Shown here: one piece after another, positions 1-64,000 of the stretch
How the letters are laid out: each line of letters starts with the position of its first letter
Position numbering within the stretch: position 1 is the stretch's first letter
Source: Phycisphaerae bacterium
Lineage (GTDB): Bacteria > Planctomycetota > Phycisphaerae > UBA1845 > PWPN01
Reading direction: 5' to 3'
NCBI GenBank assembly: GCA_012729395.1
Contig: JAAYDF010000157.1
Location: 1-64,000 of the forward strand
Length of the DNA stretch: 64,000 bases
Notes under the pieces: generated by a model
What the model was told of the DNA's origin: nothing
The model's database searches: none
The model's input: the letters and a program-made list of their open reading frames with translations, nothing else
Translations under genes and position numbers: made by a program

Positions 1-4
1 CCCC

Positions 5-163
5 AGCGAGCGGCGGGGTTTATCCCCGCCTTCCGCCCGCGTACGGCGACGAGACCGGAACAGCGAAGTGATGCCGCTCGCCCTGCCCACGGATTTGCAC
101 GCGCCGGTATAGCCTGTCACGCCGAGCGAAGAGCGCCGGGATAAACCCGGCGGCTCGCTTCGT
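5..163. repeat. Inverted pair of REP-like hairpins
   Basis: A hairpin at 12-30 (GGCGGGG-TTTAT-CCCCGCC) is followed about 105 bases later by an oppositely oriented relative at 135-151 (GCCGGG-ATAAA-CCCGGC). The flanks AGCGAGC and GCTCGCT are also inverted, so the two form a doublet like a bacterial interspersed mosaic element. No gene is credible in bases 1-227, which lie downstream of the minus-strand phosphoesterase gene. The hairpins might also terminate its transcript, but there is no T-run. Confidence 0.55.
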
Positions 164-227
164 CCGCTCTGCGGATCGATTTTCGCGTTTCTCAGCTCGC
201 TTGGTGCGCTCCACGACACCGTCTCGG

Positions 228-1553
228 CTACTCCGCGAGAGCTGGGGCAGTGGGCTCGTGGAGTCGCGGACTCGACGGGGTCGAGGGGAACTCGTCGATC
301 GCGGCCCCGGTTTCGTCAATGACCAGATAGTGCTGGTGTCGGCCATGAATGGTGACCAGGATCAAGTGGCGGGCATGTGCGGAATTCTGTAGGTACCAGC
401 GATCGGGGGCCGGCTTGCGCACACCGACACCCCACGCACCGTCGCCGAGGTAGACAATACCGCGAGCGTCAATTCGACCGCCTCGCAACGGATGTGTTCT
501 CTTGTAGGTGTGGTCATGATGCTCGAACGCGACGCGGATGCCGAACTCTTCGAAGAGCGGAACCCAGTAATCGCGGACTCGCGCATTAACGTGGCCGGCG
601 AACTCTCGATGTCCGGGATAGGCGGGCACATGGTAGACGGGGAACAAGTGCGGTACGCCGCGGCGCTGACATTGAAGCAGTGTGCGAGCAAGCCAACCGG
701 TCTGCGGACCGTCAATCGGATTGACGTGGTCGGTGTCGAGAAGCAGGATGCTCATGTAGTCGCCGAAGTCGAGTGACGCGTAGCCGGGCAGCCCAGGCAT
801 GGCGAAGAGGTTGAAGAAGAACGGTGCTTTCTCGGGCGTGCCTCCGGTGCCGCCCCGCACCTCATGGTTGCCGATGGTCACGAGCATGGGGATAAGCCTG
901 CCGTCGGGTGTGACCATACTCCGCTTGTAGACTTCGAACCAGGTGTACCAGCGGCCGAGTTGGTCCGGCTTGGCGTCGGCGTAGGCGAGGTCGCCGCCGA
1001 AGACGACGAACTCGGGACTCATACGAGCGGCCTGGCGATTGACGGCCTCGAAGTCCTCGGGGCGGTGCATGGTATCGCCGCCCACCGCGAAGCGGATGGG
1101 CTGAGCGACATCCTCGGGCATGGTGCGGAATCGGAACTCGGCCGAGTTCTCATTGAAACGGAAGCGGTAGTCGGTGGCCGGGGTAAGACCGGTCAACTCA
1201 ACGGTGTGTACCATGCGGTTCGAATAGGGTAGACGGTGTGACTTGCCGGCGGTGGTCTTCCACTCACCCGCGGCCTCAGCCAAGGGTCTGTGAAGCACGA
1301 CACTGGCGGGAACCTCCCAATCAGGGGGTATGTCTGTCGGAGAGGGCTGATCTTCGGGTTCTGAAGCGGCCTGGGTCTGGGCCGCATCGGGGGCCGGCAG
1401 GTCGTGGATGGTGTGCCAGTGTACGGTCATCGTGGTGGTCGGATCCCGCTGCCAAGTCAGGTAGACGGCCGGCGGATCAAACACCTCTGCCGCCGGAGCC
1501 GACAGACTCACCATACAGACCAGCATTACGCACACCGCGATCGATCTAACCAT
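228..1553 (-). CDS. Secreted purple-acid-phosphatase-like metallophosphoesterase
   Basis: This is a secreted phosphoesterase of about 441 residues. The chosen ATG at 1553 follows AGGAG and begins a clear signal peptide (MVRSIAVCVMLVCMVSLS, cleavage near APAAE). Upstream in-frame starts at 1577 and 1667 would precede the signal sequence. Residues about 28-145 resemble the fibronectin-like N-terminal domain of purple acid phosphatases (VYLTWQRDPTTTMTVHWHT). The calcineurin-like metal-binding blocks follow in order: GGDTMH (about 159), GGDLAYAD (186), GNHE (228), VYHVPAYPGH and HHDHTYKR. The dinuclear metal site therefore looks complete. The substrate is unknown. The last 30 residues are Ser/Pro/Ala-rich. 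It probably acts in the periplasm or outside the cell. Confidence 0.85.
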   Translation of the reverse strand: MVRSIAVCVMLVCMVSLSAPAAEVFDPPAVYLTWQRDPTTTMTVHWHTIHDLPAPDAAQTQAASEPEDQPSPTDIPPDWEVPASVVLHRPLAEAAGEWKTTAGKSHRLPYSNRMVHTVELTGLTPATDYRFRFNENSAEFRFRTMPEDVAQPIRFAVGGDTMHRPEDFEAVNRQAARMSPEFVVFGGDLAYADAKPDQLGRWYTWFEVYKRSMVTPDGRLIPMLVTIGNHEVRGGTGGTPEKAPFFFNLFAMPGLPGYASLDFGDYMSILLLDTDHVNPIDGPQTGWLARTLLQCQRRGVPHLFPVYHVPAYPGHREFAGHVNARVRDYWVPLFEEFGIRVAFEHHDHTYKRTHPLRGGRIDARGIVYLGDGAWGVGVRKPAPDRWYLQNSAHARHLILVTIHGRHQHYLVIDETGAAIDEFPSTPSSPRLHEPTAPALAE

Positions 1554-1697
1554 AACTCTCCTATCACCTTTCTTCATCATGACGGGAACCCCCCTGCCCA
1601 CGCATGCCATCGGGATGAACCGGCCGCGCCTCTCGCGGCAAGAGCGAAGCATTATAGAGCATTTCACGCGATTGTGTATCGGCTCGCGGCGAGCGTT

Positions 1698-2894
1698 TCA
1701 CGCACCGGCCAGGAAACGGCGGGTCACCTCGCAGAATACTCGGATACCGACGGACAGAGCATCGTCGTTAAAGTTGAACCGCGGATTGTGCAGAGGCGGG
1801 TAGTCCTCCATGTGCCGCGGTCGAACACCCAAGCGAAACATCACCGACGGGGTACGCTGACCGTAATAGGAGAAATCCTCTACGCCAAGGCTGGGAGGCT
1901 CGTCCGTGGCGATGCCCTCGGGGCCCAGCATATCGCGGGCGGCTTCCTCAACGAGGCGGCACATGGTGTCATCGTTGACCACCGGCGGGTAGCCCTCTTC
2001 GAACCGCAGGTCGGCGGTGGCTCCATGGGCGCGAGCGGTCCACTCGATGATTTCGCGAACTCGCCGCCGGAGGAGTTCCCCCACCTCGGGCCGCAGATGC
2101 CTGAGGGTGCCCTGCATCCGGCACTCGGCGGGGATGATGTTGGTGGTGGCCCCGGCGTTGATGGCACCGATGGTGACGACAGCGGCGTCGATTGGAGCGA
2201 CGTTCCGGGCCACGACGGTTTGCAGTGCGGTCACGATGTGAGCGGATGCGACGATGGGGTCGATCCCTTTCTGCGGATAAGCACCATGGCTACCGTGGCC
2301 GCGAATGGTCACGAAGAAGGGGTCGTTGGAGGCCAGGGCCGGCCCGTAGCGCAGCGAGACGGTGCCGACCGACCGCACGGGCCAGGCGTGCAGAGCGATG
2401 ATGGCATCCACTTGGGGGTTGGTCATCACCCCTTCGGCGCACAGGGTCTTGGCTCCGCCGCCCTCTTCCTCGCCCGGTTGGAAGATGAACTTCACTTTGC
2501 CGGACATCTGCGGCGCCAACCGCGAGAGAACCATCGCCGTACCCACCAGCGTGGCCGTGTGTCCATCGTGCCCGCACGCGTGCATGACGCCCGGCACGGT
2601 CGAGCGATACGCAACCTCTTCAAGCGAGGCCTCCTCATCGAGAGGCAGGGCATCGAGATCCGCCCGGATCCCCATGCAGCGGCCCGGGCGGCCGGTGTCC
2701 AGCACTGCCACAACGTCCGTCTCCATGATCGGAGGCGACACCTCGACGCCCGGCAGTTCCCGCAGGATAGCCCGCACCTTCCCGGCGGTGGAACGCTCCT
2801 GGAAGGACAGCTCCGGGTGGGCGTGCAAATCCTGCCGCAGCCTCACGACCTCGGGCAGAATCTCGTCAACAATCGGGGTGATGGCATCACTCAT
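1698..2894 (-). CDS. M20-family amidohydrolase (hippurate / N-acyl-amino-acid hydrolase type)
   Basis: This cytoplasmic metallo-amidohydrolase has about 398 residues, the usual length for the M20D group that removes acyl groups from N-acyl amino acids. Visible motifs are DLHAHPELSFQE (22-33), GIRADLDALPLDEE (75-88), the metal-binding HACGHDGH (105-112), the catalytic-glutamate segment FQPGEEEGGGAK (138-149), GHGSHGAYPQKGIDP in the lid domain, and a late metal-ligand histidine in the segment ending PPLHNPRF. The start is set by overlap with the upstream lipoprotein gene: ATGAGTGA contains this start and that gene's stop, so translation is probably coupled. The acyl substrate cannot be told from sequence. 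Confidence 0.88.
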   Translation of the reverse strand: MSDAITPIVDEILPEVVRLRQDLHAHPELSFQERSTAGKVRAILRELPGVEVSPPIMETDVVAVLDTGRPGRCMGIRADLDALPLDEEASLEEVAYRSTVPGVMHACGHDGHTATLVGTAMVLSRLAPQMSGKVKFIFQPGEEEGGGAKTLCAEGVMTNPQVDAIIALHAWPVRSVGTVSLRYGPALASNDPFFVTIRGHGSHGAYPQKGIDPIVASAHIVTALQTVVARNVAPIDAAVVTIGAINAGATTNIIPAECRMQGTLRHLRPEVGELLRRRVREIIEWTARAHGATADLRFEEGYPPVVNDDTMCRLVEEAARDMLGPEGIATDEPPSLGVEDFSYYGQRTPSVMFRLGVRPRHMEDYPPLHNPRFNFNDDALSVGIRVFCEVTRRFLAGA

Positions 2895-3342
2895 GACCTG
2901 CGTGCACCTCGCTGGAAGAACTATCCACACCAAAGGGCCGCGAGTCGCTTTCCCGCGGCGGCTGCAACCCGATCAGGGTATTGCGGACCTGCTCCAGATC
3001 GGCCCGGGCATCGGCAAGCTGGCGTTCGTAGACAGCCAACTGCCGCAACGCCTGATCAAGCCGCTCTTCCGCCTCCGTGAGCTTCTTGGCAGTCTCCTTG
3101 CGGTCGTCATCGAGTCCCTGAATCTCCCGTTGCAGGTCGTGGATGATCGCCTCGGCGGCCCGCGTGGCCAACTCGAATTGCGCAATGGTGTGCTCGCGGT
3201 CGGCGAGTTCAGCCCGGCACTGCTCGATCATCAGAACCTGATCCAGACTGTCGCGGCGCAAGGCGCTGATCTCACGCTGCTGGGCACAACCTGCCAGTGC
3301 CCAGAGGAGGCCAGCCACGATGATCCTTCTTGTTTGCCGCAT
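2887..3342 (-). CDS. Small coiled-coil lipoprotein
   Basis: A lipoprotein of about 151 residues. The ATG at 3342 follows AGGTG, and a GTG nine bases upstream is also possible. The N-terminus (MRQTRRIIVAGLLWALAGCA) is a lipoprotein signal with the lipobox LAGC. Residues about 25-130 form one long charged heptad-like helix rich in Glu, Arg, Leu and Ala, predicted as a coiled coil. The tail is Ser-rich. The gene overlaps the M20 amidohydrolase start by 8 bases, so the two are probably one transcript. No family was recognised; a structural or scaffolding role in the envelope is only a guess. Confidence 0.7.
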   Translation of the reverse strand: MRQTRRIIVAGLLWALAGCAQQREISALRRDSLDQVLMIEQCRAELADREHTIAQFELATRAAEAIIHDLQREIQGLDDDRKETAKKLTEAEERLDQALRQLAVYERQLADARADLEQVRNTLIGLQPPRESDSRPFGVDSSSSEVHAGHE

Positions 3343-3522
3343 CCAAGGCACCTAGCGCATCTCCCATCAGGCACAAATCCTGACCGTGTACCCGGCGGGT
3401 ATTGTACGCTGCCTTGCCGAGGAAGGCACCTGCGGTAATCGAGAGGCCAGCGCAGCCAAGCGGCTTGAGGCTCGTAGCGTAGTGGAGCGGTCTGCGGCGA
3501 CTGGGGGCGGCATATGTCCAGA

Positions 3523-4344
3523 CTATGGGTGGGGCGGCCTCAGGTGAGGACCAACCGCCCAGAGAGCAACAGCCGTCAAGAGCGTCGCGATGGCAAGATA
3601 GCCGACCAGATTCTTCAGTCGCGGGCCCATCCAACCAAACGGGGCATCCACAAGCACCAGTACGAACACCAGAACCGCCAGTGCATGATGGAAAGGCTTC
3701 AGCAGTATCGCCGTGCTTCGAGCAGACCACGCACGATTGGCTGCGGAGTCGGCACTCTGGTCACCCGTCCCTGCGACGGGAGCGTCTTCCGCGGAAGATG
3801 GATCGGCATGACCGTTGCCCTGCTTGGCCACGGGCCGATCATCGGCAGCCTCTCCCTGGGCCCACTGGCTCTCCAGCTCGGCGACCTCGGCGGCCCACGG
3901 ATTCGCCGATGAATCTTCCGATGCCCCGGAGACCTCCGCCGACGCCGGGGAATCCTCGCGCGACGGCATCGAAGCGTCCGTCACTGCAATCTCGCTCTCT
4001 GCCACGAGAGCTTCCGCTTCTTCGTCAACGGCCGATGCCGCAGTTTCCGCCGCGCCTGCCGGGGAGGAATCGGCCGGCAGATCCGATGCCGGGATGTCGA
4101 TGCCTGACGCCTCATCCGCACTGGCAAGGAGGCTTTCCAGTTCCTCAAGCTCGGCATCCGTCTGGTCGGACCCAGCAGCACCCTCTCCAGACAGCCGTGT
4201 TGCGTCGGGGCCGGACAACTCACCCTCGGTGCTCGTGGTCGCCAGTTGCTCCATTTCCTGGAGGATCGCCTCGATGCCGGGGTCGGCGGGCGGAATCCTT
4301 CCGGACTGGGTCTCTTCGGCGACTGCCGTTGCCGTCTGAGGCAT
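3523..4344 (-). CDS. Acidic low-complexity protein with C-terminal membrane segments
   Basis: A protein of unknown function of about 273 residues. Roughly the first 200 residues are low in complexity and very rich in Glu, Asp, Ala and Ser. They are followed by two hydrophobic segments (HALAVLVFVLVLVDAPFG and NLVGYLAIATLLTAVALWAV) separated by a short basic loop. The long acidic part would thus sit on one side of the inner membrane, anchored by a C-terminal hairpin. The start is uncertain: ATG 4344 has a weak GGGA upstream, and ATG 4395 would add 17 residues. It is divergent from rsmE. No homologous family was recognised. Confidence 0.55.
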   Translation of the reverse strand: MPQTATAVAEETQSGRIPPADPGIEAILQEMEQLATTSTEGELSGPDATRLSGEGAAGSDQTDAELEELESLLASADEASGIDIPASDLPADSSPAGAAETAASAVDEEAEALVAESEIAVTDASMPSREDSPASAEVSGASEDSSANPWAAEVAELESQWAQGEAADDRPVAKQGNGHADPSSAEDAPVAGTGDQSADSAANRAWSARSTAILLKPFHHALAVLVFVLVLVDAPFGWMGPRLKNLVGYLAIATLLTAVALWAVGPHLRPPHP

Positions 4345-4462
4345 CACTTGGTTCCCGTCAACTGTGGACAGAGATGCTCCGCCCTCGCGGCCCATCCCGA
4401 AACACTCATATACGATTCATCGTCCGATTGCGGCCGGCCCCACAGCTTCGCATAATGGCGGC

Positions 4463-5233
4463 ATGAGCTTGCCACGATTCCATGTCGAGCATCTGGCGGA
4501 GGGTATCCAGGCGCTCCCGGCGGACGAGGCCCGCCATGCCCGCCTGGCCCGGCGATTATCGGTCGATGACCGCGTGGTGCTGTTCGACGGGCAAGGGCAC
4601 GAGGCGACGGCCACAGTGATTGCCTGTGGTCGACGCGCGTTCGAGGTGCAGGCCGGCCCGGTGAAATACGCACCCCGGCGGACACCCCGACTGACGCTGG
4701 CCGTCGCCATGCCCAAGGGCCCACGGCAAGACATGCTCATCGAGAAATGCACTGAGCTGGGTACCGCGGCACTGGTTCCGCTGAGCAGTGATCGTTCGGT
4801 GGCAAGCGTGTCGGCCCATCGCTTGAGCAAGTGGCGACAGACGACCATCGCGGCCGCCAAGCAGTCCGGGCAGGCGTGGCTGCCGGAACTCTGCCTACCG
4901 ATGACGCTGCCGGAGTTGTTTGCGGAGGTGTCGGCCTTCGACCAAGTGCTGGTGGGGCTTTCGTCTGCGCCCGCTGCGTGCGAGGAGGCTCGCGTAGCAG
5001 GCGAGCGTAACCCGCCGTCGCCGATCATCGACCTGTTGCCGGTGTTGCGAGAATGTACCAGCATCCTCGGCGTCGTCGGTCCTGAAGGCGGCTGGACGAG
5101 CGACGAGGTGGACACACTGACGCAGGCGGGCATCACGCCAATCTCGCTCGGCCCGAACATCCTGCGTATCGAGACAGCGGCCGTGGCCCTTGCGACGCTG
5201 ATTCACGCCGTCTTGCCGCGAGCAAACGAGTAG
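4463..5233 (+). CDS. rsmE: 16S rRNA (uracil-1498-N3)-methyltransferase RsmE
   Basis: RsmE methylates N3 of U1498 in 16S rRNA in the 30S subunit, using S-adenosylmethionine. The protein has 256 residues, typical of the family. It has the N-terminal PUA-like segment (MSLPRFHVEHLAEG) and a C-terminal SPOUT domain with MPKGPRQDMLIEKCTELG, GPEGGWTSDEVD and the knot signature SLGPNILRIETAA. The ATG at 4463 is chosen because MSLPRF matches the usual family start; the frame is open further upstream without a homologous segment. The gene stands alone, divergent from the acidic membrane protein and convergent with the SDR gene, with palindromic repeats between. Confidence 0.93.
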   Translation: MSLPRFHVEHLAEGIQALPADEARHARLARRLSVDDRVVLFDGQGHEATATVIACGRRAFEVQAGPVKYAPRRTPRLTLAVAMPKGPRQDMLIEKCTELGTAALVPLSSDRSVASVSAHRLSKWRQTTIAAAKQSGQAWLPELCLPMTLPELFAEVSAFDQVLVGLSSAPAACEEARVAGERNPPSPIIDLLPVLRECTSILGVVGPEGGWTSDEVDTLTQAGITPISLGPNILRIETAAVALATLIHAVLPRANE

Positions 5234-5280
5234 TACCTGTTGCGTCTGAGGTGTCTGAGCCGTTCCGCTGCATATCGTAG

Positions 5281-5340
5281 CGGTCGCCTCCCCGCCACGG
5301 CCTGCCCGCCGTCGCGGGGCGGACAGGCTGTGGCGACCGG
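5281..5340. repeat. Long imperfect hairpin downstream of rsmE
   Basis: The arms CGGTCGCC...GCCACGGCCTG and CAGGCTGTGGCGACCG form an imperfect stem. The left flank GTAGCGG recalls the GTAGCGGCCG starts of the elements at 58588 and 61094. It lies between two convergent genes and might act as a bidirectional terminator, but no T-run follows. Confidence 0.5.
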
Positions 5341-5399
5341 GCTTTGCTCGGTGAACGATGCTCCTTCAACAAGCCACACAGAAGGCGAGAGGAGCTTGC

Positions 5400-5525
5400 G
5401 CGCATGCCCTGCTCACAGAGCAGTGGCACGCGAAAGCCAACGAGCCCCGAGCGCAAGCAAGCGGGAGGGAGTCGAGAACGCACACGCTCCCCGTACTGCT
5501 CACAGAGCAGTGCCACGCGAATGCG
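5400..5525. repeat. Composite of CTGCTCACAGAGCAG hairpins
   Basis: Two copies of the hairpin CTGCTC-ACA-GAGCAG followed by TGCCACGCG or a variant (5407-5432 and 5495-5520) flank a CCAACGAGCCCCGAGCGCAA segment. The same arrangement recurs at about 33700-33830. Open frames across it are compositional and are not called as genes. The whole stretch 5234-5627 is repeat material. Confidence 0.65.
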
Positions 5526-5539
5526 TCGCGATGGCATCA

Positions 5540-5603
5540 GAGCCGCGACCGTAAGGGAGCGGTTCTTCTTTGCCGAGGAACCGCTCCCGTACGGTCGCGG
5601 CTC
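5540..5603. repeat. REP-like palindrome, family A, copy 1
   Basis: A near-perfect palindrome of 64 bases runs from GAGCCGCGACCGTAAGGGAG to CTCCCGTACGGTCGCGGCTC around the loop CTTCTTTGCCGAGG. Copies 2 (8141-8204) and 3 (55595-55659) are in this window. It ends 25 bases short of the SDR stop codon, in the gap between convergent genes. Confidence 0.8.
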
Positions 5604-5627
5604 CGAAAGAGCTGCCTCGGAGTGCTC

Positions 5628-6683
5628 TTAAAACTTCCCATCCCGGGCTTCGTAGTGCGTGGGCTTACCCAGTGATCGGCCACCGAGATGGATCCAGTGG
5701 GCGGCCCAGGCGATGAGGCGTTGCGTTGAGACCCGCGGCGGCCCCATGAGCCGAACGTATCGAGAAGCATCGCTGAGCAGCGCGGTTGGGGCCTCACTGC
5801 CACAGAAGACAGGCCCCTTGCCGAACAGCCGGCCGAACTGGACGGCCACCTCGCGGATGGAAAGCACCTCCGGCCCGGTGAGGTTGAGAAGAAACGGCGG
5901 TGAGGCACAGTGTGCGAGGCTTCGCAGCACGGCCGCATTGGCGTCGCCCTGCCAGATGACGTTGACGTGCCCCATGGCCAGGTCGATCGGCTCGCCGTGG
6001 TAGACCTTGCGGCCGACGTCAACGAGCACGCCGTAGCGCAGATCGATCGCGTAGTTGAGCCGGATGATCGCCACCGGCGTCCGCCAGCGAACGCTGAAGT
6101 ACTGGAACATGCGCTCGCGACCGAGGCAGGACTGGGCATATTCGCCGAGGGGGTCGGGTGTCTGGCTCTCGGTCGGCCCGCGGCCATCGACCAGAGTGAG
6201 CGGGTAAACGTTACCCGTGGAGAGGGCCACGATCCGCGATCGCCGATACCGATCGGCTACCAGCGCGGGGAGGTATGTATTCATTGCCCAGGTGAGTTCT
6301 TCCTGACCGGTCGAGCCAAACTTCCGCCCGGCCAGAAAGATCACATTGGGAGCATCGGGCAGCCCCGCCAAGGTGCCCGGTTCGAGCAGGTCGGCGGTGA
6401 TCGTCTGGATCCCCGCATCCTCAAGCTGGCATTGCAGCTTGGACTGGCTGAATCGGGCCACACCGATCACCCGGGCGGTCGAGCCGGCTTGGTCGAGGGC
6501 TCGCCGAGCCAGCCGGGCAAGGGTCGGCCCCATTTTGCCCCCCACCCCAAGAATCAGCACATCCCCCTCCTGCCGGGCCAGCGACGCCGCCAGCTCGGGC
6601 GTTGGCGTGGTCAGCACATCCTCAAGCTGGGCCTCGTTCTCGATGTGCTCGGGCAATCCGGCAGATCCATCCGCAACGGTCAT
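5628..6683 (-). CDS. NAD(P)-binding extended-SDR-like protein with altered active site
   Basis: A 351-residue protein of the NAD-dependent epimerase/dehydratase fold. The ATG at 6683 follows GGAGG by 7 bases. A 35-residue acidic N-terminal extension precedes the Rossmann strand VLILGVGGKMGPTLARLA. The middle has the SDR features NVIFLAGRKFGSTG and ALSTGNVYPL. The active-site YxxxK reads YAQSC: the expected lysine is a cysteine (codon TGC, clear in the sequence). It may therefore bind nucleotide without the usual catalysis, or use another proton relay. The product cannot be assigned to a pathway, and its neighbours rsmE and tsaD suggest no link. Confidence 0.78.
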   Translation of the reverse strand: MTVADGSAGLPEHIENEAQLEDVLTTPTPELAASLARQEGDVLILGVGGKMGPTLARLARRALDQAGSTARVIGVARFSQSKLQCQLEDAGIQTITADLLEPGTLAGLPDAPNVIFLAGRKFGSTGQEELTWAMNTYLPALVADRYRRSRIVALSTGNVYPLTLVDGRGPTESQTPDPLGEYAQSCLGRERMFQYFSVRWRTPVAIIRLNYAIDLRYGVLVDVGRKVYHGEPIDLAMGHVNVIWQGDANAAVLRSLAHCASPPFLLNLTGPEVLSIREVAVQFGRLFGKGPVFCGSEAPTALLSDASRYVRLMGPPRVSTQRLIAWAAHWIHLGGRSLGKPTHYEARDGKF

Positions 6684-7035
6684 CCATCAGCCTCCATTCA
6701 GGCAAGCCGTCGGCCACCACACTTCGCGACATCGACCACCGATCCTTACGATACCGCAAATCCCGGCCGGCGAGTACCTTGCTCGTGCGGCGGCCACTCG
6801 CGTTGTAGAATCTCTCCGCGAACACAAAGCGGATCCGGCCGTTTCGCGGACAGGCACTCGTTTGCCCTGAAACCGTCCTGATACGGCGGAGCCAGCATGC
6901 TCTCAGAAGCCGCGTGAATCGCTCTCGCGCCGGCACAGCAGAGCCAGTCCCTGGGCGTCTTCGCGTCCCGCCCTGCTCACAGAGCAGTGCCACACGAAGA
7001 GGGGCAACAGTCCGACACGAGTCGGCACACAGAGT
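6684..7035. other. Gap between divergent SDR and tsaD genes
   Basis: This 350-base gap separates divergent starts and must hold both promoters, but no convincing -35/-10 pair was found. It contains one copy of the CTGCTCACAGAGCAG hairpin at 6971-6999, close upstream of tsaD. No gene is supported here. Confidence 0.4.
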
Positions 7036-8079
7036 ATGGAAACGCTGATGGGCAAGGGGATGATCCTAGGCATAGAAACCTCCTGCGATGAGACCTCGGC
7101 GGCGGTCGTGGTTGGCGCGAAGCGGGTACTGTCCAACGTGGTGGCGACGCAGTTCGACGTGCACGCCAAGTACGGCGGCGTCGTACCGGAGCTGGCCTCG
7201 CGCGCCCACATCGAGAATCTCGACGGCGTGATCCAGGAGGCGCTGAGCAAGGCCGGCGTCGGCTGCGACGAACTCGACGCGATCGCGGTAACCTGCCGGC
7301 CGGGGCTCATGGGCTGCCTGCTGATCGGGGTAACCGCGGCCAAGACGCTCGCCTTGGCGTGGAACAAACCTTTGGTCGGCGTCAACCACGTCCACGCCCA
7401 CGCGACCAGTGCGGCCATCGCTCAACCGCCCGATGCCCCGCCGCCCTGGCCGGCCGTCGCCCTGGTAGTCAGCGGCGGACACAGTTCGCTGCTGCTGGTG
7501 CGCAATCCGCTGGAGATCGAGACACTGGGCGTCACCATCGACGACGCGGCCGGCGAAGCCTTCGACAAGGTCGCCAGTATTCTGGAGCTCGGCTTCCCCG
7601 GCGGGCCCATCGTTGACCGCGTCGCTGCCAACGGCAATCCGCGGGCGTGCGACTTCCCACGGACCATGCTCGGCCGCGACTCGCTGGACTTCAGCTTCAG
7701 TGGGATCAAGACGGCGGTGCTCTACCGCGTGCACGGCCCCGGGAAGACGAGCGGCGGACTGGCCAAGCTCAGCCCGGCGGACGTCGCCGATGTGGCCGCC
7801 AGCTTCCAGACCGCCGTCGTCGAGGTCCTGGTGGCCAAGACGTTGATGGCCGTGCGACAGACGGGAGTCCGATCGGTCGTGGTTGGCGGCGGCGTGGCGG
7901 CCAACCGGCAGCTGCGGGAATGTCTGACGGCAGCCTGCACGGATGCGCGCGTCACCCTGCACCTCACGCCCATGTGCTACTGCACGGATAACGGGGTGAT
8001 GATCGCGGCCCTCGGCTGGCACCTGCTCAAGGCCGGCCGCGTCGACACCCTGGCCATCGAGGCCTCAGCCAGCGCGTGA
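7036..8079 (+). CDS. tsaD: tRNA N6-adenosine threonylcarbamoyltransferase TsaD
   Basis: TsaD transfers the threonylcarbamoyl group to A37 of ANN-decoding tRNAs, acting with TsaB and TsaE in the cytoplasm. The protein has up to 347 residues. It shows the ASKHA start MILGIETSCDETSAAVV, the metal-binding motif region GVNHVHAHATSA, SGGHSSLLLV, DDAAGEAFDKVA, FPGGPIVDR, FSFSGIKTAV, GGGVAANRQLR and the C-terminal CTDNGVMIAALGW. Three in-frame ATGs are possible (7036, 7048, 7060); 7048 has GGAAA upstream, and homologues usually begin near MILGIETS. tsaB and tsaE are not in the window. Confidence 0.93.
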   Translation: METLMGKGMILGIETSCDETSAAVVVGAKRVLSNVVATQFDVHAKYGGVVPELASRAHIENLDGVIQEALSKAGVGCDELDAIAVTCRPGLMGCLLIGVTAAKTLALAWNKPLVGVNHVHAHATSAAIAQPPDAPPPWPAVALVVSGGHSSLLLVRNPLEIETLGVTIDDAAGEAFDKVASILELGFPGGPIVDRVAANGNPRACDFPRTMLGRDSLDFSFSGIKTAVLYRVHGPGKTSGGLAKLSPADVADVAASFQTAVVEVLVAKTLMAVRQTGVRSVVVGGGVAANRQLRECLTAACTDARVTLHLTPMCYCTDNGVMIAALGWHLLKAGRVDTLAIEASASA

Positions 8080-8140
8080 CAACATACCTCCACAAGCATC
8101 CCAAAATCGCGACCGCCTAACAGAGCCCCGACTCCCAACA

Positions 8141-8204
8141 GAGCCGTGACCATAAGGGAGCGGTTCTTCTTTGCCGAGGAACCGCTCCCTCACGGTCGCG
8201 GCTC
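8141..8204. repeat. REP-like palindrome, family A, copy 2
   Basis: This copy shares with copy 1 the core AAGGGAGCGGTTCTTCTTTG and the remainder of the loop and right arm, and differs mainly in the outer arms. Degenerate partial copies continue to about 8262, including CGGTCGCGGCTCTGCTC. It lies between tsaD and the convergent esterase gene. Confidence 0.8.
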
Positions 8205-8251
8205 TGCTGACGACCTCTGCTCCCGGTCGCGGCTCTGCTCGCGGGATCTGC

Positions 8252-10285
8252 TTACGGGCGCGGCGCCGAGAGCGTTTGACCGGTCGCATCCATCGGCTGA
8301 TCGACCGTCAGCTTGCCGGTGGGCACGAGGTTCGCCAGGTCCGGCAAATCGTAGTACCGCAGCGCGCCGTGGATGGCATTCACCAGTTGATTGCGCGTGA
8401 TCGGCGTGCGCACCACGTCCACCCACGTGTGCAGCGCCCGCACGAGGCGAACCGACGCGAACAACTGCGGCTCGAGCGCGGCAGCGTGCAGTGCGGGAAC
8501 CGTCGCCTCATCGGTAGCCACAAGATGGACGGTACGTGGCGGCCCATCGCCGGCCGACGCCAGGAACCGGGCACACACCAGAGCATCCTCCGCCCGCATG
8601 CCGACGTACGATTGGCCCAGCAGGTACGCACGAAAAACATCCTGCCAGTCGGCCCCGAAGTGGGCCGCCCAGCCCTTGGTGTTCTCCAGCCCCTGCGTTT
8701 CGCCGATGCCCCGCAGATCGACAGCCAGCACCTGCCGACCGGCTCGCACCAGTTGCTCGATCGGCCCACCGGGTGCCGCGTCCGCGGTCTTGTCCTCGCC
8801 ATGCAGATACAGGCACGCTTCCCGTCGCTCACCGTCCGCCTCGAACATCAAAGCGGGCAACACGATGCCGGCCTCGGGCTCAATCCGCAGCTTGCGGATG
8901 CGGTAACCGTCTCGCTGCACGACACCGGCTTCGGTCACCGCAGGCTCGGGCAACGCATCCAACGTGAGGATGCCGGCCAACTCGCAGACCTTCGCACGAA
9001 GCTCATCGGGTGTCGCCTGTTGGCAGAATGCCCGCCGCTTGGGAGCCAGCTTGGCCTCCAACTCCGTGTTGATCTCGAAGACCGAACGAGCCCCGTTCAT
9101 CCGCAGCACCTGCCCGTCGGGCGTACAACGCAGTTCCTCCTCGGTATGCACCGGCTGCTGCGGCTCCGTGATCGCATCGTCGATGTCGAGCAGCCAGCGC
9201 CGCATCCAACGGACCACACCCACGCGCAGGCTCTCGCTCAAACCGTGCGGGCCGTCGTCCTCGATGAGCGTCACGCGCTCCGGAAAGCCCAGCCGGTTGT
9301 AGAGCCGCTTGGCCTCGCGGTAGGTCTCCCACGACCCTTCGATGGAGAAGAAGTCGCCGGTTTTCGTGCCGATGAGCGTCGGCTTGGGGGCCCGCATCAG
9401 AACATAGTCCCCGTGGCCCATACCGCGGGCGATGGCACCATAGATGTTCTGCTCGGCATCCTGCGGGCCCAGCTTGGCGAGCAGTCTCGGCAGGCTGGTC
9501 AGAAAACAGGTTGGTGCCGCCGCGACGATGCGTTCATCCAAAGCCATGAAGTAGCTCGTCTGCGTGCCGCCGCCTGACTGGCCCGCACAACCGATTCTCC
9601 CGGCGTCGACGTCCGGCCGACTCACCAGGTAGTCAATCGCCCGGATACCGTCCCACACGAAGTAGCTGGCCGCGTTGATGCCCACCAGCATGCAGCTCGT
9701 GCCGACGTGCGTATGCTCGAGCGTCCCACCGATGCCGGGCTTGCCGTCGGGCTTGAGCGTCTGGAATCGCTCGCCCTGCCCGATCGGGTCGAAGCACAGC
9801 GCCGCCAAGCCGTTGCGAGCCAGCAGGATCGACAGCCGCTGGTAGTTCTCGTACGCCTTGGCCTCGCGGGAATGGCCGCAAGGAACGAGCACGGCCGGAT
9901 AGGGCGGCGCACTGAGCGGCAGGTACATTGTCGCGGTGACATGCAGGCCCGGCCGGCTCTCGAAAACCACCTTCTCGACGCGGTAACCGTCGGCGTCGAG
10001 CGTCCCGGTGATGCGGGCGTTGAGCGGGGCACGCTCCGGCCAGCCGCCGAGTTGCTCGATGAAAAACGCTCTCATCGCCTGCTGCCGCTCGCCGATCAGT
10101 TCGGGCGTGGTCAGCTTCTCGATCTCTGCCGCCCGGCGATCGAACGCGAACTGGGCCTGGCCGTTGAGGTACGCGGTCATCATGGTGTTCGCGGCATCCG
10201 CGTCGGTAAGTACCTTGAGGTCGTCCGTCCCGGCTTGCGCGGCAATCGCCGAACCCAGAACCGTCAGCAAAACGTAACTCAACAT
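8252..10285 (-). CDS. Secreted two-domain alpha/beta-hydrolase (acetyl xylan esterase-like)
   Basis: A 677-residue exported protein. The ATG at 10285 follows AGGTGAT, and a short signal peptide (MLSYVLLTVLGSAIAAQ) comes next. Residues about 80-400 form an alpha/beta-hydrolase of the AXE1/dienelactone-hydrolase-like group: VLVPCGHSREAK, CFDPIGQGER, nucleophile elbow GCAGQSGGG (Ser about 237), and a late DDGPHGLS segment that supplies the histidine. Residues about 480-677 look like a second hydrolase-fold half (CLYLHGEDKTA, VLAVDLRGIGETQG), but its elbow position reads VATDEATV, with no GxSxG. It probably removes ester groups from plant or algal polysaccharide; the substrate is unproven. The stop falls inside degenerate repeat sequence. 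Confidence 0.82.
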   Translation of the reverse strand: MLSYVLLTVLGSAIAAQAGTDDLKVLTDADAANTMMTAYLNGQAQFAFDRRAAEIEKLTTPELIGERQQAMRAFFIEQLGGWPERAPLNARITGTLDADGYRVEKVVFESRPGLHVTATMYLPLSAPPYPAVLVPCGHSREAKAYENYQRLSILLARNGLAALCFDPIGQGERFQTLKPDGKPGIGGTLEHTHVGTSCMLVGINAASYFVWDGIRAIDYLVSRPDVDAGRIGCAGQSGGGTQTSYFMALDERIVAAAPTCFLTSLPRLLAKLGPQDAEQNIYGAIARGMGHGDYVLMRAPKPTLIGTKTGDFFSIEGSWETYREAKRLYNRLGFPERVTLIEDDGPHGLSESLRVGVVRWMRRWLLDIDDAITEPQQPVHTEEELRCTPDGQVLRMNGARSVFEINTELEAKLAPKRRAFCQQATPDELRAKVCELAGILTLDALPEPAVTEAGVVQRDGYRIRKLRIEPEAGIVLPALMFEADGERREACLYLHGEDKTADAAPGGPIEQLVRAGRQVLAVDLRGIGETQGLENTKGWAAHFGADWQDVFRAYLLGQSYVGMRAEDALVCARFLASAGDGPPRTVHLVATDEATVPALHAAALEPQLFASVRLVRALHTWVDVVRTPITRNQLVNAIHGALRYYDLPDLANLVPTGKLTVDQPMDATGQTLSAPRP

Positions 10286-10566
10286 CAGATCACCTATCCT
10301 TTCCGGTAAGGACGTCGGCGGCGGGCGCGACGCCCCGGCCGGGCCCACCCACAGAGTCGCTCCGCGCGTGCGGCAAGAAACCATGCAAGGTCAGGTTGTA
10401 CGGTTTTCTCGCGAAGAGGCAAGTCGATGCCGTGATTTGCCCGCGATTCTCAGGCTCGCCGCCCGGCAGCCGGCAATCATCCGACCACACGCCGCACGGC
10501 GTTTGCCGGTGCCCCGCGCCATCGGTATAGTGTGGCCGTTTGGACCTTGTTTGAGACCACCAAGGC

Positions 10567-11535
10567 ATGAGTAGAAAGAAAACCAAGAAGAATACCCGTC
10601 CGCCCGGTGAGGAGGCGGAAACCGAGGCGCCGGCCGGGGCCACACCCTGCCCGGAGCCATCGCCCGAGGAGCAACCCCCCGACGCGGCGCCGGGCGATCG
10701 AGTCGCGGAGCCATTGCCCGAGGCACAGCCCGAAGAGCCACCGCTTGCCGAACTCGACGAGACGCCTCTCGATCCGCCGGCCGACGCGACGGACGAACCA
10801 TTGCCGGACCTGGCGATGGCCGTGCCCACCGAAGAAGAGCCTTCCGCGAACCCGGCGGACAGGCAAGAGGCAGCCCAAGAGCCGACGGCCCCGGCCGATG
10901 AGACGGTCGCCGCTGCTCCGCCGGAAGCCGACGGCGAAACGGAAGCTGAAGCCAGCACACAAGCTTCGCAGGATCAGCCAGCCGGCGATGAGCCAGCCGA
11001 AGCGGCTACCGACGAAATCTCCACCGATCGAGTGGTCGAGGCGGTGCTCTTCGCGGCTGATACCCCTCTACCACCGCAGAAGATCGTCGCCATCCTGGGC
11101 ACCGGCACGGTCCGCGAAGTGCGCAAGATCGTCGATGGACTCAACAAGACTTACGCCCGCGGCGGCCACGCCTTTCGCATTGAGGAGATCGCTGGCGGCT
11201 ACCAGATCCTGACCCTGCCGCAGTACAACACTTGGCTGCGGCGGTTGAGGCAAAGCAAGCAGGAATCAAAGCTCTCGCCCGCCGCCATGGAAACCCTCGC
11301 CGTCGTCGCCTACAAGCAGCCGGTCGTCCGGGCCCAGATCGAGGCCATCCGCGGCGTATCCGTAGGCGAAGTGCTCAACCGCCTGCGCGAGCTGGGCCTC
11401 GTCAAGATTGTCGGGCGCGACGAGGACGTCGGCCGCCCCCTGCTCTACGGCACCACCCGGCGATTCCTCGAGACCTTCGGCCTGTCCAGCCTCGAAGACC
11501 TGCCCGCCGTCGAAGAACTCCAAATGCCCAAGTGA
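10567..11535 (+). CDS. scpB: Segregation and condensation protein ScpB with long acidic N-terminus
   Basis: ScpB is the kleisin-binding subunit of the bacterial SMC-ScpA-ScpB condensin, which organises the chromosome. Residues about 155-322 are a complete ScpB with two winged-helix domains: VVEAVLFAADTPLPPQKI, IEEIAGGYQILTLPQY, LSPAAMETLAVVAYKQPV, IEAIRGVSVGEVLNRL and GRPLLYGTTRRFLETFGL. The first 150 residues are an added, disordered-looking stretch rich in Pro, Glu, Ala and Asp, about doubling the protein. The ATG at 10567 has only a weak AAGG. scpA is not adjacent. Confidence 0.9.
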   Translation: MSRKKTKKNTRPPGEEAETEAPAGATPCPEPSPEEQPPDAAPGDRVAEPLPEAQPEEPPLAELDETPLDPPADATDEPLPDLAMAVPTEEEPSANPADRQEAAQEPTAPADETVAAAPPEADGETEAEASTQASQDQPAGDEPAEAATDEISTDRVVEAVLFAADTPLPPQKIVAILGTGTVREVRKIVDGLNKTYARGGHAFRIEEIAGGYQILTLPQYNTWLRRLRQSKQESKLSPAAMETLAVVAYKQPVVRAQIEAIRGVSVGEVLNRLRELGLVKIVGRDEDVGRPLLYGTTRRFLETFGLSSLEDLPAVEELQMPK

Positions 11536-11835
11536 GGGTCGGCATCGAGAATCTGAAATCCAGAATCCAGAATCTGAGATCCGAAATCAGCGGTTGATAG
11601 CTATCCACAGGAAGGCCGGCCGAGCTTGTTCCTAGCGAGACGAAGCGACCTCGTCCGTAGCGGCAGCCTGAACTGGATCAGCTACGAACCGAACACTCCG
11701 CAAAGGAACATGCGGAGGGCAATACTCTTGTCCCAGTGGCGACGGCTCACTTGTCCCCACAGCACGCGTCAAAGCCATCCAACACAGCCCTCCATGCAAA
11801 CTCACGAGCCCAAGCACGGAGGTGACGAGCACAAA
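11536..11835. other. Repeat-bearing spacer downstream of scpB
   Basis: No gene is supported. Bases 11547-11589 are a run of short word-like repeats (AATCTGAAATCC, AGAATCCAGAATC) similar in style to those at 57024-57120. The rest to 11835 shows nothing recognisable. Confidence 0.5.
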
Positions 11836-12320
11836 CCTACGAGCCCCAAGCGCCAGCGCGGGGAACGCGGAGCGTAAGCGACGTACCTGGACCCATCACA
11901 AGAGTGAACACCACGGGGGCAACCGATACGTTCAGACGCGAGCCTACGAGCCCCAAGCGCCAGCGCGGGGAATGCGGAGCGTAAGCGACGTACCTGGACC
12001 CATCACAAGAGCGAACACCAAGGGGGCGATCGATACGTTCGAACGCGAGCCTACGAGCCCCAAGCGCCAGCGCGGGGATGGTGGAGCGTAAGCGACGTAC
12101 CTGGACCCATCACAAGAGTGAACACCAAGGGGCGATCGATACGTTCAGACGCGTCGCTGACGCTCCGCCATCCCGTCGCTTGCGCTTCGGGCTCGTTGGC
12201 GAGGACCGGGACGCGTCGCGCGCTTCGGGCTCGTTGGTTGCCATCTTTGCTCGTCGCGTGCTTCGGGCTCGTCGGCGACGACCGGGACGCGTCGCGCGAG
12301 CCGCGCTCGTTGGCGATGCT
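11836..12320. repeat. 107-bp tandem repeats followed by inverted half-copies
   Basis: Three units start with CCTACGAGCCCCAAGCGCCA at 11836, 11943 and 12050, exactly 107 bases apart. Each continues through GGAGCGTAAGCGACGTACCT and GATACGTTC. The third unit runs straight into an inverted partial copy (12151-12199, TGCGCTTCGGGCTCGTTGG), then degenerate inverted copies to about 12320. A related single-unit array lies at 13738-14076. No protein is predicted here. Confidence 0.8.
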
Positions 12321-12372
12321 CGGTAACCGGCGCGCGATTCTGCGGACGTTGACTGCGTTGGGACACATCGAT

Positions 12373-13533
12373 CTACGGGTAAATCAACGAGTCCGTATCG
12401 CCCACCGGCACTTGCCGCCCGCCTTTGGTGGGTGGGTTGCCTCGGCTACGGTCCTGGGGCGAGACGCCCACGCTCGACCATTGGGTATAGATGTTGTCTC
12501 CCTCGATGCCGCAGTCCGGGCTTTTCACCCACTCGACGCGACCGTCAGCTCGGGCGACGTTTTGGCCTTCGCTGCCGCCTTGTCCGCCATGGTTCGGGGA
12601 ATTCCACCGGCGCCACAACTTCGGTTTCGCTCCGGCAGCCGCCGAGACCGGACCCGGGTGCGGCAGACCGGCATCGAGACTCGCCCCGAAGGGCCCCTTG
12701 TCGGCGGCCAGGATCATGCCCAACTCGCAGTCGCGTGAAGGCTTGCCGCGATTGCCGTATGGCACCTGATACCCATAGCTGACCGTGAACCAGAACATAC
12801 GGGCCTGTCGGGCATCCACCGGCCCCAACACGTCTCCGCGACCAAAGTCCCAGAAGCACTGCGGATATGCCTCCTCCGCGGACGCGTCGTTGCTTGAGGG
12901 GCAGATAAACGAGTTAGCAGTGCTCACGTTGTAGCGAACAAGTGTGTAGACGTTGCGACTGACTGACAGCTTCGTCGGAAGAGGATTCATCCTGAGCGTA
13001 TCGCCCGCGCAGTGATCCGCAACACTGCCCCGGTATGAGCCGATGGCCGCAGTGTAATCTACCAGACCAGTGTCTTGCCCCTTCTCGTATTTGAGCCGAG
13101 GAGCGGCCACCATCGGGAAGGCATCGGAGTTCATGCCAGAGTAGGAGTGGAAACCAACGCTCATGCCTCTGAGATTGCGGGCACACACCGCACGTCTGGA
13201 CAATTCGCGGGCACGAGAGAGCGACGGAACGAGCACGCCCACAGCCAAACCCGCCAGCGCAATCACCGGAAGAATACAGAGCAACGCAATCGTCGCCAAT
13301 CGACGGATGGCAAGTGGGCCCCTGCAATCCTCAGCGGCCACAGGGCGAAGCATTGTCTCCGCAGGCGGTGACATGATGGGGAATCCCCCGGCACACGTAT
13401 CAGCCGTGGGGAACGCGACCTCTTCGCCGCAATGGGGACACTGGCCAGTGGTGTCCGCCAACTCCCGAGAGATGCTGGACACAATCCCGCATCGTGGGCA
13501 GCGAAAGGCGATCCTGTCAGGCGGGTCGGACAT
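12373..13533 (-). CDS. Zinc-ribbon pseudopilin-like membrane protein
   Basis: A protein of about 386 residues. The ATG at 13533 follows GTGGAGG; a frame extension upstream looks non-coding. Residues 10-40 are a zinc ribbon (CPRCG ... CPHCG). After a linker, one membrane helix (ATIALLCILPVIALAGLAVG) runs into LVPSLSRARELSRRAVCARN, the amphipathic helix seen after the N-terminal helix of planctomycete type II secretion pseudopilins of the DUF1559 type. The C-terminal part includes NSPNHGGQGG and VARADGRVEWV, like the DG-containing end of those proteins. The usual prepilin cleavage site is replaced by the ribbon and linker. Its role is unknown. It lies between two arrays of the same repeat. Confidence 0.7.
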   Translation of the reverse strand: MSDPPDRIAFRCPRCGIVSSISRELADTTGQCPHCGEEVAFPTADTCAGGFPIMSPPAETMLRPVAAEDCRGPLAIRRLATIALLCILPVIALAGLAVGVLVPSLSRARELSRRAVCARNLRGMSVGFHSYSGMNSDAFPMVAAPRLKYEKGQDTGLVDYTAAIGSYRGSVADHCAGDTLRMNPLPTKLSVSRNVYTLVRYNVSTANSFICPSSNDASAEEAYPQCFWDFGRGDVLGPVDARQARMFWFTVSYGYQVPYGNRGKPSRDCELGMILAADKGPFGASLDAGLPHPGPVSAAAGAKPKLWRRWNSPNHGGQGGSEGQNVARADGRVEWVKSPDCGIEGDNIYTQWSSVGVSPQDRSRGNPPTKGGRQVPVGDTDSLIYP

Positions 13534-13737
13534 GGCCGGTGCCTCCACAGTGAGCGTACAAGGGCCGGCGACGGCACAAGGCACGGCGAACGGTCCTCCA
13601 CACTTCGCGACTGCCACAGCCCCTCAACACCTCCAGCGAGTCTATGTCGCTCTGCTACCTACGTCAACTGTCCCCGCGAGGTCGCGGGAGTACCATGCGA
13701 AGCAACCCACACCCAAGCCAAGATGCTCAATAACGCC

Positions 13738-14076
13738 CCCCACGCACGAACTTACGAGTCCCAAGCGCAAAGGTGATGAGCGACGAACGCGAATCTACGA
13801 GCCCCAAGCGTGGAAATGGCGAGCCATCGACGCGAGCCTACGAGCCCCAAGCGCCAGCGCGGGGATGGTGGAGCGTAAGCGACGTACCTGGACCCATCAC
13901 AACAGCAAACACCAAGGGCGCGATCGATACGTTCGGACGCGTCGCTGACGCTCCCCTATCCCGGCGCTTGCGCTTCGGGCTCGTTGGCGACGATCGGGAC
14001 GCGTCGCGCGCTTCGGGCTCGTTGGCTGCAATCTTTGCTCGTCGCGTGCGTCAGGCTCGTTGGTTGTCAATCCTCG
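13738..14076. repeat. Second locus of the 107-bp repeat with inverted half
   Basis: Degenerate units (ACTTACGAGTCCCAAGCGC, ATCTACGAGCCCCAAGCG) lead into one good unit starting near 13836. An inverted segment follows (CGCTTGCGCTTCGGGCTCG, from about 13963), and GCTCGTTGG words run to the stop of the lptD-like gene. With the first array it brackets the pseudopilin gene. The remainder of 13534-13737 shows no gene. Confidence 0.75.
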
Positions 14077-17009
14077 GGGCGGATGCCGGTCGAGGTGGCG
14101 AGACTGGTGTAGCGTTTGTGGCCGATGGCAGCTCCGGGGGCGCCCTCGGGCCAGACGGACACGCCGACGCTGAAGTCCTCGGTGATGCGGTCGAGCCCGA
14201 AGGTCAGAGCGGCATACCAGCGGGGGAACTTGCGGACCAAGGTCACGTCCAACTGGTCGAGGTTGTTGCGGTCGAGATCGTAGTAGCTGCGAACCGCGAC
14301 GCGATGCTTGACGTCGATCTCGTAGTTGGCCCCGAAGCCGATGAGATTGGAGTCCGTATCCCCGATCCGCCGGTAGCCGATGAAGTACGAAAGCCGTGGG
14401 CTGCGCTCGACGGCGTAGGAGACGTTGAGCATATCCATGCTACCGTCGTTGAGATCGAAGTTGGCGTCGGCCAGAACGGTGGTGGTATCGCTAACGCGGT
14501 AGCTGGCATCGGTGCGAATGTGGTTGCGGGCGATGCTGTTCTCGGGCCGGTGGTCGTAGAAGCGGCCGATGGTACGGTCCATGTAATGCGGCGCGTTGCC
14601 GTACAGGTTGAGCTCGATATCGAACGTGATCCAGTCGACGACGCGCCAGTTACCCGGGCCACCGCGTTTGGTCTGCCAGCGTTGACGAAGGGCGACAGAG
14701 CTGCCGTAGAAATCGTCGATGGTCTCGACGCCGTACTGGAAGGGGCTGAGCTGGATGCTGTCGGAGTTGGTCTGGCTCATCCAGGCGGTGGCCTGCGGCT
14801 CGATGACGTGGCGAACGCCATGGACGTCGAGCAGGTCGGAGGACACGTCCTCGAAGAGCCGCCAGAACTGGGTGCCGGCTCGCATACCGAGGCTGCCGAA
14901 GAGCCGATCGCGAGAGCCATCGTCCGCGGAGCCGTCCCAGTAGCCCGCCCTGCCGGTGGCGTAGGGGACGAGATTGACGCTGCCGAGCTTGATGGGCAGG
15001 TCGATCTCGTTGCGTGTGTCGGTCCGCATGGTCAGGTCGGTGCGGCCGGTGTTGTCGCGGATACGCAGCTTGTCGAACAAGCGACGGTTATCCGGCAGGT
15101 AGCGGGCGAACCCGAAGTGCGACTCATGGTAGAAGCTGGCGATCTCGGCCAAAGGCTCGCCGACCCACCGGAAGGCCAAGTCGGGCCAGTGCTCGGTCTG
15201 GGTCAGGAAATCGAGCATACGGTACTGAACCAGGGCGGTGAGGGCCCAATTGTCCTGCTGCTTCTTGAGATAGGCGAGGGTCTCCTGCTCCTTGCCTTCC
15301 TCGAACTCACCCTCGAAGTACTCTTCGAGGAAACTGGGATCGCTGATCCAGGAGCCTTCCAGGGTCAGTTCCCAGCCCTGGCCGAGAAGCTCACGATGGC
15401 GCCAGGTCACGCGGCCACGGTTCTCCGTATCCGGCTCCTCGTCGCGGAAGGGGCCAAGGTTGTCGGTGCCGGTATCGTGGATGTAGTACCCGCGGAACAA
15501 GCCGTAAGAAGTTTCCTGCTCGTAATCTACGTCAACACCCACTCCCGGTCCGCGTTTGGACATGTAATCCAGTCGAAGGGCGCCGTCGACGCCCTTGGGA
15601 TCCTCGACGCCCAGAAGGTTGAACAGGTACCACTTGGACTGAAAAACGAGGCCGTCGTTCTCGCGGTACGCGGTGCGGATGCTACGAATGGCGGTTTCCG
15701 ACTGTCGGAAATCCCCGGCCGTGTAAGGCCAGTAGGCGAGGGGAACACCTTCCAGGTTGAGAGTCACGTCGTGCATGCGGTATCGGCCGGCCATCAGGCC
15801 TGTGATTTGCCCGGACTCGTCACGGGAAGTCAGGTCGGTCAGATGCACCCGCTCCGCCCCGAGGTGGATGTGCGGCGTGTAGAACTCGCTGTTCGTCACG
15901 AGGGCACCCTGGGCAACGTACTCAGTCGAGGAGAGCTGTCGGACCTGCTCCGCCCGGACGTAGATGGGCAGATCCCTTCCCGGCGCCATGGCCCGCATCA
16001 CGGCGTCAAGGATCAGGGCTCGGTTATTCTCAAAGTCGTAGTAAAGCTCGGCCGCACGAATCATCCGCTCGCCGCGGGTCAGCACCACGTCGCCACGCAA
16101 GTAGACACCGGCGACAGCATCACTCACACCGGAGCCGAGATCGCCGATTCCCGCCACACCTTCCCCGCTGGTCCGGCCGCTCTCGGCCACCGGGCGCTCT
16201 TCGGGGAAGGGCTCGGTGGCGGGGACGGGGCCGTTGGGAGGAGCTAACCCCTTGGCGGGCGACGGGGGCGGCTCCGCCAGAAACAACACCGCCGCGTCCG
16301 CGCGAATTTCCATGAAATCGCCGCTGTCAATCAGCCCCTGCGAGACGTACACGTTGCCCGTCGCGGTGATAAGCCGGCGATGCTGGTCAACGACGACGTC
16401 ATCGGCCCAGTGACGGACTACCGGCCTGGCCTCGGGCCGGGGAGGTATACGGGGCACACCGGGCTCCAAGACAGCCAAACCCGCCGGCGACACATCCGCA
16501 CCCTCTCCCTGCCGCACCAATGCGCGAACATCGACAGCGGCCCGGTACAGCGAGGAATCGGTTCCGGGAGCATCTGTTGTGGCATCGGCCTCGACCACCG
16601 GGGGTTCAGTGGTATTGAAAGTAACGAACAGCATCTGGCCGCTGGTCAACGTGCCGGCCGAATCGCGCACCTTAGCCTGCTGAGACAGGCACACCTCAAA
16701 GTGGTAATAGGCTAAATCGTGCCAGCGAGCCCGCTGGATCCAGATGACCGACTCCTGACTCTGTAGGCGCCGATCCCCCAGGTGGAGGGTAAATTCCCCA
16801 AAGAACTGGACGACCTGGGTTCCGTCCGATTCTCCCCAAACATGGGCATAATCGCCACAAAGGACGGGAGCACAGCGGCTTACGCCAGCGGGAAGCAGCG
16901 GCGCGGTGGCATCAGGATCGTCGACCGGGAGCAAGGACAGGGGCTGGGCAAGCAATGGTGCACACCAAAGCAGTGCCACGGAGAGGCCCAGACCAACCGA
17001 TGGTGCCAT
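14067..17009 (-). CDS. lptD: LPS-assembly protein LptD-like outer membrane beta-barrel
   Basis: A 980-residue exported protein. LptD inserts lipopolysaccharide into the outer leaflet of the outer membrane with LptE. The ATG at 17009 starts a signal peptide (MAPSVGLGLSVALLWCAPLL). Residues about 60-420 contain OstA/LptA-like beta-jellyroll stretches (FFGEFTLHLGDRRLQSQE; ITATGNVYVSQGLIDSGD; AAELYYDFENNRALILDAV). The remaining 550 residues have alternating barrel strands (DYMSKRGPGVGVDVDYEQE, DIELNLYGNAPHYMDRTIG, YRRIGDTDSNLIGFGANYE). The length and order of domains suit LptD. Orthology is inferred from architecture, and the conserved disulfide cysteines were not identified. A hairpin lies directly before the start codon. 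Confidence 0.72.
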   Translation of the reverse strand: MAPSVGLGLSVALLWCAPLLAQPLSLLPVDDPDATAPLLPAGVSRCAPVLCGDYAHVWGESDGTQVVQFFGEFTLHLGDRRLQSQESVIWIQRARWHDLAYYHFEVCLSQQAKVRDSAGTLTSGQMLFVTFNTTEPPVVEADATTDAPGTDSSLYRAAVDVRALVRQGEGADVSPAGLAVLEPGVPRIPPRPEARPVVRHWADDVVVDQHRRLITATGNVYVSQGLIDSGDFMEIRADAAVLFLAEPPPSPAKGLAPPNGPVPATEPFPEERPVAESGRTSGEGVAGIGDLGSGVSDAVAGVYLRGDVVLTRGERMIRAAELYYDFENNRALILDAVMRAMAPGRDLPIYVRAEQVRQLSSTEYVAQGALVTNSEFYTPHIHLGAERVHLTDLTSRDESGQITGLMAGRYRMHDVTLNLEGVPLAYWPYTAGDFRQSETAIRSIRTAYRENDGLVFQSKWYLFNLLGVEDPKGVDGALRLDYMSKRGPGVGVDVDYEQETSYGLFRGYYIHDTGTDNLGPFRDEEPDTENRGRVTWRHRELLGQGWELTLEGSWISDPSFLEEYFEGEFEEGKEQETLAYLKKQQDNWALTALVQYRMLDFLTQTEHWPDLAFRWVGEPLAEIASFYHESHFGFARYLPDNRRLFDKLRIRDNTGRTDLTMRTDTRNEIDLPIKLGSVNLVPYATGRAGYWDGSADDGSRDRLFGSLGMRAGTQFWRLFEDVSSDLLDVHGVRHVIEPQATAWMSQTNSDSIQLSPFQYGVETIDDFYGSSVALRQRWQTKRGGPGNWRVVDWITFDIELNLYGNAPHYMDRTIGRFYDHRPENSIARNHIRTDASYRVSDTTTVLADANFDLNDGSMDMLNVSYAVERSPRLSYFIGYRRIGDTDSNLIGFGANYEIDVKHRVAVRSYYDLDRNNLDQLDVTLVRKFPRWYAALTFGLDRITEDFSVGVSVWPEGAPGAAIGHKRYTSLATSTGIRPED

Positions 17010-17016
17010 GCTTCTC

Positions 17017-17033
17017 AAGGGGTCCGACCCCTT
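17017..17033. repeat. Perfect hairpin abutting the lptD-like start
   Basis: AAGGGGTC-C-GACCCCTT is a perfect 8-bp stem ending 7 bases before the ATG at 17009 (minus strand). In the transcript it sits immediately upstream of the weak Shine-Dalgarno GAGAAG. It could be a repeat element or a translational control hairpin. Confidence 0.5.
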
Positions 17034-17390
17034 CGAATGCGAGGACAAGCCGACCGCTACGGCCCGACCACCGGACCGGTGCGACAGGCTGGAAAGGACA
17101 CCAGCCAAGCCGGCGAACACGATTCGGGTCGGATTATAGAATGTCGGGGGGGCAAGTCAACGAAAAAAGGTGTGGACAGGCAGAAGCATTGAGCGCATAA
17201 TGCGTAGTGTTCTCCGGCGGGTGTCGGGCAAGGCGCGGCAGAAACGACACCCGTAGCATCGGCCAAAGGCCGATTGCATCGGAAAAAACGGCCATGTGCC
17301 GTACAGTTGGGGAAATCGTATGGTGTGTGTTTTGGGCGCCGTGCGAAGCTCACGGTGCCGCGTCTAGCTCAAGAAAAGGAGAGCAAAGTC
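17034..17390. other. Gap between divergent lptD-like and small RHH genes
   Basis: This spacer must carry promoters in both directions. No clear sigma-70 pair or operator was seen, and no gene is supported. Confidence 0.35.
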
Positions 17391-17588
17391 ATGGAGAAAC
17401 CCAAACGCTCGTACTATCTGCCCGGCAAACTGGTGGCGGCGTTCGACAAAGAGAGCTCGAAGTCCGGCTATGTGAAGGAGAAGGTAGTCGCCGCCTCCAT
17501 GCTCAACTTCCTGGAAAGTGGCCCCGACGCCCGCAGCAAGATGTTCGATCGCCTGGACACGTTCCTCCGCGGGAAGGGCAAGGCCTGA
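17391..17588 (+). CDS. Small ribbon-helix-helix-like protein
   Basis: A 65-residue basic protein. The ATG at 17391 is fixed by a good AAGGAGAG nine bases upstream; the frame is open further back but without a ribosome site. The order KRSYYLPGKLVAAFDKE then SGYVKEKVVAASMLNFLES fits a ribbon-helix-helix DNA-binding fold: one strand, helix, turn, second helix. It could be an orphan antitoxin-like or general DNA-binding protein. No toxin partner is adjacent, since the next gene is 485 bases away and convergent. The fold is inferred by eye. Confidence 0.65.
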   Translation: MEKPKRSYYLPGKLVAAFDKESSKSGYVKEKVVAASMLNFLESGPDARSKMFDRLDTFLRGKGKA

Positions 17589-17981
17589 TCGGGCGAAAGA
17601 GAGCATTCGCTCTATCCGGTCCAAGCGGGAACTGACACCGGGTTTGGGCATGCGGTGGTCGTCCGGAAGTGGTTGCTCCCCACTTGCCGCGCGGGGGAGT
17701 TGAAGGCGATCACGTCAGGCGGACAACCCGTTCCGAGATCCTATTCCGCACCGGCTGATTGCCTGGTTCGGGCTGGGGCGGGGAGTGGGTTGCACGAAGC
17801 TCTGACTCCGTGTCAGCCGGTGGCTTATTCGCCGCCATCTGCCCACCCAGACGGGGGGCACAGCGTGGTTGCGGTGTCGGCCGGTGGCGGGGGCTTCAAT
17901 TCGCAGGATCCATGTTTGTGATACTTGGGTCGTGTGGCTTGCGAGCTTGCCGCAGCGAGTGCAACAGAAACCCAAAGAAAC
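17589..17981. other. Spacer after the small RHH gene
   Basis: About 390 bases with no supported gene. A small stem AGAGC-ATTC-GCTCT near 17600 follows the RHH stop and could help termination. Nothing else was recognised before the terminator at 17982. Confidence 0.35.
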
Positions 17982-18022
17982 AAATGGCCCGGCCCTTGAT
18001 AGGGGCCGGGCCATTTGGTTTT
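17982..18022. terminator. Strong bidirectional hairpin terminator downstream of htrA
   Basis: AAATGGCCCGGCCC and GGGGCCGGGCCATTT form a GC-rich stem around TTGATA. T-rich sequence follows on both strands (TTTGGTTTT on plus, TTTGTTTCTTT on minus). It lies 58 bases beyond the stop of the minus-strand protease gene and so most likely ends that transcript. Confidence 0.8.
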
Positions 18023-18073
18023 GCCACTCAGCCGCCAAGCCCGGCTGCGGCAGAGAAGCCAGAAACTGAGGCC

Positions 18074-19684
18074 TCAACGGTCGATACGAAGGAAAACCGT
18101 CCGAGATTGCCGACCGCGAGCGGATTGGATTCTCAGTCGCACCCCTTCGCTCAGGGCCTTATCACTCAGCGCCTCCAGCAAAGCCTGCCCACTGGTCACC
18201 GGCTCCCCTTGCACACTGACAATGAGGTCGCCGACCTCGATCCCCAGCCCGGCGTTGGCCTCGCCCAGCGGATCGACTTCGGTCACGATCACGAGACGCT
18301 CCGGGTTCTTCTCTTCCTCCCAGCCGTACTGCTTGGCCAATTCCGGGGTCAACCGCTGCACGGTCATGCCCAAAGCGGGAATCTCGGTTTCAACCGTCTC
18401 AGCCGGTCCCCGACCGCCCCGTCCACCGCGGTCTCCGCCTCGGCCGGCCGCCGCGAAGAAGTCGCTCGGCTGCCGCTCGATGGTCACGGGAATGGTCATC
18501 TCCTTCTTGTCCCGCCAGACCTTGAGCTTGATGGTCTTGCCCGGCTCGACCCCCGCCACCAAGGCCTGCAACTGGGTGCTGGACTCCACCCTACGCCCGT
18601 CGAACTCGAGGATGACGTCGTCGATCCTGAGGCCGGCTTTCCGGGCCGGCGTATCCGGGCTATCCGGGTGGAACCCCTCCACCAACACGCCCCGGTCTTC
18701 ATCAAGCCCGAAAGTCTTGCCGAACCCGGGCTCAAAGGTATCCAAACCTCGAATGTTGACGCCCAGGTAGCCCCGAATGACGGGCTTGCCCTCTTCGAGG
18801 AACGGCAGAATCCGCCGGACGGTGTTGCTGGGAACCGCGAACCCGACTCCCATGTAGCCGCTCATGAGGCTGTTGGTCACGATAGCGGTGTTGATTCCGA
18901 TGACCTCGCCCCGCATGTTGACCAAGGGGCCACCGCTGTTACCCGGGTTGATGGCCGCGTCGGTTTGGATGAAATCCTCGTAGCCCGTGACAATCTGCGG
19001 ATTACGGCCTTTGGCGGAGACGATCCCCTGAGTGACGCTCTGAGCAAGACCGAAGGGCGCACCGATGGCCAGCACCCAGTCCCCCACCTCGGCCGCTTCG
19101 CTGTCGCCCAGCGGCAGGGCCTTGAGGTTATCCGCCTTGATCTGCACGAGAGCCAGATCCGTGCTTGGATCGCGTCCCACGATGCGACCCGGCTGTCGCC
19201 GGCCGTCAGCCAGGTAGACATCGACGCGTGTGTTCTCCTCGTCGGCCTGCTCAACGACGTGGTTATTGGTGATGATCAGTCCGGAGTCGGCGTTGATGAT
19301 CACGCCGCTACCGCTACCAACCCGGGGTCTGGGGGTGGGGCGTTCGGGCGAGGGCATCCGCCGGAAAAACGGAAGATCCTCGCGATCCTTGAAGAACTCG
19401 CGCAGGGCCTCGGGCAAATCCTGAGGATCCAACTCTCCGCCGGATGACTCGCTTTGGCGGCCGGCCGAGCGGGCGATGATGTGGACCACAGCGGGCTGAG
19501 CAATGCTCGCGACCCTTCTGAACGAGGCGGAGATTTCTTCAATGCCAGCCAGTTGTCCGGCGGGCATGGGGCCATCAGCATGGGCCGCGGGGCTCCCTTG
19601 CCCCCCCCACATGGCAACACCCACGACCGCCAGAGCCGCCACACTCGCCAGCCATACTCCGCGAAACCTCAACGCGCCTTTCAT
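18074..19684 (-). CDS. Periplasmic HtrA/DegP-type serine protease
   Basis: A 536-residue envelope protease/chaperone of the Do family (S1C). The ATG at 19684 is set by AAGGAGAT at good spacing and is followed by a signal or anchor helix (WLASVAALAVVGVAMWGG). The trypsin-like domain has a complete triad: His about 142 in ITNNHVVEQ, Asp about 176 in DPSTDLALVQI and Ser about 250 in NPGNSGGPLVN. Two PDZ domains follow (about 325-425 and 450-536), with carboxylate-loop regions RGYLGVNIRGL and ALGMTVQRL. A Gly/Arg-rich linker separates them. It would degrade or refold misfolded periplasmic proteins. It appears monocistronic, with its own terminator. Confidence 0.92.
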   Translation of the reverse strand: MKGALRFRGVWLASVAALAVVGVAMWGGQGSPAAHADGPMPAGQLAGIEEISASFRRVASIAQPAVVHIIARSAGRQSESSGGELDPQDLPEALREFFKDREDLPFFRRMPSPERPTPRPRVGSGSGVIINADSGLIITNNHVVEQADEENTRVDVYLADGRRQPGRIVGRDPSTDLALVQIKADNLKALPLGDSEAAEVGDWVLAIGAPFGLAQSVTQGIVSAKGRNPQIVTGYEDFIQTDAAINPGNSGGPLVNMRGEVIGINTAIVTNSLMSGYMGVGFAVPSNTVRRILPFLEEGKPVIRGYLGVNIRGLDTFEPGFGKTFGLDEDRGVLVEGFHPDSPDTPARKAGLRIDDVILEFDGRRVESSTQLQALVAGVEPGKTIKLKVWRDKKEMTIPVTIERQPSDFFAAAGRGGDRGGRGGRGPAETVETEIPALGMTVQRLTPELAKQYGWEEEKNPERLVIVTEVDPLGEANAGLGIEVGDLIVSVQGEPVTSGQALLEALSDKALSEGVRLRIQSARGRQSRTVFLRIDR

Positions 19685-20110
19685 CACTGTGTATCTCCTT
19701 GCAGACGAAACTCCCGGCCGGGCTTTCGCGAACACGCCCGGTCCGCAAACTGTATACCCGAAAGCCCACGCTGGCTGAAGCACCAACCGACCGCCCCCAC
19801 CATCAGGATTGTACGGCGGCATTTTTACTGACGCTCCGCCCGACGGAATCCTGTCATCTGAGCCGGCGGGATTGGCCGAAGCCAGGGGTCTCCTGTGGTA
19901 TGCATACGTCCCGCGAACCGTATGGTGCGCGCCATGGGCAGTTGAGTGCGGACGTGGTCGCGACTAGGATGGCAACGCGTGATGGGTGTTTTCCGGCGGC
20001 AGCCACCGCGAGAGGCGGCTGTTACGGCGCGCATCGCGACGGGGAGGCACGCGTAAGCCCGTGCCGTTTCCGCCCGTTCGTAATGGTTACTGTGGATTAG
20101 GTGAATCATC
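19685..20110. other. Gap between divergent htrA and ROK kinase genes
   Basis: About 425 bases that must hold two promoters. No -35/-10 pair, operator or repeat was convincing by eye, and no gene is supported. Confidence 0.35.
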
Positions 20111-21088
20111 ATGGCGGATCTGTATTGCGTGGGTGTGGACCTGGGCGGAACGAATATCAAGGCGGGGCTGCTCGACGAGGGTGCGAAAGTGGTCGGGAAT
20201 ATCAGCGTCCCGACTGAAGTTGACCGAGGCACGCAAGCGGTCGTGGACAACATCACCGAGGCAGCCGAACGGGTCATGCGTGAAGCAGGAGTGGACCGTG
20301 GCAAGGTTGTGGGCATCGGCATCGGCTCACCCGGCCCGATGAGTCACCGGCGAGGCTTGGTGATCAACCCCGGCAATTTGCCGTGCATGAAAAACGTGCC
20401 CCTACGGGACATCGTGGCTGAGCGGACGGGTATCCCGACCACGCTGGAGAATGACGCGAACGCGGCGGCCTGGGGCGAGTTCTGGGCGGGGGCCGGTCGA
20501 GATGTATCCGACTTCGTGATGTTCACGTTGGGCACGGGGGTGGGCGGCGGCGTAGTGGTCAATGGCAGGCTGCTGCGTGGGCACTTCGAGAACGGGGCGG
20601 AACTCGGACACATGATCGTCCAGCCGGGTGGTCGGCGGTGTTCGTGTGCCCAACACGGCTGCGTGGAGGCGTACTCTTCCGCCTACAACCTCGCACGGCG
20701 AGCCGAAGAAATGGTCGCGGAAGGCCGGCCCAGCAGCCTCAAGAAGCGGGTCGACGCCGGCGAGCTGCTGATGGCCGAGCACATCGTCGAGGCCGCTCAG
20801 GCGGGCGACGCGCTGGCCGAGCAGGTCTGGGATGAAGCCTGCTACTACCTGGGCGTGGCCATGGTGACCATGCAACATATGTCCAACCCACAGCGGGTCG
20901 TCCTGGCGGGCGGGCTCATCGCGGCGGGCGATTTCCTGCTGAGCCGGGTGCGTAGCCACGCGAGCAAGCTGACGTGGAATCTGCTGAATGACCTGCCGGA
21001 AATCCAGTTTGCCACGCTGGGCAACGACGCGGGTTTCATTGGGGCGGCCGGCTGTGCCTGGGAGGCTCGTCGCACCGGCGAATGGTGA
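20111..21088 (+). CDS. ROK-family sugar kinase (glucokinase-like)
   Basis: A 325-residue cytoplasmic kinase that probably phosphorylates glucose or a related hexose with ATP. The N-terminal phosphate loop is GVDLGGTNIKAGLLDEG. The sugar-binding segments are TLENDANAAAWGEFWAGAG and FENGAELGHM. The ROK zinc site is CSCAQHGCVEAYSS: the cysteines are kept and the usual glycine after CxC is Ala. The adenosine region is VVLAGGLIAAGD. The start ATG is the first after a stop and fits the family length. The AAA ATPase gene follows after 27 bases, suggesting one transcript. There is no repressor domain, so this is a kinase and not a NagC-type regulator. Confidence 0.88.
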   Translation: MADLYCVGVDLGGTNIKAGLLDEGAKVVGNISVPTEVDRGTQAVVDNITEAAERVMREAGVDRGKVVGIGIGSPGPMSHRRGLVINPGNLPCMKNVPLRDIVAERTGIPTTLENDANAAAWGEFWAGAGRDVSDFVMFTLGTGVGGGVVVNGRLLRGHFENGAELGHMIVQPGGRRCSCAQHGCVEAYSSAYNLARRAEEMVAEGRPSSLKKRVDAGELLMAEHIVEAAQAGDALAEQVWDEACYYLGVAMVTMQHMSNPQRVVLAGGLIAAGDFLLSRVRSHASKLTWNLLNDLPEIQFATLGNDAGFIGAAGCAWEARRTGEW

Positions 21089-21115
21089 CCCGCACCGGCC
21101 AGCGAGGGACCAGCC

Positions 21116-22654
21116 ATGAGTGTGGCTGCAAGCAACCGAGACCTGACCGCCGTGCGCAACCTGCTCGACGCGGGTCGCCCGCTGATCTACCTGCAAACCC
21201 CGGAGGAGGAACGGGCGGTACGGCTTCTGCAAGCTGCGGCTCCTGAGACCCCCCTGCTGACCTGGAGCGTGACGGAAGGCCTGCTTGACGGCAAGCGGAC
21301 ACTCGCTTCGCAGGCGGACGGACCGCGCGGCATCCTGGATTTCGTGATCGCGCACACCAAGCCGGCCATCTTCCTTCTGAAGGATTTCCACGAGTTTCTG
21401 GCGAGCTCGGCCGAGGTGCGGCGACGGCTTCGTGACCTGTACCACGCCTGCGTCCGCAAGGGAAAGTTCGCGGTCATCTGTTCACCGATCAAGGTGATTC
21501 CGCCCGAGCTGGAGCGAGAAATCGCGTTCGTGAAGCTGCCGCTGCCGGATCTCGGCGAACTGCAGACCCTGCTGCGTGAAGAAGCCGAGTCGCTCAGAGT
21601 CGCTGGTGCGGCGGAACTCGCGGAGGATCTGCTTTACACGCTGGGGACGGCATTGCAGGGCCTGACTTTCGACGAGGCACGGTACGCGATCCGCTATGCC
21701 CACCGGCACGCCGGCCAACTCGATGCCTCGGCGGTAGCGCTGCTCCAGGAGGAGAAACGGCTGCTCGTGGGCAAGAGCGGCCTGATGGACTATGTGCCGG
21801 ACACCGTCCACATCGAGCATGTGGGCGGATTGGACGTGCTCAAGAAGTGGCTGACGCAGCGGCGCGACCTGTTCTTCTCGTCGGACAGCGTCTCGGTCGA
21901 GATCGTGCCCAAGGGCATCCTGCTGATGGGGATATCGGGCTGCGGCAAGAGCCTGTCGGCGCGGGCGGTGGCGAGCGTATTCGGCCTGCCGCTCTACCGG
22001 GTGGACATGGCCCAGGTGTTCGCGATGGGCACCGGTCATGCGGAACGGCTCTTCGCCGATGCCTGCCGCACCATGGAAGAAATCGCCCCCGCGGTCGTGT
22101 GGTTCGACGAGATCGAGAACGCGATCACCCGCCAACATCAGGACAGCAGCGGCGTGCTCGACCGGATCTTCGGCTACTTCCTCACCTGGATGCAGGAGAA
22201 ACCGCTGGGCCTCTTCGTGGCCGCGACGGCCAACCGGATCGACCTCCTGCCGGCGGAAATGATCCGCAAAGGGCGTTTCGATCAGGTGTTCTTCATCGAC
22301 CTGCCCGATTACCAGGAGCGCATGGAGATCTTCCGCATCCACCTGCAAAGGCGACAAGTGGTGGTGCAGGAGCTGACCCTCGAACTGGCCACGGTACGTA
22401 CCGAGGGCTGGACCGGAGCGGAGATCGAGCAGGCGGTGATCTCGGCGCTGACCGCGGCCCGGCTGAATGGCGAACCGTTGACCGATAAGTATCTGCTGCC
22501 GGCCCTCAATGAGATCGTGCCGCTGTCCAAGACCATGCAGGAACAGGTCAAACACATCCGCGCGTGGGCGTCCGATCGGGCGGTCTGCGCGTCCTCCAAG
22601 GGCCCCCACCGCAAGAGCTCCAAACCTCAACCGCCGGCATCCGGGACCCCATAA
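21116..22654 (+). CDS. Ycf46-like AAA+ ATPase
   Basis: A 512-residue ATPase. The ATG follows GAGGG. Residues 1-230 form an N-terminal domain that looks like a degenerate AAA module (IYLQTPEEERAVRLLQ; PAIFLLKDFHEFL), as in cyanobacterial and plastid Ycf46 proteins. Residues about 235-480 are an active AAA core: Walker A GISGCGKS (272-279), Walker B VVWFDEIE (Asp331-Glu332), sensor 1 ATANRID, and the second-region-of-homology arginine stretch RKGRFD (384-389). The C-terminus is basic. Ycf46 is linked to CO2-uptake control in cyanobacteria, but its role elsewhere is unclear. Here it follows a sugar kinase gene at 27 bases. Confidence 0.85.
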   Translation: MSVAASNRDLTAVRNLLDAGRPLIYLQTPEEERAVRLLQAAAPETPLLTWSVTEGLLDGKRTLASQADGPRGILDFVIAHTKPAIFLLKDFHEFLASSAEVRRRLRDLYHACVRKGKFAVICSPIKVIPPELEREIAFVKLPLPDLGELQTLLREEAESLRVAGAAELAEDLLYTLGTALQGLTFDEARYAIRYAHRHAGQLDASAVALLQEEKRLLVGKSGLMDYVPDTVHIEHVGGLDVLKKWLTQRRDLFFSSDSVSVEIVPKGILLMGISGCGKSLSARAVASVFGLPLYRVDMAQVFAMGTGHAERLFADACRTMEEIAPAVVWFDEIENAITRQHQDSSGVLDRIFGYFLTWMQEKPLGLFVAATANRIDLLPAEMIRKGRFDQVFFIDLPDYQERMEIFRIHLQRRQVVVQELTLELATVRTEGWTGAEIEQAVISALTAARLNGEPLTDKYLLPALNEIVPLSKTMQEQVKHIRAWASDRAVCASSKGPHRKSSKPQPPASGTP

Positions 22655-23082
22655 TGTGACACCGCTGGATCGCGTTTCGCGGTTGCAGCCTTCCGCTGCC
22701 GCGCCAGGGACGACCCTCAATTCTCACTGTATTGATTCCGCCCCACGGCGGGGTATCTTCAGGAGCGCGGGCCGAGCAATCAGCCCCGACGGGTCACGCA
22801 TTTCGACGGCATCCGGCGAGCGGGCCGCGTTTTTCTCTGCCGCGAATTGACAGCCGACGGCATGGGAATTACCTTGCACGCCCTTACCGGGCGGCGCATC
22901 CGGCGACGGGGCTCCGGAGCAGGCGGCGTCACCTGGAGGAGAAAGGTGTTAAGAACCGCTTTCACGCAAGGCGGTCTTGCGGTCGGTTTGCCGAAAAACG
23001 GTTCCCGGCATCTTTCTTCCGCCGGATCCCCAACCACGTGGATTCACACTAACACGGGCAGAGCCCGGGAGAAACGCAGAAG
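22655..23082. other. Leader region upstream of ppdK
   Basis: About 430 bases without a supported gene. It contains a small stem ACCGC...GCGGT near 22960. It may hold the ppdK promoter and a long 5' leader; no riboswitch consensus was recognised. Confidence 0.35.
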
Positions 23083-25869
23083 ATGGCAACCAAATGGGTG
23101 TATTTGTTCGGCAAGGACAAAGTCGAGGGTAAAGCTGAGCAGGTGGACCTGCTGGGTGGCAAAGGCGCCAACCTGGCGGAGATGGCCCGGCTTGGCCTGC
23201 CCGTGCCTGCCGGCTTCACGATCACTACCGAGATGTGCACGGAGTTCAACCGCCGCGGCCGCAAGCTCACCCCCGAGCTGATGGAGCAGATCCGCAAGGC
23301 CCTGGCCGCGGTCGAGAAGATGATGGGCAAGAAGTTCGGCGACCCAGCCAACCCGCTGCTGGTCTCGTGCCGCTCCGGCGCCCGTCGCTCCATGCCCGGC
23401 ATGATGGAGACCGTGCTGAATATCGGGTTGAACAGCAAGACCCTGGAGGGCCTGGCGGCCAAGAGCGGCAGCGCTCGGTTTGCCTGGGACTCCTACCGTC
23501 GGTTGATTCAGATGTACGCCGACGTGGTCATGGAGAAGGCGGAAGGCGTCGAGCCCGCCGAGGACCAGGGCGTCCGCCGCCAGATGGAACGCGAGCTCGA
23601 GAAGGTCAAACACGCCAAGGGCTACAAGAGCGACACTGACCTGACCACCGAGGACTTGCAGGCCTTGGTCGCGACCTACAAGCAGATCATTCAGAACTCC
23701 CTGGGCAAAGCCTTCCCCGACGACCCCATGGAGCAGCTCACGGGCGGCATCCGGGCGGTCTTCCAGTCATGGAACGGTAAACGGGCCATCTCCTACCGCC
23801 GGATTGAGGGTATCCCTGACGACTGGGGTACCGCCGTCAACGTGCAGGCGATGGTTTTCGGCAACATGGGCGACACGAGTGCCACGGGTGTGGCCTTCAC
23901 GCGTAACCCGGCCACCGGCGAGAACAAGTTCTACGGCGAGTGGCTGGTCAACGCTCAGGGCGAGGACGTCGTGGCCGGTATCCGCACGCCCAACCCGCTC
24001 AACGAGGCCACCCGCCCGCCGGGCCGCGAGGGCCTGCCCAGCCTTGAGCAGGCCATGCCCAAGTGCTACAAGGAGCTAGCCGCCATTCGCGACAAGCTGG
24101 ACAAGCACTACCGCGAGATGCAGGACATCGAGTTCACCATCGAGAACAGCAAGGTCTACATGCTGCAGACCCGCACGGGCAAGCGAACCGGCCCGGCGGC
24201 GGTACGAATCGCGGTGGAGATGGTCAAGGCCAAGCTGATCAAGCCGGAAGAGGCGGTCGTGCGAGTCAGCGCGGCCCAGCTCGATGAGCTGCTGCACCCG
24301 GTTCTTGATCCGAAGGCCGAGGCGGCGGCGATCTCTCTGGGCACAGGTCTGCCGGCGGGCCCCGGCGGAGCCACCGGCCAGATCGTCTTCACCGCCGAAG
24401 ACGCCGTCGAATGGACCGAGCAAGGCAAGAAGGTCATCCTCGTTCGCGAGGAGACGAATCCGGAAGACGTGGAAGGTATGCGAGCCGCGGTGGGTATCCT
24501 GACCGCCCGCGGCGGTATGACCAGTCACGCCGCACTGGTTGCCCGTGGCTGGGGCAAGTGCTGCATCGTGGGGGCCAGCGAGCTGAAGGTGGACTTGGCC
24601 GCCAGAGAACTGCGTGCCAGTGGCCAAACCCTGCGCGAAGGCGACTGGGTCAGCCTCAACGGGACCAAGGGCGTGGTTTACAGGTGCGAGCTGACCATGG
24701 TGGCTGGCGCCGAGGACAACCCGCACTTCATCGCGTTCATGGGTCTGTGTGACAAGATCCGTCAACTGGGTGTCCGGGCGAACGCCGACACGCCCGACGA
24801 CGCCGCCAAGGCCCGCGAGTTCGGGGCGGCCGGTATCGGGCTGTTCCGTACCGAACACATGTTCTACGGCAAGGGAGCCGAGGAGCCCCTCTTCAAGCTC
24901 CGCAAGATGATCCACTCCGACAGCCGTGAAGAACGCCAAGCGGCCCTGGACGAGCTTTTCCCGCACGTCAAATCGGATATCAAGGCGACGATGGCCGCCA
25001 TGGAAGGGCTGCCGGTGACCATCCGGCTGCTGGACCCGCCGCTGCACGAGTTCGTGCCGCAAAGCGAGGACGAGCGCAGCCGACTGGCGGACAGTCTCGG
25101 CATCTCCCTCGAGGATCTTGAAGCCCGGGCAGACAGCCTCCACGAAGTGAACCCGATGATGGGCCACCGCGGCGTGCGGCTGGGTGTCACTTACCCAGAG
25201 GTCAGCGCGATGCAGATTCGCGCGATCCTTGAGGCGACCGCCGAACTGCTCAAGGAAGGCAAGAAGGCCCAGCCGGAAATCATGATCCCCGTCACCTGCG
25301 ACGTGAAGGAACTCGACCACCAGAAGAAGCTGGTCGACGCCGTGCACGCCGAAGTGGCCGCGAAGTTCGGCATGAAGAAAGTGCCGCACATGTTCGGCAC
25401 GATGATCGAGATTCCGCGGGCCGCCCTCAAGGCGGATGAAATGGCCCAGACTGCGGAGTTCTTCTCCTTCGGCACCAACGACCTGACGCAGATGACCTTC
25501 GGCTTCAGCCGCGACGACATCGGCGGATTCATGCCGGATTACGTCAAGAGCGGCATCCTGCCCGCCGACCCGTTCCAGACCCTGGATCAGAGCGGCGTGG
25601 GCGAACTGGTCAAGATCGGCATCGAGCGCGGCCGGCTGACCAATCCCAAGCTCAAGGTGGGCATCTGCGGCGAGCACGGCGGCGAGGCGACTTCCGTCAA
25701 GTTCTGTCATCGCGTGGGCATGAACTACGTGAGCTGCTCGCCCTACCGGGTTCCCATCGCCCGGCTGGCGGCGGCCCAGGCGGTCGTTGAAGAGGCTGCG
25801 GCCAAGAAGAAAGCCGGCGGCGCCAAGAAGGCCGCCAAGGCCAAGGCTCCAGCCAAGAAGAAGGGCTGA
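23083..25869 (+). CDS. ppdK: Pyruvate, phosphate dikinase
   Basis: PPDK interconverts pyruvate, ATP and phosphate with phosphoenolpyruvate, AMP and pyrophosphate. At 928 residues it matches bacterial PPDKs. The ATP-grasp domain starts with VYLFGKDK, then LLGGKGANLAEMARLGLPVP and SCRSGARRSMPGMMETVLN. The phosphohistidine domain has GGMTSHAALVARGWGK, with the catalytic His at residue 482. The PEP-binding barrel follows (IGLFRTEHMF, PMMGHRGVRLG, FFSFGTNDLTQM, GICGEHGG). The last 25 residues are an unusual Lys/Ala-rich tail (AKKKAGGAKKAAKAKAPAKK). The gene stands alone with a good terminator after it, and could serve gluconeogenesis or PPi-based glycolysis. Confidence 0.96.
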   Translation: MATKWVYLFGKDKVEGKAEQVDLLGGKGANLAEMARLGLPVPAGFTITTEMCTEFNRRGRKLTPELMEQIRKALAAVEKMMGKKFGDPANPLLVSCRSGARRSMPGMMETVLNIGLNSKTLEGLAAKSGSARFAWDSYRRLIQMYADVVMEKAEGVEPAEDQGVRRQMERELEKVKHAKGYKSDTDLTTEDLQALVATYKQIIQNSLGKAFPDDPMEQLTGGIRAVFQSWNGKRAISYRRIEGIPDDWGTAVNVQAMVFGNMGDTSATGVAFTRNPATGENKFYGEWLVNAQGEDVVAGIRTPNPLNEATRPPGREGLPSLEQAMPKCYKELAAIRDKLDKHYREMQDIEFTIENSKVYMLQTRTGKRTGPAAVRIAVEMVKAKLIKPEEAVVRVSAAQLDELLHPVLDPKAEAAAISLGTGLPAGPGGATGQIVFTAEDAVEWTEQGKKVILVREETNPEDVEGMRAAVGILTARGGMTSHAALVARGWGKCCIVGASELKVDLAARELRASGQTLREGDWVSLNGTKGVVYRCELTMVAGAEDNPHFIAFMGLCDKIRQLGVRANADTPDDAAKAREFGAAGIGLFRTEHMFYGKGAEEPLFKLRKMIHSDSREERQAALDELFPHVKSDIKATMAAMEGLPVTIRLLDPPLHEFVPQSEDERSRLADSLGISLEDLEARADSLHEVNPMMGHRGVRLGVTYPEVSAMQIRAILEATAELLKEGKKAQPEIMIPVTCDVKELDHQKKLVDAVHAEVAAKFGMKKVPHMFGTMIEIPRAALKADEMAQTAEFFSFGTNDLTQMTFGFSRDDIGGFMPDYVKSGILPADPFQTLDQSGVGELVKIGIERGRLTNPKLKVGICGEHGGEATSVKFCHRVGMNYVSCSPYRVPIARLAAAQAVVEEAAAKKKAGGAKKAAKAKAPAKKKG

Positions 25870-25912
25870 TACGCCGCAGCCATGCCCCCTTCACGGGGCA
25901 TCGCAAAAACGC

Positions 25913-25957
25913 AACGGGTGGCTCGTCCCCACGAAGGGCGAGCCACCCGTTTTCTTC
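25913..25957 (+). terminator. Rho-independent terminator of ppdK
   Basis: AACGGGTGGCTCG and CGAGCCACCCGTT form a perfect 13-bp stem around a 13-base loop, followed by TTCTTC. It lies 44 bases after the ppdK stop codon. Confidence 0.88.
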
Positions 25958-26003
25958 ATTTGGGTGCAACTCGCTGGCCGCCTGGCTCCCGGGGCAAAAT
26001 GGC

Positions 26004-26123
26004 GAATGCCCTAAGCCCCAATGACCAATGGAGTCCGAATGACCCATGACGAACGTCCCCGCTCGCGGTTGGCGTTCTGGCTTCGGGCTTGGGCATTGAT
26101 TGGTCATTGGGCCTTGGGCATTC
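26004..26123. repeat. Long inverted repeat of ATGACCAATG words
   Basis: The left arm GAATGCCCTAAGCCCCAATG (continuing ACCAATG, to 26030) pairs with the right arm ending GGGCCTTGGGCATTC (26099-26123), about 25 bp per arm. The arms are made of near-repeating ATGACCAATG words. It lies between the ppdK terminator and the stop of the minus-strand metallopeptidase gene. Confidence 0.75.
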
Positions 26124-26156
26124 GAAATTGCTACGCGAGGGTGGGCCACTTGCAGC

Positions 26157-27452
26157 TCATCTCGCCGGACGCGAGGCGGTATCCTTGGGTTGATCCAGCT
26201 CAACGCGGATCATCCAGTCGCCCTCGACGAAATCTCTACCCGGCTCACCGGGGACGCCGACGAGCGATTCCCCCTGAGTACTGTTGTCGAAACCCACATA
26301 GACGCCCTGCGTCGCGGTCGGGCGGAAGACCAGGCAGATGCAGAACTCCCGGGGCACCCGCGTCGGCGTTACCGGCAACCGGGTCCATTGCAGATCGCCG
26401 AACCGAAAGGCCGTGTACGGCTTCTTCCATGTGGCGACCGGTCTGAGCTCCGTGTCGCACAGGGCCACGTCAAACATCGCATTCTTGGCCCGGCCGTATT
26501 GAGCGCCGCAGACGGTCACCGTCCGGATGTACCATTCGCCATCATCCGGCACCGCAAACCTGCGGGCGTGCCCACCGCCGGCGATGGACTTCTTGCCATC
26601 GCTCCGGTCGTCATCGGACGCAAGCACAACCGGTTTGCCGGTCAGCCTGGAAGCCGTGATGGTGGTTGCCTGAAACGCGCTCGCATCGGCGGTTTTCACG
26701 AACAGCTTGGCGGCTTGAGTCCACCATTGAGTCAAAGGCTCCTTGTGGTCGGGAAAGATCCGAACCGCCGAAGCCAGCAGGGACTCTGCCGGCTTGGTCA
26801 AATCGACTTCGATCGCCTGCCAGGCGATGAACAGTTTGGCGTAGCCTTTCCGGCCCACGATCTCTCCGAGCTTCTGCCACTGCCCCGCCGCCACCGTGAC
26901 GCCGTCCGGCGATGCCGATGCCAGTTGCTTCGTCAGCCGGGCGGTGCCGTCGGCCCGGTAGTCGTACGGATCGGGCCAGAGCGAGTCGCCTTTCAAATCG
27001 AACACACGATCAATGACCACCGAGCCGGCGTAATGCGCCCAGCCCTCGGCCGCATCGCCGGTCATCCAATCCCGATCCCGGAGTACCCGGTACATGGCCA
27101 TGTGCCCAAGCTCGTGGCACATCCCGTACAGGTTGAACACCCCGGACTTGGCCGGTGCGGCAAGCTTGCTCTCAGACGGCAAAGAGAGGAACAGATGGTC
27201 CCGGCCATCCGTGTACAAGCGGGTGCTTTCGCCGGCCTTGACCGACAGCCGGCCGTGGACCGTGTCAGGCATATCGCAGGCGAACTCGTCGAGGTAGACA
27301 ATACGGGCGGCAGCCATGGTCTCGGCCATGGCCTTGGCCCACTTGGCATCCGCTCCCTCGCAGGTCACCTCGGCGTGGGGAATCGTCGTGACCGCGGCAT
27401 GGGCGAAGCCCGCCGCCAGCAGGGTCGTCGCCGTGGCAAGTGGCAGTCTCAT
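26157..27452 (-). CDS. Secreted putative zinc metallopeptidase (gluzincin-like)
   Basis: A 431-residue exported protein with the signal peptide MRLPLATATTLLAAGFAHA. The central MCHELGHMAMYRVL carries an HExxH motif. About 20 residues later EGWAHYAGSVV offers a glutamate in the place of a third zinc ligand, as in gluzincin peptidases of the peptidase-MA type. The C-terminal 170 residues look like a beta-sandwich (FAVPDDGEWYIRTVTVCGAQ ... VYVGFDNSTQG) that may bind substrate. Peptidase activity is inferred from the motif alone. A role in degrading glycoproteins would suit the carbohydrate-active neighbours. Confidence 0.68.
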   Translation of the reverse strand: MRLPLATATTLLAAGFAHAAVTTIPHAEVTCEGADAKWAKAMAETMAAARIVYLDEFACDMPDTVHGRLSVKAGESTRLYTDGRDHLFLSLPSESKLAAPAKSGVFNLYGMCHELGHMAMYRVLRDRDWMTGDAAEGWAHYAGSVVIDRVFDLKGDSLWPDPYDYRADGTARLTKQLASASPDGVTVAAGQWQKLGEIVGRKGYAKLFIAWQAIEVDLTKPAESLLASAVRIFPDHKEPLTQWWTQAAKLFVKTADASAFQATTITASRLTGKPVVLASDDDRSDGKKSIAGGGHARRFAVPDDGEWYIRTVTVCGAQYGRAKNAMFDVALCDTELRPVATWKKPYTAFRFGDLQWTRLPVTPTRVPREFCICLVFRPTATQGVYVGFDNSTQGESLVGVPGEPGRDFVEGDWMIRVELDQPKDTASRPAR

Positions 27453-27771
27453 GGGAGTACTCCAGATTCAGGATGGAATCGGAGCGGCCACCGTGGGCGC
27501 TCCCGCCACGTCTATAGACGCACGGCACGGACGCTCGTTCCGGCCGGCCCACGGATCAAGTGAGATTTTTACCCTTTTGCTGTGGCCTTTTGCGGGAGAA
27601 GAGGTGTCGCCACAGTCGACGCTGGGCCGGGAAGCGAGGTTCGCCATGCGCCCCCGCTCGGCCGGCCCCCCGGGTCGAGCCACCGTAACCGCCACCCTTG
27701 GCTCAGGCAACAACGCGGTTCCTTGACGCAATGCAACGAAGCTCGGCAGACAACGCGCCCGCTCGCTCGCC
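27453..27771. other. Spacer upstream of the metallopeptidase gene
   Basis: About 320 bases between two minus-strand genes. No gene, repeat or clear promoter was recognised. Confidence 0.35.
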
Positions 27772-29823
27772 TCACTCCGCGCAATCCGGGTTGCCGAGGA
27801 TCCCCTCGCCGCTGATGCAGCCGACGAACTTGAGGCGGTCACTCTGATCTACATCGCCATCCTCATCCAGATCGGCCGCCCCGCAACCGCTGACCGGTGG
27901 AATACCCGGGTTACCGAGACAGGCCTGGAAGATGGCGAAATCGTCCAGATCCACGTCTCCGTCCGAGTTGAAATCGCCCGGTACGATCACCGGCACCACC
28001 TGCAAGTTGACCGTCACGGTCCGCGTGCCGTTGGATGAGGAAGGTGCGGCCACAGTCACAACAGCCTGGTAGGCTCCCGGAATCAGATCCTGAGTCGGAA
28101 AGGCCATACCGATGGATTGCTTATCGGTCGGACCGCTGGTCGTCCCACTGGTCGGCCAGACCTGTAGCCAATTGGCGTTGCTGGTGACGGTGAACGGCAT
28201 ATCCCCAGGGTAGACATTCCACACGTCGAAGGAATCAAGGGGTAGCTGCTGCCCCATCTCGACCATCTTCGAGAAGACCGAGGTGGAAATGGCAATGAAC
28301 GGATCCTGTGCGTTGAACACGAGGTCGTAGCGAACGACGTCGCCCGCCTTGATGATCGCGCCTTGCTTGGTGATGGAGGTTCCCGAGGCCGTCGCGGTGA
28401 TATTGTAGGATGTTCCCGCGGCGCTGGCCGGTACCAGCGTCACCACGTAATACCCATTGCCGTCGGTGTAGACCGAGCCCAACGAGCCGACTTGCACTGT
28501 CGCGTTATCCACCCATTCGCCGGTTTCCCAGTTGCTGACCCGGCCCCACACCGTGCCCTCCGTCGCTGTGGCCGGATCACGCCACGGCATGGTCGGCGTT
28601 GCCACCGTCGAGGTGTACAGGTTGCTGGACACATAAGGATACCACGATGAATCGGCAACTCCGCCGGCGTCACAGACCGCCTGGCTGGTTCTGGTCACAC
28701 CGTAGGAGTAATTCACAACCCCTTCGGCACCGCTGCTGAGCGCGTAGTCCATCTGCGTGACACTGTTGGCGAAGGTATTCTTGTAGTTGGCCTGTCCGCA
28801 GAAAGTGTGACGGTTGTACTTCCAGTTGTTCGCGGCGTTAACCCAGCTTTGGTACATCGCCCCCTCTGACCCGCAGTGCTCCTCCTTGTAGTTCATCGGG
28901 CAGCAGGTGTCGAGCCAGCCCTGTTGCATCCAGAGTTGCCAATTCTGGAACCGGGCGTAGGCGGCGGAACTGGAGAACACCGTCGGCGCACTGCCGGTAG
29001 CGAAGACCGCCGCGCTGAACCGAACCGGTTGGCGAGGATTGCTGGTGATAGATGCGATCTCCGCGCGGCAGCGGCGAACCAGTTCGTCGGTTTCTCGCCG
29101 GCGAAAATCGTTCCACCAACCGGTGTTCTCGGCTGGAACGCTGGCGTAGCTGTAGATCCGCTGGAACCGCTTGAGGCCAGAGTAGTAATAGCTGTTGTCC
29201 GAGGGATAGCCGGCATTCGAGCAGGTATAACGGATGTAGTCCCAGTGGATTCCATCAATCGGGTAGTCGGTCACGAGTTCCTGGACGATACTGATCAGGT
29301 AATCCTGTACATGCGGCGAGCCCGGGTCGAGCATGTAGAAATCATCGTCCGTCTTGGCGACGCCGCTCCCGCCGGGATACGGCACAGAAATCCATTGCGG
29401 ACTACTCTGAAGAATGGTATTCCCTGCCGGAGGCCAGCTCGTGCACGCCCGATAAGGAAGAAGCCACGCATGGACCTCGATGTTGTTCTCGTGGGCCTTG
29501 GTGCACAGGTAGGCCAAGGGATCGATCCCGCCGACAATATCCGGCGCCTTGGGCAAGATACTGGAGTTCCAATAAGCCCCGTGGGAGCTGGCGCCGTTGT
29601 CATGGAACGGCAGGACTTGGGCAACGATGGCGTTGTACCGCCCGCTGACCGCTTGGCCGACCAGGGTGTCGATCTGCGAGGTGCTCTTGATCCCCGCGCG
29701 GAAGGCGTCGGCCCAGAAACCCCGGAACTTGGCCTGCCCATGGGCGGCGGAAGCGCTCCACGCTAGGAGCAGACAGCAACAAACGGCAGTCCGAGACTGC
29801 CCGGCCGGTCCGATTTTCAGCAT
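27772..29823 (-). CDS. Secreted GHL10-type glycoside hydrolase-like protein with dockerin-like end
   Basis: A 683-residue exported protein. A signal peptide (CCCLLLAWSASAAHGQ) precedes a GHL10 (DUF187) TIM-barrel domain, residues about 32-390, with FRGFWADAFRAG, GRYNAIVAQVLPF and the acidic strand end IDGIHWDYIRYT. Next come a carboxypeptidase-regulatory-like beta domain (TVWGRVSNWETGEWVDNATV, about 415-495), a BACON-like sandwich (TSNANWLQVWPTSG), and two dockerin-like calcium loops (GDFNSDGDVDLDDF; DLDEDGDVDQSDR) at the C-terminus. It probably acts on surface or environmental glycans. A larger paralogue is at 48055-51342. GHL10 activity is not proven for most members. Confidence 0.85.
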   Translation of the reverse strand: MLKIGPAGQSRTAVCCCLLLAWSASAAHGQAKFRGFWADAFRAGIKSTSQIDTLVGQAVSGRYNAIVAQVLPFHDNGASSHGAYWNSSILPKAPDIVGGIDPLAYLCTKAHENNIEVHAWLLPYRACTSWPPAGNTILQSSPQWISVPYPGGSGVAKTDDDFYMLDPGSPHVQDYLISIVQELVTDYPIDGIHWDYIRYTCSNAGYPSDNSYYYSGLKRFQRIYSYASVPAENTGWWNDFRRRETDELVRRCRAEIASITSNPRQPVRFSAAVFATGSAPTVFSSSAAYARFQNWQLWMQQGWLDTCCPMNYKEEHCGSEGAMYQSWVNAANNWKYNRHTFCGQANYKNTFANSVTQMDYALSSGAEGVVNYSYGVTRTSQAVCDAGGVADSSWYPYVSSNLYTSTVATPTMPWRDPATATEGTVWGRVSNWETGEWVDNATVQVGSLGSVYTDGNGYYVVTLVPASAAGTSYNITATASGTSITKQGAIIKAGDVVRYDLVFNAQDPFIAISTSVFSKMVEMGQQLPLDSFDVWNVYPGDMPFTVTSNANWLQVWPTSGTTSGPTDKQSIGMAFPTQDLIPGAYQAVVTVAAPSSSNGTRTVTVNLQVVPVIVPGDFNSDGDVDLDDFAIFQACLGNPGIPPVSGCGAADLDEDGDVDQSDRLKFVGCISGEGILGNPDCAE

Positions 29824-30164
29824 GATGTATCGTCTCCGCTAGGCGTAATGCGACCCCTGGGGCAGGCGGGAAGCAAGAGAGCCCACAGGCGCCGCCACGT
29901 CATCGGCCCTGAACCTCGCCATCGAGGCTCTCCCACCCCGGCCGACCTGACCATTATATGATACACTCCCTCGTGCACAAACGGCAAGCGATCGCGCCGG
30001 AAAACCGCCGCCCGGCATCGCAACGACCCAGTGGGGGGGTTGACCGCCTCGGGCGGCTGGTACAAGATGGAGCCCCGTCGCACAGATGCCGGCCAGACAA
30101 CGGGTGGCCAGGTGCCGTCGGGACAAAGGCAACGTGAACTGCCCAGGAAGCTGACGAGACGAGT
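29824..30164. other. Gap between divergent GHL10 and S1-domain genes
   Basis: About 340 bases with promoters expected in both directions. A TATGATAC word near 29957 resembles a -10 box, but no -35 was seen at the right distance. No gene is supported. Confidence 0.35.
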
Positions 30165-31793
30165 ATGAGTGAGATCCCTCCCAAACAGGACGAAGTAGGC
30201 GGCCCTTCGGCGCCATCGCCCAACGATCAACCCGAGTGCGCGCCCCCGCAAGGGGCCGCCGGTCCAACCCCGGATGAGGCCCGCACCGCACCGGACAATC
30301 CAGCCGGCACCCTCGACAGCGGTGCCGAGCCGGTGGTGTGCACGGCCCACGGGGACCATGAGCCGATCGCCCCTGATACGGCTCCCCTGGCTTCTCCCCC
30401 CTGCTCCATGCCTGAACCACCGCCCCCGCCAAGCCCATCCGGGCCCGTCGGGCAAATGCAGGAAGGCAGCATCCAGCGGGCAAAGGTCGTGGAGGTGCGC
30501 CCAGACGGTGTCTTGTTCAACCTTGGGGATCGATTCCACGGCTCGGTGCCGCTGATCGAGTTCGCCGGCCACCCGACGCCCAAACCGGGCGACGAAATCT
30601 CCGTCATCACGGAGCGGTTCTACCCGGAAACCGGCGAAGTGGTGCTCAGCAAAAGGCACGCCGACGAGGAGCTCTTCTGGCAATCCGTGCAGCCCGGCGA
30701 TCTGCTCGAGGGCGTTGTGACCGGCATGAACAAGGGCGGGCTGGACATCGACATCGGCGGAGCCAGAGCATTCCTCCCCGCTTCCCAAGTCGATCTACGC
30801 CGCATCAAGGACATCTCCGTCCTGATCGGCGAACACGTCCAGTGCGTCGTCGCTCAGGTCGACCGCACGACGAAGGATCTCATTGTCAGCCGCCGCAAAG
30901 CAATGGAGCGAGAGCGGGAACAAGAGCGGCGAAAGCTGTTGCAGAACTTGACCGAAGGCGAGGTCTGCACCGGGCGGGTCTCCAATATCACCGACTACGG
31001 CGCGTTCGTCACCGTCAACGGGGTCGACGGACTCGTGCACATCACGGATCTGAGCTGGGGGCGGGTCAAGCACCCGGCTGAGGTCGTCCAGGTAGGACAG
31101 GAGGTCTCCGTCCGCATCCTGAAGGTGGACCAGGAGAAGGGCAAGGTCTCGCTGAGCATCAGGCAGGCCACGCCAGACCCCTGGGAGACCGTCGAGAGCA
31201 AGTACCCGGTAGGTTCGCGGATCACCGCCCGGATTGCCCGGCTGGCCGATTTCGGCGCTTTTGTTCAGCTCGAACCGGGCGTAGACGCCCTGCTGCCTCT
31301 CAGCGAGATGAGCTGGTCGCACCGAGTCAACAACCCGGCGGACATCGTCAAGGTCGGTGATGAGCTGGAGCTGGCGATCCTCAAAGTGGAACCCGCCAAG
31401 CAGCGTATCTCGGTCGGGCTCAAGCAGACCACGGAGGATCCTTGGACCACGGTCGATGCCCGCTTTCCGGTCAACGAGATCGTCAAGGGCAAGGTCTCCA
31501 AAATCATGGACTTCGGCTGCTTCGTGGAGATTGCCCCCGGGATGGAAGGATTGGTGCACATCTCGGAGCTGTCCCTGCGCAGGGTGAACGCGGTCAGCGA
31601 TGTCGTGAAGGAAGGGCAAGAAGTCGACGTGCGAATCCTCAAGATCGACAAGGAGGCTCAAAGAATCTCATTGTCGATGCGACCCGCACCCAAGCTCAGA
31701 CTGGACGAGCAGGTGGACTCGGGCCGAGCCAAAGCAAAGACCGCCCGCAAGAAACCGCTGCGAGGGGGACTCACGTCTCACTTTGACTGGTGA
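30165..31793 (+). CDS. S1-domain RNA-binding protein (ribosomal protein S1-like)
   Basis: A 542-residue protein with five S1/OB-fold repeats at about 99-164, 177-244, 263-333, 347-420 and 435-506. The last three are the most canonical (TGRVSNITDYGAFVTV; RIARLADFGAFVQLEPGVDA; GKVSKIMDFGCFVEI). Ribosomal S1 in this type of bacterium usually has four to six repeats, so this is probably the 30S S1 protein that unfolds mRNA at initiation, though it could be an S1 paralogue. The first 95 residues are Pro/Ala-rich and look disordered. The end is basic. The ATG lacks a strong ribosome site. The 3' end overlaps the convergent gene by 23 bases. Confidence 0.82.
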   Translation: MSEIPPKQDEVGGPSAPSPNDQPECAPPQGAAGPTPDEARTAPDNPAGTLDSGAEPVVCTAHGDHEPIAPDTAPLASPPCSMPEPPPPPSPSGPVGQMQEGSIQRAKVVEVRPDGVLFNLGDRFHGSVPLIEFAGHPTPKPGDEISVITERFYPETGEVVLSKRHADEELFWQSVQPGDLLEGVVTGMNKGGLDIDIGGARAFLPASQVDLRRIKDISVLIGEHVQCVVAQVDRTTKDLIVSRRKAMEREREQERRKLLQNLTEGEVCTGRVSNITDYGAFVTVNGVDGLVHITDLSWGRVKHPAEVVQVGQEVSVRILKVDQEKGKVSLSIRQATPDPWETVESKYPVGSRITARIARLADFGAFVQLEPGVDALLPLSEMSWSHRVNNPADIVKVGDELELAILKVEPAKQRISVGLKQTTEDPWTTVDARFPVNEIVKGKVSKIMDFGCFVEIAPGMEGLVHISELSLRRVNAVSDVVKEGQEVDVRILKIDKEAQRISLSMRPAPKLRLDEQVDSGRAKAKTARKKPLRGGLTSHFDW

Positions 31794-32481
31794 AAGGCGG
31801 CGTGAAGCCTTTTCGCTCACAGATTGCCTGCACGATATCGTCAAAACGCTCGATGAGATAGCTGTCGATGCGGACGGGCTCCGAGGTTGCGCCCGTGCGA
31901 ACCACGAGGTCGACCCAACCTTTGCGAGCATAGTCGCCGCTGTCCAGCGACTCCATCTCCTCCCAGCGGATGGTACGCCCCCTGATCGTCAGGCCGGCGT
32001 CGTCGAGTACGACCCGCAGCTTGGTCACCCGAATCAAATGCCCCAATGCCACCAAGCCCAAGACGCCCATGCCCATGAAGAACACCTTCTGCGTCCGTAG
32101 CGAGCTTTCGCTGTGTTCTCCGCTCTCTTTGACTTCGACCTGGCGAACCTTGTCTCCGAGCACCAGGAAGCAGCCATAGGCTGCGGGGCCGATGTACCAG
32201 TGCTTCTGCTCATGAATGAGGACCGGCTTGCCGAGCAGTCCCTCCATCTCCGCAACGCTCGTACCCACCTCGACCCGCTGGAGATTCGCCAACACCGCCT
32301 TGGGGTTCACCTCCAGGCCCTCGGGGATCTGGGGCAACTGCTGCTGGGCCCACTCGAGATTCTCGGCCGGGTATGCGACGTAACCGTCCCGGGCGAACCA
32401 TGCCGCGAAAGCGAAACACACGACCATGAAAATCACGATGCGGTTACGGCGGTCGCTGGTCGTCCCGGATTCGATCATCAT
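31771..32481 (-). CDS. Two-helix membrane protein with PH-like C-terminal domain
   Basis: A protein of unknown function, about 236 residues. Adjacent ATGs at 32481 and 32478 follow TTGAGG. One membrane helix is near the N-terminus (RIVIFMVVCFAFAAWF). An outside domain of about 90 residues follows (VEVGTSVAEMEGLLGKPVLI), then a second helix (VFFMGMGVLGLVALGHLI). The cytoplasmic end (LRVVLDDAGLTIRGRTIRWEEMESLDSG, given here only in part as LTIRGRTIRWEEMES) resembles bacterial PH domains. The end overlaps the convergent S1 gene by 23 bases, so antisense interference is possible. No specific function can be stated. Confidence 0.62.
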   Translation of the reverse strand: MMIESGTTSDRRNRIVIFMVVCFAFAAWFARDGYVAYPAENLEWAQQQLPQIPEGLEVNPKAVLANLQRVEVGTSVAEMEGLLGKPVLIHEQKHWYIGPAAYGCFLVLGDKVRQVEVKESGEHSESSLRTQKVFFMGMGVLGLVALGHLIRVTKLRVVLDDAGLTIRGRTIRWEEMESLDSGDYARKGWVDLVVRTGATSEPVRIDSYLIERFDDIVQAICERKGFTPPFTSQSET

Positions 32482-32767
32482 GATCCTCAACCTCTTGCAG
32501 CCCCATGGCGACAGTGAAGGGAGCACGGCCCCGCCGGCCGACTCGCGCCTATATCTTTCCATCTACAAGCGCGGAATGCAAGCCTCGGTCTACCTGCATG
32601 ATCGGGTCACTCGAATAGGAGAATCCGGTGCTCGTCTTCGTCCCCCAAGTGGGGCAATTGCCCGATCTTGTGCCGCCGTGCCGGAAATGTCATAATGGCG
32701 GGGCAGGGACATGATCCCGAGAGGCTCGGTTCGGGACCGATGTCTCGACATCCTCAGGGAGGCGACT

Positions 32768-33532
32768 ATGAAGTCAGGCCTCGGCGCGCAGTGTGACGAT
32801 TTCTGCGTCAGCAGCCGGTTGAGTCTGAAGCTGAATCTGACCCTCGAACGCGAAACGGTTCTGCATTTCTTCGACCGCATCCGCCGTGAGCATCCGACGC
32901 TGAGGCGGCTCCGCCGACGGAGCGATGGCTCCTTCGTGCTCGAGGAGTTGGAGGCCGACCCTCGCGAGGACGGCCCGCGGCGATGGATTCGACTCGAGCC
33001 CACGTCGCTGCGGCTGGGTCACTTCAACCCGCCGGCGGCCAGCGCGTGGCGCCAGTTCGGCAGCACGCTATTCGAGTATGCGCCGTATTTCCTTTCACTC
33101 AGCGACCTGGATGTCGACCACCTGGAGGTCGTCTACGGGTTCGACTTCGAGTACCGCGGCAACCACGATCAGCTCGTCGCGGAGACTCTGCTCGCGGATC
33201 ACCCCCTCGCTTCGGTATTCAGCGGCGACCAGCAGGCGTCGATTATCGACTGCCAACCCTACATCGGCATCGCCCTGACACCCGACTGCAACATGCAGGC
33301 CTACCTGGACATCAAGAGCCGCACCAGCACATTTGAGGTGCGAACCGGCGAGTACGATCCTCAGGTTTTGTCGGTCTACCTGACGCTGCGTCAGTACTGG
33401 GGGTTTGGGGAAGAGGCGATCCTGCCGCAAGCCTTCTGCAGTCTGAACGACGCGGCGGCGGAACTCGCCACGCAGCGCGTTATCCCCATGGTGGTCAACC
33501 CCCTGGCTATGGCCATCGCCAACCGGTCGTAA
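32768..33532 (+). CDS. Conserved-looking protein of unknown function
   Basis: A 254-residue soluble protein. The ATG at 32768 is set by GGGAGG six bases upstream; an in-frame ATG at 32711 lacks a ribosome site. It opens with MKSGLGAQCDDFCVSSR. It carries basic and aromatic stretches (LHFFDRIRREHPTLRRLRRR) and alternating strands near the end (IGIALTPDCNMQAYLDIKSR; STFEVRTGEYDPQVLSVYL). No signal peptide, membrane segment or catalytic motif was recognised. Codon use and base composition match its neighbours, so it is very likely a real gene. The function is unknown. Confidence 0.7.
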   Translation: MKSGLGAQCDDFCVSSRLSLKLNLTLERETVLHFFDRIRREHPTLRRLRRRSDGSFVLEELEADPREDGPRRWIRLEPTSLRLGHFNPPAASAWRQFGSTLFEYAPYFLSLSDLDVDHLEVVYGFDFEYRGNHDQLVAETLLADHPLASVFSGDQQASIIDCQPYIGIALTPDCNMQAYLDIKSRTSTFEVRTGEYDPQVLSVYLTLRQYWGFGEEAILPQAFCSLNDAAAELATQRVIPMVVNPLAMAIANRS

Positions 33533-34073
33533 TCACCGCGGACCGTTCCTCGATTTGACCCCCCATCAGGGGCATTCTAGAATCGCGCCGCGCCTTGGGT
33601 GCCGACGCACTCGCTTCCGGCAGTTGAGCCCGGACGAGAAGAGGTCGGCCCGGAGTTTGGGAACATGGCAAGGCGATTGGGGAACGAGAGCTTGCACGCT
33701 CCGCACTGCTCAGAGAGCAGTGCGGGAGCCAACGAGCCCCGAGCGCAAGCGAGCGGGAGGGAGTCGAAAACGCACACGCTCCCCGCACCGCTCACAGGGC
33801 GGTGCCACACGGGAACTTGCACGCGGTAAGCTGCGCGCGGTGCTCCCCAACGAGCCCAAAGCGCGAGCGCCAACGAGCCCGAAGCGCGAGCGCCGGGTTC
33901 TGCGGAGCGTCAGCGACGGACCAGACGACGCTTCGCACACTCGCACTGCTCGCAGAGCAGCGGTACACGAGCGAGTGCGCGCGATTGGACGGCACGGTGA
34001 ACGGGAGCGCACACGGCTGTCGCGTGTGGCCGCCGGCTTCGCAAGGACGAGATAACCAGGGAAGTAGTTCGGT
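33533..34073. repeat. Intergenic block of composite palindromic repeats
   Basis: There is no gene in this 540-base gap. From about 33700 to 33975 it carries hairpins of the CTGCTC...GAGCAG family (33706, 33787, 33944) and AACGAGCCCGAAGCGCGAGCG words in direct repeat (33843-33890) followed by GCGGAGCGTCAGCGACGG. The same combination occurs at 5400-5525, and the second word family resembles the 11.8-14.1 kb arrays. Confidence 0.7.
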
Positions 34074-35108
34074 ATGGCAAGGTTCTTCCAGTCCCATCAT
34101 GATGACCTTCAGCCCGACGATGTGCGCATGACGCTCGGCGAGCACCTGGAAGAGCTGCGCTCGCGATTGATCCGCGCTCTGCTCGCTTTGTTCATCGGGG
34201 CGGTAGTCTGCTACGTTTTCAGCGAACAGGTCGTTGGCTTTCTTACCTCGCCGATGTTCGCCGTGCTCCGAGCAGAAGGCTGCGAAGTGAGGATGGTGGC
34301 CACCAACCCAGCCGAGAACTTCATCACCTCGCTGAAGGTCAGCTTCATCGTCGGGTTCATCCTGACGGCGCCCTACAGCCTGGTGCAGATCTGGGGCTTC
34401 ATCGCCGCGGGTCTCTACAAGCGAGAACGGCAGTGGGTACGACGGTTCGCCCCAGCGTCGATCATCCTGTTTTTCACCGGGGCGGCTTTTCTGCTGTTGA
34501 TTGTCAGCCCACTACTACTGAAATTCCTGGTGGCCTACCAGAGCGAACTACCCAACTACGGCCTCGTTCCCGAATGGCTGCTAGGCGGGCCGACGCCGCT
34601 CAAGGTCACCGAGACGTACGACCACTGGCCCACGACGCAACCCATGCCGATGTTTGAGGATGATCCGCCCACTGCGCCGCCCGGCGTGCCTTGGGTCAAC
34701 CTCACGACGAAGGAAGTCCGTGTCCGCATCGAGGGCGCGCATTACACCGTAGCTCATCTCAAGGATGTGAAGCAGCAAAACCGCGTCGAGCCGATGATGC
34801 GGATATCGGAGTACGTGATCTTCATTCTGCAATTGTCGGCGGCGTTTGGGATCGGGTTCCAGGTCCCCGTGGTCGTCGCCTTCGTGGCCACTCTCGGCAT
34901 CGCCACTGCGGACCAGATGGCCAGTCTGCGGCGGCACATCTGGTTCGGCATGGCGGTAGTAGCCGCGTGCGTTACCCCGCCGGACGTGGGCAGCATGCTC
35001 ATGTTGCTGATTCCAATGATCGGCCTGCTCGAAATCGGTCTGCTGGTGGCTCGCCTCATCGAGCGTGATCGGGCGAAAACCGCCACGCAAGGAGAAGCCG
35101 ACTCATGA
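34074..35108 (+). CDS. tatC: Sec-independent translocase subunit TatC with a large insertion
   Basis: TatC is the core membrane subunit that recognises twin-arginine signals of folded exported proteins. It begins with MTLGEHLEELRSRLIRALLA, has the conserved NPAENFITSLKVSF and LYKRERQW (Glu118), and ends with FGIGFQVPVVVAF and CVTPPDVGSMLMLLIPM. The 344 residues exceed the usual 240-260 because about 80 residues (158-240) are inserted in the periplasmic loop between helices 3 and 4. The insert is Pro-rich and hydrophilic (GGPTPLKVTETYDHWPTTQP). The next gene overlaps by four bases (ATGA). A likely Tat substrate is encoded at 51579-52511. Confidence 0.92.
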   Translation: MARFFQSHHDDLQPDDVRMTLGEHLEELRSRLIRALLALFIGAVVCYVFSEQVVGFLTSPMFAVLRAEGCEVRMVATNPAENFITSLKVSFIVGFILTAPYSLVQIWGFIAAGLYKRERQWVRRFAPASIILFFTGAAFLLLIVSPLLLKFLVAYQSELPNYGLVPEWLLGGPTPLKVTETYDHWPTTQPMPMFEDDPPTAPPGVPWVNLTTKEVRVRIEGAHYTVAHLKDVKQQNRVEPMMRISEYVIFILQLSAAFGIGFQVPVVVAFVATLGIATADQMASLRRHIWFGMAVVAACVTPPDVGSMLMLLIPMIGLLEIGLLVARLIERDRAKTATQGEADS

Positions 35109-36565
35109 CCGCAGCGGTCCGTGACACCGTCAGCGTCGGTCCGAGACAGAAACCCCCAGTCTATCAGCACAGCGATGGATGGCGTTCCCTGGTAGCGATC
35201 GCCCCCCGACTTCGGCGAACTCAGCCGAGCCGTGGCGGCCGGCGCGTGACCCTTGATCGCCGTCCCACGGCCACCAGGGACGACGCCCGCAGCAGGACAG
35301 CGATATCGTGTTCCGCGGTGATCCTGAGTATCTGCCTCTCAATGGGTTCACACTCCCTGTCGGCAGTGGCGGTTGAACCCGTCACACTGCACGGGGTAGT
35401 GCCAGCGACCTTCCCGGTAGGCACAACCGCCCCGGTCGCCATCCCGCTCCCGAACGACCGGACATGGCCCGCGGTCCTGACCGTGGAGCTCCGTGTCGAG
35501 GGAGCAGGCGAAACGACAACCGTCGCCGCCCAACCCGACATTGGGCGAGATACCCCCACCCAGGCATGGTTTCTGTGGACCGCCAGACAGGAGGACCTCG
35601 GCAAGAAGATCGCCCTCCGCCTCCAGCCGGCAGACCAGAACTCGCAGCCGGCTTATGCCGTCAAAGTCGCCGATCCGCAGGTGCACGTCGCCACCCCGGA
35701 CGGCAAACCGATCCTCTCGTACTGGTACGGCCAACCCGACCCAAACCAGCCATACGCGGTGTCCGACTTCATCCATCCGCTGATCGGGTTGGACGGCGAG
35801 ATGATTACCGACAATGCGCCGGCCGACCACCGGCACCACCGCGGGGTCTTCTGGTCTTGGGTGCGGTACGAGCGGAACGAGGAGTCGATCGGGAGTTGGT
35901 GGATTCCGGACCGGCTACGCTGCGAACCTGCGGGGCTGGAGACGGGCACAGGACCGGTATTCGCGGCCTTTCAGGCCCGCCAGTTCATGGTGCATCGTCC
36001 GCAAGCAGACTCGAGCGACGAGCGAATCCTTGAGCAGCACATCACCTGCCGGGTCTTCCCTACAACGCCCATCGGGCGAGCCGTGGACGTGGACCTCAGC
36101 ATCCGAGCCCTGCAGAACGGGCTGCGCATCGGTGGGCAGACGGCGATCGGCAAGGGCTACGGCGGGATGACGGTGCGCTATGGCCCCGGCAAGGAGCCGC
36201 GCATTGAGGTGGACGGCGAGTTTCATCCCAAGGATTTGATCCGCCACCGTGCGAACTGGGCCAGTTGGACCGGGCTATTCCCTCAGGCAGACGGGCAACC
36301 GGGTCAAAAGCGAAGCGGCGCAGCGCTACTCGTTCACCCCAGCCATCCCGACGTTCCTCCGGAATGGCTCACCCGTTACTACGGTGTTCTGTGTGTCTGC
36401 TATCCCGGACTGGACATGCTCGACGTTGGAAAGGATACCCCTCTGCGGTTACGCTACCGGGTCTGGATTCACCGCGGGGCCGCGCGTGAGGGCGGCGTCG
36501 ACGCCCAATACCGCGCCTACGCCGCCGACTGGCAGTGGAAGCCCGGCAAAAAGGTGTCAGGATGA
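35105..36565 (+). CDS. Secreted PmoA/DUF6807-family protein
   Basis: Up to 486 residues. The body (about residue 95 on) matches the planctomycete DUF6807 (PmoA) family: YWYGQPDPNQPYAVSDFIHP, DNAPADHRHHRGVFWSWVRY, EQHITCRVFP, MTVRYGPGKE, YYGVLCVCYPGL. The start is doubtful. The ATG at 35105 overlaps the tatC stop (ATGA), but the probable signal peptide (ISCSAVILSICLSMGSHS) comes only after residue 65, and a palindromic element fills 35183-35282 between. A GTG within that stretch may be the real start. The last codons (KKVSG-stop) lie inside another palindrome. The function of the family is unknown; its members occur in sugar-degradation loci. Confidence 0.78.
   Translation: MTAAVRDTVSVGPRQKPPVYQHSDGWRSLVAIAPRLRRTQPSRGGRRVTLDRRPTATRDDARSRTAISCSAVILSICLSMGSHSLSAVAVEPVTLHGVVPATFPVGTTAPVAIPLPNDRTWPAVLTVELRVEGAGETTTVAAQPDIGRDTPTQAWFLWTARQEDLGKKIALRLQPADQNSQPAYAVKVADPQVHVATPDGKPILSYWYGQPDPNQPYAVSDFIHPLIGLDGEMITDNAPADHRHHRGVFWSWVRYERNEESIGSWWIPDRLRCEPAGLETGTGPVFAAFQARQFMVHRPQADSSDERILEQHITCRVFPTTPIGRAVDVDLSIRALQNGLRIGGQTAIGKGYGGMTVRYGPGKEPRIEVDGEFHPKDLIRHRANWASWTGLFPQADGQPGQKRSGAALLVHPSHPDVPPEWLTRYYGVLCVCYPGLDMLDVGKDTPLRLRYRVWIHRGAAREGGVDAQYRAYAADWQWKPGKKVSG
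35183..35282. repeat. Palindromic element within the 5' end of the DUF6807 gene
   Basis: The arms CGTTCCCTGGTAGCGATCGC and CACGGCCACCAGGGACG are inverted. The centre contains CGACTTCGGCGAACTCAGCC then GAGCCGTGGCGGCCGGCG. The same centre, almost base for base, occurs at 58588-58690, where it is intergenic. Here it is read in frame. Confidence 0.7.
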
Positions 36566-36638
36566 TTTTCTCAGGGACAAGGTGAAAGGATAGAAACCTT
36601 GATCTTGCCCCCGAGAAAATCATCCTGACACCCTTTTT
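36548..36638. repeat. Near-perfect inverted repeat (GTGTCAGGATGATTTTCTC arms)
   Basis: Arms of 25 bases (36548-36572 and 36613-36638) are complementary except for one extra base. They begin AAAAAGGTGTCAGG and end CCTGACACCCTTTTT, around a 40-base loop with its own partial symmetry. This resembles REP sequences mobilised by RAYT-type transposases in other genomes, but no such gene is in the window. The T-run at the end could also make it a terminator. It encodes the last residues and stop of the DUF6807 gene. Confidence 0.85.
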
Positions 36639-36676
36639 CCGGGTTGGCACGCTTGCACTCTGAGGAGACCATCGCA

Positions 36677-39439
36677 GTGGCGAATACGAAACGCGTCGGA
36701 CACTACGTAGTCAGCACACATTGGGACCGCGAATGGTATGAGTCGTTTCAGGACTTTCGCTTTCGCCTGGTCCGCCTCCTCGATGAGCTGTTGGACACCA
36801 TGCGGCAGGATCCCAAGTTCCGCTACTTCCAAACCGACGGACAGAGCATCATCATCGAGGACTACCTGGAAGTCCGGCCGGAGCGAGCCGACGAGGTTCG
36901 GGCCTTGGCCCGCAACGGCCAACTGCGCATCGGACCGTGGTATGTCCTGCCGGATGAGTTCCTGGTCTGCGGTGAATCGCTGATCCGCAACCTGCAGTTC
37001 GGAATCAAGGTCGCCTCCCGGTACGGCCAGCCCTCGCGCGTCGGCTTCGTGTGCGATCTTTTCGGGCACAACTCGCAGTTGCCGCAAATCCTGCGCGGGT
37101 TCCGGATCGACAACGCTTTTGTGTGGCGAGGAGGGAACGACCCCACGCATGGGGCGTTGTTCCGGTGGCAAGCCGCCGACGGATCGGAGGTGCTGACATA
37201 CCGCTTCTCCGGGTATGGCGGATACTGCACCTACGACTTCGCGGTTCGCAAGGCCCGGGAAGCCGACCGCACGGTGACTTTGGAGGAAGGCCTCGAAGGC
37301 TTGCGATGGGTGGTCGACCACGAGACGCAGCGATGCCCGACGCCGGCGTTCCTGCTGTTCGACGGCGGCGATCACATCGAGATCGATCCTTTGGCCACCC
37401 GGCTTCTCGATGAGGGCAACAAAGCATTCAACGACGTCGAGCTCGTACACTCGCATCTGGAAGGTTTCGTCGAGGATCTGCGCGAGCAGCGAGACGCCAT
37501 CACCCGGGTGGTCCAGGGCGAGCTGCGCGATCCAGGCATGCAAGGGGAGGAGACCTGGCTGATCCCCGGCGTGCTCAGCAGTCGCATACCGATCAAGCTG
37601 GCCAATGCTCGTTGCGAGACCGAGCTGTGCCTGTGGGCCGAGCCGTTCAGCACGTTCGCCGGCTTGGCAGGCAGGGAATACCCGACCACCTATCTCGAGC
37701 TGGCTTGGCGCTACCTCCTGCAGAACCAACCGCACGACTCGATCTGCACGTGCAGCATCGACCAGGTGCACAAGGACATGGAATACAGGTCCGATCAGGC
37801 CATCGGCATCTCATCCCACATCACCCGGGACGCCCTGCGCCACATGGCCGAACGCGTCCCCCTGCCCGAAATGAACGAACCGGACATGGCCCTCGTGGTG
37901 TTCAATCCATCGGCCGACCCAATCGACGGGCCCGTGGATCTGACCCTGCGGTTCCCCAGCAAGCTGGAGACGGTTTATCACGAGTTCTTCGGCTTCGAGC
38001 CGAAGATCGGCTTCCGCCTGTTCGACGCCGACGGCGGCGAGCTGCCCTACCAGTACGTCGGGCATCGGCGGCAGCAATCGGGGCTGAGGCGACGATTCCG
38101 CAAGTTCCCCGCCCCTGACGTGCGACATGAAGTGGATGTCAGCGTGGCGGTGCGTGTGCCTGCCTACGGCTTTGCCCGCGTCATGTGCCGGCCGGTCAAG
38201 GAACCCACGCGGTATTTGGGGTCTATGGCGGTCAATGACCACGCCATCGCCAATGAGCACCTCGAAGTGTCGGTCAATGGGAACGGCACGCTGAAGGTAA
38301 CTGACAAGCGTAGCGGGCAGGTCTTCGACCGCCTGCTGACGCTGGAAGACTGCGCGGACATTGGCGACGGCTGGTATCACGGAGTCGCCGTGCAAGATCA
38401 GGTTTTCACGTCGATCGCCTCGCCGGCCGAGGTCGCCTTGGTCGCCGACGGTATCGCCAAGGCTACGCTGATGATCCGCGTGACCATGCAGGTACCCGAG
38501 CGATTCCTGTTCGACGCATTCCGCCGCAGCGAACGGTTGGCCCCGTTGGTGGTGACGCACTACGTGACCCTGCGTCAAGGCCACACGGCGGTCGAAGTGC
38601 GAACCGTCGTAGAGAACACGATCCGCGACCACCGACTGCGGGTGCTCCTGCCCAGCGGAGCGGAGGCGACCACCTACCTGAGCGACTCGGTGTTCGATGT
38701 GGTCGAGCGACCGATCGCCCTGCGAGCGGACAACGCCCAATACAAAGAGCTGGAGGTCGAGACTCGACCGCAACGAACCTGGACAGCGGTCCACGACCAT
38801 ACACGCGGCGTGGCTCTTGTGGCCGGTGGCGGGCTGCTGGAAACGGCGATTCGCGATGTGCCCGAGCGTCCGATCGCCCTGACACTGCTGCGATCGTTCA
38901 TCAAGGCCGTAGGCACCAGTGGGCAGGAAGGCGGGGAAATCCAGGGCACGCACGAGTTCCGCTACCAGATTGTGCCGCTGGCGGGCAAGCCTGACGTGGC
39001 CGCCCTGTGCCGCATGGGCCAGTATCTGGCCGCCGGTGTTCGCCTTGTTCAAATCGAGCCGTGGATGCGTCAGGAGCAGCCTGCCGGAGACCCAAGGAGC
39101 TTCGAGCTGTCGCCGGTACACAGCTTCCTCAACATCGGCTCTGCGGAAGTGGTTGTCACCGCAGTGCAGAGGCTGGACGGCGAGGAGGCCGTGACCATCC
39201 GCATGTTTAACCCGCAGACCAAGTCGATCGAGGTACCCATTGAGTTGCCATGCGCCGGCGACGAGGCCTGCCTCACAGACCTGGAGGGCAACGCTGGCGA
39301 CCCACTCGAGTGCACTCGGGGACGGCTAAGCGTCACCCTGCAACCCAAGCAGATCACCACGATCCGGGTGCCCATCCGGCCGCCCGAGGACAGCACCGGT
39401 CGGCGCGGCGGTCGCAGCGGCAAACGGCCGCGGGCATGA
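36677..39439 (+). CDS. GH38-family alpha-mannosidase
   Basis: A cytoplasmic-looking alpha-mannosidase of about 920 residues. The GTG at 36677 follows GAGGAG; an in-frame TTG at 36644 is less likely and overlaps the repeat flank. The GH38 catalytic domain opens with YVVSTHWDREWYESF (metal ligands His15 and Asp17). The nucleophile Asp is about 127 in VCDLFGHNSQLPQIL. A metal-binding segment FLLFDGGDHIEIDP lies in the middle, and the beta-sandwich region has HEFRYQIVPLAG. No signal peptide is present, so it would trim imported mannosides. It forms a run of plus-strand genes with the DUF6807 gene and the solute-binding lipoprotein. Confidence 0.9.
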   Translation: MANTKRVGHYVVSTHWDREWYESFQDFRFRLVRLLDELLDTMRQDPKFRYFQTDGQSIIIEDYLEVRPERADEVRALARNGQLRIGPWYVLPDEFLVCGESLIRNLQFGIKVASRYGQPSRVGFVCDLFGHNSQLPQILRGFRIDNAFVWRGGNDPTHGALFRWQAADGSEVLTYRFSGYGGYCTYDFAVRKAREADRTVTLEEGLEGLRWVVDHETQRCPTPAFLLFDGGDHIEIDPLATRLLDEGNKAFNDVELVHSHLEGFVEDLREQRDAITRVVQGELRDPGMQGEETWLIPGVLSSRIPIKLANARCETELCLWAEPFSTFAGLAGREYPTTYLELAWRYLLQNQPHDSICTCSIDQVHKDMEYRSDQAIGISSHITRDALRHMAERVPLPEMNEPDMALVVFNPSADPIDGPVDLTLRFPSKLETVYHEFFGFEPKIGFRLFDADGGELPYQYVGHRRQQSGLRRRFRKFPAPDVRHEVDVSVAVRVPAYGFARVMCRPVKEPTRYLGSMAVNDHAIANEHLEVSVNGNGTLKVTDKRSGQVFDRLLTLEDCADIGDGWYHGVAVQDQVFTSIASPAEVALVADGIAKATLMIRVTMQVPERFLFDAFRRSERLAPLVVTHYVTLRQGHTAVEVRTVVENTIRDHRLRVLLPSGAEATTYLSDSVFDVVERPIALRADNAQYKELEVETRPQRTWTAVHDHTRGVALVAGGGLLETAIRDVPERPIALTLLRSFIKAVGTSGQEGGEIQGTHEFRYQIVPLAGKPDVAALCRMGQYLAAGVRLVQIEPWMRQEQPAGDPRSFELSPVHSFLNIGSAEVVVTAVQRLDGEEAVTIRMFNPQTKSIEVPIELPCAGDEACLTDLEGNAGDPLECTRGRLSVTLQPKQITTIRVPIRPPEDSTGRRGGRSGKRPRA

Positions 39440-39499
39440 GCAGCGCGCTCTGACTTCTCGCACGAGGATCACGGACCCGACGGGACGGCCCCCAAAGTG

Positions 39500-39524
39500 C
39501 GGAGGGCGGCGAAATGCCGTCCTC
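39500..39524 (+). terminator. Possible terminator of the mannosidase gene
   Basis: GGAGGGCGGC-GAAAT-GCCGTCCTCC forms a stem with one G-T pair, 61 bases after the mannosidase stop codon. The following CGGCTTTGAG is only weakly T-rich, so function as a terminator is uncertain. Confidence 0.4.
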
Positions 39525-39652
39525 CCGGCTTTGAGTACCCTTGTCCTGTCTCCTGTCTCTGGTCTCCGTTATAATGCCCCTTGCCGTGGTACGCGTCGGC
39601 GTGCCGCGAAGAGGCCATTGTCACTCGACCGCCCCAGCGCGAGGTAGACCCC

Positions 39653-41008
39653 ATGTGTGCGAATCGCTCTTGTGGACTTGGTATTCTGCTCGTTGCCGGT
39701 TTACTCATCCCTGTCTCCTGCGATCGACCGGAGCCCTCCCCCCCGCCGTCGCTCGATATCTCCGAGCTTGTGATCATCACCCCGCACGGTGCGATGATCC
39801 GCGAGGCCTTCGCTGACGGCTTCCGCCGCTGGCAGGAAGACAACAAACTACCCGGAGCCATCACCATCCGATGGATCCACAAGGGTACGCTGGACTGCCA
39901 GCGGCACGTCTACGATCGCTACGCTCAGTACCCGGAATCATCCCAGCGGCGAATCGGCATTGACGTGTTCTGGGGCGGTGGTATCGCGGTGCATCGGGAT
40001 GTGACGGCTCGCGGCTTCGCCTTGCCCGTCAAACTGTCGGCGAAGGCACTTGAAGGTATCCCTGCTGAGCTGAACGGTCAGCCGCTCTATGCCCCGGACG
40101 GCTCATGGCACGGCACCGCGCTGGGCGGGTTTGGGATCGTATTCAACCGGTCGGCATGCCAGGCACGGGGTATCCCGGAGCCCACCACCTGGGCTGATCT
40201 GGCCAACCCAGCCTATGCGGGCTGGGTAGCAGCCGCCGATCCGGTGCTCTCGGGAAGCACCACGCAGTGCCTCGTACTGATTATGCTAAAACACGGCTGG
40301 GAGGAAGGCTGGGGCATCGTGACCGGGTTGCTGGCCAACGCCAACGGACTGCTCCCGTCCAGTTCGCTGATCTCGCCGATCGTGTCCTCGGGCGTGGCGA
40401 TGGCCGGACTCGAACCCGAATTCGTCGCCCGGACGACCATCGCCGAGTCACCCGACCGTATGGACTACATCAACCCCCCTGCCGCCACCGCCATCACCCC
40501 GGATCCAGTGACCGTATTGGTCGGCACATCGGCGTTGGAGTCCGCCACCCAGTTCGTAGAGTTCCTGCTGTCACCGCAGGGCCAGAGCCTTTGGGCGCTG
40601 CCGTCCGACGTACCCGGCGGGCCGCCCGGACAGCCGCTCTACCGCTATCCCATCCGGCCGGAGATTTACCAGCAGTACAAAGACCAACTTGTGGTCCGCG
40701 GCAATCCCTTCACCGAGCAACGCGATTTCCGTATCGACGACCGGCTGGAGCGAGCGTACACCATCCTCCTGCCGCTCCTGGTCGACGCGGCATGCGGCGC
40801 CAACCACGTCGCCTTGCAGCAGGCGTGGCAGCGGGCACGTGCCCAGGGCGGCGATTCACCCCGATTGGCGGAACTGCTCCGGCCGCCTTTCACGCTCGAT
40901 GAAGCCCTGGAGCATGCCGAGGCCTGCGCCCACGACCCCCAACAGGCTCTGACGCTGCAGAAGCAGTGGGCCGAGCTGTTTGCCGAACGATACCACAGCG
41001 GCTCCTGA
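39653..41008 (+). CDS. ABC-type solute-binding lipoprotein, Fe(III)/family 1-like
   Basis: A lipoprotein of about 451 residues. The ATG at 39653 follows GAGG, and the signal ends in the lipobox LLIPVSC. The fold is that of iron- and 2-aminoethylphosphonate-type binding proteins: LVIITPHGAMIREAFADGFR, DVFWGGGIAVH, GTALGGFGIVFNRSACQ, TWADLANPAYAGWVAAADP, ATQFVEFLLSPQGQSLWALP. About 130 C-terminal residues extend beyond the usual domain. No ABC permease or ATPase gene is adjacent; the next gene, 20 bases on, encodes a membrane-anchored hydrolase. The ligand is unknown, and the gene is an orphan in this window. Confidence 0.82.
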   Translation: MCANRSCGLGILLVAGLLIPVSCDRPEPSPPPSLDISELVIITPHGAMIREAFADGFRRWQEDNKLPGAITIRWIHKGTLDCQRHVYDRYAQYPESSQRRIGIDVFWGGGIAVHRDVTARGFALPVKLSAKALEGIPAELNGQPLYAPDGSWHGTALGGFGIVFNRSACQARGIPEPTTWADLANPAYAGWVAAADPVLSGSTTQCLVLIMLKHGWEEGWGIVTGLLANANGLLPSSSLISPIVSSGVAMAGLEPEFVARTTIAESPDRMDYINPPAATAITPDPVTVLVGTSALESATQFVEFLLSPQGQSLWALPSDVPGGPPGQPLYRYPIRPEIYQQYKDQLVVRGNPFTEQRDFRIDDRLERAYTILLPLLVDAACGANHVALQQAWQRARAQGGDSPRLAELLRPPFTLDEALEHAEACAHDPQQALTLQKQWAELFAERYHSGS

Positions 41009-41028
41009 CAACGAAAGCGACGGTCAGC

Positions 41029-42249
41029 ATGTCACACGGATGGGGCTGGCTGCTGTTTTTGCTTTGCCCGCCGCTGCTGGCGAGCATGCTGCTATGGCGA
41101 TTCCCCGCTTATCGCCGCATCCGATATCGCTCTCTGGCGATCTACCTGGTGGTCATGAGCCTGCTGATCTGGGGAGCCCTGCGGTTCGTTGCTCACTTGG
41201 CCCAGGGACGGGTCATGCCGGTGGAAGTGGGCGTCGTGTTGTGGTTCACCATCGGCTGGCGGCTGGGGTGGACATTGTGGGCACGGACGGTCGGGCGCTG
41301 CGGTGAGCGATGGCTGCGCTGGGCGAGATGGAGACGATCCCACGGGCGAACGGTGCCCCGACGGATCCTTCTCATCCGCCCCGCTCGCGCGGCCTGCACC
41401 GCCGTGATCTTCGCCCCACTGTTCCTCGCGACGGTGTTGACGCATCGCTGCAAGATCGCGGACGGCCGGGATCCGCGGAGCATCTTCGCCAAGCCTTTTG
41501 AGCACTTGCGGATTGCCACCCCCGACGGCCACGAACTCGACGGCTGGCTGATTCCGCAAGAAAACGCCGACCGGACGCTGCTCATCTGCCACGGAGCCGG
41601 GGCCAACAAGGGCAACTTTGTCTGGTTTCTCGCGCCGTTTCTGGGGCAACGCTACAACGTGGTGTTCTTCGACTTCCGGGCTCACGGCAGCAGCACCGGT
41701 CGGCAAACCACGTACGGCATCCGAGAGCGACGGGACGTGCTGGCGGTGGTGGATTGGCTGAAGCGTGAGCGGCCCGAGCACGCCCGTCGGATCGTCGGGC
41801 TGGGCTCCTCGCAGGGGGCGATGGCTCTGGCCCTGGCCGCCGCCGAGGAGCCGCGCATCGACGCCGTGATCCTGGACAGCCCGTTTGTCTCACCTGAAGC
41901 GCTGGCTCTGCACCACGCCGGAAAGGTGCCGGTGCTCGGCCCCGCGGCCGCCCGTTTCATGCTCGGCCTCATGTCCGCCGTGACGCGGACCAACTTCTTC
42001 GCCGCCTCGGCCGAGCGGGCCGTCACGTCGCTGAGCGACCGGCCCGTGTTCGTGATTCACGGGAACGAGGACATCGGCATGCCGGCCGCGCACGCCCAAC
42101 GGCTATACGACGCCGCCTCAGGCCCACGGGAGATCTGGTTCGGGCCCGGCCCGCACAGCAACATCATCACCACCGTGCCCGACGAGTACGGCCGCCGGGT
42201 GCTGCCTTTCCTCGACGCCCACCTGGACAACCGCAATCCCGCTCCGTGA
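41029..42249 (+). CDS. Membrane-anchored alpha/beta-hydrolase
   Basis: A protein of about 406 residues. The ATG at 41029 starts just 20 bases after the solute-binding gene, so the two are likely co-transcribed. Four hydrophobic segments lie in the first 135 residues (LLFLLCPPLLASMLLW, LAIYLVVMSLLIWGALRFV, VVLWFTIGWRLGWTLW, AVIFAPLFLATVLTH). The rest is an alpha/beta-hydrolase of the serine aminopeptidase-like/BEM46 type: TLLICHGAGANKGNF, FFDFRAHGSSTG, elbow GLGSSQGAM, acid HGNEDIGMP, base GPGPHSN. The triad appears complete. It probably hydrolyses a lipid or peptide at the membrane; the substrate is unknown. Confidence 0.82.
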   Translation: MSHGWGWLLFLLCPPLLASMLLWRFPAYRRIRYRSLAIYLVVMSLLIWGALRFVAHLAQGRVMPVEVGVVLWFTIGWRLGWTLWARTVGRCGERWLRWARWRRSHGRTVPRRILLIRPARAACTAVIFAPLFLATVLTHRCKIADGRDPRSIFAKPFEHLRIATPDGHELDGWLIPQENADRTLLICHGAGANKGNFVWFLAPFLGQRYNVVFFDFRAHGSSTGRQTTYGIRERRDVLAVVDWLKRERPEHARRIVGLGSSQGAMALALAAAEEPRIDAVILDSPFVSPEALALHHAGKVPVLGPAAARFMLGLMSAVTRTNFFAASAERAVTSLSDRPVFVIHGNEDIGMPAAHAQRLYDAASGPREIWFGPGPHSNIITTVPDEYGRRVLPFLDAHLDNRNPAP

Positions 42250-42580
42250 CGACACGAAGAGGCACGTGACAGAATCGCCGGGGTGCGTTGCCATGGCCAA
42301 GGAGACCTCTTGCTGTTCGTCCCTCACCACCTCCCCGGCGCGGCCGGCACTCACCCGGTTCGGGCACCGGCCCAGTCCACCCCGCCGGGCCGTGACGCAT
42401 TTGAACCCGCCATGAATATGTGTGACAATCCCTCGTCCAGAGCACAGTCTGGGAGCAACGGCTTCGCAAGAGCCGAGCGGAGCCGCGTGCCTTGTGTTGA
42501 TCCGCATCGACCATCGCACGCGGGTATGTTGCCAGCCGGCCGGCCGGCGTATCGTCAACCTGGCCAGAGGACACGGTCCA
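42250..42580. other. Spacer upstream of the acetyltransferase gene
   Basis: About 330 bases. A frame in phase with the acetyltransferase is open from 42422, but it lacks family similarity and a ribosome site. No repeat or promoter was recognised. Confidence 0.35.
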
Positions 42581-43126
42581 GTGAACGAATCGAGACTTCA
42601 TCACCTGAGAACCGATCGCCTCGAACTCACGGCGGCAACGTATCACCACATCAACGCCGAAATCGAATCTCCAGAACTCCTGGCCTGCCTGTTGGAAGCG
42701 CAAGTGGAGCCCGGCTGGCCGCCGGGCGAGTACGACCTCGGGGCGCAAGAGTACTTTCGGGATCGTCTGCAAGAAGGAGGCGAAGCCGCCGTCGGATGGT
42801 ACACTTGGTACGCAGTCCGGCATGAAGAACGCGGTCGGCCCCCTCTGCTGATTGGGGCGGGCGGCTTCCTTGGCCCTCCCGGCGAACAGCAGAAGGTCGA
42901 GATCGGCTTCTCCATCGTGCCTTCGCAACGAAGACGGGGTTACGCGACCGAAATGACCAAGGCACTCGTCGCGTACGCCTTTGCCGACGAACACACGCGA
43001 AAGATCATTGCACACACGACACCGCAGAATGTGGCATCACACCAAGTGCTCGTCCGATGTGGCTTCCGTTATGTCTGCGCAGAGACGGCATCCGGCAACG
43101 ATCTCTTCGAAATCGTGCGAAGCTGA
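42581..43126 (+). CDS. GNAT-family N-acetyltransferase (RimJ/RimL-like)
   Basis: A protein of about 181 residues that would transfer acetyl from acetyl-CoA to an amine. The GTG at 42581 follows AGAGGAC and gives the normal N-terminus NESRLHHLRTDRLEL of this subgroup. Other features are VEIGFSIVPSQRRRGYATEM, where QRRRGYA is the acetyl-CoA loop, and the late ENxAS-like segment TPQNVASHQVLVRCGF. It resembles ribosomal-protein or antibiotic-modifying acetyltransferases, and the substrate cannot be told. It converges on the threonine aldolase gene with a 38-base gap. Confidence 0.82.
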   Translation: MNESRLHHLRTDRLELTAATYHHINAEIESPELLACLLEAQVEPGWPPGEYDLGAQEYFRDRLQEGGEAAVGWYTWYAVRHEERGRPPLLIGAGGFLGPPGEQQKVEIGFSIVPSQRRRGYATEMTKALVAYAFADEHTRKIIAHTTPQNVASHQVLVRCGFRYVCAETASGNDLFEIVRS

Positions 43127-43164
43127 ATCGCATCATCGCTTTGATCAAGGCATATCGCGATTCG

Positions 43165-44199
43165 TCAAACGGTCGCCTCACGGCTTCCCAGCGTCTTGCC
43201 CATGATAGCCAAGGTCTCGGCGATCTGATCGCGCGACACGTCCAGGTGGGTCAGCGCCCGAATCCGCGTGCCGCGTGCGAGCATCAGCACACCCGCCCTG
43301 CTCAATCGGTTGGCCAGCTCCGCCGCCGGCATGGCGGTCACCTCGAAGAAAACGATATTCGTCTGGACTGTCGCCGCGTCGATGCTCACGCCCGGCATCG
43401 CCGCGATGCCCTCGGCCAGAAGCTTGGCGTTCGCATGGTCCTCCACCAGACGCGAACGATGATGCTCCAGAGCATACAAGGCCCCCGCCGCAATCACTCC
43501 CGCCTGACGCATCCCACCCCCGAACTGCTTGCGAAACCGTCGCGCCCGCTCGATAAACGCCCGCGTACCCGCCAGAGCGGATCCTACCGGCGCCCCCAGG
43601 CCTTTCGAGAAGCACACGCTGACCGAGTCGAAATGGCTCGCGTACGCACGTTCCGGAATACCCGTCGCTGCCGCCGCGTTCCAGAGCCGCGCACCATCCA
43701 GGTGCATCCGCAAGCCAGCCTCACGAGCCGCAGCCTCCACCTCCGCCACCGTCTCCAGCGGCCAGATACTGCCTCCGCCCACATTGTGCGTATTCTCCAC
43801 ACACACCAGCTTGGTCGGTGGATAGTGCACGTTGCTCGGCCGAAGAGCCGCCCGCACGTCCGCTGCGGTGAACAGCCCCCGCTGGCCCGGTATCAACCTG
43901 CACATCACGCCCGAGAGAGCCGCGGGACCACCCGCCTCGAACAGATACACATGAGCAAAAGCCTCCATCAGAACTTCGTCGCCCGGCTCGGTATGCACCC
44001 GCAGGGCCACCTGATTGGTCATCGTCCCGGAGGGCATGTAGCAGGCCGCCTCCTTGCCCAGCAGCTCAGCCGTACGACGCTCGAGTGCCACGACCGTCGG
44101 GTCATCCCCGAGCACGTCATCGCCAACCTCGGCCGCGGCCATCGCCTGCCGCATGGCAGAAGTCGGGCGAGTCACGGTGTCACTGCGCAGATCAATCAT
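43165..44199 (-). CDS. Low-specificity L-threonine aldolase
   Basis: A PLP enzyme of 344 residues that cleaves L-threonine or L-allo-threonine to glycine and acetaldehyde. The ATG at 44199 follows AAGGAGCGGAGG and gives the family start [20 protein letters not shown]. The stacking histidine is in [13 protein letters not shown] (His83). The PLP-binding aspartate is in [12 protein letters not shown], and the Schiff-base lysine is Lys199 in [15 protein letters not shown]. The length is normal. It lies 115 bases downstream of the GTPase gene on the same strand and may share its transcript, which would tie glycine/one-carbon supply to that methyltransferase-like pair. That link is only an inference. 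Confidence 0.9.
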
Positions 44200-44314
44200 C
44201 GCCTCCGCTCCTTCAAGGGGGGGATGCAAAGACCGGTACCACCACGCGGCCGGCTCGAATAGGCAGCCCGGCGAAGATGATACCTGACCAACGACGGGAC
44301 AACTACCGCGAAGC

Positions 44315-45283
44315 TCAGGCCGGAGTCTTGGGCAAACCAAGCTGAACCACGGATGGCGGCGCGCTCCTCGTCATGGTTCGCACGCTGCCCCACCGTGCGA
44401 GCAAGCCGCCAACCTCGGCTTGTGCCGCGGGATTGCAGACCAAGACCAGTTGCCCGGTCGAACCGCCGTCCGACGCCGGGCCGGTGACGATCCCGGAGGC
44501 TGAACAATCGAGGCACATCATGCCTTCATCCGTCGGCACACGGCCCTTGGCCCGGTAGATGGCCTCGCCGGCCGACCGGATGGTCTCCACCAACGCATCT
44601 ATGTTCACACGCCCATCCATCGTCAGGCACATCACCGCGAAGAGCGGATCAGCACGTACAGCGTATTCGCCCGAAGGCCCAGTGACGTGTTCGAAACCCA
44701 GAAGATCGACATCCACACGGCAATAGGACGCCCGCACGACCGACAGGCCCGGCTTGATTGCCGCAAGTTGTCGCTCGACCTCACCAAGATCCGCCTCGCC
44801 AAACAGGTCCACCTTGTTGATGATCGCCAAGTCGCTGGCTTCAATCTGAGCGGTGATGTTGGGAAGCGTATGCAGCAGCTTGGAGAAGCTGCCGGGATCA
44901 ACCACGCTGATCACCCGACTCAACCGGTAGACTTGGTCGAGCCGGGTCTCTCGCAGCATCCGCCCGGCAACCCCTGGATCGGCGATGCCGCTTGCTTCAA
45001 CCACCAACCCCTCCAACGGCTCCGACGGCCGGTGGAATCGCTCAACAATCCCACGCAGTTGCTCGATGAATGATCCTACGAGGCACTGGCAGAAGATGCT
45101 CCCACCCGGCAACGACACGACTCGCCCGCTCTCCGCGGCCAGAAGTCGGCCGTCCACATCTACGGGAGCGAACTCGTTGACCAGATACGCCAAGCGACGA
45201 TCGCGATGGGTAGCAATGATCCGGCGAAGAAACGTCGTCTTGCCGCTGCCCAGAAAACCCGTGACCAGCACCACAGGAATCAT
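44315..45283 (-). CDS. COG0523/CobW-like GTPase
   Basis: A 322-residue G3E-family GTPase. These proteins act as metal or cofactor chaperones: CobW in cobalamin synthesis, and related forms next to corrinoid methyltransferases. Walker A is GFLGSGKTT (9-17), the guanine motif is NKVD, and [11 protein letters not shown] gives the switch region. The usual CxCC metal motif is replaced by [10 protein letters not shown], with two cysteines. The C-terminal domain also has [10 protein letters not shown]. The ATG overlaps the stop of the upstream fusion gene (ATGA), so the two proteins are probably made together. The GTPase may load or reactivate the cofactor of that partner. Confidence 0.85.
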
Positions 45284-46650
45284 GGCTTCCGCTTCGCCTC
45301 GATCCCCTCCTCGATTCTCCGCGCCAACGTCGCCACGTCCGGAATGATCGAAGGAAAGGTGACCTCGCCGTCAATGCAAATCGTCGGAATATGCCCCACG
45401 CCCAGCTTGGCCATGTGTCCCAAACCGCTTCGCGTAGTGATCTTGTGCTCGCGGATGACCACCTTGTCGCCCAGCTTCTGCGTCGCGTTGTAGACCGCGT
45501 CCACCATGTACTGGCATGGGGCACACGAGGCGGAGTCCAACGTCACCACATCGACGAATACCTTGCCCGCCTCCCCATAGTCGGGCAACTCGACGTCCTC
45601 GTACGCCTGTTCCGCACAAGCTGGCAACGCCGCCTTGGCAACCTCCCGCTGGTAATCGTCGTGCACCATGAGAGCAACGGCCTCGATGTTCCGCTCGGGA
45701 GTGTGGAACGGCAGATCGCAGCCCGGGGCCAACACGAAACCGGTCGCCCCACCCACTTCCATGCACTGCAGAGCATCCCGCTTCGCATCCATCTCACTGC
45801 CCAACAGCAACACAGTCGTCAGCTTGAGATTCCCGCCGAACGACTTGCCGTGAGTTCGAGCCAGATCTCGAAGCAGTTCAAGCGAGATGTTTTCATCCAC
45901 CGAGACGTTATCACACGCCGTACGGCACATGTGTTCGAGATTACGCGTCGCGTTGCCACATACAAACAGCGACGAGCACGCACCCCGCTCCCGGATATGC
46001 GCGAATACCGGGTCCACATACGGCCCGACGAATTCCTCAAAGTGAGCCGACGAAATCTGGCTGGTCATCGGGTCCACGACGGCAATCACGTCCGCACCAT
46101 GGTCCAGGTAGAAATCCGCTGCCCGACGCGCCACCTCGCCACAATACGATAACACCGTCTTCACCTTGTCCGGCCCGGTGAACATCTCCAGAAACAGGTT
46201 GGTGCCCATCAGGTGCAATGCCAAGGTAAACGGTCCGGTGATCAGACCATACAACGCAATCTGGTCACCCCGGCTCTTCTTCATACTCGCCAGGGCCTCG
46301 CGGATAATCGGGTAGCGTCCCCGGCCGGTGTCGAACGGCGGCAGGTCGGCCAACTCACGGTCCATCAACGGATGCGAGCTGACCGAGGGCGGCGTCTCCT
46401 CGGCCCAATGCATCTGGCAACCAAGCACCTCGGCCTCAAGCTGGAGATCAAAAACGATGGGCAAACCGTCCGGGCAATACAACTCGCAGGCCCGATCCAG
46501 CCCCCGAACGAGCAACTCGCTCGAATGCAGATACGCATCCGCCGTCACACCGATCAGCTTGGCCCCATGCACGCCAACGAACGGTACCCACGCCGGCCGG
46601 GGCGTAGGCCGGTTCCGCAACGATTCGAGGAGAAGTCGCTTCCCTTCCAT
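45280..46650 (-). CDS. UROD/MtaA-like methyltransferase fused to thioredoxin-like domain
   Basis: A 456-residue fusion. Residues 1-335 are of the uroporphyrinogen decarboxylase/cobamide-dependent methyltransferase fold (LITGPFTLALHLMGT, DVIAVVDPMTSQISS, FVCGNATRNLEHM, FVLAPGCDLPFHTP). The zinc cysteines of MtaA-type enzymes are kept (Cys231, Cys311), but the first ligand position, normally His, is Phe229. Residues about 365-456 are a thioredoxin-like domain with CAPC at 376-379 and cis-Pro GHIPT. The ATG follows GGGAG. It is translationally coupled to the GTPase gene. It is probably a corrinoid-linked methyl transfer protein; no corrinoid-binding protein gene is in the window. Confidence 0.82.
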   Translation of the reverse strand: MEGKRLLLESLRNRPTPRPAWVPFVGVHGAKLIGVTADAYLHSSELLVRGLDRACELYCPDGLPIVFDLQLEAEVLGCQMHWAEETPPSVSSHPLMDRELADLPPFDTGRGRYPIIREALASMKKSRGDQIALYGLITGPFTLALHLMGTNLFLEMFTGPDKVKTVLSYCGEVARRAADFYLDHGADVIAVVDPMTSQISSAHFEEFVGPYVDPVFAHIRERGACSSLFVCGNATRNLEHMCRTACDNVSVDENISLELLRDLARTHGKSFGGNLKLTTVLLLGSEMDAKRDALQCMEVGGATGFVLAPGCDLPFHTPERNIEAVALMVHDDYQREVAKAALPACAEQAYEDVELPDYGEAGKVFVDVVTLDSASCAPCQYMVDAVYNATQKLGDKVVIREHKITTRSGLGHMAKLGVGHIPTICIDGEVTFPSIIPDVATLARRIEEGIEAKRKP

Positions 46651-46686
46651 AACCGCTCCCTGCAGAGAACAGCGGCTGGACGTTCC

Positions 46687-47751
46687 TCAACGGCCCGCCC
46701 CACACAGCGGCTGGAGCAGCACTTGACGAACCGTTATCTTCATCGCCTCAAACTCCTTGCCAGCATGCACCTGGAAGCCGATTCGCCCGTGGTCGGTGGT
46801 GTCGTCCTTGACGTCAGCCACCTGAAAACCGTTGAGCCAGACCCGCAAACGAGGCCCTTCCGCCCGGATGTCCATCGTGTTCCACCCTTCGTGATTCACC
46901 AAATCCGGATCATCGTTGATCGCCAGGAACATCTTGCCCGGGCAGTAGATTGTCCCGGAATACGCAACCGGGTTGCGGTATTCGAGAATGTCCGCCTGAT
47001 AGGCCTGGCCGCCCGACTGATACCGAAACCAGATGCCCGTATTGGCCGGCCATGCGACGCGGTAGGTCACTTTGAGGTGGAAATCCCGATACGTATCCGT
47101 GGTCAGAAGCTCCCCGTGGGCATCATTGGGGCCCTGGGTGCCTATTAACATGCCCTTCTCCACCTTCCACACGGCGTTGCCCTCGGCCTGCCAGCCGGTC
47201 AGATCCTTACCGTTGAACAGGGGAATCCACTCCGCCGAAGCCTGCCGATCGCGCTCATGATGTGCTCCATGGCAATCGGTGCAGACGCTGTCCTTGGAAA
47301 CCTTCCGACCGTTGGGCCGAATCCGTCCTTGCCACTCGGCAATAAAGGCGTCCACCCGATCTGGATACTGATGGGGCGCTTCATGGCATTTCTGGCAGAG
47401 CGGTACGATCTCGCCACGGCCGAACAGCAAATCCGCCTTATCCACCAGTCCTTCACCGGCCGCGTGCGCCGTGGACAGGCCATGACAGTCGACACACAGC
47501 GTCCCCCCCTTGGCATGAGACGTGGTAATCATCTCCTCGGCAAGCGAAGGATGACACAGCAAGCAAGAGCTATTGTCCACGGGCCGCTGGTCAGCAGACA
47601 CGCCCGCAGGCGACAACACCGGCGCAGCCTCGGTGGGCGGCTCCGGTTTCTCCGGCGACATGGCCCCTTCGGGCTGGGCCTGCCGCACTCCGACAAACGC
47701 CATGACCACGACCACACACGCAGCAAGTGACACTAACGTTTTGGTACCCAT
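46687..47751 (-). CDS. Tetraheme cytochrome c fused to DUF1080 sugar hydrolase-like domain
   Basis: About 354 residues, exported. The ATG at 47751 starts a signal or anchor helix (TLVSLAACVVVVMAFVGV) and sits 13 bases after GAGGAG. Residues about 60-165 carry four c-type heme motifs: CLLCH (63), CVDCH (86), CQKCH (119) and CTDCH (157), plus nearby histidines as possible axial ligands. Residues about 175-354 are a DUF1080 domain (WIPLFNGKDLTGWQAEGNAV, NTGIWFRYQSGG, NHEGWNTMDIRAEGPRLRVW), the family that includes 3-keto-disaccharide hydrolases. The fusion suggests electron transfer beside sugar oxidation or cleavage. It is divergent from the large GHL10 gene. Confidence 0.86.
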   Translation of the reverse strand: MGTKTLVSLAACVVVVMAFVGVRQAQPEGAMSPEKPEPPTEAAPVLSPAGVSADQRPVDNSSCLLCHPSLAEEMITTSHAKGGTLCVDCHGLSTAHAAGEGLVDKADLLFGRGEIVPLCQKCHEAPHQYPDRVDAFIAEWQGRIRPNGRKVSKDSVCTDCHGAHHERDRQASAEWIPLFNGKDLTGWQAEGNAVWKVEKGMLIGTQGPNDAHGELLTTDTYRDFHLKVTYRVAWPANTGIWFRYQSGGQAYQADILEYRNPVAYSGTIYCPGKMFLAINDDPDLVNHEGWNTMDIRAEGPRLRVWLNGFQVADVKDDTTDHGRIGFQVHAGKEFEAMKITVRQVLLQPLCGAGR

Positions 47752-48054
47752 GATGAAGCTGTTCTCCTCGAATCTGCCGTGCCGTGCAAGAAGACCTCCT
47801 GAGTCACCCGGCAATCGTCCGCTATTCAGCCTTGGTTTGCAAGATTACCGGCCCACGCGGCCCGACTTCCCCGGTGAAGTGGCGTTATGCCCGCCTCCGT
47901 TTCCCCCCCGGCTTCAGTCACGAAAACAAGTACTTCGTCGTTGCTGTGGGGATGGGTTGCGGGTATTATATAAATCAGAGGAGGGCATGGAGCCATGTTG
48001 AATAGCGTCAGCGCTGGCTCCCTGCCTGCGGAGTCCTTTCTTAGGAGCCCAACA
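47752..48054. other. Divergent promoter region of the cytochrome-DUF1080 and GHL10 genes
   Basis: A 303-base gap between divergent starts. It holds the promoter at 47941-47969; nothing comparable was seen on the other strand. Upstream in-frame ATGs at 47986 and 47995 for the GHL10 gene lie before its signal peptide and are not favoured. Confidence 0.45.
47941..47969 (+). promoter_or_regulatory. Sigma-70-like promoter of the large GHL10 gene
   Basis: TTGCTG (47941-47946) and TATTAT (47964-47969) are separated by exactly 17 bases. The predicted start of transcription is near 47976, giving an 80-base leader to the ATG at 48055. Confidence 0.55.
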
Positions 48055-51000
48055 ATGAATCTTGCCCAGGCTTGTCTGCGCCCGAGTTACCTGGTCGCCG
48101 CGTGCGTCAGTTTGGTTTTGTTCGCGGCATCTCCGGCATGGTCGGACACGATCGTTATCGTGGACAACTCCGACGCGGGATTCACCGACTACAACAGCGC
48201 ATGGAGTGTCACCAGCATGGATGGCCAATATGGTGACGACTACCACTATAAAACGACCCGAACATCCAGCCCCTACAACCTTGTCGAATGGAGACCCAGC
48301 CTGCCAACGGCGGGGCAATACGAGGTTGCCGTCTGGTACCGCTCCACCGGCTCGGGACGGCCCAACAACGCCCAGTACACGGTCTACCACAGCGGCGGCT
48401 CTTCCGTCGTCACCGTCAATCAGCAAAGCAACGGCTCGACCTGGGTTCTACTCGGTAGTTACGACTTCGCGGCAGGCACCACCGGGTACGTGACCTTGAC
48501 CGACCAAGCTCAACGGAATAAGACCATCATCGCGGACGCCGTTCGCTTCTACAAGCAGGATCCCTTTGAGCTGACCATGGCAGTGAGCCCCCCCGGGAGC
48601 GGAACCACAACTCCCGCGGCAGGCGGCCCATATCCTGCCGATCCGAATGAAGTCGTGGACATCTCCGCCACCCCCGCGGAAGGATACGTCTTCAAACAAT
48701 GGACCGTTTCCGCCGGCTCTGCGGTGGCCAATCCCTTGCTGGCCAACACCACGGTCACCATGGACTCAACCAAAACAGTCACGGCCGTCTTCCAGGAACC
48801 GCAACCCGTCGCGCCTGAGTTTCGAGCTTTCTGGGCCGACGCCTTTCACGAAGGCTACAAGACTGCGGCCCAAACCGACGCGATGATCGCCCGAGCACTT
48901 GAAGGGCGCTACAACGCCATCATCGCTGAAGTTCTTGCTTACCAGGACAACGTGGGCGGCGGACACGGAGCATACTGGACTTCCAGCATCGTGCCCAAAG
49001 CCAGCGACACCGCGTCGGAATTCGATCCTCTGGCTTATCTCTGCCAGCAAGCGGCAGCCAACAACCTGGAAGTTCATTGCTGGCTCGTGGCTTTCCGCGT
49101 CAGCACAACCTGGCCACCCAGCGGCAACACCATCGTCGCCAACCATCCTGAATGGCTGATGGTCACCGAGGCCGACATGGGCAACGGACCGGCAACCGTG
49201 GACGGCTACTACGTGCTTGACCCCGGCTCACCCGAGGCACAGCAGTACCTCATCTCCATCATCCGCGAGATCGCCGACAACTACCCGGTCAACGGCATCC
49301 ATTGGGACTACATCCGATACACCAACAGCAGTGCGGGGTATCCCACCAGTACCACATACACGCAGTCCGGCTTGGCCCGGTTCAGGGAGATCACCGGTTA
49401 CGTCGGCACACCGGCCACCACGGACACGGACTGGCGAGACTTCCGCCGGCGAGGTATCACCGAACTCGTCCGTCGGGCACAGGTCGAGGTAGCTACGGCC
49501 AACAATCCCCGACAACCACTACGGCACAGCGCCGCTCTGATCACCTGGGGTAACGCTCCCAGCGACTTCACCTCCTCCAGCGCCTACGGCATCTACCAGG
49601 ACTGGCGATTCTGGATGGAGCAGGGCTACCTGGACACCGGCGTCCCGATGACCTACTACCGCGAGTATCAGTACCCGACGTGGTACCGCAATTGGGTCGA
49701 TTCGTCGATCGGCTGGCGCTACAATCGACAAATGGTGACCGGTCCAGGCATCTACCTCAACAGCATGGAAGACAGCATCACCCAGATGCAGTATGCCCAG
49801 AGCGCCGGAGCCGACGGCCTCAGCACCTACTCCTACGCCACAACCAATGACACGGGCAGCTACTGGGACTGGTACCCTTACGTCGCCGCCAACCTCTGGA
49901 CCGAGAGCGCCCCAGTGCCAACCATGCCCTGGCGAAACCCGACCACCGCCACCGAGGGGACGCTCTTCGGCCGAGTGACCGACGGCGCTACCGGACTGCC
50001 GGTTGACGACGCCACCGTACAGGCCGGCTCGCGCACAGTCCAAACCGACGGAAACGGATACTATGTCCTCACCCTCTTGCCCGCAACCAGCAGTGGCACC
50101 CTCTACGACGTCACCGGCAGCAAGACCGGCTTGCCAACAACCACGGTTGACGGCGTACGGATCACCGCCGGCGAAACCACACGGCAGGATATCGTGCTCG
50201 GCGACCAGCCGCAGCTCCCGCCGACCATCGCCGAAGTCTCTCCAGAGCCGGTGGAACTTCTCGCGGAGCAACCGTACATACAGCAGTTGACGCTCACCCA
50301 AGGCTCAGCGGACTCATGGTCCGTACTCCAGAGCCCGACCGGCGTATCCGTCGATTCCACCGGGCTCGTCAGCGGTTGGACACCGACTCTCGCGGATGTG
50401 GGCAATCTGTTCGACTTCACCATTCGGGCCACCAATACCGGCGGCAGCGATGATGAAAGCTGGCAGGTCCTGGTCGTTGCCCCGCCGCCCTGCACCGATA
50501 CACTCATCGCCGGTTTCGAGGACATCGCCGACGGAAGCATGGGCATGTTCCGGCATCTTGGCTTTTCCGGAACAACCTCAAGCCATCTGCTCGAATCGCC
50601 CAGCATCAGCGAGGTCACCAGCGACGCCGCCGCCACGGGCAGCAAATCGCAGAAACTCGAGTGGCAGTTTGTCGATGCAACTTCGCCGCGCTGGGCGCGC
50701 GTGAGCACCAACAACGCAACAGACGTACCCAACCCGACCGTTGCCTTCGACAAGCCGATCCGACTGTGCTTCCGGCTGGACAATGGCTCGCTGCGGGTGT
50801 GCCTGGGCCTGCGAGAAACCAACACTGACGCCGCCATCGGTGAAAACGGCGGCATCGAAGGAACCATCGAATGGCTTGGCGCAACCGCGGCCGACGGAAC
50901 CTCGCCCGTAGGCGGCAAGATCCTGAACGCCCGCCCGGGTGTCTGGCAAACCATGATCTTCGATCCGTTGACCGACCCGGTGGTAGCCTTCACCGGCGAC

Positions 51001-51342
51001 GGCGTGCTCAGTTCCACCACCAATAAGGGAACCATCGAACACGTCGGTTTCGCCTGCAACGGCACCGCCGGCCCCTTCACTCTGTACATCGACGATGTCG
51101 CCCAGTTGTGCGAAATGCCGCTGCCTATTCCAGGCGACGCCAACGGGGACGGTGATGTCGACGCCGAGGATCTGTCCGCCTTTGTCGAATGTCTGTCCGG
51201 AGCCAACGTACCACGGGCCGGCGGTTGCGAGGGCTTCAATTTCGACAACGACACCGATGTAGACCTCGATGACTTCGGTATCCTGCAGGGATGCCTCAGC
51301 GGCCCGGACGTGCCCGGCGACCCCACCTGCGATGTCAGGTGA
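48055..51342 (+). CDS. Large secreted multidomain GHL10 protein with dockerin-like end
   Basis: A 1095-residue exported protein. The ATG at 48055 follows AGGAG and opens a signal peptide (YLVAACVSLVLFAASPAWS). Domains in order are: a golvesin-C-like sandwich (about 31-170), a bacterial surface repeat (TMAVSPPGSGTTTP, 175-250), a GHL10 barrel (250-600; FRAFWADAFHEGYK, NGIHWDYIRYTNSS), a carboxypeptidase-regulatory-like domain (LFGRVTDGATGLPVDDATVQ), a putative Ig domain (SGWTPTLADVGNLFDFTIRA), a carbohydrate-binding-like sandwich, and two dockerin-like calcium loops (GDANGDGDVDAEDL; DNDTDVDLDDFG). It is a paralogue of the protein at 27772-29823 with added N-terminal domains. It probably attacks or binds extracellular polysaccharide. 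Confidence 0.86.
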   Translation: MNLAQACLRPSYLVAACVSLVLFAASPAWSDTIVIVDNSDAGFTDYNSAWSVTSMDGQYGDDYHYKTTRTSSPYNLVEWRPSLPTAGQYEVAVWYRSTGSGRPNNAQYTVYHSGGSSVVTVNQQSNGSTWVLLGSYDFAAGTTGYVTLTDQAQRNKTIIADAVRFYKQDPFELTMAVSPPGSGTTTPAAGGPYPADPNEVVDISATPAEGYVFKQWTVSAGSAVANPLLANTTVTMDSTKTVTAVFQEPQPVAPEFRAFWADAFHEGYKTAAQTDAMIARALEGRYNAIIAEVLAYQDNVGGGHGAYWTSSIVPKASDTASEFDPLAYLCQQAAANNLEVHCWLVAFRVSTTWPPSGNTIVANHPEWLMVTEADMGNGPATVDGYYVLDPGSPEAQQYLISIIREIADNYPVNGIHWDYIRYTNSSAGYPTSTTYTQSGLARFREITGYVGTPATTDTDWRDFRRRGITELVRRAQVEVATANNPRQPLRHSAALITWGNAPSDFTSSSAYGIYQDWRFWMEQGYLDTGVPMTYYREYQYPTWYRNWVDSSIGWRYNRQMVTGPGIYLNSMEDSITQMQYAQSAGADGLSTYSYATTNDTGSYWDWYPYVAANLWTESAPVPTMPWRNPTTATEGTLFGRVTDGATGLPVDDATVQAGSRTVQTDGNGYYVLTLLPATSSGTLYDVTGSKTGLPTTTVDGVRITAGETTRQDIVLGDQPQLPPTIAEVSPEPVELLAEQPYIQQLTLTQGSADSWSVLQSPTGVSVDSTGLVSGWTPTLADVGNLFDFTIRATNTGGSDDESWQVLVVAPPPCTDTLIAGFEDIADGSMGMFRHLGFSGTTSSHLLESPSISEVTSDAAATGSKSQKLEWQFVDATSPRWARVSTNNATDVPNPTVAFDKPIRLCFRLDNGSLRVCLGLRETNTDAAIGENGGIEGTIEWLGATAADGTSPVGGKILNARPGVWQTMIFDPLTDPVVAFTGDGVLSSTTNKGTIEHVGFACNGTAGPFTLYIDDVAQLCEMPLPIPGDANGDGDVDAEDLSAFVECLSGANVPRAGGCEGFNFDNDTDVDLDDFGILQGCLSGPDVPGDPTCDVR

Positions 51343-51578
51343 GCGCCAGCCACGCGTATACCAGCCACTCATACCAGCAAGCTGACTCCACAACCGAGTC
51401 GGCTTGTCGATAGCATGCCTCTATCGAGCTTCGAGCGCCGGCGATACGCGCGTCAATCCCGCCGGCAGGCATCATCCATCGTGATGATGCCACGCTTGCA
51501 GCCACGCCGCGGCAGGTTATGCTGTCCAGCAGGGCGAATATGACAATAACCACACCCGCAGAGGAGCCGTCAGATCAC

Positions 51579-52511
51579 ATGGCAACAACAGTGAACACAA
51601 AACCGGCACACAGTAGCACAGGTCATTCGCGGGATATCTCGCGCCGTGAGTTCTGCATGGCGATCGGTGCTGCCGGATTGGGCGCCACCGGGCTTTCCGC
51701 ACTCGCGAGTACCCAACCCGCCCATGAGACGACACTGCCACGATTGACCGTGATCGCCTACAACATCTACGGCGGCAAGGGTTGGCCACATGACCGACCG
51801 CTCGCCAAAAAGGCCGTCGCCGCAGGCCAACTGCCCAAGCGACTGGCGATGGAGCTGGCTCTCTACGAGCCGGATATCATCAACTTCTCCGAATCTCCCA
51901 GCGAAGCGGTGGCCAAAGAAGTCGCCGAGCATTTAGGCATGAATCACGTCCGCTTTCCAAGCGGCGGCCACTGGCCGGGGACACTGCTCAGTCGCTTCGA
52001 GATAACCCATTCGGAGAATGTGCCCCTCGGATACGAGCGTCCCAAGGACCTGTTCACTCGACATTGGGGCCGTGGCGTCATCCTGCTGCCCGGCGGCATG
52101 CCGCTCGTCGTCCATTCCGCTCACCTCTATCCAACCGCGGACCCAGCCATCCGACTGCGGGAAATCAAGGCGATGTTGGCCGCGATGAAGGACGACCTCC
52201 AGGCCGGCCGATCCATGCTCCTCATGGGCGATCTCAACCACACCCCGGACACCGAGGAGTACAAACTCTGGATCGACGCCGGCTGGATCGATACCTTCGT
52301 CAAGGTCGGTGAAGGCGAGGGATTGACCATCCGAGCCGACACCTTGAAGCGCCGCATCGATTACGTCATGGCGGCCGGGCCGATCGCCAACCAGATCACC
52401 TCATCACGGCCGTTGTTCGCAGGAGCGTTCCGCCTGAATACGCTCGACGACAACTCCTTCGCATTGAGCGACCACGTGCCCCAGATGGCGACATTTGGCG
52501 ACAAGAAGTGA
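51579..52511 (+). CDS. Tat-exported endonuclease/exonuclease/phosphatase-family enzyme
   Basis: About 310 residues. A twin-arginine signal (SRREFCMAIGAAGLGATGL) directs folded export through Tat. The EEP fold is shown by VIAYNIYGGKGWP near the start, PDIINFSES (metal-binding glutamate region), VVHSAHLYP, LLMGDLNHTPDT (catalytic Asp/Asn) and the final SDHVPQMATF. It would hydrolyse phosphodiesters or phosphate monoesters outside the cytoplasm; the substrate is unknown. The start is uncertain: ATG 51579 is chosen because it places the twin arginines about 21 residues in, but ATGs at 51519 and 51540 are in frame. Confidence 0.82.
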   Translation: MATTVNTKPAHSSTGHSRDISRREFCMAIGAAGLGATGLSALASTQPAHETTLPRLTVIAYNIYGGKGWPHDRPLAKKAVAAGQLPKRLAMELALYEPDIINFSESPSEAVAKEVAEHLGMNHVRFPSGGHWPGTLLSRFEITHSENVPLGYERPKDLFTRHWGRGVILLPGGMPLVVHSAHLYPTADPAIRLREIKAMLAAMKDDLQAGRSMLLMGDLNHTPDTEEYKLWIDAGWIDTFVKVGEGEGLTIRADTLKRRIDYVMAAGPIANQITSSRPLFAGAFRLNTLDDNSFALSDHVPQMATFGDKK

Positions 52512-52580
52512 TACCCGCCCAGGCATGATTGCCGGAGACAGAAGCACCGGCCAGCCTGCCCCTTGGCAGCGGCGCGGCCG

Positions 52581-52700
52581 GGGCGGTCCAGCGAGGATGA
52601 GTTGACGGCAATGCTGCGCGATGAAGAATATGCCGAGTTGGAACGCGAAACGCCGGCCATTCCCGACGAATGACTGGCGGAGTTCGAGGCGGCCGCGTGA
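52581..52700 (+). pseudogene. Possible remnant of a small acidic coding sequence
   Basis: A short stretch reads SSEDELTAMLRDEEYAELER then ETPAIPDE, a TGA stop at 52671, LAEFEAAA and a second TGA at 52698. If the first TGA were TGG the frame would continue as DEWLAEFEAAA, a coding-like acidic helix. It may be the decayed tail of an antitoxin-like or other small gene. The evidence is codon-like composition only. The rest of 52512-52900 shows nothing recognisable. Confidence 0.25.
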
Positions 52701-52904
52701 GCAGTCCATGCGCTATGCCCTTATCCGCACCTACAAGCCGGTGCGGGACGACGCGTGCTACCGTGTTCCTTCGACACGATGCGCAAGTGCCCGCGCTGGT
52801 GCGAAGGAAGCTCCCACACACAGCCACGCCAATCCACGCTCATGGTGCTATATAGGTAGCGGATGCCCTGCCCGGCCGGTCACACTGCGGTCGCGGCTGT
52901 GGGC

Positions 52905-52933
52905 TTGACAGGTTGGGCGGGGCGGATTATACA
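52905..52933 (+). promoter_or_regulatory. Consensus sigma-70 promoter of the GntR regulator gene
   Basis: A perfect TTGACA (52905-52910) and TATACA (52928-52933) are spaced by 17 bases. Transcription should start near 52940. That places an ATG at 52936 upstream of the transcript and favours the GTG at 52975, which has GGGAG before it. Confidence 0.75.
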
Positions 52934-52974
52934 TTATGCACGATTGTTGGATGGCCTGTGCCGGGAGCGATCCA

Positions 52975-53616
52975 GTGTCCTTAGCCCCGCTTCGACGAGC
53001 CAACTTCGTGGACGACGCCCACGCGGCGATCAAGCAGTTGATTGCCAGCGGCGAACTGCGAGCGGGCACGCAGCTCAAGATCGAGAGCCTGTCGCGCCGG
53101 CTCGGGGTGAGCAGTTCGCCCATCCGCGAGGCCCTTCGGCGGCTGGAGAACGAACGCTGGGTACAGACCATCCCCTTTCGCGGAGCGTTCGTTCGGCCGT
53201 TCGATGAGCGGGAACTGCGTGAGCTCTATGAGATCCGCGAGTTCATCGAGATGGGTGCCCTGCGCAAGCTGCTCAACCTGGAACCCCGACCCGGGCTGGA
53301 AACACTTCAAGAGGCGTACGCGGCGATCCAAGCGGCATTGACGGCGGGTGATCCCGCGGCCCACTTGGCCGCCGACGTTCGCTTTCATCAAGCCATTGTG
53401 GACTTAGCGGGCAATCGGCGGCTGAGCGAGATGTTCGCGACGCTGGTGGAACAGGGCAAGTGCTTCATGCTCGGTCGTTCGCCAGAGGCCATGGCCCGGC
53501 AACGCGAAGGGGCCGACCAACACGCGGAACTGCTCGCGCTGATCGGCCGCGGGGATGCGCCAACGGCCCTGCAACTGCTGGAAGATCATCTGCGGGTCAC
53601 CGGGGCGGGGACATAA
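52975..53616 (+). CDS. GntR-family (FadR/FCD-type) transcriptional regulator
   Basis: A 213-residue repressor or activator. The N-terminal winged helix (FVDDAHAAIKQLIASGELRA; SLSRRLGVSSSPIREALRRL) is typical of GntR. The C-terminal all-helical FCD effector domain includes LRELYEIREFIEMGALRKL and ADVRFHQAIVDLAGNRRL. The Asp and His residues of that domain are placed as in metal-binding FCD proteins, which often sense sugar acids. The start GTG at 52975 is chosen from the promoter and the GGGAG seven bases upstream; an ATG at 52951 is the alternative. It heads a same-strand block of glycan genes and probably controls it. Confidence 0.85.
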   Translation: MSLAPLRRANFVDDAHAAIKQLIASGELRAGTQLKIESLSRRLGVSSSPIREALRRLENERWVQTIPFRGAFVRPFDERELRELYEIREFIEMGALRKLLNLEPRPGLETLQEAYAAIQAALTAGDPAAHLAADVRFHQAIVDLAGNRRLSEMFATLVEQGKCFMLGRSPEAMARQREGADQHAELLALIGRGDAPTALQLLEDHLRVTGAGT

Positions 53617-53662
53617 CGAGCGGATAGAAGTACCAGATGGGGCATCAATGAGGGTGTGAGCC

Positions 53663-55609
53663 ATGCGAGTATGTCGAGCGATGTACGGGGAGCGCGGTCT
53701 TGTGGCAGGCTGCTTGCTGGTCCTTTGCGTGCTTGGGCTACTGGGCGGGTGCTCGACGTCGCGCGAAGCCCCGGTCGAGCTGGTGGCCGGCCAAGAAACC
53801 GACGGCCCGTGGTGGATACGGGAGACGGCGCTGACGCCGGACGGTGTGCTCGACCTGGGCGACAAGCCGTGGTGGGAACAGGCCCAAGCTCTGGCGGTCG
53901 GCGAGGGTTTCGCCATCCCGGCTGAGGGGCCGGCCGAGGACCGCATGTTCGTCCGTCGTGAGCGGGTCACCACGCGGGCGGGCAAGCAGACAGACGCGAT
54001 CGTTTGGATCATCGACGACGACGAGAACGGCAGTGCCCTGACCGGCGGGGATCCGCATTCCGACTGCTACGTCGTGGACTACGACGGCGACGGTCTGGTC
54101 GATCGCGTGGTCGACTGGATCGACAACGACAGCGATAGCCTCCCCAACGAAATGGACATCCGCTACTTCGCCAACGGCCGGCTGAACTACTGCTGGTTCG
54201 GCATGGACCTCGACGGCGACGGGCACATGTGGAGCCTGACGGGGTACGAATACGGCGGCCCGAGCTTCTTCGAGGCCGACCCGCACGGCGACAACATGAT
54301 CTACATGAACAAGTTCAACCCGCACACCGGCACCTGGTATCCGATCTCGGAGTGCCCGTTCGCGTTCTATGACATGGACGGCGACGGGCTGAGCGAGGTG
54401 GTCGTGCGGGTTAGTGCCGTGCCGCTCGACTATGACCCCAGCGCCCATCCGGACTACGCGAACAACCAGTACGCGATGGAGTGGAGCCCGGAGATGGCGT
54501 GCATGGGGGTGGTCAACATCCGCTATGGGTTCGACTTGGACAACGGCAACAGCGATGATCGGCCGCTGCACTACGAGATGGGCTTCAACCTGGTGGGTGC
54601 CGAGCCGTACGAGTTCCGGGGCATGCGCCACTACAACCCGCGACGACGCCCGCCGCAGACCACCTGTGTGATCCCGCACGACCGGCTGCGGGCGATCGGC
54701 GGCCGCTTCCCGGCCCGCGAGACGGGTTTCAGTTGGCATGAGCATTACGACGACACCATCGCGATCGGGCACGGGCCGTGGAAGGACGAGGACTGGCGGT
54801 GGGAGGGCGTGTTCTGGATCTGGGAGCGGCGGTTCATGGAGAACACCGGCGGGCCGTGCCAGAAATGGAACGTCCGCCGCGAATGGCGAGGCAGCGCGAC
54901 AGACCGGCGCGAGTTGTACTACAGCGGCGTGGACCGGCGCATCCACTTACGCGGGGCGACAGAAGGCTGGATCCAGGTCGGAAACTTCGCCGGGCAGGGC
55001 GAGCTGTTCGAGATCCGCATGTTGGATACCAGTGGGAACGGTTACTTCGACCGGTGGGAGGTCTGGTCGCCGGACAGCCCTGTACCGGTGCGGGTGACCA
55101 GCGTGCGCGATGAGAAGGTGGAGCGGATCTCGCTAGACTACGATCGCCTGGTAGAGCGATACACTGAGGAGATCCTGCCGGAGGCGATGGCGGCCAACGA
55201 GCGTCTGTTGGCGGCGATGAGCCGGGTGAAGCCCTTCGACGTGCCGGCCAGCCTGACGGAGGCACTGCAAAGCGATTCGCCCAACCACCGGCGATACGTC
55301 CAGGATGTGATCCGCGAGGTGCAGTACCAGGATCTGCGTTGGCATTTGCACGAGCAAGCCCACGAGGTGATCCGCACCGCGAAGATGGACGACCTGCGGC
55401 CGCTGCCGGAGGATGCCCGCCGCAGCACCTGGAACTCACAGACCGCATGGCAGGTGATTCGCCACTTGCAGGAGATGGATATCGCTTATGGCGAAGGCGA
55501 GTACGAACGAGCGTGCGTCATACTTGCGGAGTTGAAGGAAGCGATGGCGGAAGTGGAAGGCGAGAAGCGAGAAGATGGACGAGCGCTCCAAGCAGAGCCG
55601 CGACCGTAG
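53663..55609 (+). CDS. Secreted lipoprotein with DxDGDG calcium-loop-like repeats
   Basis: A 648-residue lipoprotein (lipobox LLGGC near residue 30). Residues about 110-260 contain calcium-loop-like repeats: DYDGDGLVD, DNDSDSLPNE, DLDGDGHM and DMDGDGLSE. A middle region rich in Trp and Tyr follows (WRWEGVFWIWERRFMENTGG; ELYYSGVDRRIHLRGATEGW), then DTSGNGYFDRWEVW, and an alpha-helical C-terminus. No catalytic family was recognised. It is clearly related to the protein starting at 61496. The last residues (AEPRP-stop) are encoded by a family A palindrome. It lies 46 bases after the GntR gene, so the two are probably co-transcribed. Confidence 0.72.
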   Translation: MRVCRAMYGERGLVAGCLLVLCVLGLLGGCSTSREAPVELVAGQETDGPWWIRETALTPDGVLDLGDKPWWEQAQALAVGEGFAIPAEGPAEDRMFVRRERVTTRAGKQTDAIVWIIDDDENGSALTGGDPHSDCYVVDYDGDGLVDRVVDWIDNDSDSLPNEMDIRYFANGRLNYCWFGMDLDGDGHMWSLTGYEYGGPSFFEADPHGDNMIYMNKFNPHTGTWYPISECPFAFYDMDGDGLSEVVVRVSAVPLDYDPSAHPDYANNQYAMEWSPEMACMGVVNIRYGFDLDNGNSDDRPLHYEMGFNLVGAEPYEFRGMRHYNPRRRPPQTTCVIPHDRLRAIGGRFPARETGFSWHEHYDDTIAIGHGPWKDEDWRWEGVFWIWERRFMENTGGPCQKWNVRREWRGSATDRRELYYSGVDRRIHLRGATEGWIQVGNFAGQGELFEIRMLDTSGNGYFDRWEVWSPDSPVPVRVTSVRDEKVERISLDYDRLVERYTEEILPEAMAANERLLAAMSRVKPFDVPASLTEALQSDSPNHRRYVQDVIREVQYQDLRWHLHEQAHEVIRTAKMDDLRPLPEDARRSTWNSQTAWQVIRHLQEMDIAYGEGEYERACVILAELKEAMAEVEGEKREDGRALQAEPRP

Positions 55610-55659
55610 GGGAGCGGTGGCTCCAGCAGGGAAGAACCGCTTCCTCACGGGCGCGGCTC
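55595..55659. repeat. REP-like palindrome, family A, copy 3
   Basis: The arms GAGCCGCGACCGTAGGGGAG and CTTCCTCACGGGCGCGGCTC surround a divergent loop (GTGGCTCCAGCAGGG). It overlaps the 3' end of the lipoprotein gene, whose TAG stop (55607-55609) lies in the left arm. Confidence 0.75.
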
Positions 55660-55699
55660 TGATTGGGCGGGACGGGCGATTCAAGGCGGGAGGAAGGTC

Positions 55700-56740
55700 G
55701 TGAGCAAGATTGGAATCGGGATCATCGGGTCGGGTTTCATGGGGCGGACGTACGCGGAGACAATCAGCCGGTACTGCTCGCGGGCGAAGCTGCGGGCGGT
55801 GGCGTGCGGCTCGCGGGCGGGGCAGCTGGCCCAGGACTACGGTGTACCGCTGGAGTCGTCGGCCGAGGCCCTGATCGCCAGGGACGACGTTGCCGCGGTG
55901 TTCATCGCCACGCCACATCATCTGCACGCCGAGCAGGCCCTGGCGGCCGCGGCCGCGGGCAAGCACATCCTGCTTGAGAAACCGATGGCGTGCACGGTGG
56001 CCGACTGCGACGCGATCATCGAGGCGTGCCGGTCGGCCAATGCCTGGTGCACCATCGCCTTTTCGCAACGGACGCGCCAATGCAACATCAAGGCCAAGCA
56101 GCTCATCGACGACGGAGTGATCGGGCGTATCCTGCAGATGCAGGAGCTCTCGCTGGTTGCCACGGGCTTGGCCGGCCTACCCAAGTGGCAGAGCGACTCG
56201 GAGAACCTGGGCACGCTGTTCGGCCACGCGATCCACAACTTCGACCGCATCCGCTGGTTCACCGGGTCCGAGATCCGCACGGTGTACGCCAAATGCGGCA
56301 GCATCGAGCCCGGAACGCGGGTCGAGGGTACCTCGATGGTGCTCATGAGCCTGACCGATGGAGCGACGGCACACCTGTGGGAGTCGTTCCAGGTACCGAA
56401 GCCGTCGTTCCCGCGAGCCCAGTTCGGCACATGGATCATCGGCGAGCGCGGGCTGATCGATCTGGACGCCTACGGCGAGCTGCGGGTGGCCATGGATGGG
56501 CAGTGGAAAGTGGAGGCGACACAGGCCCCGATCGACTGGGCGGGCAAAGGCTTCTTGGATCCCGTGCGGCTGGAAAGCTACACGTTGCAGTGCCAGGACT
56601 TCATCGACGCGATCGCCGATCGACGCCCGCCTGCTGTAACCGGGTGGGACGGCCGACAGGCGGTGGCGGCGGCCCTGGCGTGCTACGAGTCGTCGCGCAC
56701 GGGGAAGGAGATTGTGCTTCCGGGGGAAAATGCGAAATGA
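55700..56740 (+). CDS. Gfo/Idh/MocA-family oxidoreductase
   Basis: A 346-residue NAD(P)-dependent sugar or cyclitol dehydrogenase-like protein. The start is GTG, with GGAGG six bases before it. The Rossmann motif is GIGIIGSGFMGRTYAE. The nicotinamide-side signature is AVFIATPHHLHAEQALAAAA followed by the EKP of HILLEKPMACTVADC. The C-terminal sheet domain includes GTLFGHAIHNFDRIRWF, with the catalytic-region histidines. It lacks a signal peptide. Members oxidise or epimerise sugars, often via 3-keto intermediates. That fits with a DUF1080 protein elsewhere in the window and with the glycan genes beside it. Confidence 0.88.
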   Translation: MSKIGIGIIGSGFMGRTYAETISRYCSRAKLRAVACGSRAGQLAQDYGVPLESSAEALIARDDVAAVFIATPHHLHAEQALAAAAAGKHILLEKPMACTVADCDAIIEACRSANAWCTIAFSQRTRQCNIKAKQLIDDGVIGRILQMQELSLVATGLAGLPKWQSDSENLGTLFGHAIHNFDRIRWFTGSEIRTVYAKCGSIEPGTRVEGTSMVLMSLTDGATAHLWESFQVPKPSFPRAQFGTWIIGERGLIDLDAYGELRVAMDGQWKVEATQAPIDWAGKGFLDPVRLESYTLQCQDFIDAIADRRPPAVTGWDGRQAVAAALACYESSRTGKEIVLPGENAK

Positions 56741-57255
56741 GACTTGCAGTAGCATTGCAGAGCACACAGGCACGGCCTTGTTCATTTGACCGGTGTTCAT
56801 CCGTGTTCATCTGTGGTTGACACTCTTTGTTCGGTGAGATGATGGCGCACGCAACACAATCAACGGAGCTGCTCGCCAAGACCCAGACGGTAGCTAAAGC
56901 CGCGATATAGGAGGAGAACAAACCACAGAGGAATGCGAAGAGAAGGAACCACGGATCAACACAGATGGACACAGATGGGGCGGAGGACACTGGATGGCTG
57001 CATGAGGATCTGGCGCGTAAATTGGAGATTGCAGATTCGAGATCGGAGGTCGGAGATCGGAGATTCGAGATTGCAGAGTGCAGATTCGAGATTGCAGATC
57101 GGAGATTCGAGATCGCGGATTGGGGCAAAGAGGAAACAGAACAAACAGAGGAAACAGAGCGAACAGAGACAACGAGCCTGGCTCCCTCTGTTGCCTCTGT
57201 TTCCTCTTGTTCACAACTCCTCAATCTTTGAGGATACAGCGGCAAAGGGCACATC
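56741..57255. repeat. Intergenic block of word-like tandem and inverted repeats
   Basis: Three vocabularies occur. GTGTTCATCCGTGTTCATCT (from 56793) is inverted relative to ACGGATCAACACAGATGGAC (from 56951). Bases 57024-57120 repeat GAGATTGCAGATTC and GAGATCGGAG words in tandem. AAGAGGAAACAGAACAAACA (from 57128) pairs with TGCCTCTGTTTCCTCTTG (57192-57209). No gene is supported, and the low GC of this stretch contrasts with its surroundings. Confidence 0.75.
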
Positions 57256-58551
57256 ATGAAGTCTGAGCAATCACAGCGACTGATGGAGCGGGCCCGGCGG
57301 ACTTGCCCGGGCGGGATTCACAGCAACGTGCGGGCGAACTGGCAGCCGACGCCGATGTTCTACGACCGCGGGCAGGGCTCACGGGTGTGGGACGCGGACG
57401 GCAATGAGTTCATCGACTACGTGCTGGCCCGGGGGCCGTTGTTGTTGGGGCATTCGCCCGGGCCGGTGATCGAGGCGGTCAAACGGCAACTGGACCGCGG
57501 GCTGATGTACGCCGGCCAGAGCGTGCTGGAGATCGAGGCGGCCGAGCGGTTCGTGAAGCTGGTGCCGTGCGCGGATCTGGTGCGGTTCAGCAACTCGGGC
57601 AGCGAGGCGATCCACGCGGCGATGCGGCTGGCGCGGGCGGTGACCGGGCGGACAAAGATCGTCCGTTTCGAGGGCCACTACCACGGCTGGTTCGACAACG
57701 CCTTCTGGAACTACGCCCCGCCGCTGAACCAGGCGGGCCCGCGCGAGTCACCGCAGCCCCGGCCGGTCAGTCGCGGGCAGGTGGCCAGCGACGCGGAGAA
57801 CCTCATTGTCCTGCCGTGGAACGATCTGGCCCTGGCAGAGCGAGCGTTCGCGGCCCACGGTAACGCCATTGCCGCGGTGCTGACCGAGCCGATCATGTGC
57901 AATTGCGGAGCGATCATGCCTCGGCCGGGCTACCTGGAAGGGCTGCGGGAGTTGTGCACACGGCATGGCTCGTTGCTAATCTTCGACGAGGTCATAACGG
58001 GTTTTCGCGTGAGTCTCGGTGGTGCCCAGCAGTACTTCGGCGTGACACCGGACTTGGCGACATTCGCGAAGGGGATGGCCGGCGGCTTCCCGGTCAGCGC
58101 GGTGGCCGGCCGACGCGAGTACATGGAGGAGTTCGGCACGCTGACGGTCACCCACGCGGGGACGTATAACTCGAACCCGCCGTGCATGGCTGCCACCCGC
58201 GCGGCGCTGGACATGCTCTCGGCCGACGACGGGGCCCTGCTCAAGCATGCACACGCCATGGGTGAGCAGCTCATGACGGGCATCAAGGCGCTGGGCCGCG
58301 CTGCCGGCCGGGATGTACACGTCCGCGGCGTGCCCACCGCGTTCTTCGTCTCGTTCAACGACCGGGAGGAGATCGTGGATTACCGCACCTCGACCACGCG
58401 CGACCGCGACGCGTACGGCCGGTTCTGGACGGCTCTGCAAGAGCGCGGCATCCGCACGATCCCAGAGGGTCTGTGGTTCGTTTCGACGGCGCATACGCAA
58501 GCGGACGTGGATGAGACGCTGGCGGCGGTGAAGGAGGCGATGGGAGCGTAG
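57256..58551 (+). CDS. Class III aminotransferase, glutamate-1-semialdehyde aminomutase-like
   Basis: A 431-residue PLP enzyme. It has the GSA-aminotransferase layout: GIHSNVRANWQPTPMFYDRG at the N-terminus, FSNSGSEAIHAAMRLAR (PLP phosphate site), FEGHYHGWFD, LIFDEVITGFRVS (PLP Asp244) and ATFAKGMAGGFPVSAVAGR with Lys272 as the Schiff-base lysine. True HemL for tetrapyrrole synthesis cannot be excluded. The position in a glycan block, and the absence of other heme genes, favours an amino-sugar or other catabolic aminotransferase. The ATG follows AAAGGG. It follows the oxidoreductase gene after a repeat-rich gap of 515 bases. Confidence 0.85.
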   Translation: MKSEQSQRLMERARRTCPGGIHSNVRANWQPTPMFYDRGQGSRVWDADGNEFIDYVLARGPLLLGHSPGPVIEAVKRQLDRGLMYAGQSVLEIEAAERFVKLVPCADLVRFSNSGSEAIHAAMRLARAVTGRTKIVRFEGHYHGWFDNAFWNYAPPLNQAGPRESPQPRPVSRGQVASDAENLIVLPWNDLALAERAFAAHGNAIAAVLTEPIMCNCGAIMPRPGYLEGLRELCTRHGSLLIFDEVITGFRVSLGGAQQYFGVTPDLATFAKGMAGGFPVSAVAGRREYMEEFGTLTVTHAGTYNSNPPCMAATRAALDMLSADDGALLKHAHAMGEQLMTGIKALGRAAGRDVHVRGVPTAFFVSFNDREEIVDYRTSTTRDRDAYGRFWTALQERGIRTIPEGLWFVSTAHTQADVDETLAAVKEAMGA

Positions 58552-58587
58552 TAAGGTCAATATGATGACACCGGATGACGTTCCACG

Positions 58588-58690
58588 GTAGCGGCCGCCC
58601 CCTGACTTCGGCGAGCTCAGCCGAGCCGTGGCGGCCGGCGTGGGAGAGCTTTATCGCCGCCCAGCGGCCGCCAGGGGCGGCGGCCGCTAC
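58588..58690. repeat. GTAGCGGCCGCC palindromic element
   Basis: The arms GTAGCGGCCGCCCCCTG and CCAGGGGCGGCGGCCGCTAC enclose a centre with TGACTTCGGCGAGCTCAGCC and GAGCCGTGGCGGCCGGCG, nearly identical to that at 35183-35282. A short relative (GGTAGCGGCCGGCCCCGTGG) lies at about 61098. It precedes the start of the lyase-like gene, so open frames across it are not coding. Confidence 0.72.
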
Positions 58691-58768
58691 GAAGCAGCAA
58701 TGGCATGCTCAAGGCTGAAGGCACTGGAAAGAAGTGAGAGACGGCACACAACAAACGAGGGTGTGGCA

Positions 58769-61069
58769 ATGAGATATCTGCGCGTTGGGGTTGCGGTTGC
58801 CTTGGTCGGATTGGCTGCGGGGTCGCCGGCTTTGGCGGCGAAGCGGGCGGCAGGCGCCGAAGTACCTTCGAATACGGTGCCGGAGTTTCCGTCGCTGCGG
58901 CCGCGGCTGGAGAAGGCCCTCGACCGCTGGTGCCGCTGGCTCTCGGGCTATCTGTACCAGATCCCAGGCACCGACCTGTACACGCTGAACCCAACGCTGG
59001 GCACGGGGGCAAACCCCTACCGCGACGTGGCGGGCAACCAGTTCGCCGCGGCGGCGGCAGGCTACTGGCTGCATCGCTCCAAGCCTGATGAGGCGACAGC
59101 CGAGCCCCTGCGCGGCCTGATTCGGCTGGCGCTCGGCACGCACATCGCGAATAACACCATCGACCGGCCGGACATCCAGAAGTGGGGCGCCACCCTCACG
59201 CATGCCGACGACTGGCATGCGGACCTGTTCGCCGTCGCCCAGGGCATGCTGCTCCTCGACGCCCTGCCGCCCGAGCGACGCGAGCAGATGCGTCGCATCC
59301 TCGAATGGGAGGCGGACAAGCAGGTGGAGTACGGCGTCAGCAAAGAATGGCGAACCTGGCCCGGGCGCTCGCCGGGCCATTCGTGCGGCGAGTCCAACTC
59401 GTGGTCGGCGACGCTACTGCAGATGGCCCGTCTGGCGATGCCCGGCTCCGAGCGGCACGCGGCCTGGCGCGAATCCGCGATCGAGTACTCGCTCAACGCG
59501 ATCTGCACGCCCGCGGACATGACCTCCGACGAGATTGTCGGCGGCAAGCCACTCAAAGAACGCGTCAAGGGGGCCAACTTCGAGCCCGGCGGCATCCAGG
59601 AACATCATTACTTCTATCACCCCGGCTACATGGGCTGGCCGCTGGCCTACCAAGCGTACGCGCACCTGATGGACCAGGCCCTGCCCGCCGACCAGCGGAA
59701 CGCGGACGTCTACCTTCACAACTGGCGACTGGCTTACGACCGGCTTAAACAGGGCACGTTCAGCAACGGCCGCTTCATCCATTGCGCGGGCGACGACTGG
59801 ATCACCTACGGCTACGGCAATACGCAGTTCATGCCCGCCGCCCTGTTCGCCGCTGCCGAGTTCCGCGACCCGGACGCATCGCGGATCGTCGACGAGTGGC
59901 TCAAAATGATCGAGATGCAGCAGGATCTCACCGGCGGGAGCGTGCAGGGTGCCCGGCTGGCGACCATGCTGCGGCTGCGACTCAATGACTTCTCCTGGTA
60001 CGAAGGCCAGGAGGGCTGCTGCCTGGCCCAGGCCCTGTGGGTGCTGGATCGGATCGACCCGGCGGCGATCCCCGCCCCGGCCAGCGAGGCGGAGTACGAC
60101 AAACGCAACACCAGCACCTACCACGAGCCCAACGCCAACCTCATCTGGCATCGCGACGAACACCGTTGGGCGTCGTTCTCTTGGCGAGCCTACCGCAAGC
60201 AGGCCCAGGCCATCGTCCAGCCGATCGGTCTGCCGCACCTGCTGCGATTCAACGCGAACTCGACGGGCATCCTGCAAATCTCCGGCCTGAGCCCGAGCTA
60301 CGAGATCGAATGGTTTGAGCTGGCCCCCTTCGCGGAGGGCGGCTTCTGGTCGCTCGGCAGCATCGGCCGCGAGTCCAAGCGAGTCATCCACGAGAAGGCC
60401 ACGAGAACAATCGCTCCGTTGGTGCGGCAATATCAGGCCCTGGTCGCATTGCCCGAGGGGCCGACGGTGTTCATCGACCAGTGCCGGGCGCTCGACCAGC
60501 TCTGGCTGCTGCGGACGGGGGCGCTGGGCATGCGGCTAGCGGCGGACGTGTTCAACGGCAACGCGGTACGGCTGGCGTGGGACGGGCAGGAGCGGACGTT
60601 CGGCCAAGCCGACTGCCGCGACGTCTGGCATGATCTGGGTACGCGATCCATCACCGTCGAGAAACTGCTGACGATTCATGCCTTGACGGGTGACGGGACC
60701 TTCCAGTTCCTGCAGAAACGCAAGCGCTCGCCCGACCGCAGCGAGATGATCGCAGGCGACGATGCGTTTGGTCCGGAGGAATCGCTGCTGAGCCATGAGT
60801 TGTATTTCGGCCCGCCGGCGTACGACCGGCCGCGAATCCTCAACCCCCAGGATTGGGTGCAGCAGATCGTGCTGGTGGCGTATTGCGACCCAGCCAACAC
60901 ACCCGCGCGGCCAACGGGCACGGTCAGCGGAGCGTTCCCGTGTCTCGCGGTTCACCTGCCGGATGCGGGCTGTACAATAGCCGTCAACTTCGCTGAGGAT
61001 GATCAGTCGGTCGATTCGCCGGCTGGGCGAATCACCGTCGGTCCGCGAAGCGTACGCATCGTGCGGTAA
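58769..61069 (+). CDS. Secreted polysaccharide-lyase-like protein (alpha-toroid plus beta-sandwich)
   Basis: A 766-residue exported protein. The ATG at 58769 follows GAGGG and begins the signal peptide MRYLRVGVAVALVGLAAG. Residues about 30-400 are helical with spaced aromatic and His/Asn motifs (LTHADDWHADLFAVAQGML; CGESNSWSATLLQMARLAM; QEHHYFYHPGYMGWPLAYQ; HCAGDDWITYGYGNTQFMP). This layout resembles the (alpha/alpha) toroid of chondroitin, hyaluronate and alginate lyases, where Asn, His and Tyr are catalytic. The rest is beta-rich (LLRFNANSTGILQISGLSP). The lyase family cannot be assigned by eye. It would cut uronic-acid polysaccharide outside the cell. Confidence 0.72.
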   Translation: MRYLRVGVAVALVGLAAGSPALAAKRAAGAEVPSNTVPEFPSLRPRLEKALDRWCRWLSGYLYQIPGTDLYTLNPTLGTGANPYRDVAGNQFAAAAAGYWLHRSKPDEATAEPLRGLIRLALGTHIANNTIDRPDIQKWGATLTHADDWHADLFAVAQGMLLLDALPPERREQMRRILEWEADKQVEYGVSKEWRTWPGRSPGHSCGESNSWSATLLQMARLAMPGSERHAAWRESAIEYSLNAICTPADMTSDEIVGGKPLKERVKGANFEPGGIQEHHYFYHPGYMGWPLAYQAYAHLMDQALPADQRNADVYLHNWRLAYDRLKQGTFSNGRFIHCAGDDWITYGYGNTQFMPAALFAAAEFRDPDASRIVDEWLKMIEMQQDLTGGSVQGARLATMLRLRLNDFSWYEGQEGCCLAQALWVLDRIDPAAIPAPASEAEYDKRNTSTYHEPNANLIWHRDEHRWASFSWRAYRKQAQAIVQPIGLPHLLRFNANSTGILQISGLSPSYEIEWFELAPFAEGGFWSLGSIGRESKRVIHEKATRTIAPLVRQYQALVALPEGPTVFIDQCRALDQLWLLRTGALGMRLAADVFNGNAVRLAWDGQERTFGQADCRDVWHDLGTRSITVEKLLTIHALTGDGTFQFLQKRKRSPDRSEMIAGDDAFGPEESLLSHELYFGPPAYDRPRILNPQDWVQQIVLVAYCDPANTPARPTGTVSGAFPCLAVHLPDAGCTIAVNFAEDDQSVDSPAGRITVGPRSVRIVR

Positions 61070-61495
61070 CCCTGCGAGGCGGATGCAGAGCCACACGGTA
61101 GCGGCCGGCCCCGTGGCGGCCGGCGACTCGAACGCGTGTACACGAAGCACTGCTCACGGAGCAGTGCCACACGAGAACGTGTACGCGCAGCACCGCTCGC
61201 AGGACCGTGGCGCACGAGGGGTTGCATGAGAGCTTGCACGCGGGTGTACGGGCGGGTGGCCCATCCTTGCGCAGCAAGGGTGGGTTGGCGATGATCGAAC
61301 GCGTAAGGGGTGGCATGGGTCGGTACTCCGACCCGTGGTTGGGCCGGGGGAAGCCACGGGCCTGAGTACAGGCCCATGCCACCCGTCGGGGCGCCGGAGA
61401 CTTGTACGCGATCCGCACTGCTCGAAGAGCAGTGGCACACGGGAGCGTTCCAGGGGGTCGTGCGAAGCCGCAAGCGGCGGTAGAGGAGAGATCAG
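61070..61495. repeat. Intergenic cluster of four palindrome families
   Basis: This gap has no gene. It holds a GTAGCGGCCGG element near 61094. Three CTGCTC...GAGCAG-type hairpins lie near 61146, 61190 and 61415. A hairpin CCCATCCTTGC-GCA-GCAAGGGTGGG is at 61260-61283. A four-arm palindrome at 61308-61384 has outer arms GGGTGGCATGGG and CCCATGCCACCC and inner stems around TCGGTACTCCGA and CCTGAGTACAGG. Confidence 0.72.
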
Positions 61496-64000
61496 ATGTT
61501 CGGAAGCGGTGGGAACGTGAATCCGTGGCGGCCGGGTGTGGTTGCGCGTGTGGGTGTGGTTGCCGGTGTGGTGATTGCCCTGCTGCCTGCCGGGCGAGTG
61601 GCTGCATCGGACGATGTGCGTCAGACGCTGTATGAGCGGGTGTTTGGCAAGGCGGCGGCGCTCGACCCTGAGATGGTCGCCAAGGTCAAGGCCGCCAAGC
61701 CGGGCGAATTCCTGCTGGTCGATTCCGACGGCGATGGGCGTGTGGATGAAGCCTGGTTCATCGATCCTTCGCTCCGGCATCAGGACAAAAACCGGCCGAT
61801 CCTCGTCCGGGCCATCGACGAGGACGGCGACCTCGAAAAGGACGGCCGCCCGGACCTCGACAGCGACCTCTACGTGGTGGATTGGAGGGCCGACGGCACA
61901 GTCGACGTCCTGCTCGATTACCAGGATAACGACGGCGACAACGACGTGGACGAGATGGCCTTCTACTTCCATATGCCCAACCATCCGTGGTTCGGCAAGG
62001 ACGTGCTCCGTACCTGGTGGGGCCGCGACGACGGCGACGACAACTTGCTGTGGTACGACGTGGACTACACCTACTACCAGGATCTCTGCCAGTACCGTTG
62101 CCATTTCAGCGGAGACGAGTCGTTCGTAGCCTTTGGCTTGCTGGCCGACAGTGAAGAATGGCTCAGCGCGTTCGAGAATCCCTTCCTGTTCTACGACGAA
62201 GACGGTGACGGATGCGGCGAGGTCGTGCTGCGGGTCGAAGGACGGGGCAACGAGGTACGGAGCATCCGGTACAGCTTCGACGCGGACGACGACGCCTTCG
62301 GCCGGCGAACGCACGACTACGATTTCTCGATCACCGCCGTCGCTCCCTCAGACCAGCCCGTGCGTCTACCGGCCAACGGGGTTACCCACACGACCTTGCG
62401 CGGCCTGCCCACCCAGCCCTGGCTGGACCGCGAGCACGCCCGGCCGTTCGTGACCCAGGCCTCATGGGAGCGCGCGTTGCTGACCTGGGACGAGATGAAC
62501 GCGAATACCGAGGCCAACGTTCAGCGCGATCCCAACGAACGCTGGGAGGGCGTCATCGCCCACAAATCCGAGCATTTCCCGCAAATCGGCGGCCCGCCGT
62601 GCAGCCCGCTCAATAAGCGAAACGAACTCAGCCTCAGACCCGTGACCCCGTTGCGGCTGTACTACGACCCCACCGACCACCGGCTACATCTGCTGGGAGC
62701 CAACGAGGGCTGGCTGCATGTGGACTACGATTTCGACGGCAAGGTCGACGCCCGTTATACGTACCTGGATGAGGACGGCGACGGCGTTTTCGACCGCCGG
62801 CAACTCGACCTCGACGCCGACGACCAGGTGGACTTCGACTGGAAGATGGCCGGCCGAGTCGATCGTGAGATCCCGCTCGACTTCAAGGCCATCAGCACGT
62901 TCTACAAAGCCGAGTTGGCCCGCACGCTGGACGCCAGCGACCAGTTCATCGAGGCGGCCTACACGGCGGTTTCTACGATTATCGCCCCGGACTCCACGGC
63001 GCAGCCCCAGCCCGACCTGCCCGGCCACACCGGCGGATTACCTGACTCATTTGTGGGAGCCCTGATGGCCGCCGACTCCTTCATGCACGGCGTCGAGCAC
63101 TGGATGCCCGAGACCGGGCTCGGGGCCCACATCCGCAAGAGCCCTGCGGGGATACGCTTCTATTCCGACCTGGTGCGTGACCGTCTGCTGCTGGCCCTCA
63201 AACAGCAGTTCGGCACATACACCGCCTGGGACCGGATCGAGACCCTGTACGCCGCCGGGGACTTCGCCGCCGCCGCCCTGCTCATCAGGCAGGAACTCCT
63301 CGGCGATCCGGATGAGTTGGATAACCTGCGGTTCAGCCTCGGCAGCTGCCGCATCGCCGTGCGGATCGAGAACCCCTCCGACTCGCCGCGGCACGACTGG
63401 CCTGTCGCCATTCCCATCCGCCAGATCACCGCAGCCGACGCGGGCTTCCGTGCTGAGACTTGTTCGGTCGAAGGACCCGAGCAGTGGATCGCCGGCCGCC
63501 AAATCCCCCACCAGATCGACGAGATTGACCCGGCAATCGGCGCGGAGTTGACCTTCCTGGCGGATCTGCCCCCCCGCGGGGCAGCCACCTACTACATTGC
63601 CTACACCCCCGAAGGTCATGCCGGCCGACAGCCCACGCACAGGACCGGCACCGCCGAGGACTGGATCCCGCCCAACATCGGGTGGGAGTCCAACCGCGTC
63701 GCCTACCGGGCCTATTGGGGGCAGTTCGACTTCTTCGGCAAGAAGATCAGGCAACTGATCTACCCGACCATCGGGAAAACCAGCTACCACCAGGAGGTAG
63801 AATGGGGTATCGACGCGCTGCACGTGGGGCAGACGGGAGGCTTGGGGGGCTTGACGCTCTATCACGGCGATAAGGCTTTTCTCGTGCAGAACCCGGCCGG
63901 CAAGGGCGAGGTCCAGTTCACCAAGCGGCAGCTCGTGAGCGGGCCCGTGCGGGCGGCGATCGAGTTCGTCGCGACGAACGTCTGCCCCTCGCGGCTGGAC
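61496..64000 (+). CDS. Secreted DxDGDG-repeat protein with DUF4861-like domain (3' end outside window)
   Basis: The frame is open from ATG 61496 (AGGAGAG seven bases upstream) to the end of the window, 835 codons with no stop, so the gene is partial. A signal peptide follows the start (VVAGVVIALLPAGRVAA). Residues about 70-460 carry calcium-loop-like repeats (DSDGDGRVDEAW, DNDGDNDVDE, DEDGDGCGEV, DFDGKVDARY, DEDGDGVFDRRQLDLDADD). They align with the lipoprotein at 53663 (FYDEDGDG against FYDMDGDG; LHLLGANEGWLHVD against IHLRGATEGWIQV). From about residue 620 a DUF4861-like domain begins (NPSDSPRHDWPVAIPIRQI; YRAYWGQFDFFGKKIRQLIY; VGQTGGLGGLTLYHGDKAF). It is probably a glycan-processing or glycan-binding surface protein. 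Confidence 0.8.
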   Translation, partial: MFGSGGNVNPWRPGVVARVGVVAGVVIALLPAGRVAASDDVRQTLYERVFGKAAALDPEMVAKVKAAKPGEFLLVDSDGDGRVDEAWFIDPSLRHQDKNRPILVRAIDEDGDLEKDGRPDLDSDLYVVDWRADGTVDVLLDYQDNDGDNDVDEMAFYFHMPNHPWFGKDVLRTWWGRDDGDDNLLWYDVDYTYYQDLCQYRCHFSGDESFVAFGLLADSEEWLSAFENPFLFYDEDGDGCGEVVLRVEGRGNEVRSIRYSFDADDDAFGRRTHDYDFSITAVAPSDQPVRLPANGVTHTTLRGLPTQPWLDREHARPFVTQASWERALLTWDEMNANTEANVQRDPNERWEGVIAHKSEHFPQIGGPPCSPLNKRNELSLRPVTPLRLYYDPTDHRLHLLGANEGWLHVDYDFDGKVDARYTYLDEDGDGVFDRRQLDLDADDQVDFDWKMAGRVDREIPLDFKAISTFYKAELARTLDASDQFIEAAYTAVSTIIAPDSTAQPQPDLPGHTGGLPDSFVGALMAADSFMHGVEHWMPETGLGAHIRKSPAGIRFYSDLVRDRLLLALKQQFGTYTAWDRIETLYAAGDFAAAALLIRQELLGDPDELDNLRFSLGSCRIAVRIENPSDSPRHDWPVAIPIRQITAADAGFRAETCSVEGPEQWIAGRQIPHQIDEIDPAIGAELTFLADLPPRGAATYYIAYTPEGHAGRQPTHRTGTAEDWIPPNIGWESNRVAYRAYWGQFDFFGKKIRQLIYPTIGKTSYHQEVEWGIDALHVGQTGGLGGLTLYHGDKAFLVQNPAGKGEVQFTKRQLVSGPVRAAIEFVATNVCPSRLD

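Follow-up and report, generated by a model that had tools for sequence, protein, structure and literature searches.

The window analysed here, a stretch of 64,000 nucleotides (positions 1 to 64,000 of contig JAAYDF010000157.1) from a Phycisphaerae bacterium, carries two overlapping genes that form a conserved gene module. We hold, with a little more belief than doubt, that the first gene encodes an MtaA-type methyltransferase acting on a methyl-corrinoid protein encoded elsewhere and that the second encodes its dedicated metallochaperone. The first protein, U, is a UROD-fold methyltransferase-like protein with a thioredoxin domain (45280-46650, minus strand, 456 aa), and the second, C, is a COG0523 (CobW-like, G3E) GTPase (44315-45283, minus strand, 322 aa). 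The start of C lies in the stop of U, giving a 4-base overlap, ATGA (45280-45283, minus strand). The reading frames, their coordinates and the overlap reported in the first-pass annotation were confirmed in the list of open reading frames of the window, and its domain calls, UROD plus a CAPC thioredoxin for U and a CobW-like GTPase for C, were borne out by Pfam. When the genes were compared with those of a near relative (L025), codon position 3 was the most variable in both U (0.531 vs 0.246 and 0.160) and C (0.517 vs 0.345 and 0.270). This is a coding pattern; accordingly, both are regarded as translated genes.

To describe the pair in other bacteria, we used the best 80 of at least 558 stretches encoding U relatives, obtained by scanning named genomes with a 16-sequence alignment; they are not a random draw, and most lie on short contigs of draft MAGs, where the absence of a gene is only weakly informative. 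They span Planctomycetota, Verrucomicrobiota, Lentisphaerae/Kiritimatiellae, Hydrogenedentota, Armatimonadetes/Armatimonadota, WS1/Zipacnadia and Clostridia. The pair is also present in cultured strains such as Pelagicoccus mobilis and Pontiella sulfatireligans. The search for the same gene pair that had been proposed earlier was thus rewarded across distant bacteria: C was located downstream of U on a single strand in 75 of the 80 loci, an arrangement that is not due to chance. The exact 4-base overlap was present in 37 of these 75; the two genes lay within 100 bases of each other in 67 and were 2.4 kb apart in L068. Among the five loci without a C-type neighbour in the first search, two (L101 and L103) carried U followed by a different COG0523 protein with the canonical GGCFCC motif, and the other three (L046, L084 and L104) had no COG0523 neighbour within the 2.3 kb read. 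A protein search of 41 family or order relatives detected C in 10 at E up to 1e-15, and U adjoined it in all 10. In a sample of 294 genomes of the phylum, U matches were observed in 13, of which 11 were kept after two weak partial UROD matches with 32% identity (G049 and G106) were left out; C was within 1.5 kb of U in nine of the 11 and was not seen there in L006 and L009. Furthermore, the 12 U loci fetched from a clostridial sample had a GSIFCxC-type COG0523 gene after U in seven cases, a CFCC type in three and neither in two (L138 and L143, no C in the stretch examined). Since two types of COG0523 protein pair with U, a functional bond between them is more likely than mere inheritance.

The pair in the window sits among neighbours without conservation. 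The flanking threonine aldolase was unmatched among the 80 loci and among the loci of its own genome searched alongside, and the cytochrome/3-keto-disaccharide hydrolase neighbour had one weak match only in the same set; accordingly, neither belongs to the module. Four other clusters of neighbour genes (c6, c9, c11 and c15) were recognised by eye as probable shadows, on the opposite strand, of C, U or the corrinoid protein. Rfam gave no match between 41000 and 50000 of the window, and no cobalamin riboswitch was detected in the 15 loci searched.

The UROD-fold domain of U comprises about residues 1-345 (45616-46650, minus strand), and Pfam URO-D matched residues 5-330 with 184.9 bits. The structure model of U (pLDDT 92, pTM 0.86) showed MtaA as the top match both with Foldseek (4ay7/4ay8, TM 0.91 by target length) and with VIA-align (4ay7, Z 42.6, rmsd 1.8 over 326 residues, 24% identity). 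The VIA-align rows centre on residues 1-337, and model residues 1-334 align with MtaA. HemE structures trailed MtaA, with a best Z of 36.8 by VIA-align. Among the NCBIfam models, U scored 144 bits for mtaA_cmuA (cut-off 235), 130 for MtaA (cut-off 400) and 117 for MtbA (cut-off 600), and it was under the cut-off of every named MtaA/MtbA model. In a 36-sequence tree, U formed its own clade with a support of 0.985, far from HemE. The MtaA row of this tree is partial and its deep branches are weak, so that the kinship of U with MtaA is drawn from its profile scores and fold matches.

A UROD Pfam domain next to a CobW-like GTPase would also suit tetrapyrrole metabolism, with U as a uroporphyrinogen decarboxylase or a cobalamin-synthesis enzyme and C as CobW. 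However, U reached only 61 bits against the NCBIfam hemE cut-off of 303, and C only 78 bits against the CobW cut-off of 332. The genome of the window has 17 URO-D matches, and the best of them (contig C189, 447 bits) carries MRQAGRY and is likely the true HemE. The MRQAGR-type N-terminal signature, which we take to be a mark of HemE, is present in the C189 protein and absent from U. By eye, the C189 protein is apparently fused to a HemD-like part. The first-pass annotation had considered that the UROD part might cluster with genuine HemE decarboxylases; with the low hemE score, the separate HemE on C189 and the isolated clade of U, it does not. We therefore rejected the HemE and cobalamin-synthesis identities of U and C on the model scores, the genome's own HemE and the separate clade, and a role of the pair in tetrapyrrole metabolism seems extremely improbable.

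Subsequently, the metal site of U was compared with that of MtaA. The phmmer alignment placed Phe229, Cys231, Asp252 and Cys311 of U opposite His 246, Cys 248, Glu 269 and Cys 325 of 4ay7; if a tag shifts the 4ay7 numbering by six, they would correspond to what we take to be the MtaA zinc site, His240, Cys242, Glu263 and Cys319. In the FVCG motif of U (residues 229-232; 45955-45966, minus strand), the Cys is kept and Phe replaces the His of the HxC zinc motif of MtaA; F[VC]CG was found in U of all 80 loci. The second predicted metal-ligand Cys, C311, is in the motif PGCD (residues 309-312; 45715-45726, minus strand), which is likewise present in 80 of 80 loci and maps to the 4ay7 Cys. Phe-Cys-Cys thus stands in place of His-Cys-Cys in every one of the 80. 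Another change concerns His146 (46213-46215, minus strand), whose column holds Asp/Glu in MtaA and in two Mlp-like neighbours and Tyr in the genome's own HemE. Indeed, 72 of the 74 aligned U rows were identical in the whole set of compared residues including His146. As judged from these alignments, the metal site of U is rewired relative to MtaA, from a His ligand to Phe and from Asp/Glu to His. The HemE Tyr in this column presumably corresponds to Tyr164 in the active site of human HemE; accordingly, His146 may face the active site of U and act there as a substitute for the lost metal ligand. S-methyltransferases of the superfamily have His-Cys-Cys according to the accessible part of Kountz and Balskus (PMC10418091), and we counted the lack of this His in U against an MtaA-type role.

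The C-terminal thioredoxin domain of U comprises about residues 363-456 (45280-45564, minus strand), with CAPC at 376-379 and the cis-Pro loop PTIC at 422-425. Pfam Thioredoxin_3 matched residues 373-432 with 20.5 bits, just below its cut-off of 24.8. CxPC was kept in U of all 80 loci and the cis-Pro P422 was invariant in alignment A4. With both the CxxC and the cis-Pro loop recognised in its sequence, the C-terminus can be assigned as a thioredoxin fold domain. The selenoprotein model HUIPC_Trx (NF047660) matched this domain weakly (26.8 vs 105 bits), with Cys and not Sec in U. No protein exceeded the cut-off of this model in 245 clostridial genomes, and all 12 of the fetched matches below the cut-off were U proteins. 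The translated U genes had Cys at CxxC and no in-frame TGA, and one clostridial U (L143) was without CxxC. An in-frame TGA reported for L016, a candidate selenocysteine codon, proved to be an ordinary stop codon close to where C ends.

C matched Pfam cobW with 120.1 bits and showed a YjiA-like fold. Its P-loop, GFLGSGKTT (residues 9-17; 45233-45259, minus strand), contains G14, K15 and T16, which were invariant in alignment A3 of 55 sequences. The GCxCC motif of COG0523 is replaced by GSIFCQC (residues 61-67; 45083-45103, minus strand), in which G61, S62, F64, C65 and C67 were invariant in 55 of 55; the CxCC metal motif is therefore not intact in C, and the motif among the 55 aligned sequences is GS[I/L/V]FCxC. 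Column 210 was Cys in 50 of the 55 relatives and Arg in the C of the window. The first three fold matches of the C model (pLDDT 89) were the YjiA structures 1nij, 4ixn and 4ixm (E 3.5e-17), and MeaB was among the weaker ones. The overall TM against YjiA was low, about 0.42, and thus the two domains are arranged differently from those of YjiA, or their arrangement is uncertain. Together with the cobW match and the P-loop, the model indicates that C is a G3E GTPase with a YjiA-like two-domain fold.

Next, we consider the corrinoid genes around the pair. A corrinoid protein, RACo or DUF1638 gene was encoded within 10 kb of U in 30 of the 80 loci, many of which have incomplete flanks, and no corrinoid gene was found in the flank examined in the other 50. 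Full 9-kb flanks were available for 40 loci, of which 15 had at least one of these genes and 25 had none. The partner search suggested in the first-pass annotation, for a B12-binding protein and a RACo-like reactivase, yielded a monomeric corrinoid protein (PF02607 plus PF02310) in 27 of 80 loci and a RACo-type reactivase in 20; DUF1638 was found in 19 and a homocysteine S-methyltransferase near U in seven. The order corrinoid protein, donor, U, C, DUF1638, RACo recurred in five loci (L086, L088, L092, L094 and L099), with the representative domains confirmed by Pfam. The donor place was occupied by a UROD paralogue in L086, L088 and L094 (checked with Pfam in L088) and by an MtaB-like methanol methyltransferase in L099 (534.7 Pfam bits); a gene of the same neighbour-gene cluster was near U in L068, in a different order. 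In L060 and L064, U and C were accompanied by genes for a corrinoid protein, RACo, DUF1638, a homocysteine methyltransferase and an MTHFR-family protein (with a pterin-binding part in L064), together with a formate-tetrahydrofolate ligase, which was identified by Pfam in L064 and by membership of the same neighbour-gene cluster in L060. In L047, DUF1638 and RACo were fused into one protein of 803 aa. Furthermore, a corrinoid gene was directly upstream of U in 12 loci, with a gap of 11-263 bases, and in several clusters C was flanked by U and DUF1638.

The same link was observed at the level of genomes. When 50 genomes were sampled from those of the 80 loci, RACo was present in 46 and DUF1638 in 40; three of the four genomes without RACo (L061, L063, L077 and L081) had a corrinoid protein beside U, so that one or more genes of this kind were present in 49 of 50. 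Across the phylum sample, RACo was found in 100 of 294 genomes and DUF1638 in 34, all of which also had RACo, and the 11 U genomes all had both. Fisher tests, not corrected for kinship, gave 1e-11 for U with DUF1638 and 5e-6 for U with RACo; the 11 genomes belong to five families, six of them to one, and are therefore not independent events for these tests. G049 and G106 both had RACo and neither was among the DUF1638 genomes. U was absent from 89 of the 100 RACo genomes and 23 of the 34 DUF1638 genomes. In the genome of the window, contig C227 encodes a corrinoid protein (best NCBIfam match of the MtgC type, 215 of 370 bits), followed after 114 bases by DUF1638; RACo is near the end of contig C230 and a MetH-like protein is on contig C99, and neither PF02607 nor PF14574 matched on C124, the contig of the window. 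The first-pass annotation had suggested that the corrinoid protein of the module could lie elsewhere, which is literally true here. Its corrinoid-linked reading is supported as well: homologous pairs are accompanied by corrinoid genes, within 10 kb or elsewhere in the genome, at the frequencies given above, and U stands apart from HemE.

In a three-part corrinoid system, methyl groups pass from a donor enzyme by way of a corrinoid protein to an acceptor enzyme, and a reactivase is required as well (accessible parts of PMC10418091 and PMC12478193). The donors beside the pair vary (MtaB-like, UROD paralogues or none) and U and C are constant, so that U more likely belongs to the acceptor side, which is common to these systems, than to the side specific for the substrate; in several clusters no candidate other than U was found for the place of MtaA, and we prefer the acceptor reading on this account. 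Against it stand the scores of U under the MtaA/MtbA cut-offs, the missing His, the loci in which no corrinoid gene was found nearby, the unconserved neighbours of the pair in the window, the Arg at position 210 of its C and the five loci without a C-type neighbour. A pterin-binding or MTHFR-family gene is moreover present in L060, L064, L098 and L100, where U is thus not the sole possible acceptor enzyme. The conserved pair, the MtaA-like fold, the changed metal residues and the linkage and co-occurrence with corrinoid genes were observed directly, and from them we infer catalysis by U, its metal, its direction and the parts of the other components. The small corrinoid protein from C227, once methylated, would dock on the UROD barrel of U. 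A metal held at Cys231 and Cys311, and presumably His146, would activate a soft thiol-type nucleophile, which would take the methyl group or, in the reverse direction, give it. C would load or check the rewired metal site, a role as metallochaperone of U that is suggested by the gene order and by the presumed roles of COG0523 proteins elsewhere. The fused thioredoxin would keep catalytic or acceptor thiols reduced, and RACo with DUF1638 would rescue the corrinoid once it is oxidised to Co(II). A bolder variant, which we consider improbable, makes the thioredoxin domain itself the methyl acceptor, or a redox partner in the methyl transfer, as a protein-borne substitute for coenzyme M: a methyl group of methanol or a methoxy compound would pass to the corrinoid protein, then to the rewired Cys2His site of U and on to the thiol, and the COG0523 GTPase would gate this site. 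If true, it would represent a corrinoid acceptor branch without tetrahydrofolate or coenzyme M.

The rival that we take most seriously, while still considering it unlikely, reverses the place of U, which would be a demethylase moving methyl from an S- or Se-methyl compound to the corrinoid protein, with the thioredoxin reducing the substrate when it is present as a disulfide or selenyl-sulfide. Such a donor-side role is the one suggested for Mlp proteins from type 1 MGCs, relatives of which act on selenide (accessible part of PMC10418091). It would agree with the 12 loci in which the corrinoid gene directly precedes U and leaves no room for an intervening methyltransferase, and with the weak HUIPC_Trx match, whose 12 clostridial below-cut-off matches all were U. 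However, U persists beside other donors, namely MtaB (L068 and L099) and UROD paralogues (L086, L088 and L094), and its translated genes show Cys without an in-frame TGA at CxxC. The His-Cys-Cys set, invariant in almost all Mlps according to the same part of that paper, is not that of U. Alternatively, U and C could be reactivation or protection factors, the UROD barrel being a mere dock and the thioredoxin and GTPase helping RACo/DUF1638 to keep the cobalt reduced or, like MeaB, to load the cofactor. The restriction of U to genomes with both DUF1638 and RACo (11 of 11 in the phylum sample), the several clusters in which C separates U from DUF1638, and the G3E family of C with MeaB among its weaker fold matches are what this explanation would predict. 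Nevertheless, most genomes with RACo (89 of 100) or DUF1638 (23 of 34) do without U, which is accordingly not needed for reactivation in general, and both metal-ligand Cys are kept in U of 80 of 80 loci; we find this explanation rather doubtful, and more so than the demethylase.

Taken together, the methyltransferase-metallochaperone pair is probably a methyl-transfer system of a known kind, still recognisable but rewired. U shares with MtaA/MtbA the UROD barrel, with 4ay7 as the nearest solved fold, and two of the three zinc-ligand residues, both Cys; it differs in the Phe for the His ligand, the His in the Asp/Glu column, the C-terminal thioredoxin, the bacterial origin and scores under all cut-offs. 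The type 1 mlp clusters described in the accessible part of PMC10418091 likewise combine MtaA-like proteins, a corrinoid protein and a reactivase, and U clusters add UROD paralogues; their Mlps keep His-Cys-Cys, whereas the U loci have DUF1638 and the thioredoxin fusion. These clusters group at least two Mlps with a corrinoid protein and Ram, a grouping not seen on C124, and the main text of that paper, as far as accessible, does not mention COG0523, GTPase, Planctomycetes or Verrucomicrobia. COG0523 subfamily 13 adjoins mtaA/B/C and ramM in Methanosarcina and Clostridium, and the corrinoid methyltransferase products encoded beside it need zinc (accessible part of Haas et al. 2009, PMC2770081). 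C may resemble it in gene context: a corrinoid protein, RACo or DUF1638 gene is within 10 kb in 30 of the 80 related loci, and in the genome of the window these genes are on other contigs. The COG0523 members in that source are said to carry CxCC, whereas C has GSIFCxC and a UROD-thioredoxin fusion as its neighbour. The split methionine synthase of Phaeobacter (Price et al. 2018, PMC5764234, accessible part) shares with the U loci a monomeric corrinoid protein, a RACo-like reactivase and DUF1638, and a homocysteine methyltransferase is near U in seven of 80 loci. Fitness data in this source tie DUF1638 and a RamA-like protein to B12 reactivation in Phaeobacter, and its accessible text names no UROD-thioredoxin or COG0523 protein, unlike the U-C loci. 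DUF1638 and the RamA-like protein are elsewhere cited in this role for Ruegeria. We found no described function for the pair in the open literature, subscription papers being mostly outside the search.

Consequently, a widespread pair, with U relatives in at least 558 stretches, gains a testable role. COG0523 metallochaperones, many of whose clients are not known, are tied through C to one definite candidate client, U, and the exchange of His and Phe in U makes a clear prediction on the metal and the substrate. To our knowledge, some of the genera with the pair are not known as strict anaerobes. The finding points to a branch of corrinoid-dependent methyl transfer among Planctomycetota, Verrucomicrobiota and their relatives.

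The gene directly upstream of U, the UROD-fold methyltransferase-like protein with a C-terminal CAPC thioredoxin domain, lies on the same strand (window 46687-47814) and encodes multihaem cytochrome-type CXXCH stretches together with a 3-keto-disaccharide hydrolase domain. This gene was not conserved next to U.

Some U proteins carried approximately 90 additional C-terminal residues, as observed in L010 (1495-3120), L011 (1501-3144), L135-L137, L139, and L140. Judged by eye from the sequence, this extension looks like a second thioredoxin-like domain. A CxxC motif (CEKC) was observed within the extension in L011 and L136. A clostridial U (L143:1480-2853) had lost the CxxC of its thioredoxin domain, which reads STMC, and no COG0523 GTPase gene neighboured it within the stretch examined; this U was flanked by a corrinoid protein and DUF1638. 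This single case suggests that loss of the thioredoxin cysteine pair may go together with loss of the GTPase. In the GTPase of the window (44315-45283), residue 210 was Arg, while Cys occupied this position in 50 of the 55 aligned sequences. This Cys is possibly a metal ligand that was lost in the lineage of the window.

DUF1638 and the corrinoid reactivase RACo were joined in a single open reading frame in L045, L047, and L056 (about 5474-7885). The L047 fusion, of 803 amino acids, was assigned with Pfam and supports DUF1638 working together with the reactivase.

A B12-binding_2 protein was encoded on another contig of the window's own genome (L111:7393-8196, contig C95), by eye upstream of ATP synthase genes. 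On contig C189 (L113), HemE was apparently joined to a HemD-like N-terminal part in an open frame of 655 amino acids, also by eye. The UROD-fold proteins of this genome, with 17 URO-D matches, form a large expansion whose metal residues differ among members; these paralogues are candidate donor methyltransferases that would supply the corrinoid protein.

Follow-up and report, generated by a model that had tools for sequence, protein, structure and literature searches.

What do two related proteins with DxDGDG loops do in a block of metabolic genes? The question arises from the window, the whole 64,000-base stretch analysed here, with which a 76,421-bp contig (C124) begins. In the preliminary description, the two proteins were taken to bracket a polysaccharide or uronate system built on an undescribed surface protein family. 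The answer that we favour, with some reserve, is that the block serves glycan utilisation and centres on an exported family not described before. Its features are listed below in window numbering.

52936-53616, + strand: GntR-family regulator with an FCD ligand domain, at the head of the block (Pfam GntR E 1.3e-16, FCD E 1.1e-21)
53663-55609, + strand: PA, a 648-aa lipoprotein-like DxDGDG protein without DUF4861 (homology to PB)
55700-56740, + strand: Gfo/Idh/MocA-family dehydrogenase (Pfam GFO_IDH_MocA E 2.7e-24)
57027-57120, + strand: 21-base tandem repeat in the gap between the dehydrogenase and aminotransferase genes (TRF)
57256-58551, + strand: class III PLP aminotransferase, glutamate-1-semialdehyde aminomutase-like (Pfam Aminotran_3 E 2.9e-62)
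58769-61069, + strand: facultative exported protein, the 'lyase-like' gene, whose likely start at 58769 yields the signal peptide MRYLRVGVAVALVGLAAG
61496-64000 in the window, + strand: PB, an exported DxDGDG protein fused to DUF4861 (DUF4861 profile, alignment)
63341-64000, + strand: window part of the DUF4861 domain, a predicted galactose-mutarotase-like supersandwich (structural matches of the model)
64441-65175 and 65182-65940, past the window end: two Amidohydro_2 proteins, after PB
66368-68755, past the window end: double alpha/beta hydrolase (double esterase), glucuronyl-esterase-like (GCE_fung E 1.4e-21)

Open reading frames were found at 53663 and 61496 as first described, and the two motifs quoted for them, FYDxDGDGxxEVVxRV and YY..xDxRxHLxGAxEGW, occur in both PA (FYDMDGDGLSEVVVRV and YYSGVDRRIHLRGATEGW) and PB (FYDEDGDGCGEVVLRV and YYDPTDHRLHLLGANEGW). 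The relatedness first described is borne out by BLASTP (E 5e-31, 29% identity, 441 aa aligned) and by the suggested profile-profile comparison of the two families, in which independently built alignments were matched with hhalign (E 6e-43, probability 100). The local alignment score lies 51 standard deviations above that of shuffled sequences and still 24 above it when the acidic loops are masked, so Asp-rich composition does not account for the match. In a whole-genome search, PB is the sole relative of PA and PA the sole relative of PB. PA and PB are true homologues, and they constitute an undescribed exported protein family without a name. The N-terminus of PA carries a lipobox-like LGGC, and the export signals, as read from sequence, predict that PA is lipid-anchored and PB secreted. 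The earlier label of PB as a truncated protein reflects the window edge only; on the contig, PB is complete at 982 aa and ends at 64444.

The two proteins share a module of approximately 400 residues. For this module, neither Pfam nor NCBIfam returned a model above cut-off, and the PDB yielded no sequence match either. PA itself gave nothing above cut-off in Pfam and nothing in NCBIfam. A TcdB_toxin_midN hit (E 0.011, 26 residues, below cut-off) fell on one acidic loop and was discarded, and an FG-GAP propeller assignment (PF13517, PF01839) reached 16.4 bits vs a cut-off of 26.9. FG-GAP profiles also found no match in 11 PB members. Beyond its own genome, a phylum-wide search of a sparse sample with PA yielded short, weak matches only. 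Four Dx[DN]x[DN]G motifs are present in each protein; shuffled sequences would yield about 0.1 (p 0.0005). Loops of the Dx[DN]xDG kind are known calcium sites in many folds, among them the propeller blades found in integrin and in the PL11 lyase YesW (PMC3123361). The module carries calcium-type loops that probably bind the ion, and it probably folds as a calcium-blade beta-propeller.

A joint alignment of 12 PA and 23 PB sequences (n=35) contains 53 near-invariant columns, which cluster in the acidic-loop region and comprise the loop aspartates and the elements RWEG, NxRxE and HL. The corresponding segments are the following.

54371-54412, + strand: best Dx[DN]xDG loop of PA, residues 237-250, DMDGDGLSEVVVRV (joint alignment)
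54797-54970, + strand: shared signature RWEG, GGP, NxRxE, HL, EGW in PA, residues 379-436 (joint alignment)
62540-62713, + strand: the same signature in PB, residues 349-406 (same columns as PA)

Asp237, Asp239, Asp241 and Glu245 of the PA loop are conserved in 35/35 PA and PB sequences, as are R379, W380, E381, G382, N403, R405, E407, H428 and L429 of the PA signature. Among the 23 PB sequences, near-invariant positions account for 87/384 of the acidic-loop region, 20/365 of DUF4861 and 5/157 of the helical linker, which makes the N-terminal module the most constrained part of PB. This pattern makes the RWEG / NxRxE / HL signature the leading candidate for a ligand or active site. PA and PB might instead be structural, calcium-stabilised surface proteins of an envelope scaffold or of adhesion, whose proximity to the metabolic genes would be due to chance or to shared regulation. 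Asp-rich calcium loops are commonly structural (PMC3123361), and no catalytic residues are known or demonstrated in either protein. We nevertheless regard a purely structural role as improbable, because a compact invariant signature lies beyond the loops and because co-location with the same metabolic genes is strict in many genera and in another phylum.

The loops also bear on a narrower form of the glycan hypothesis, a uronate-polymer system in which PB or PA would be a calcium-dependent polysaccharide lyase of PL11-propeller-like architecture. Comparison with planctomycete PL11 propellers (hhalign) gave a weak, local similarity, with a probability of 33 for PA and 11 for PB compared with 0.5 and 0.4 for the controls. 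This similarity is restricted to the surroundings of the calcium loops, and a search of the same genomes with the PL11 C-terminal model (RGL11_C) returned neither PA nor PB.

DUF4861 is confined to the second protein, as first described: residues 624-973 of PB match positions 1-380/380 of PF16153 (E 1.1e-39, 136.9 bits vs a cut-off of 22.3), a score obtained from the full protein, read beyond the window end. PB is the single DUF4861 gene of the genome. Structure prediction, proposed earlier for both proteins, produced models too weak for the folds to be shown as unrelated. For PA, the model is poor (pLDDT 56), and its fold matches, mostly helical bundles with Z 7 or less, were left unused. The PB model (pTM 0.63, pLDDT 66) has fold matches confined to DUF4861, which it places with supersandwich domains from GH38, GH94, GH65 and PL26 (E 3e-6 with Foldseek; Z up to 12.8). 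The matches to GH38 C-terminal domains reach Z 12.8 over 226-280 residues, with model pLDDT <50 at 708-784. DUF4861 of PB is thus predicted to be a galactose-mutarotase-like supersandwich, as in glycan enzymes. PL26, one of these matches, is a lyase, which would suit a uronate polymer. A literature search found no paper naming DUF4861 or PF16153 and none relevant on BT_3233. In a Pirellulales genome, the PB homologue lies inside a 1,663-aa open frame (L065:3891-8879), far longer than other PB proteins.

The two proteins do not bracket the locus. PA lies near its start and PB in its middle, and the two amidohydrolases and the double esterase continue past the window. In relatives, the core order is GntR - PA - sodium:solute symporter - Gfo/Idh/MocA dehydrogenase - class III aminotransferase - PB - two amidohydrolases. 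PB was found in 11/114 genomes of the order, and PA is present in 11/11 of those. Two further genomes have PA without PB, both incomplete and with PA on short contigs; about 100 have neither, including two members of the window's own family. With the window proteins as tblastn queries, the full order from GntR to the second amidohydrolase was recovered in G040, G042, G044 and G041, the last cut at a contig end. Three genomes (G032, G035, G036) have the same block without a visible GntR gene or cut at an end, and four (G016, G038, G039, G045) have it in pieces at contig ends. The double esterase lies near the block in several relatives. The regulator heads the locus, as first described, and its orthologs hold the same position in relatives. 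The block is conserved across the planctomycete family and partly in other phyla.

In the window, the block lacks the sodium:solute symporter, an ortholog of which, at 59% identity, is located on contig C40 (L116:11917-13722, G000), opposite a 1,495-aa protein without a Pfam match and near another Gfo/Idh/MocA gene. No export signal was seen in the dehydrogenase, which scores below the IolG equivalog cut-off (154 vs 355 bits). The PDB relatives of the aminotransferase are mostly aminomutases and class III aminotransferases; it falls below both model cut-offs for glutamate-1-semialdehyde aminomutase, with 396.4 vs 398 bits (PRK00062) and 366.8 vs 527.3 bits (hemL). The 515-base gap between the two genes, which is short or absent in most relatives, contains tandem repeats of 7, 18 and 21 bases at 57021-57168. 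Two further genes of note precede the block. The first (46687-47814, - strand) encodes a 375-aa protein whose N-terminal half has four CXXCH heme motifs and is fused to a 3-keto-disaccharide hydrolase domain (PF06439, E 1.1e-33), an unusual pairing of redox and 3-ketoglycoside parts. The second (47995-51342, + strand), just upstream of the block, encodes 1,115 aa with a golvesin C-terminal domain, a GHL10 glycosyl-hydrolase-like domain and, at the end, a weak dockerin-like match.

The 'lyase-like' name given to the gene at 58769 has no profile support, and the protein found no match in Pfam, NCBIfam or PDB. Full-length orthologs (65-66% identity) occur in G040, G044 and G045, all of which have PB. 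The gene adjoins PA in G045 only, that is, in just 1/3 of the other genomes with an ortholog, and lies on contigs away from the block in G040 and G044. Contrary to its earlier inclusion in the system, it is a facultative companion and not a core part.

Much of this gene content could also belong to an operon for the catabolism of a small molecule, such as an aminocyclitol or an amino acid derivative, with PA and PB as surface binding or sensing proteins only. The symporter, a dehydrogenase near inositol-type dehydrogenases, the class III aminotransferase, the FCD-GntR regulator and the amidohydrolases would all suit a small amino compound. No clear glycoside hydrolase or lyase profile was found in the planctomycete core block, which counts against the glycan reading. 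We consider a small-molecule operon unlikely, given the glycan-enzyme supersandwich predicted in PB and the occurrence of PB orthologs in SusC/SusD loci with glycoside hydrolases.

These loci were found by a degenerate-pattern scan, which detected PB in Planctomycetota, Candidatus Eisenbacteria, Hydrogenedentota, Bacteroidota and one unassigned bacterium. In a Hydrogenedentota locus (L069), PB adjoins the same aminotransferase, dehydrogenase, symporter and esterase as in the planctomycete block; in both Hydrogenedentota genomes, the PA ortholog lies on a separate contig. In Bin_79R, PB, the first and second amidohydrolases and PA are contiguous in this order, with a sulfatase and a GH43-type protein after them. 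The PB neighbours in one Bacteroidota locus (L072) include SusC/SusD, GH109-C (E 1e-37), GH28, a sulfatase/phosphodiesterase, a DegT aminotransferase and a ceramidase-like protein. Another Bacteroidota PB locus contains GH123 (E 1e-53), GH2, GH16, an MFS transporter and a glucosamine-6-phosphate-isomerase-family protein, and a NagA-like fragment, read by eye, lies beside the isomerase-family gene. By analogy with these loci, which otherwise contain different genes from the window, the glycan may contain an N-acetylhexosamine or another amino sugar.

The survey of homologue neighbourhoods thus places PB recurrently beside carbohydrate genes in other phyla. Of the original proposal, an exported family in a conserved carbohydrate-type locus stands; the uronate assignment is not established. 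A glucuronyl-esterase-like protein in the block would fit uronates, as would an FCD-type GntR regulator. Uronate-isomerase pathway genes were not recognised in the block, and the Bacteroidota loci suggest N-acetylhexosamines instead. On balance, a uronate polymer is a doubtful substrate.

For the favoured glycan-utilisation locus, the following pathway can be proposed. Secreted PB and lipid-anchored PA would bind, and perhaps cleave, a glycan outside the cytoplasm through the calcium-loop module, to which PB adds DUF4861, a predicted supersandwich of the glycan-enzyme kind. The sodium:solute symporter would bring in the released sugar, and cytoplasmic enzymes would then act on it: the Gfo/Idh/MocA dehydrogenase would oxidise it and the class III aminotransferase would transaminate or deaminate it. 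The two amidohydrolases would process the product further, the esterase would strip ester decorations, and the FCD-GntR regulator would sense an acidic intermediate. A bolder version, which we offer as speculation with little weight, would make the shared DxDGDG module the founder of a novel family of glycan-active enzymes, with a calcium-blade fold and an RWEG / NxRxE / HL active site. Its two copies, a free lipoprotein and a DUF4861 fusion, would serve a planctomycete amino-sugar-glycan pathway that proceeds via dehydrogenation and transamination and not by the phosphorylated NagA/NagB route.

Glycan breakdown in Planctomycetota outside the class Planctomycetia is described as little characterised (PMC11131199), and the block provides a defined gene set for its study. 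Strict conservation in at least four phyla, combined with the lack of a Pfam or NCBIfam entry, makes the module a good candidate for a carbohydrate-active family not yet described, and it would supply a functional context for DUF4861.

Several known systems resemble the locus in part. The calcium-blade beta-propellers (integrin FG-GAP, PL11 YesW, PilY1) share with PA and PB export and Dx[DN]xDG loops that recur between predicted strands, whereas PA and PB have no FG-GAP match above cut-off and only a weak, local similarity to PL11. PB matches the full Pfam model of DUF4861 but falls far below the cut-off of the BT_3233 family polysaccharide utilization protein (NF058564; 46.7 bits vs 320), its DUF4861 being fused to an N-terminal part of ~600 residues. 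The predicted DUF4861 fold is similar to the supersandwich domains of GH38, GH94, GH65 and PL26 (Z 10 to 12.8 over 180-280 residues), but identity is 5-15% and the catalytic domains of these enzymes were not detected in PB by profile. As in the polysaccharide utilization loci of Bacteroidota, the PB orthologs of two Bacteroidota genomes keep company with glycoside hydrolase genes, and one of the two orthologs directly follows a SusC/SusD pair. In the planctomycete block, by contrast, no SusC/SusD pair was seen among the genes read (52936 to about 68755 on the contig), and a sodium:solute symporter occupies the transport position.
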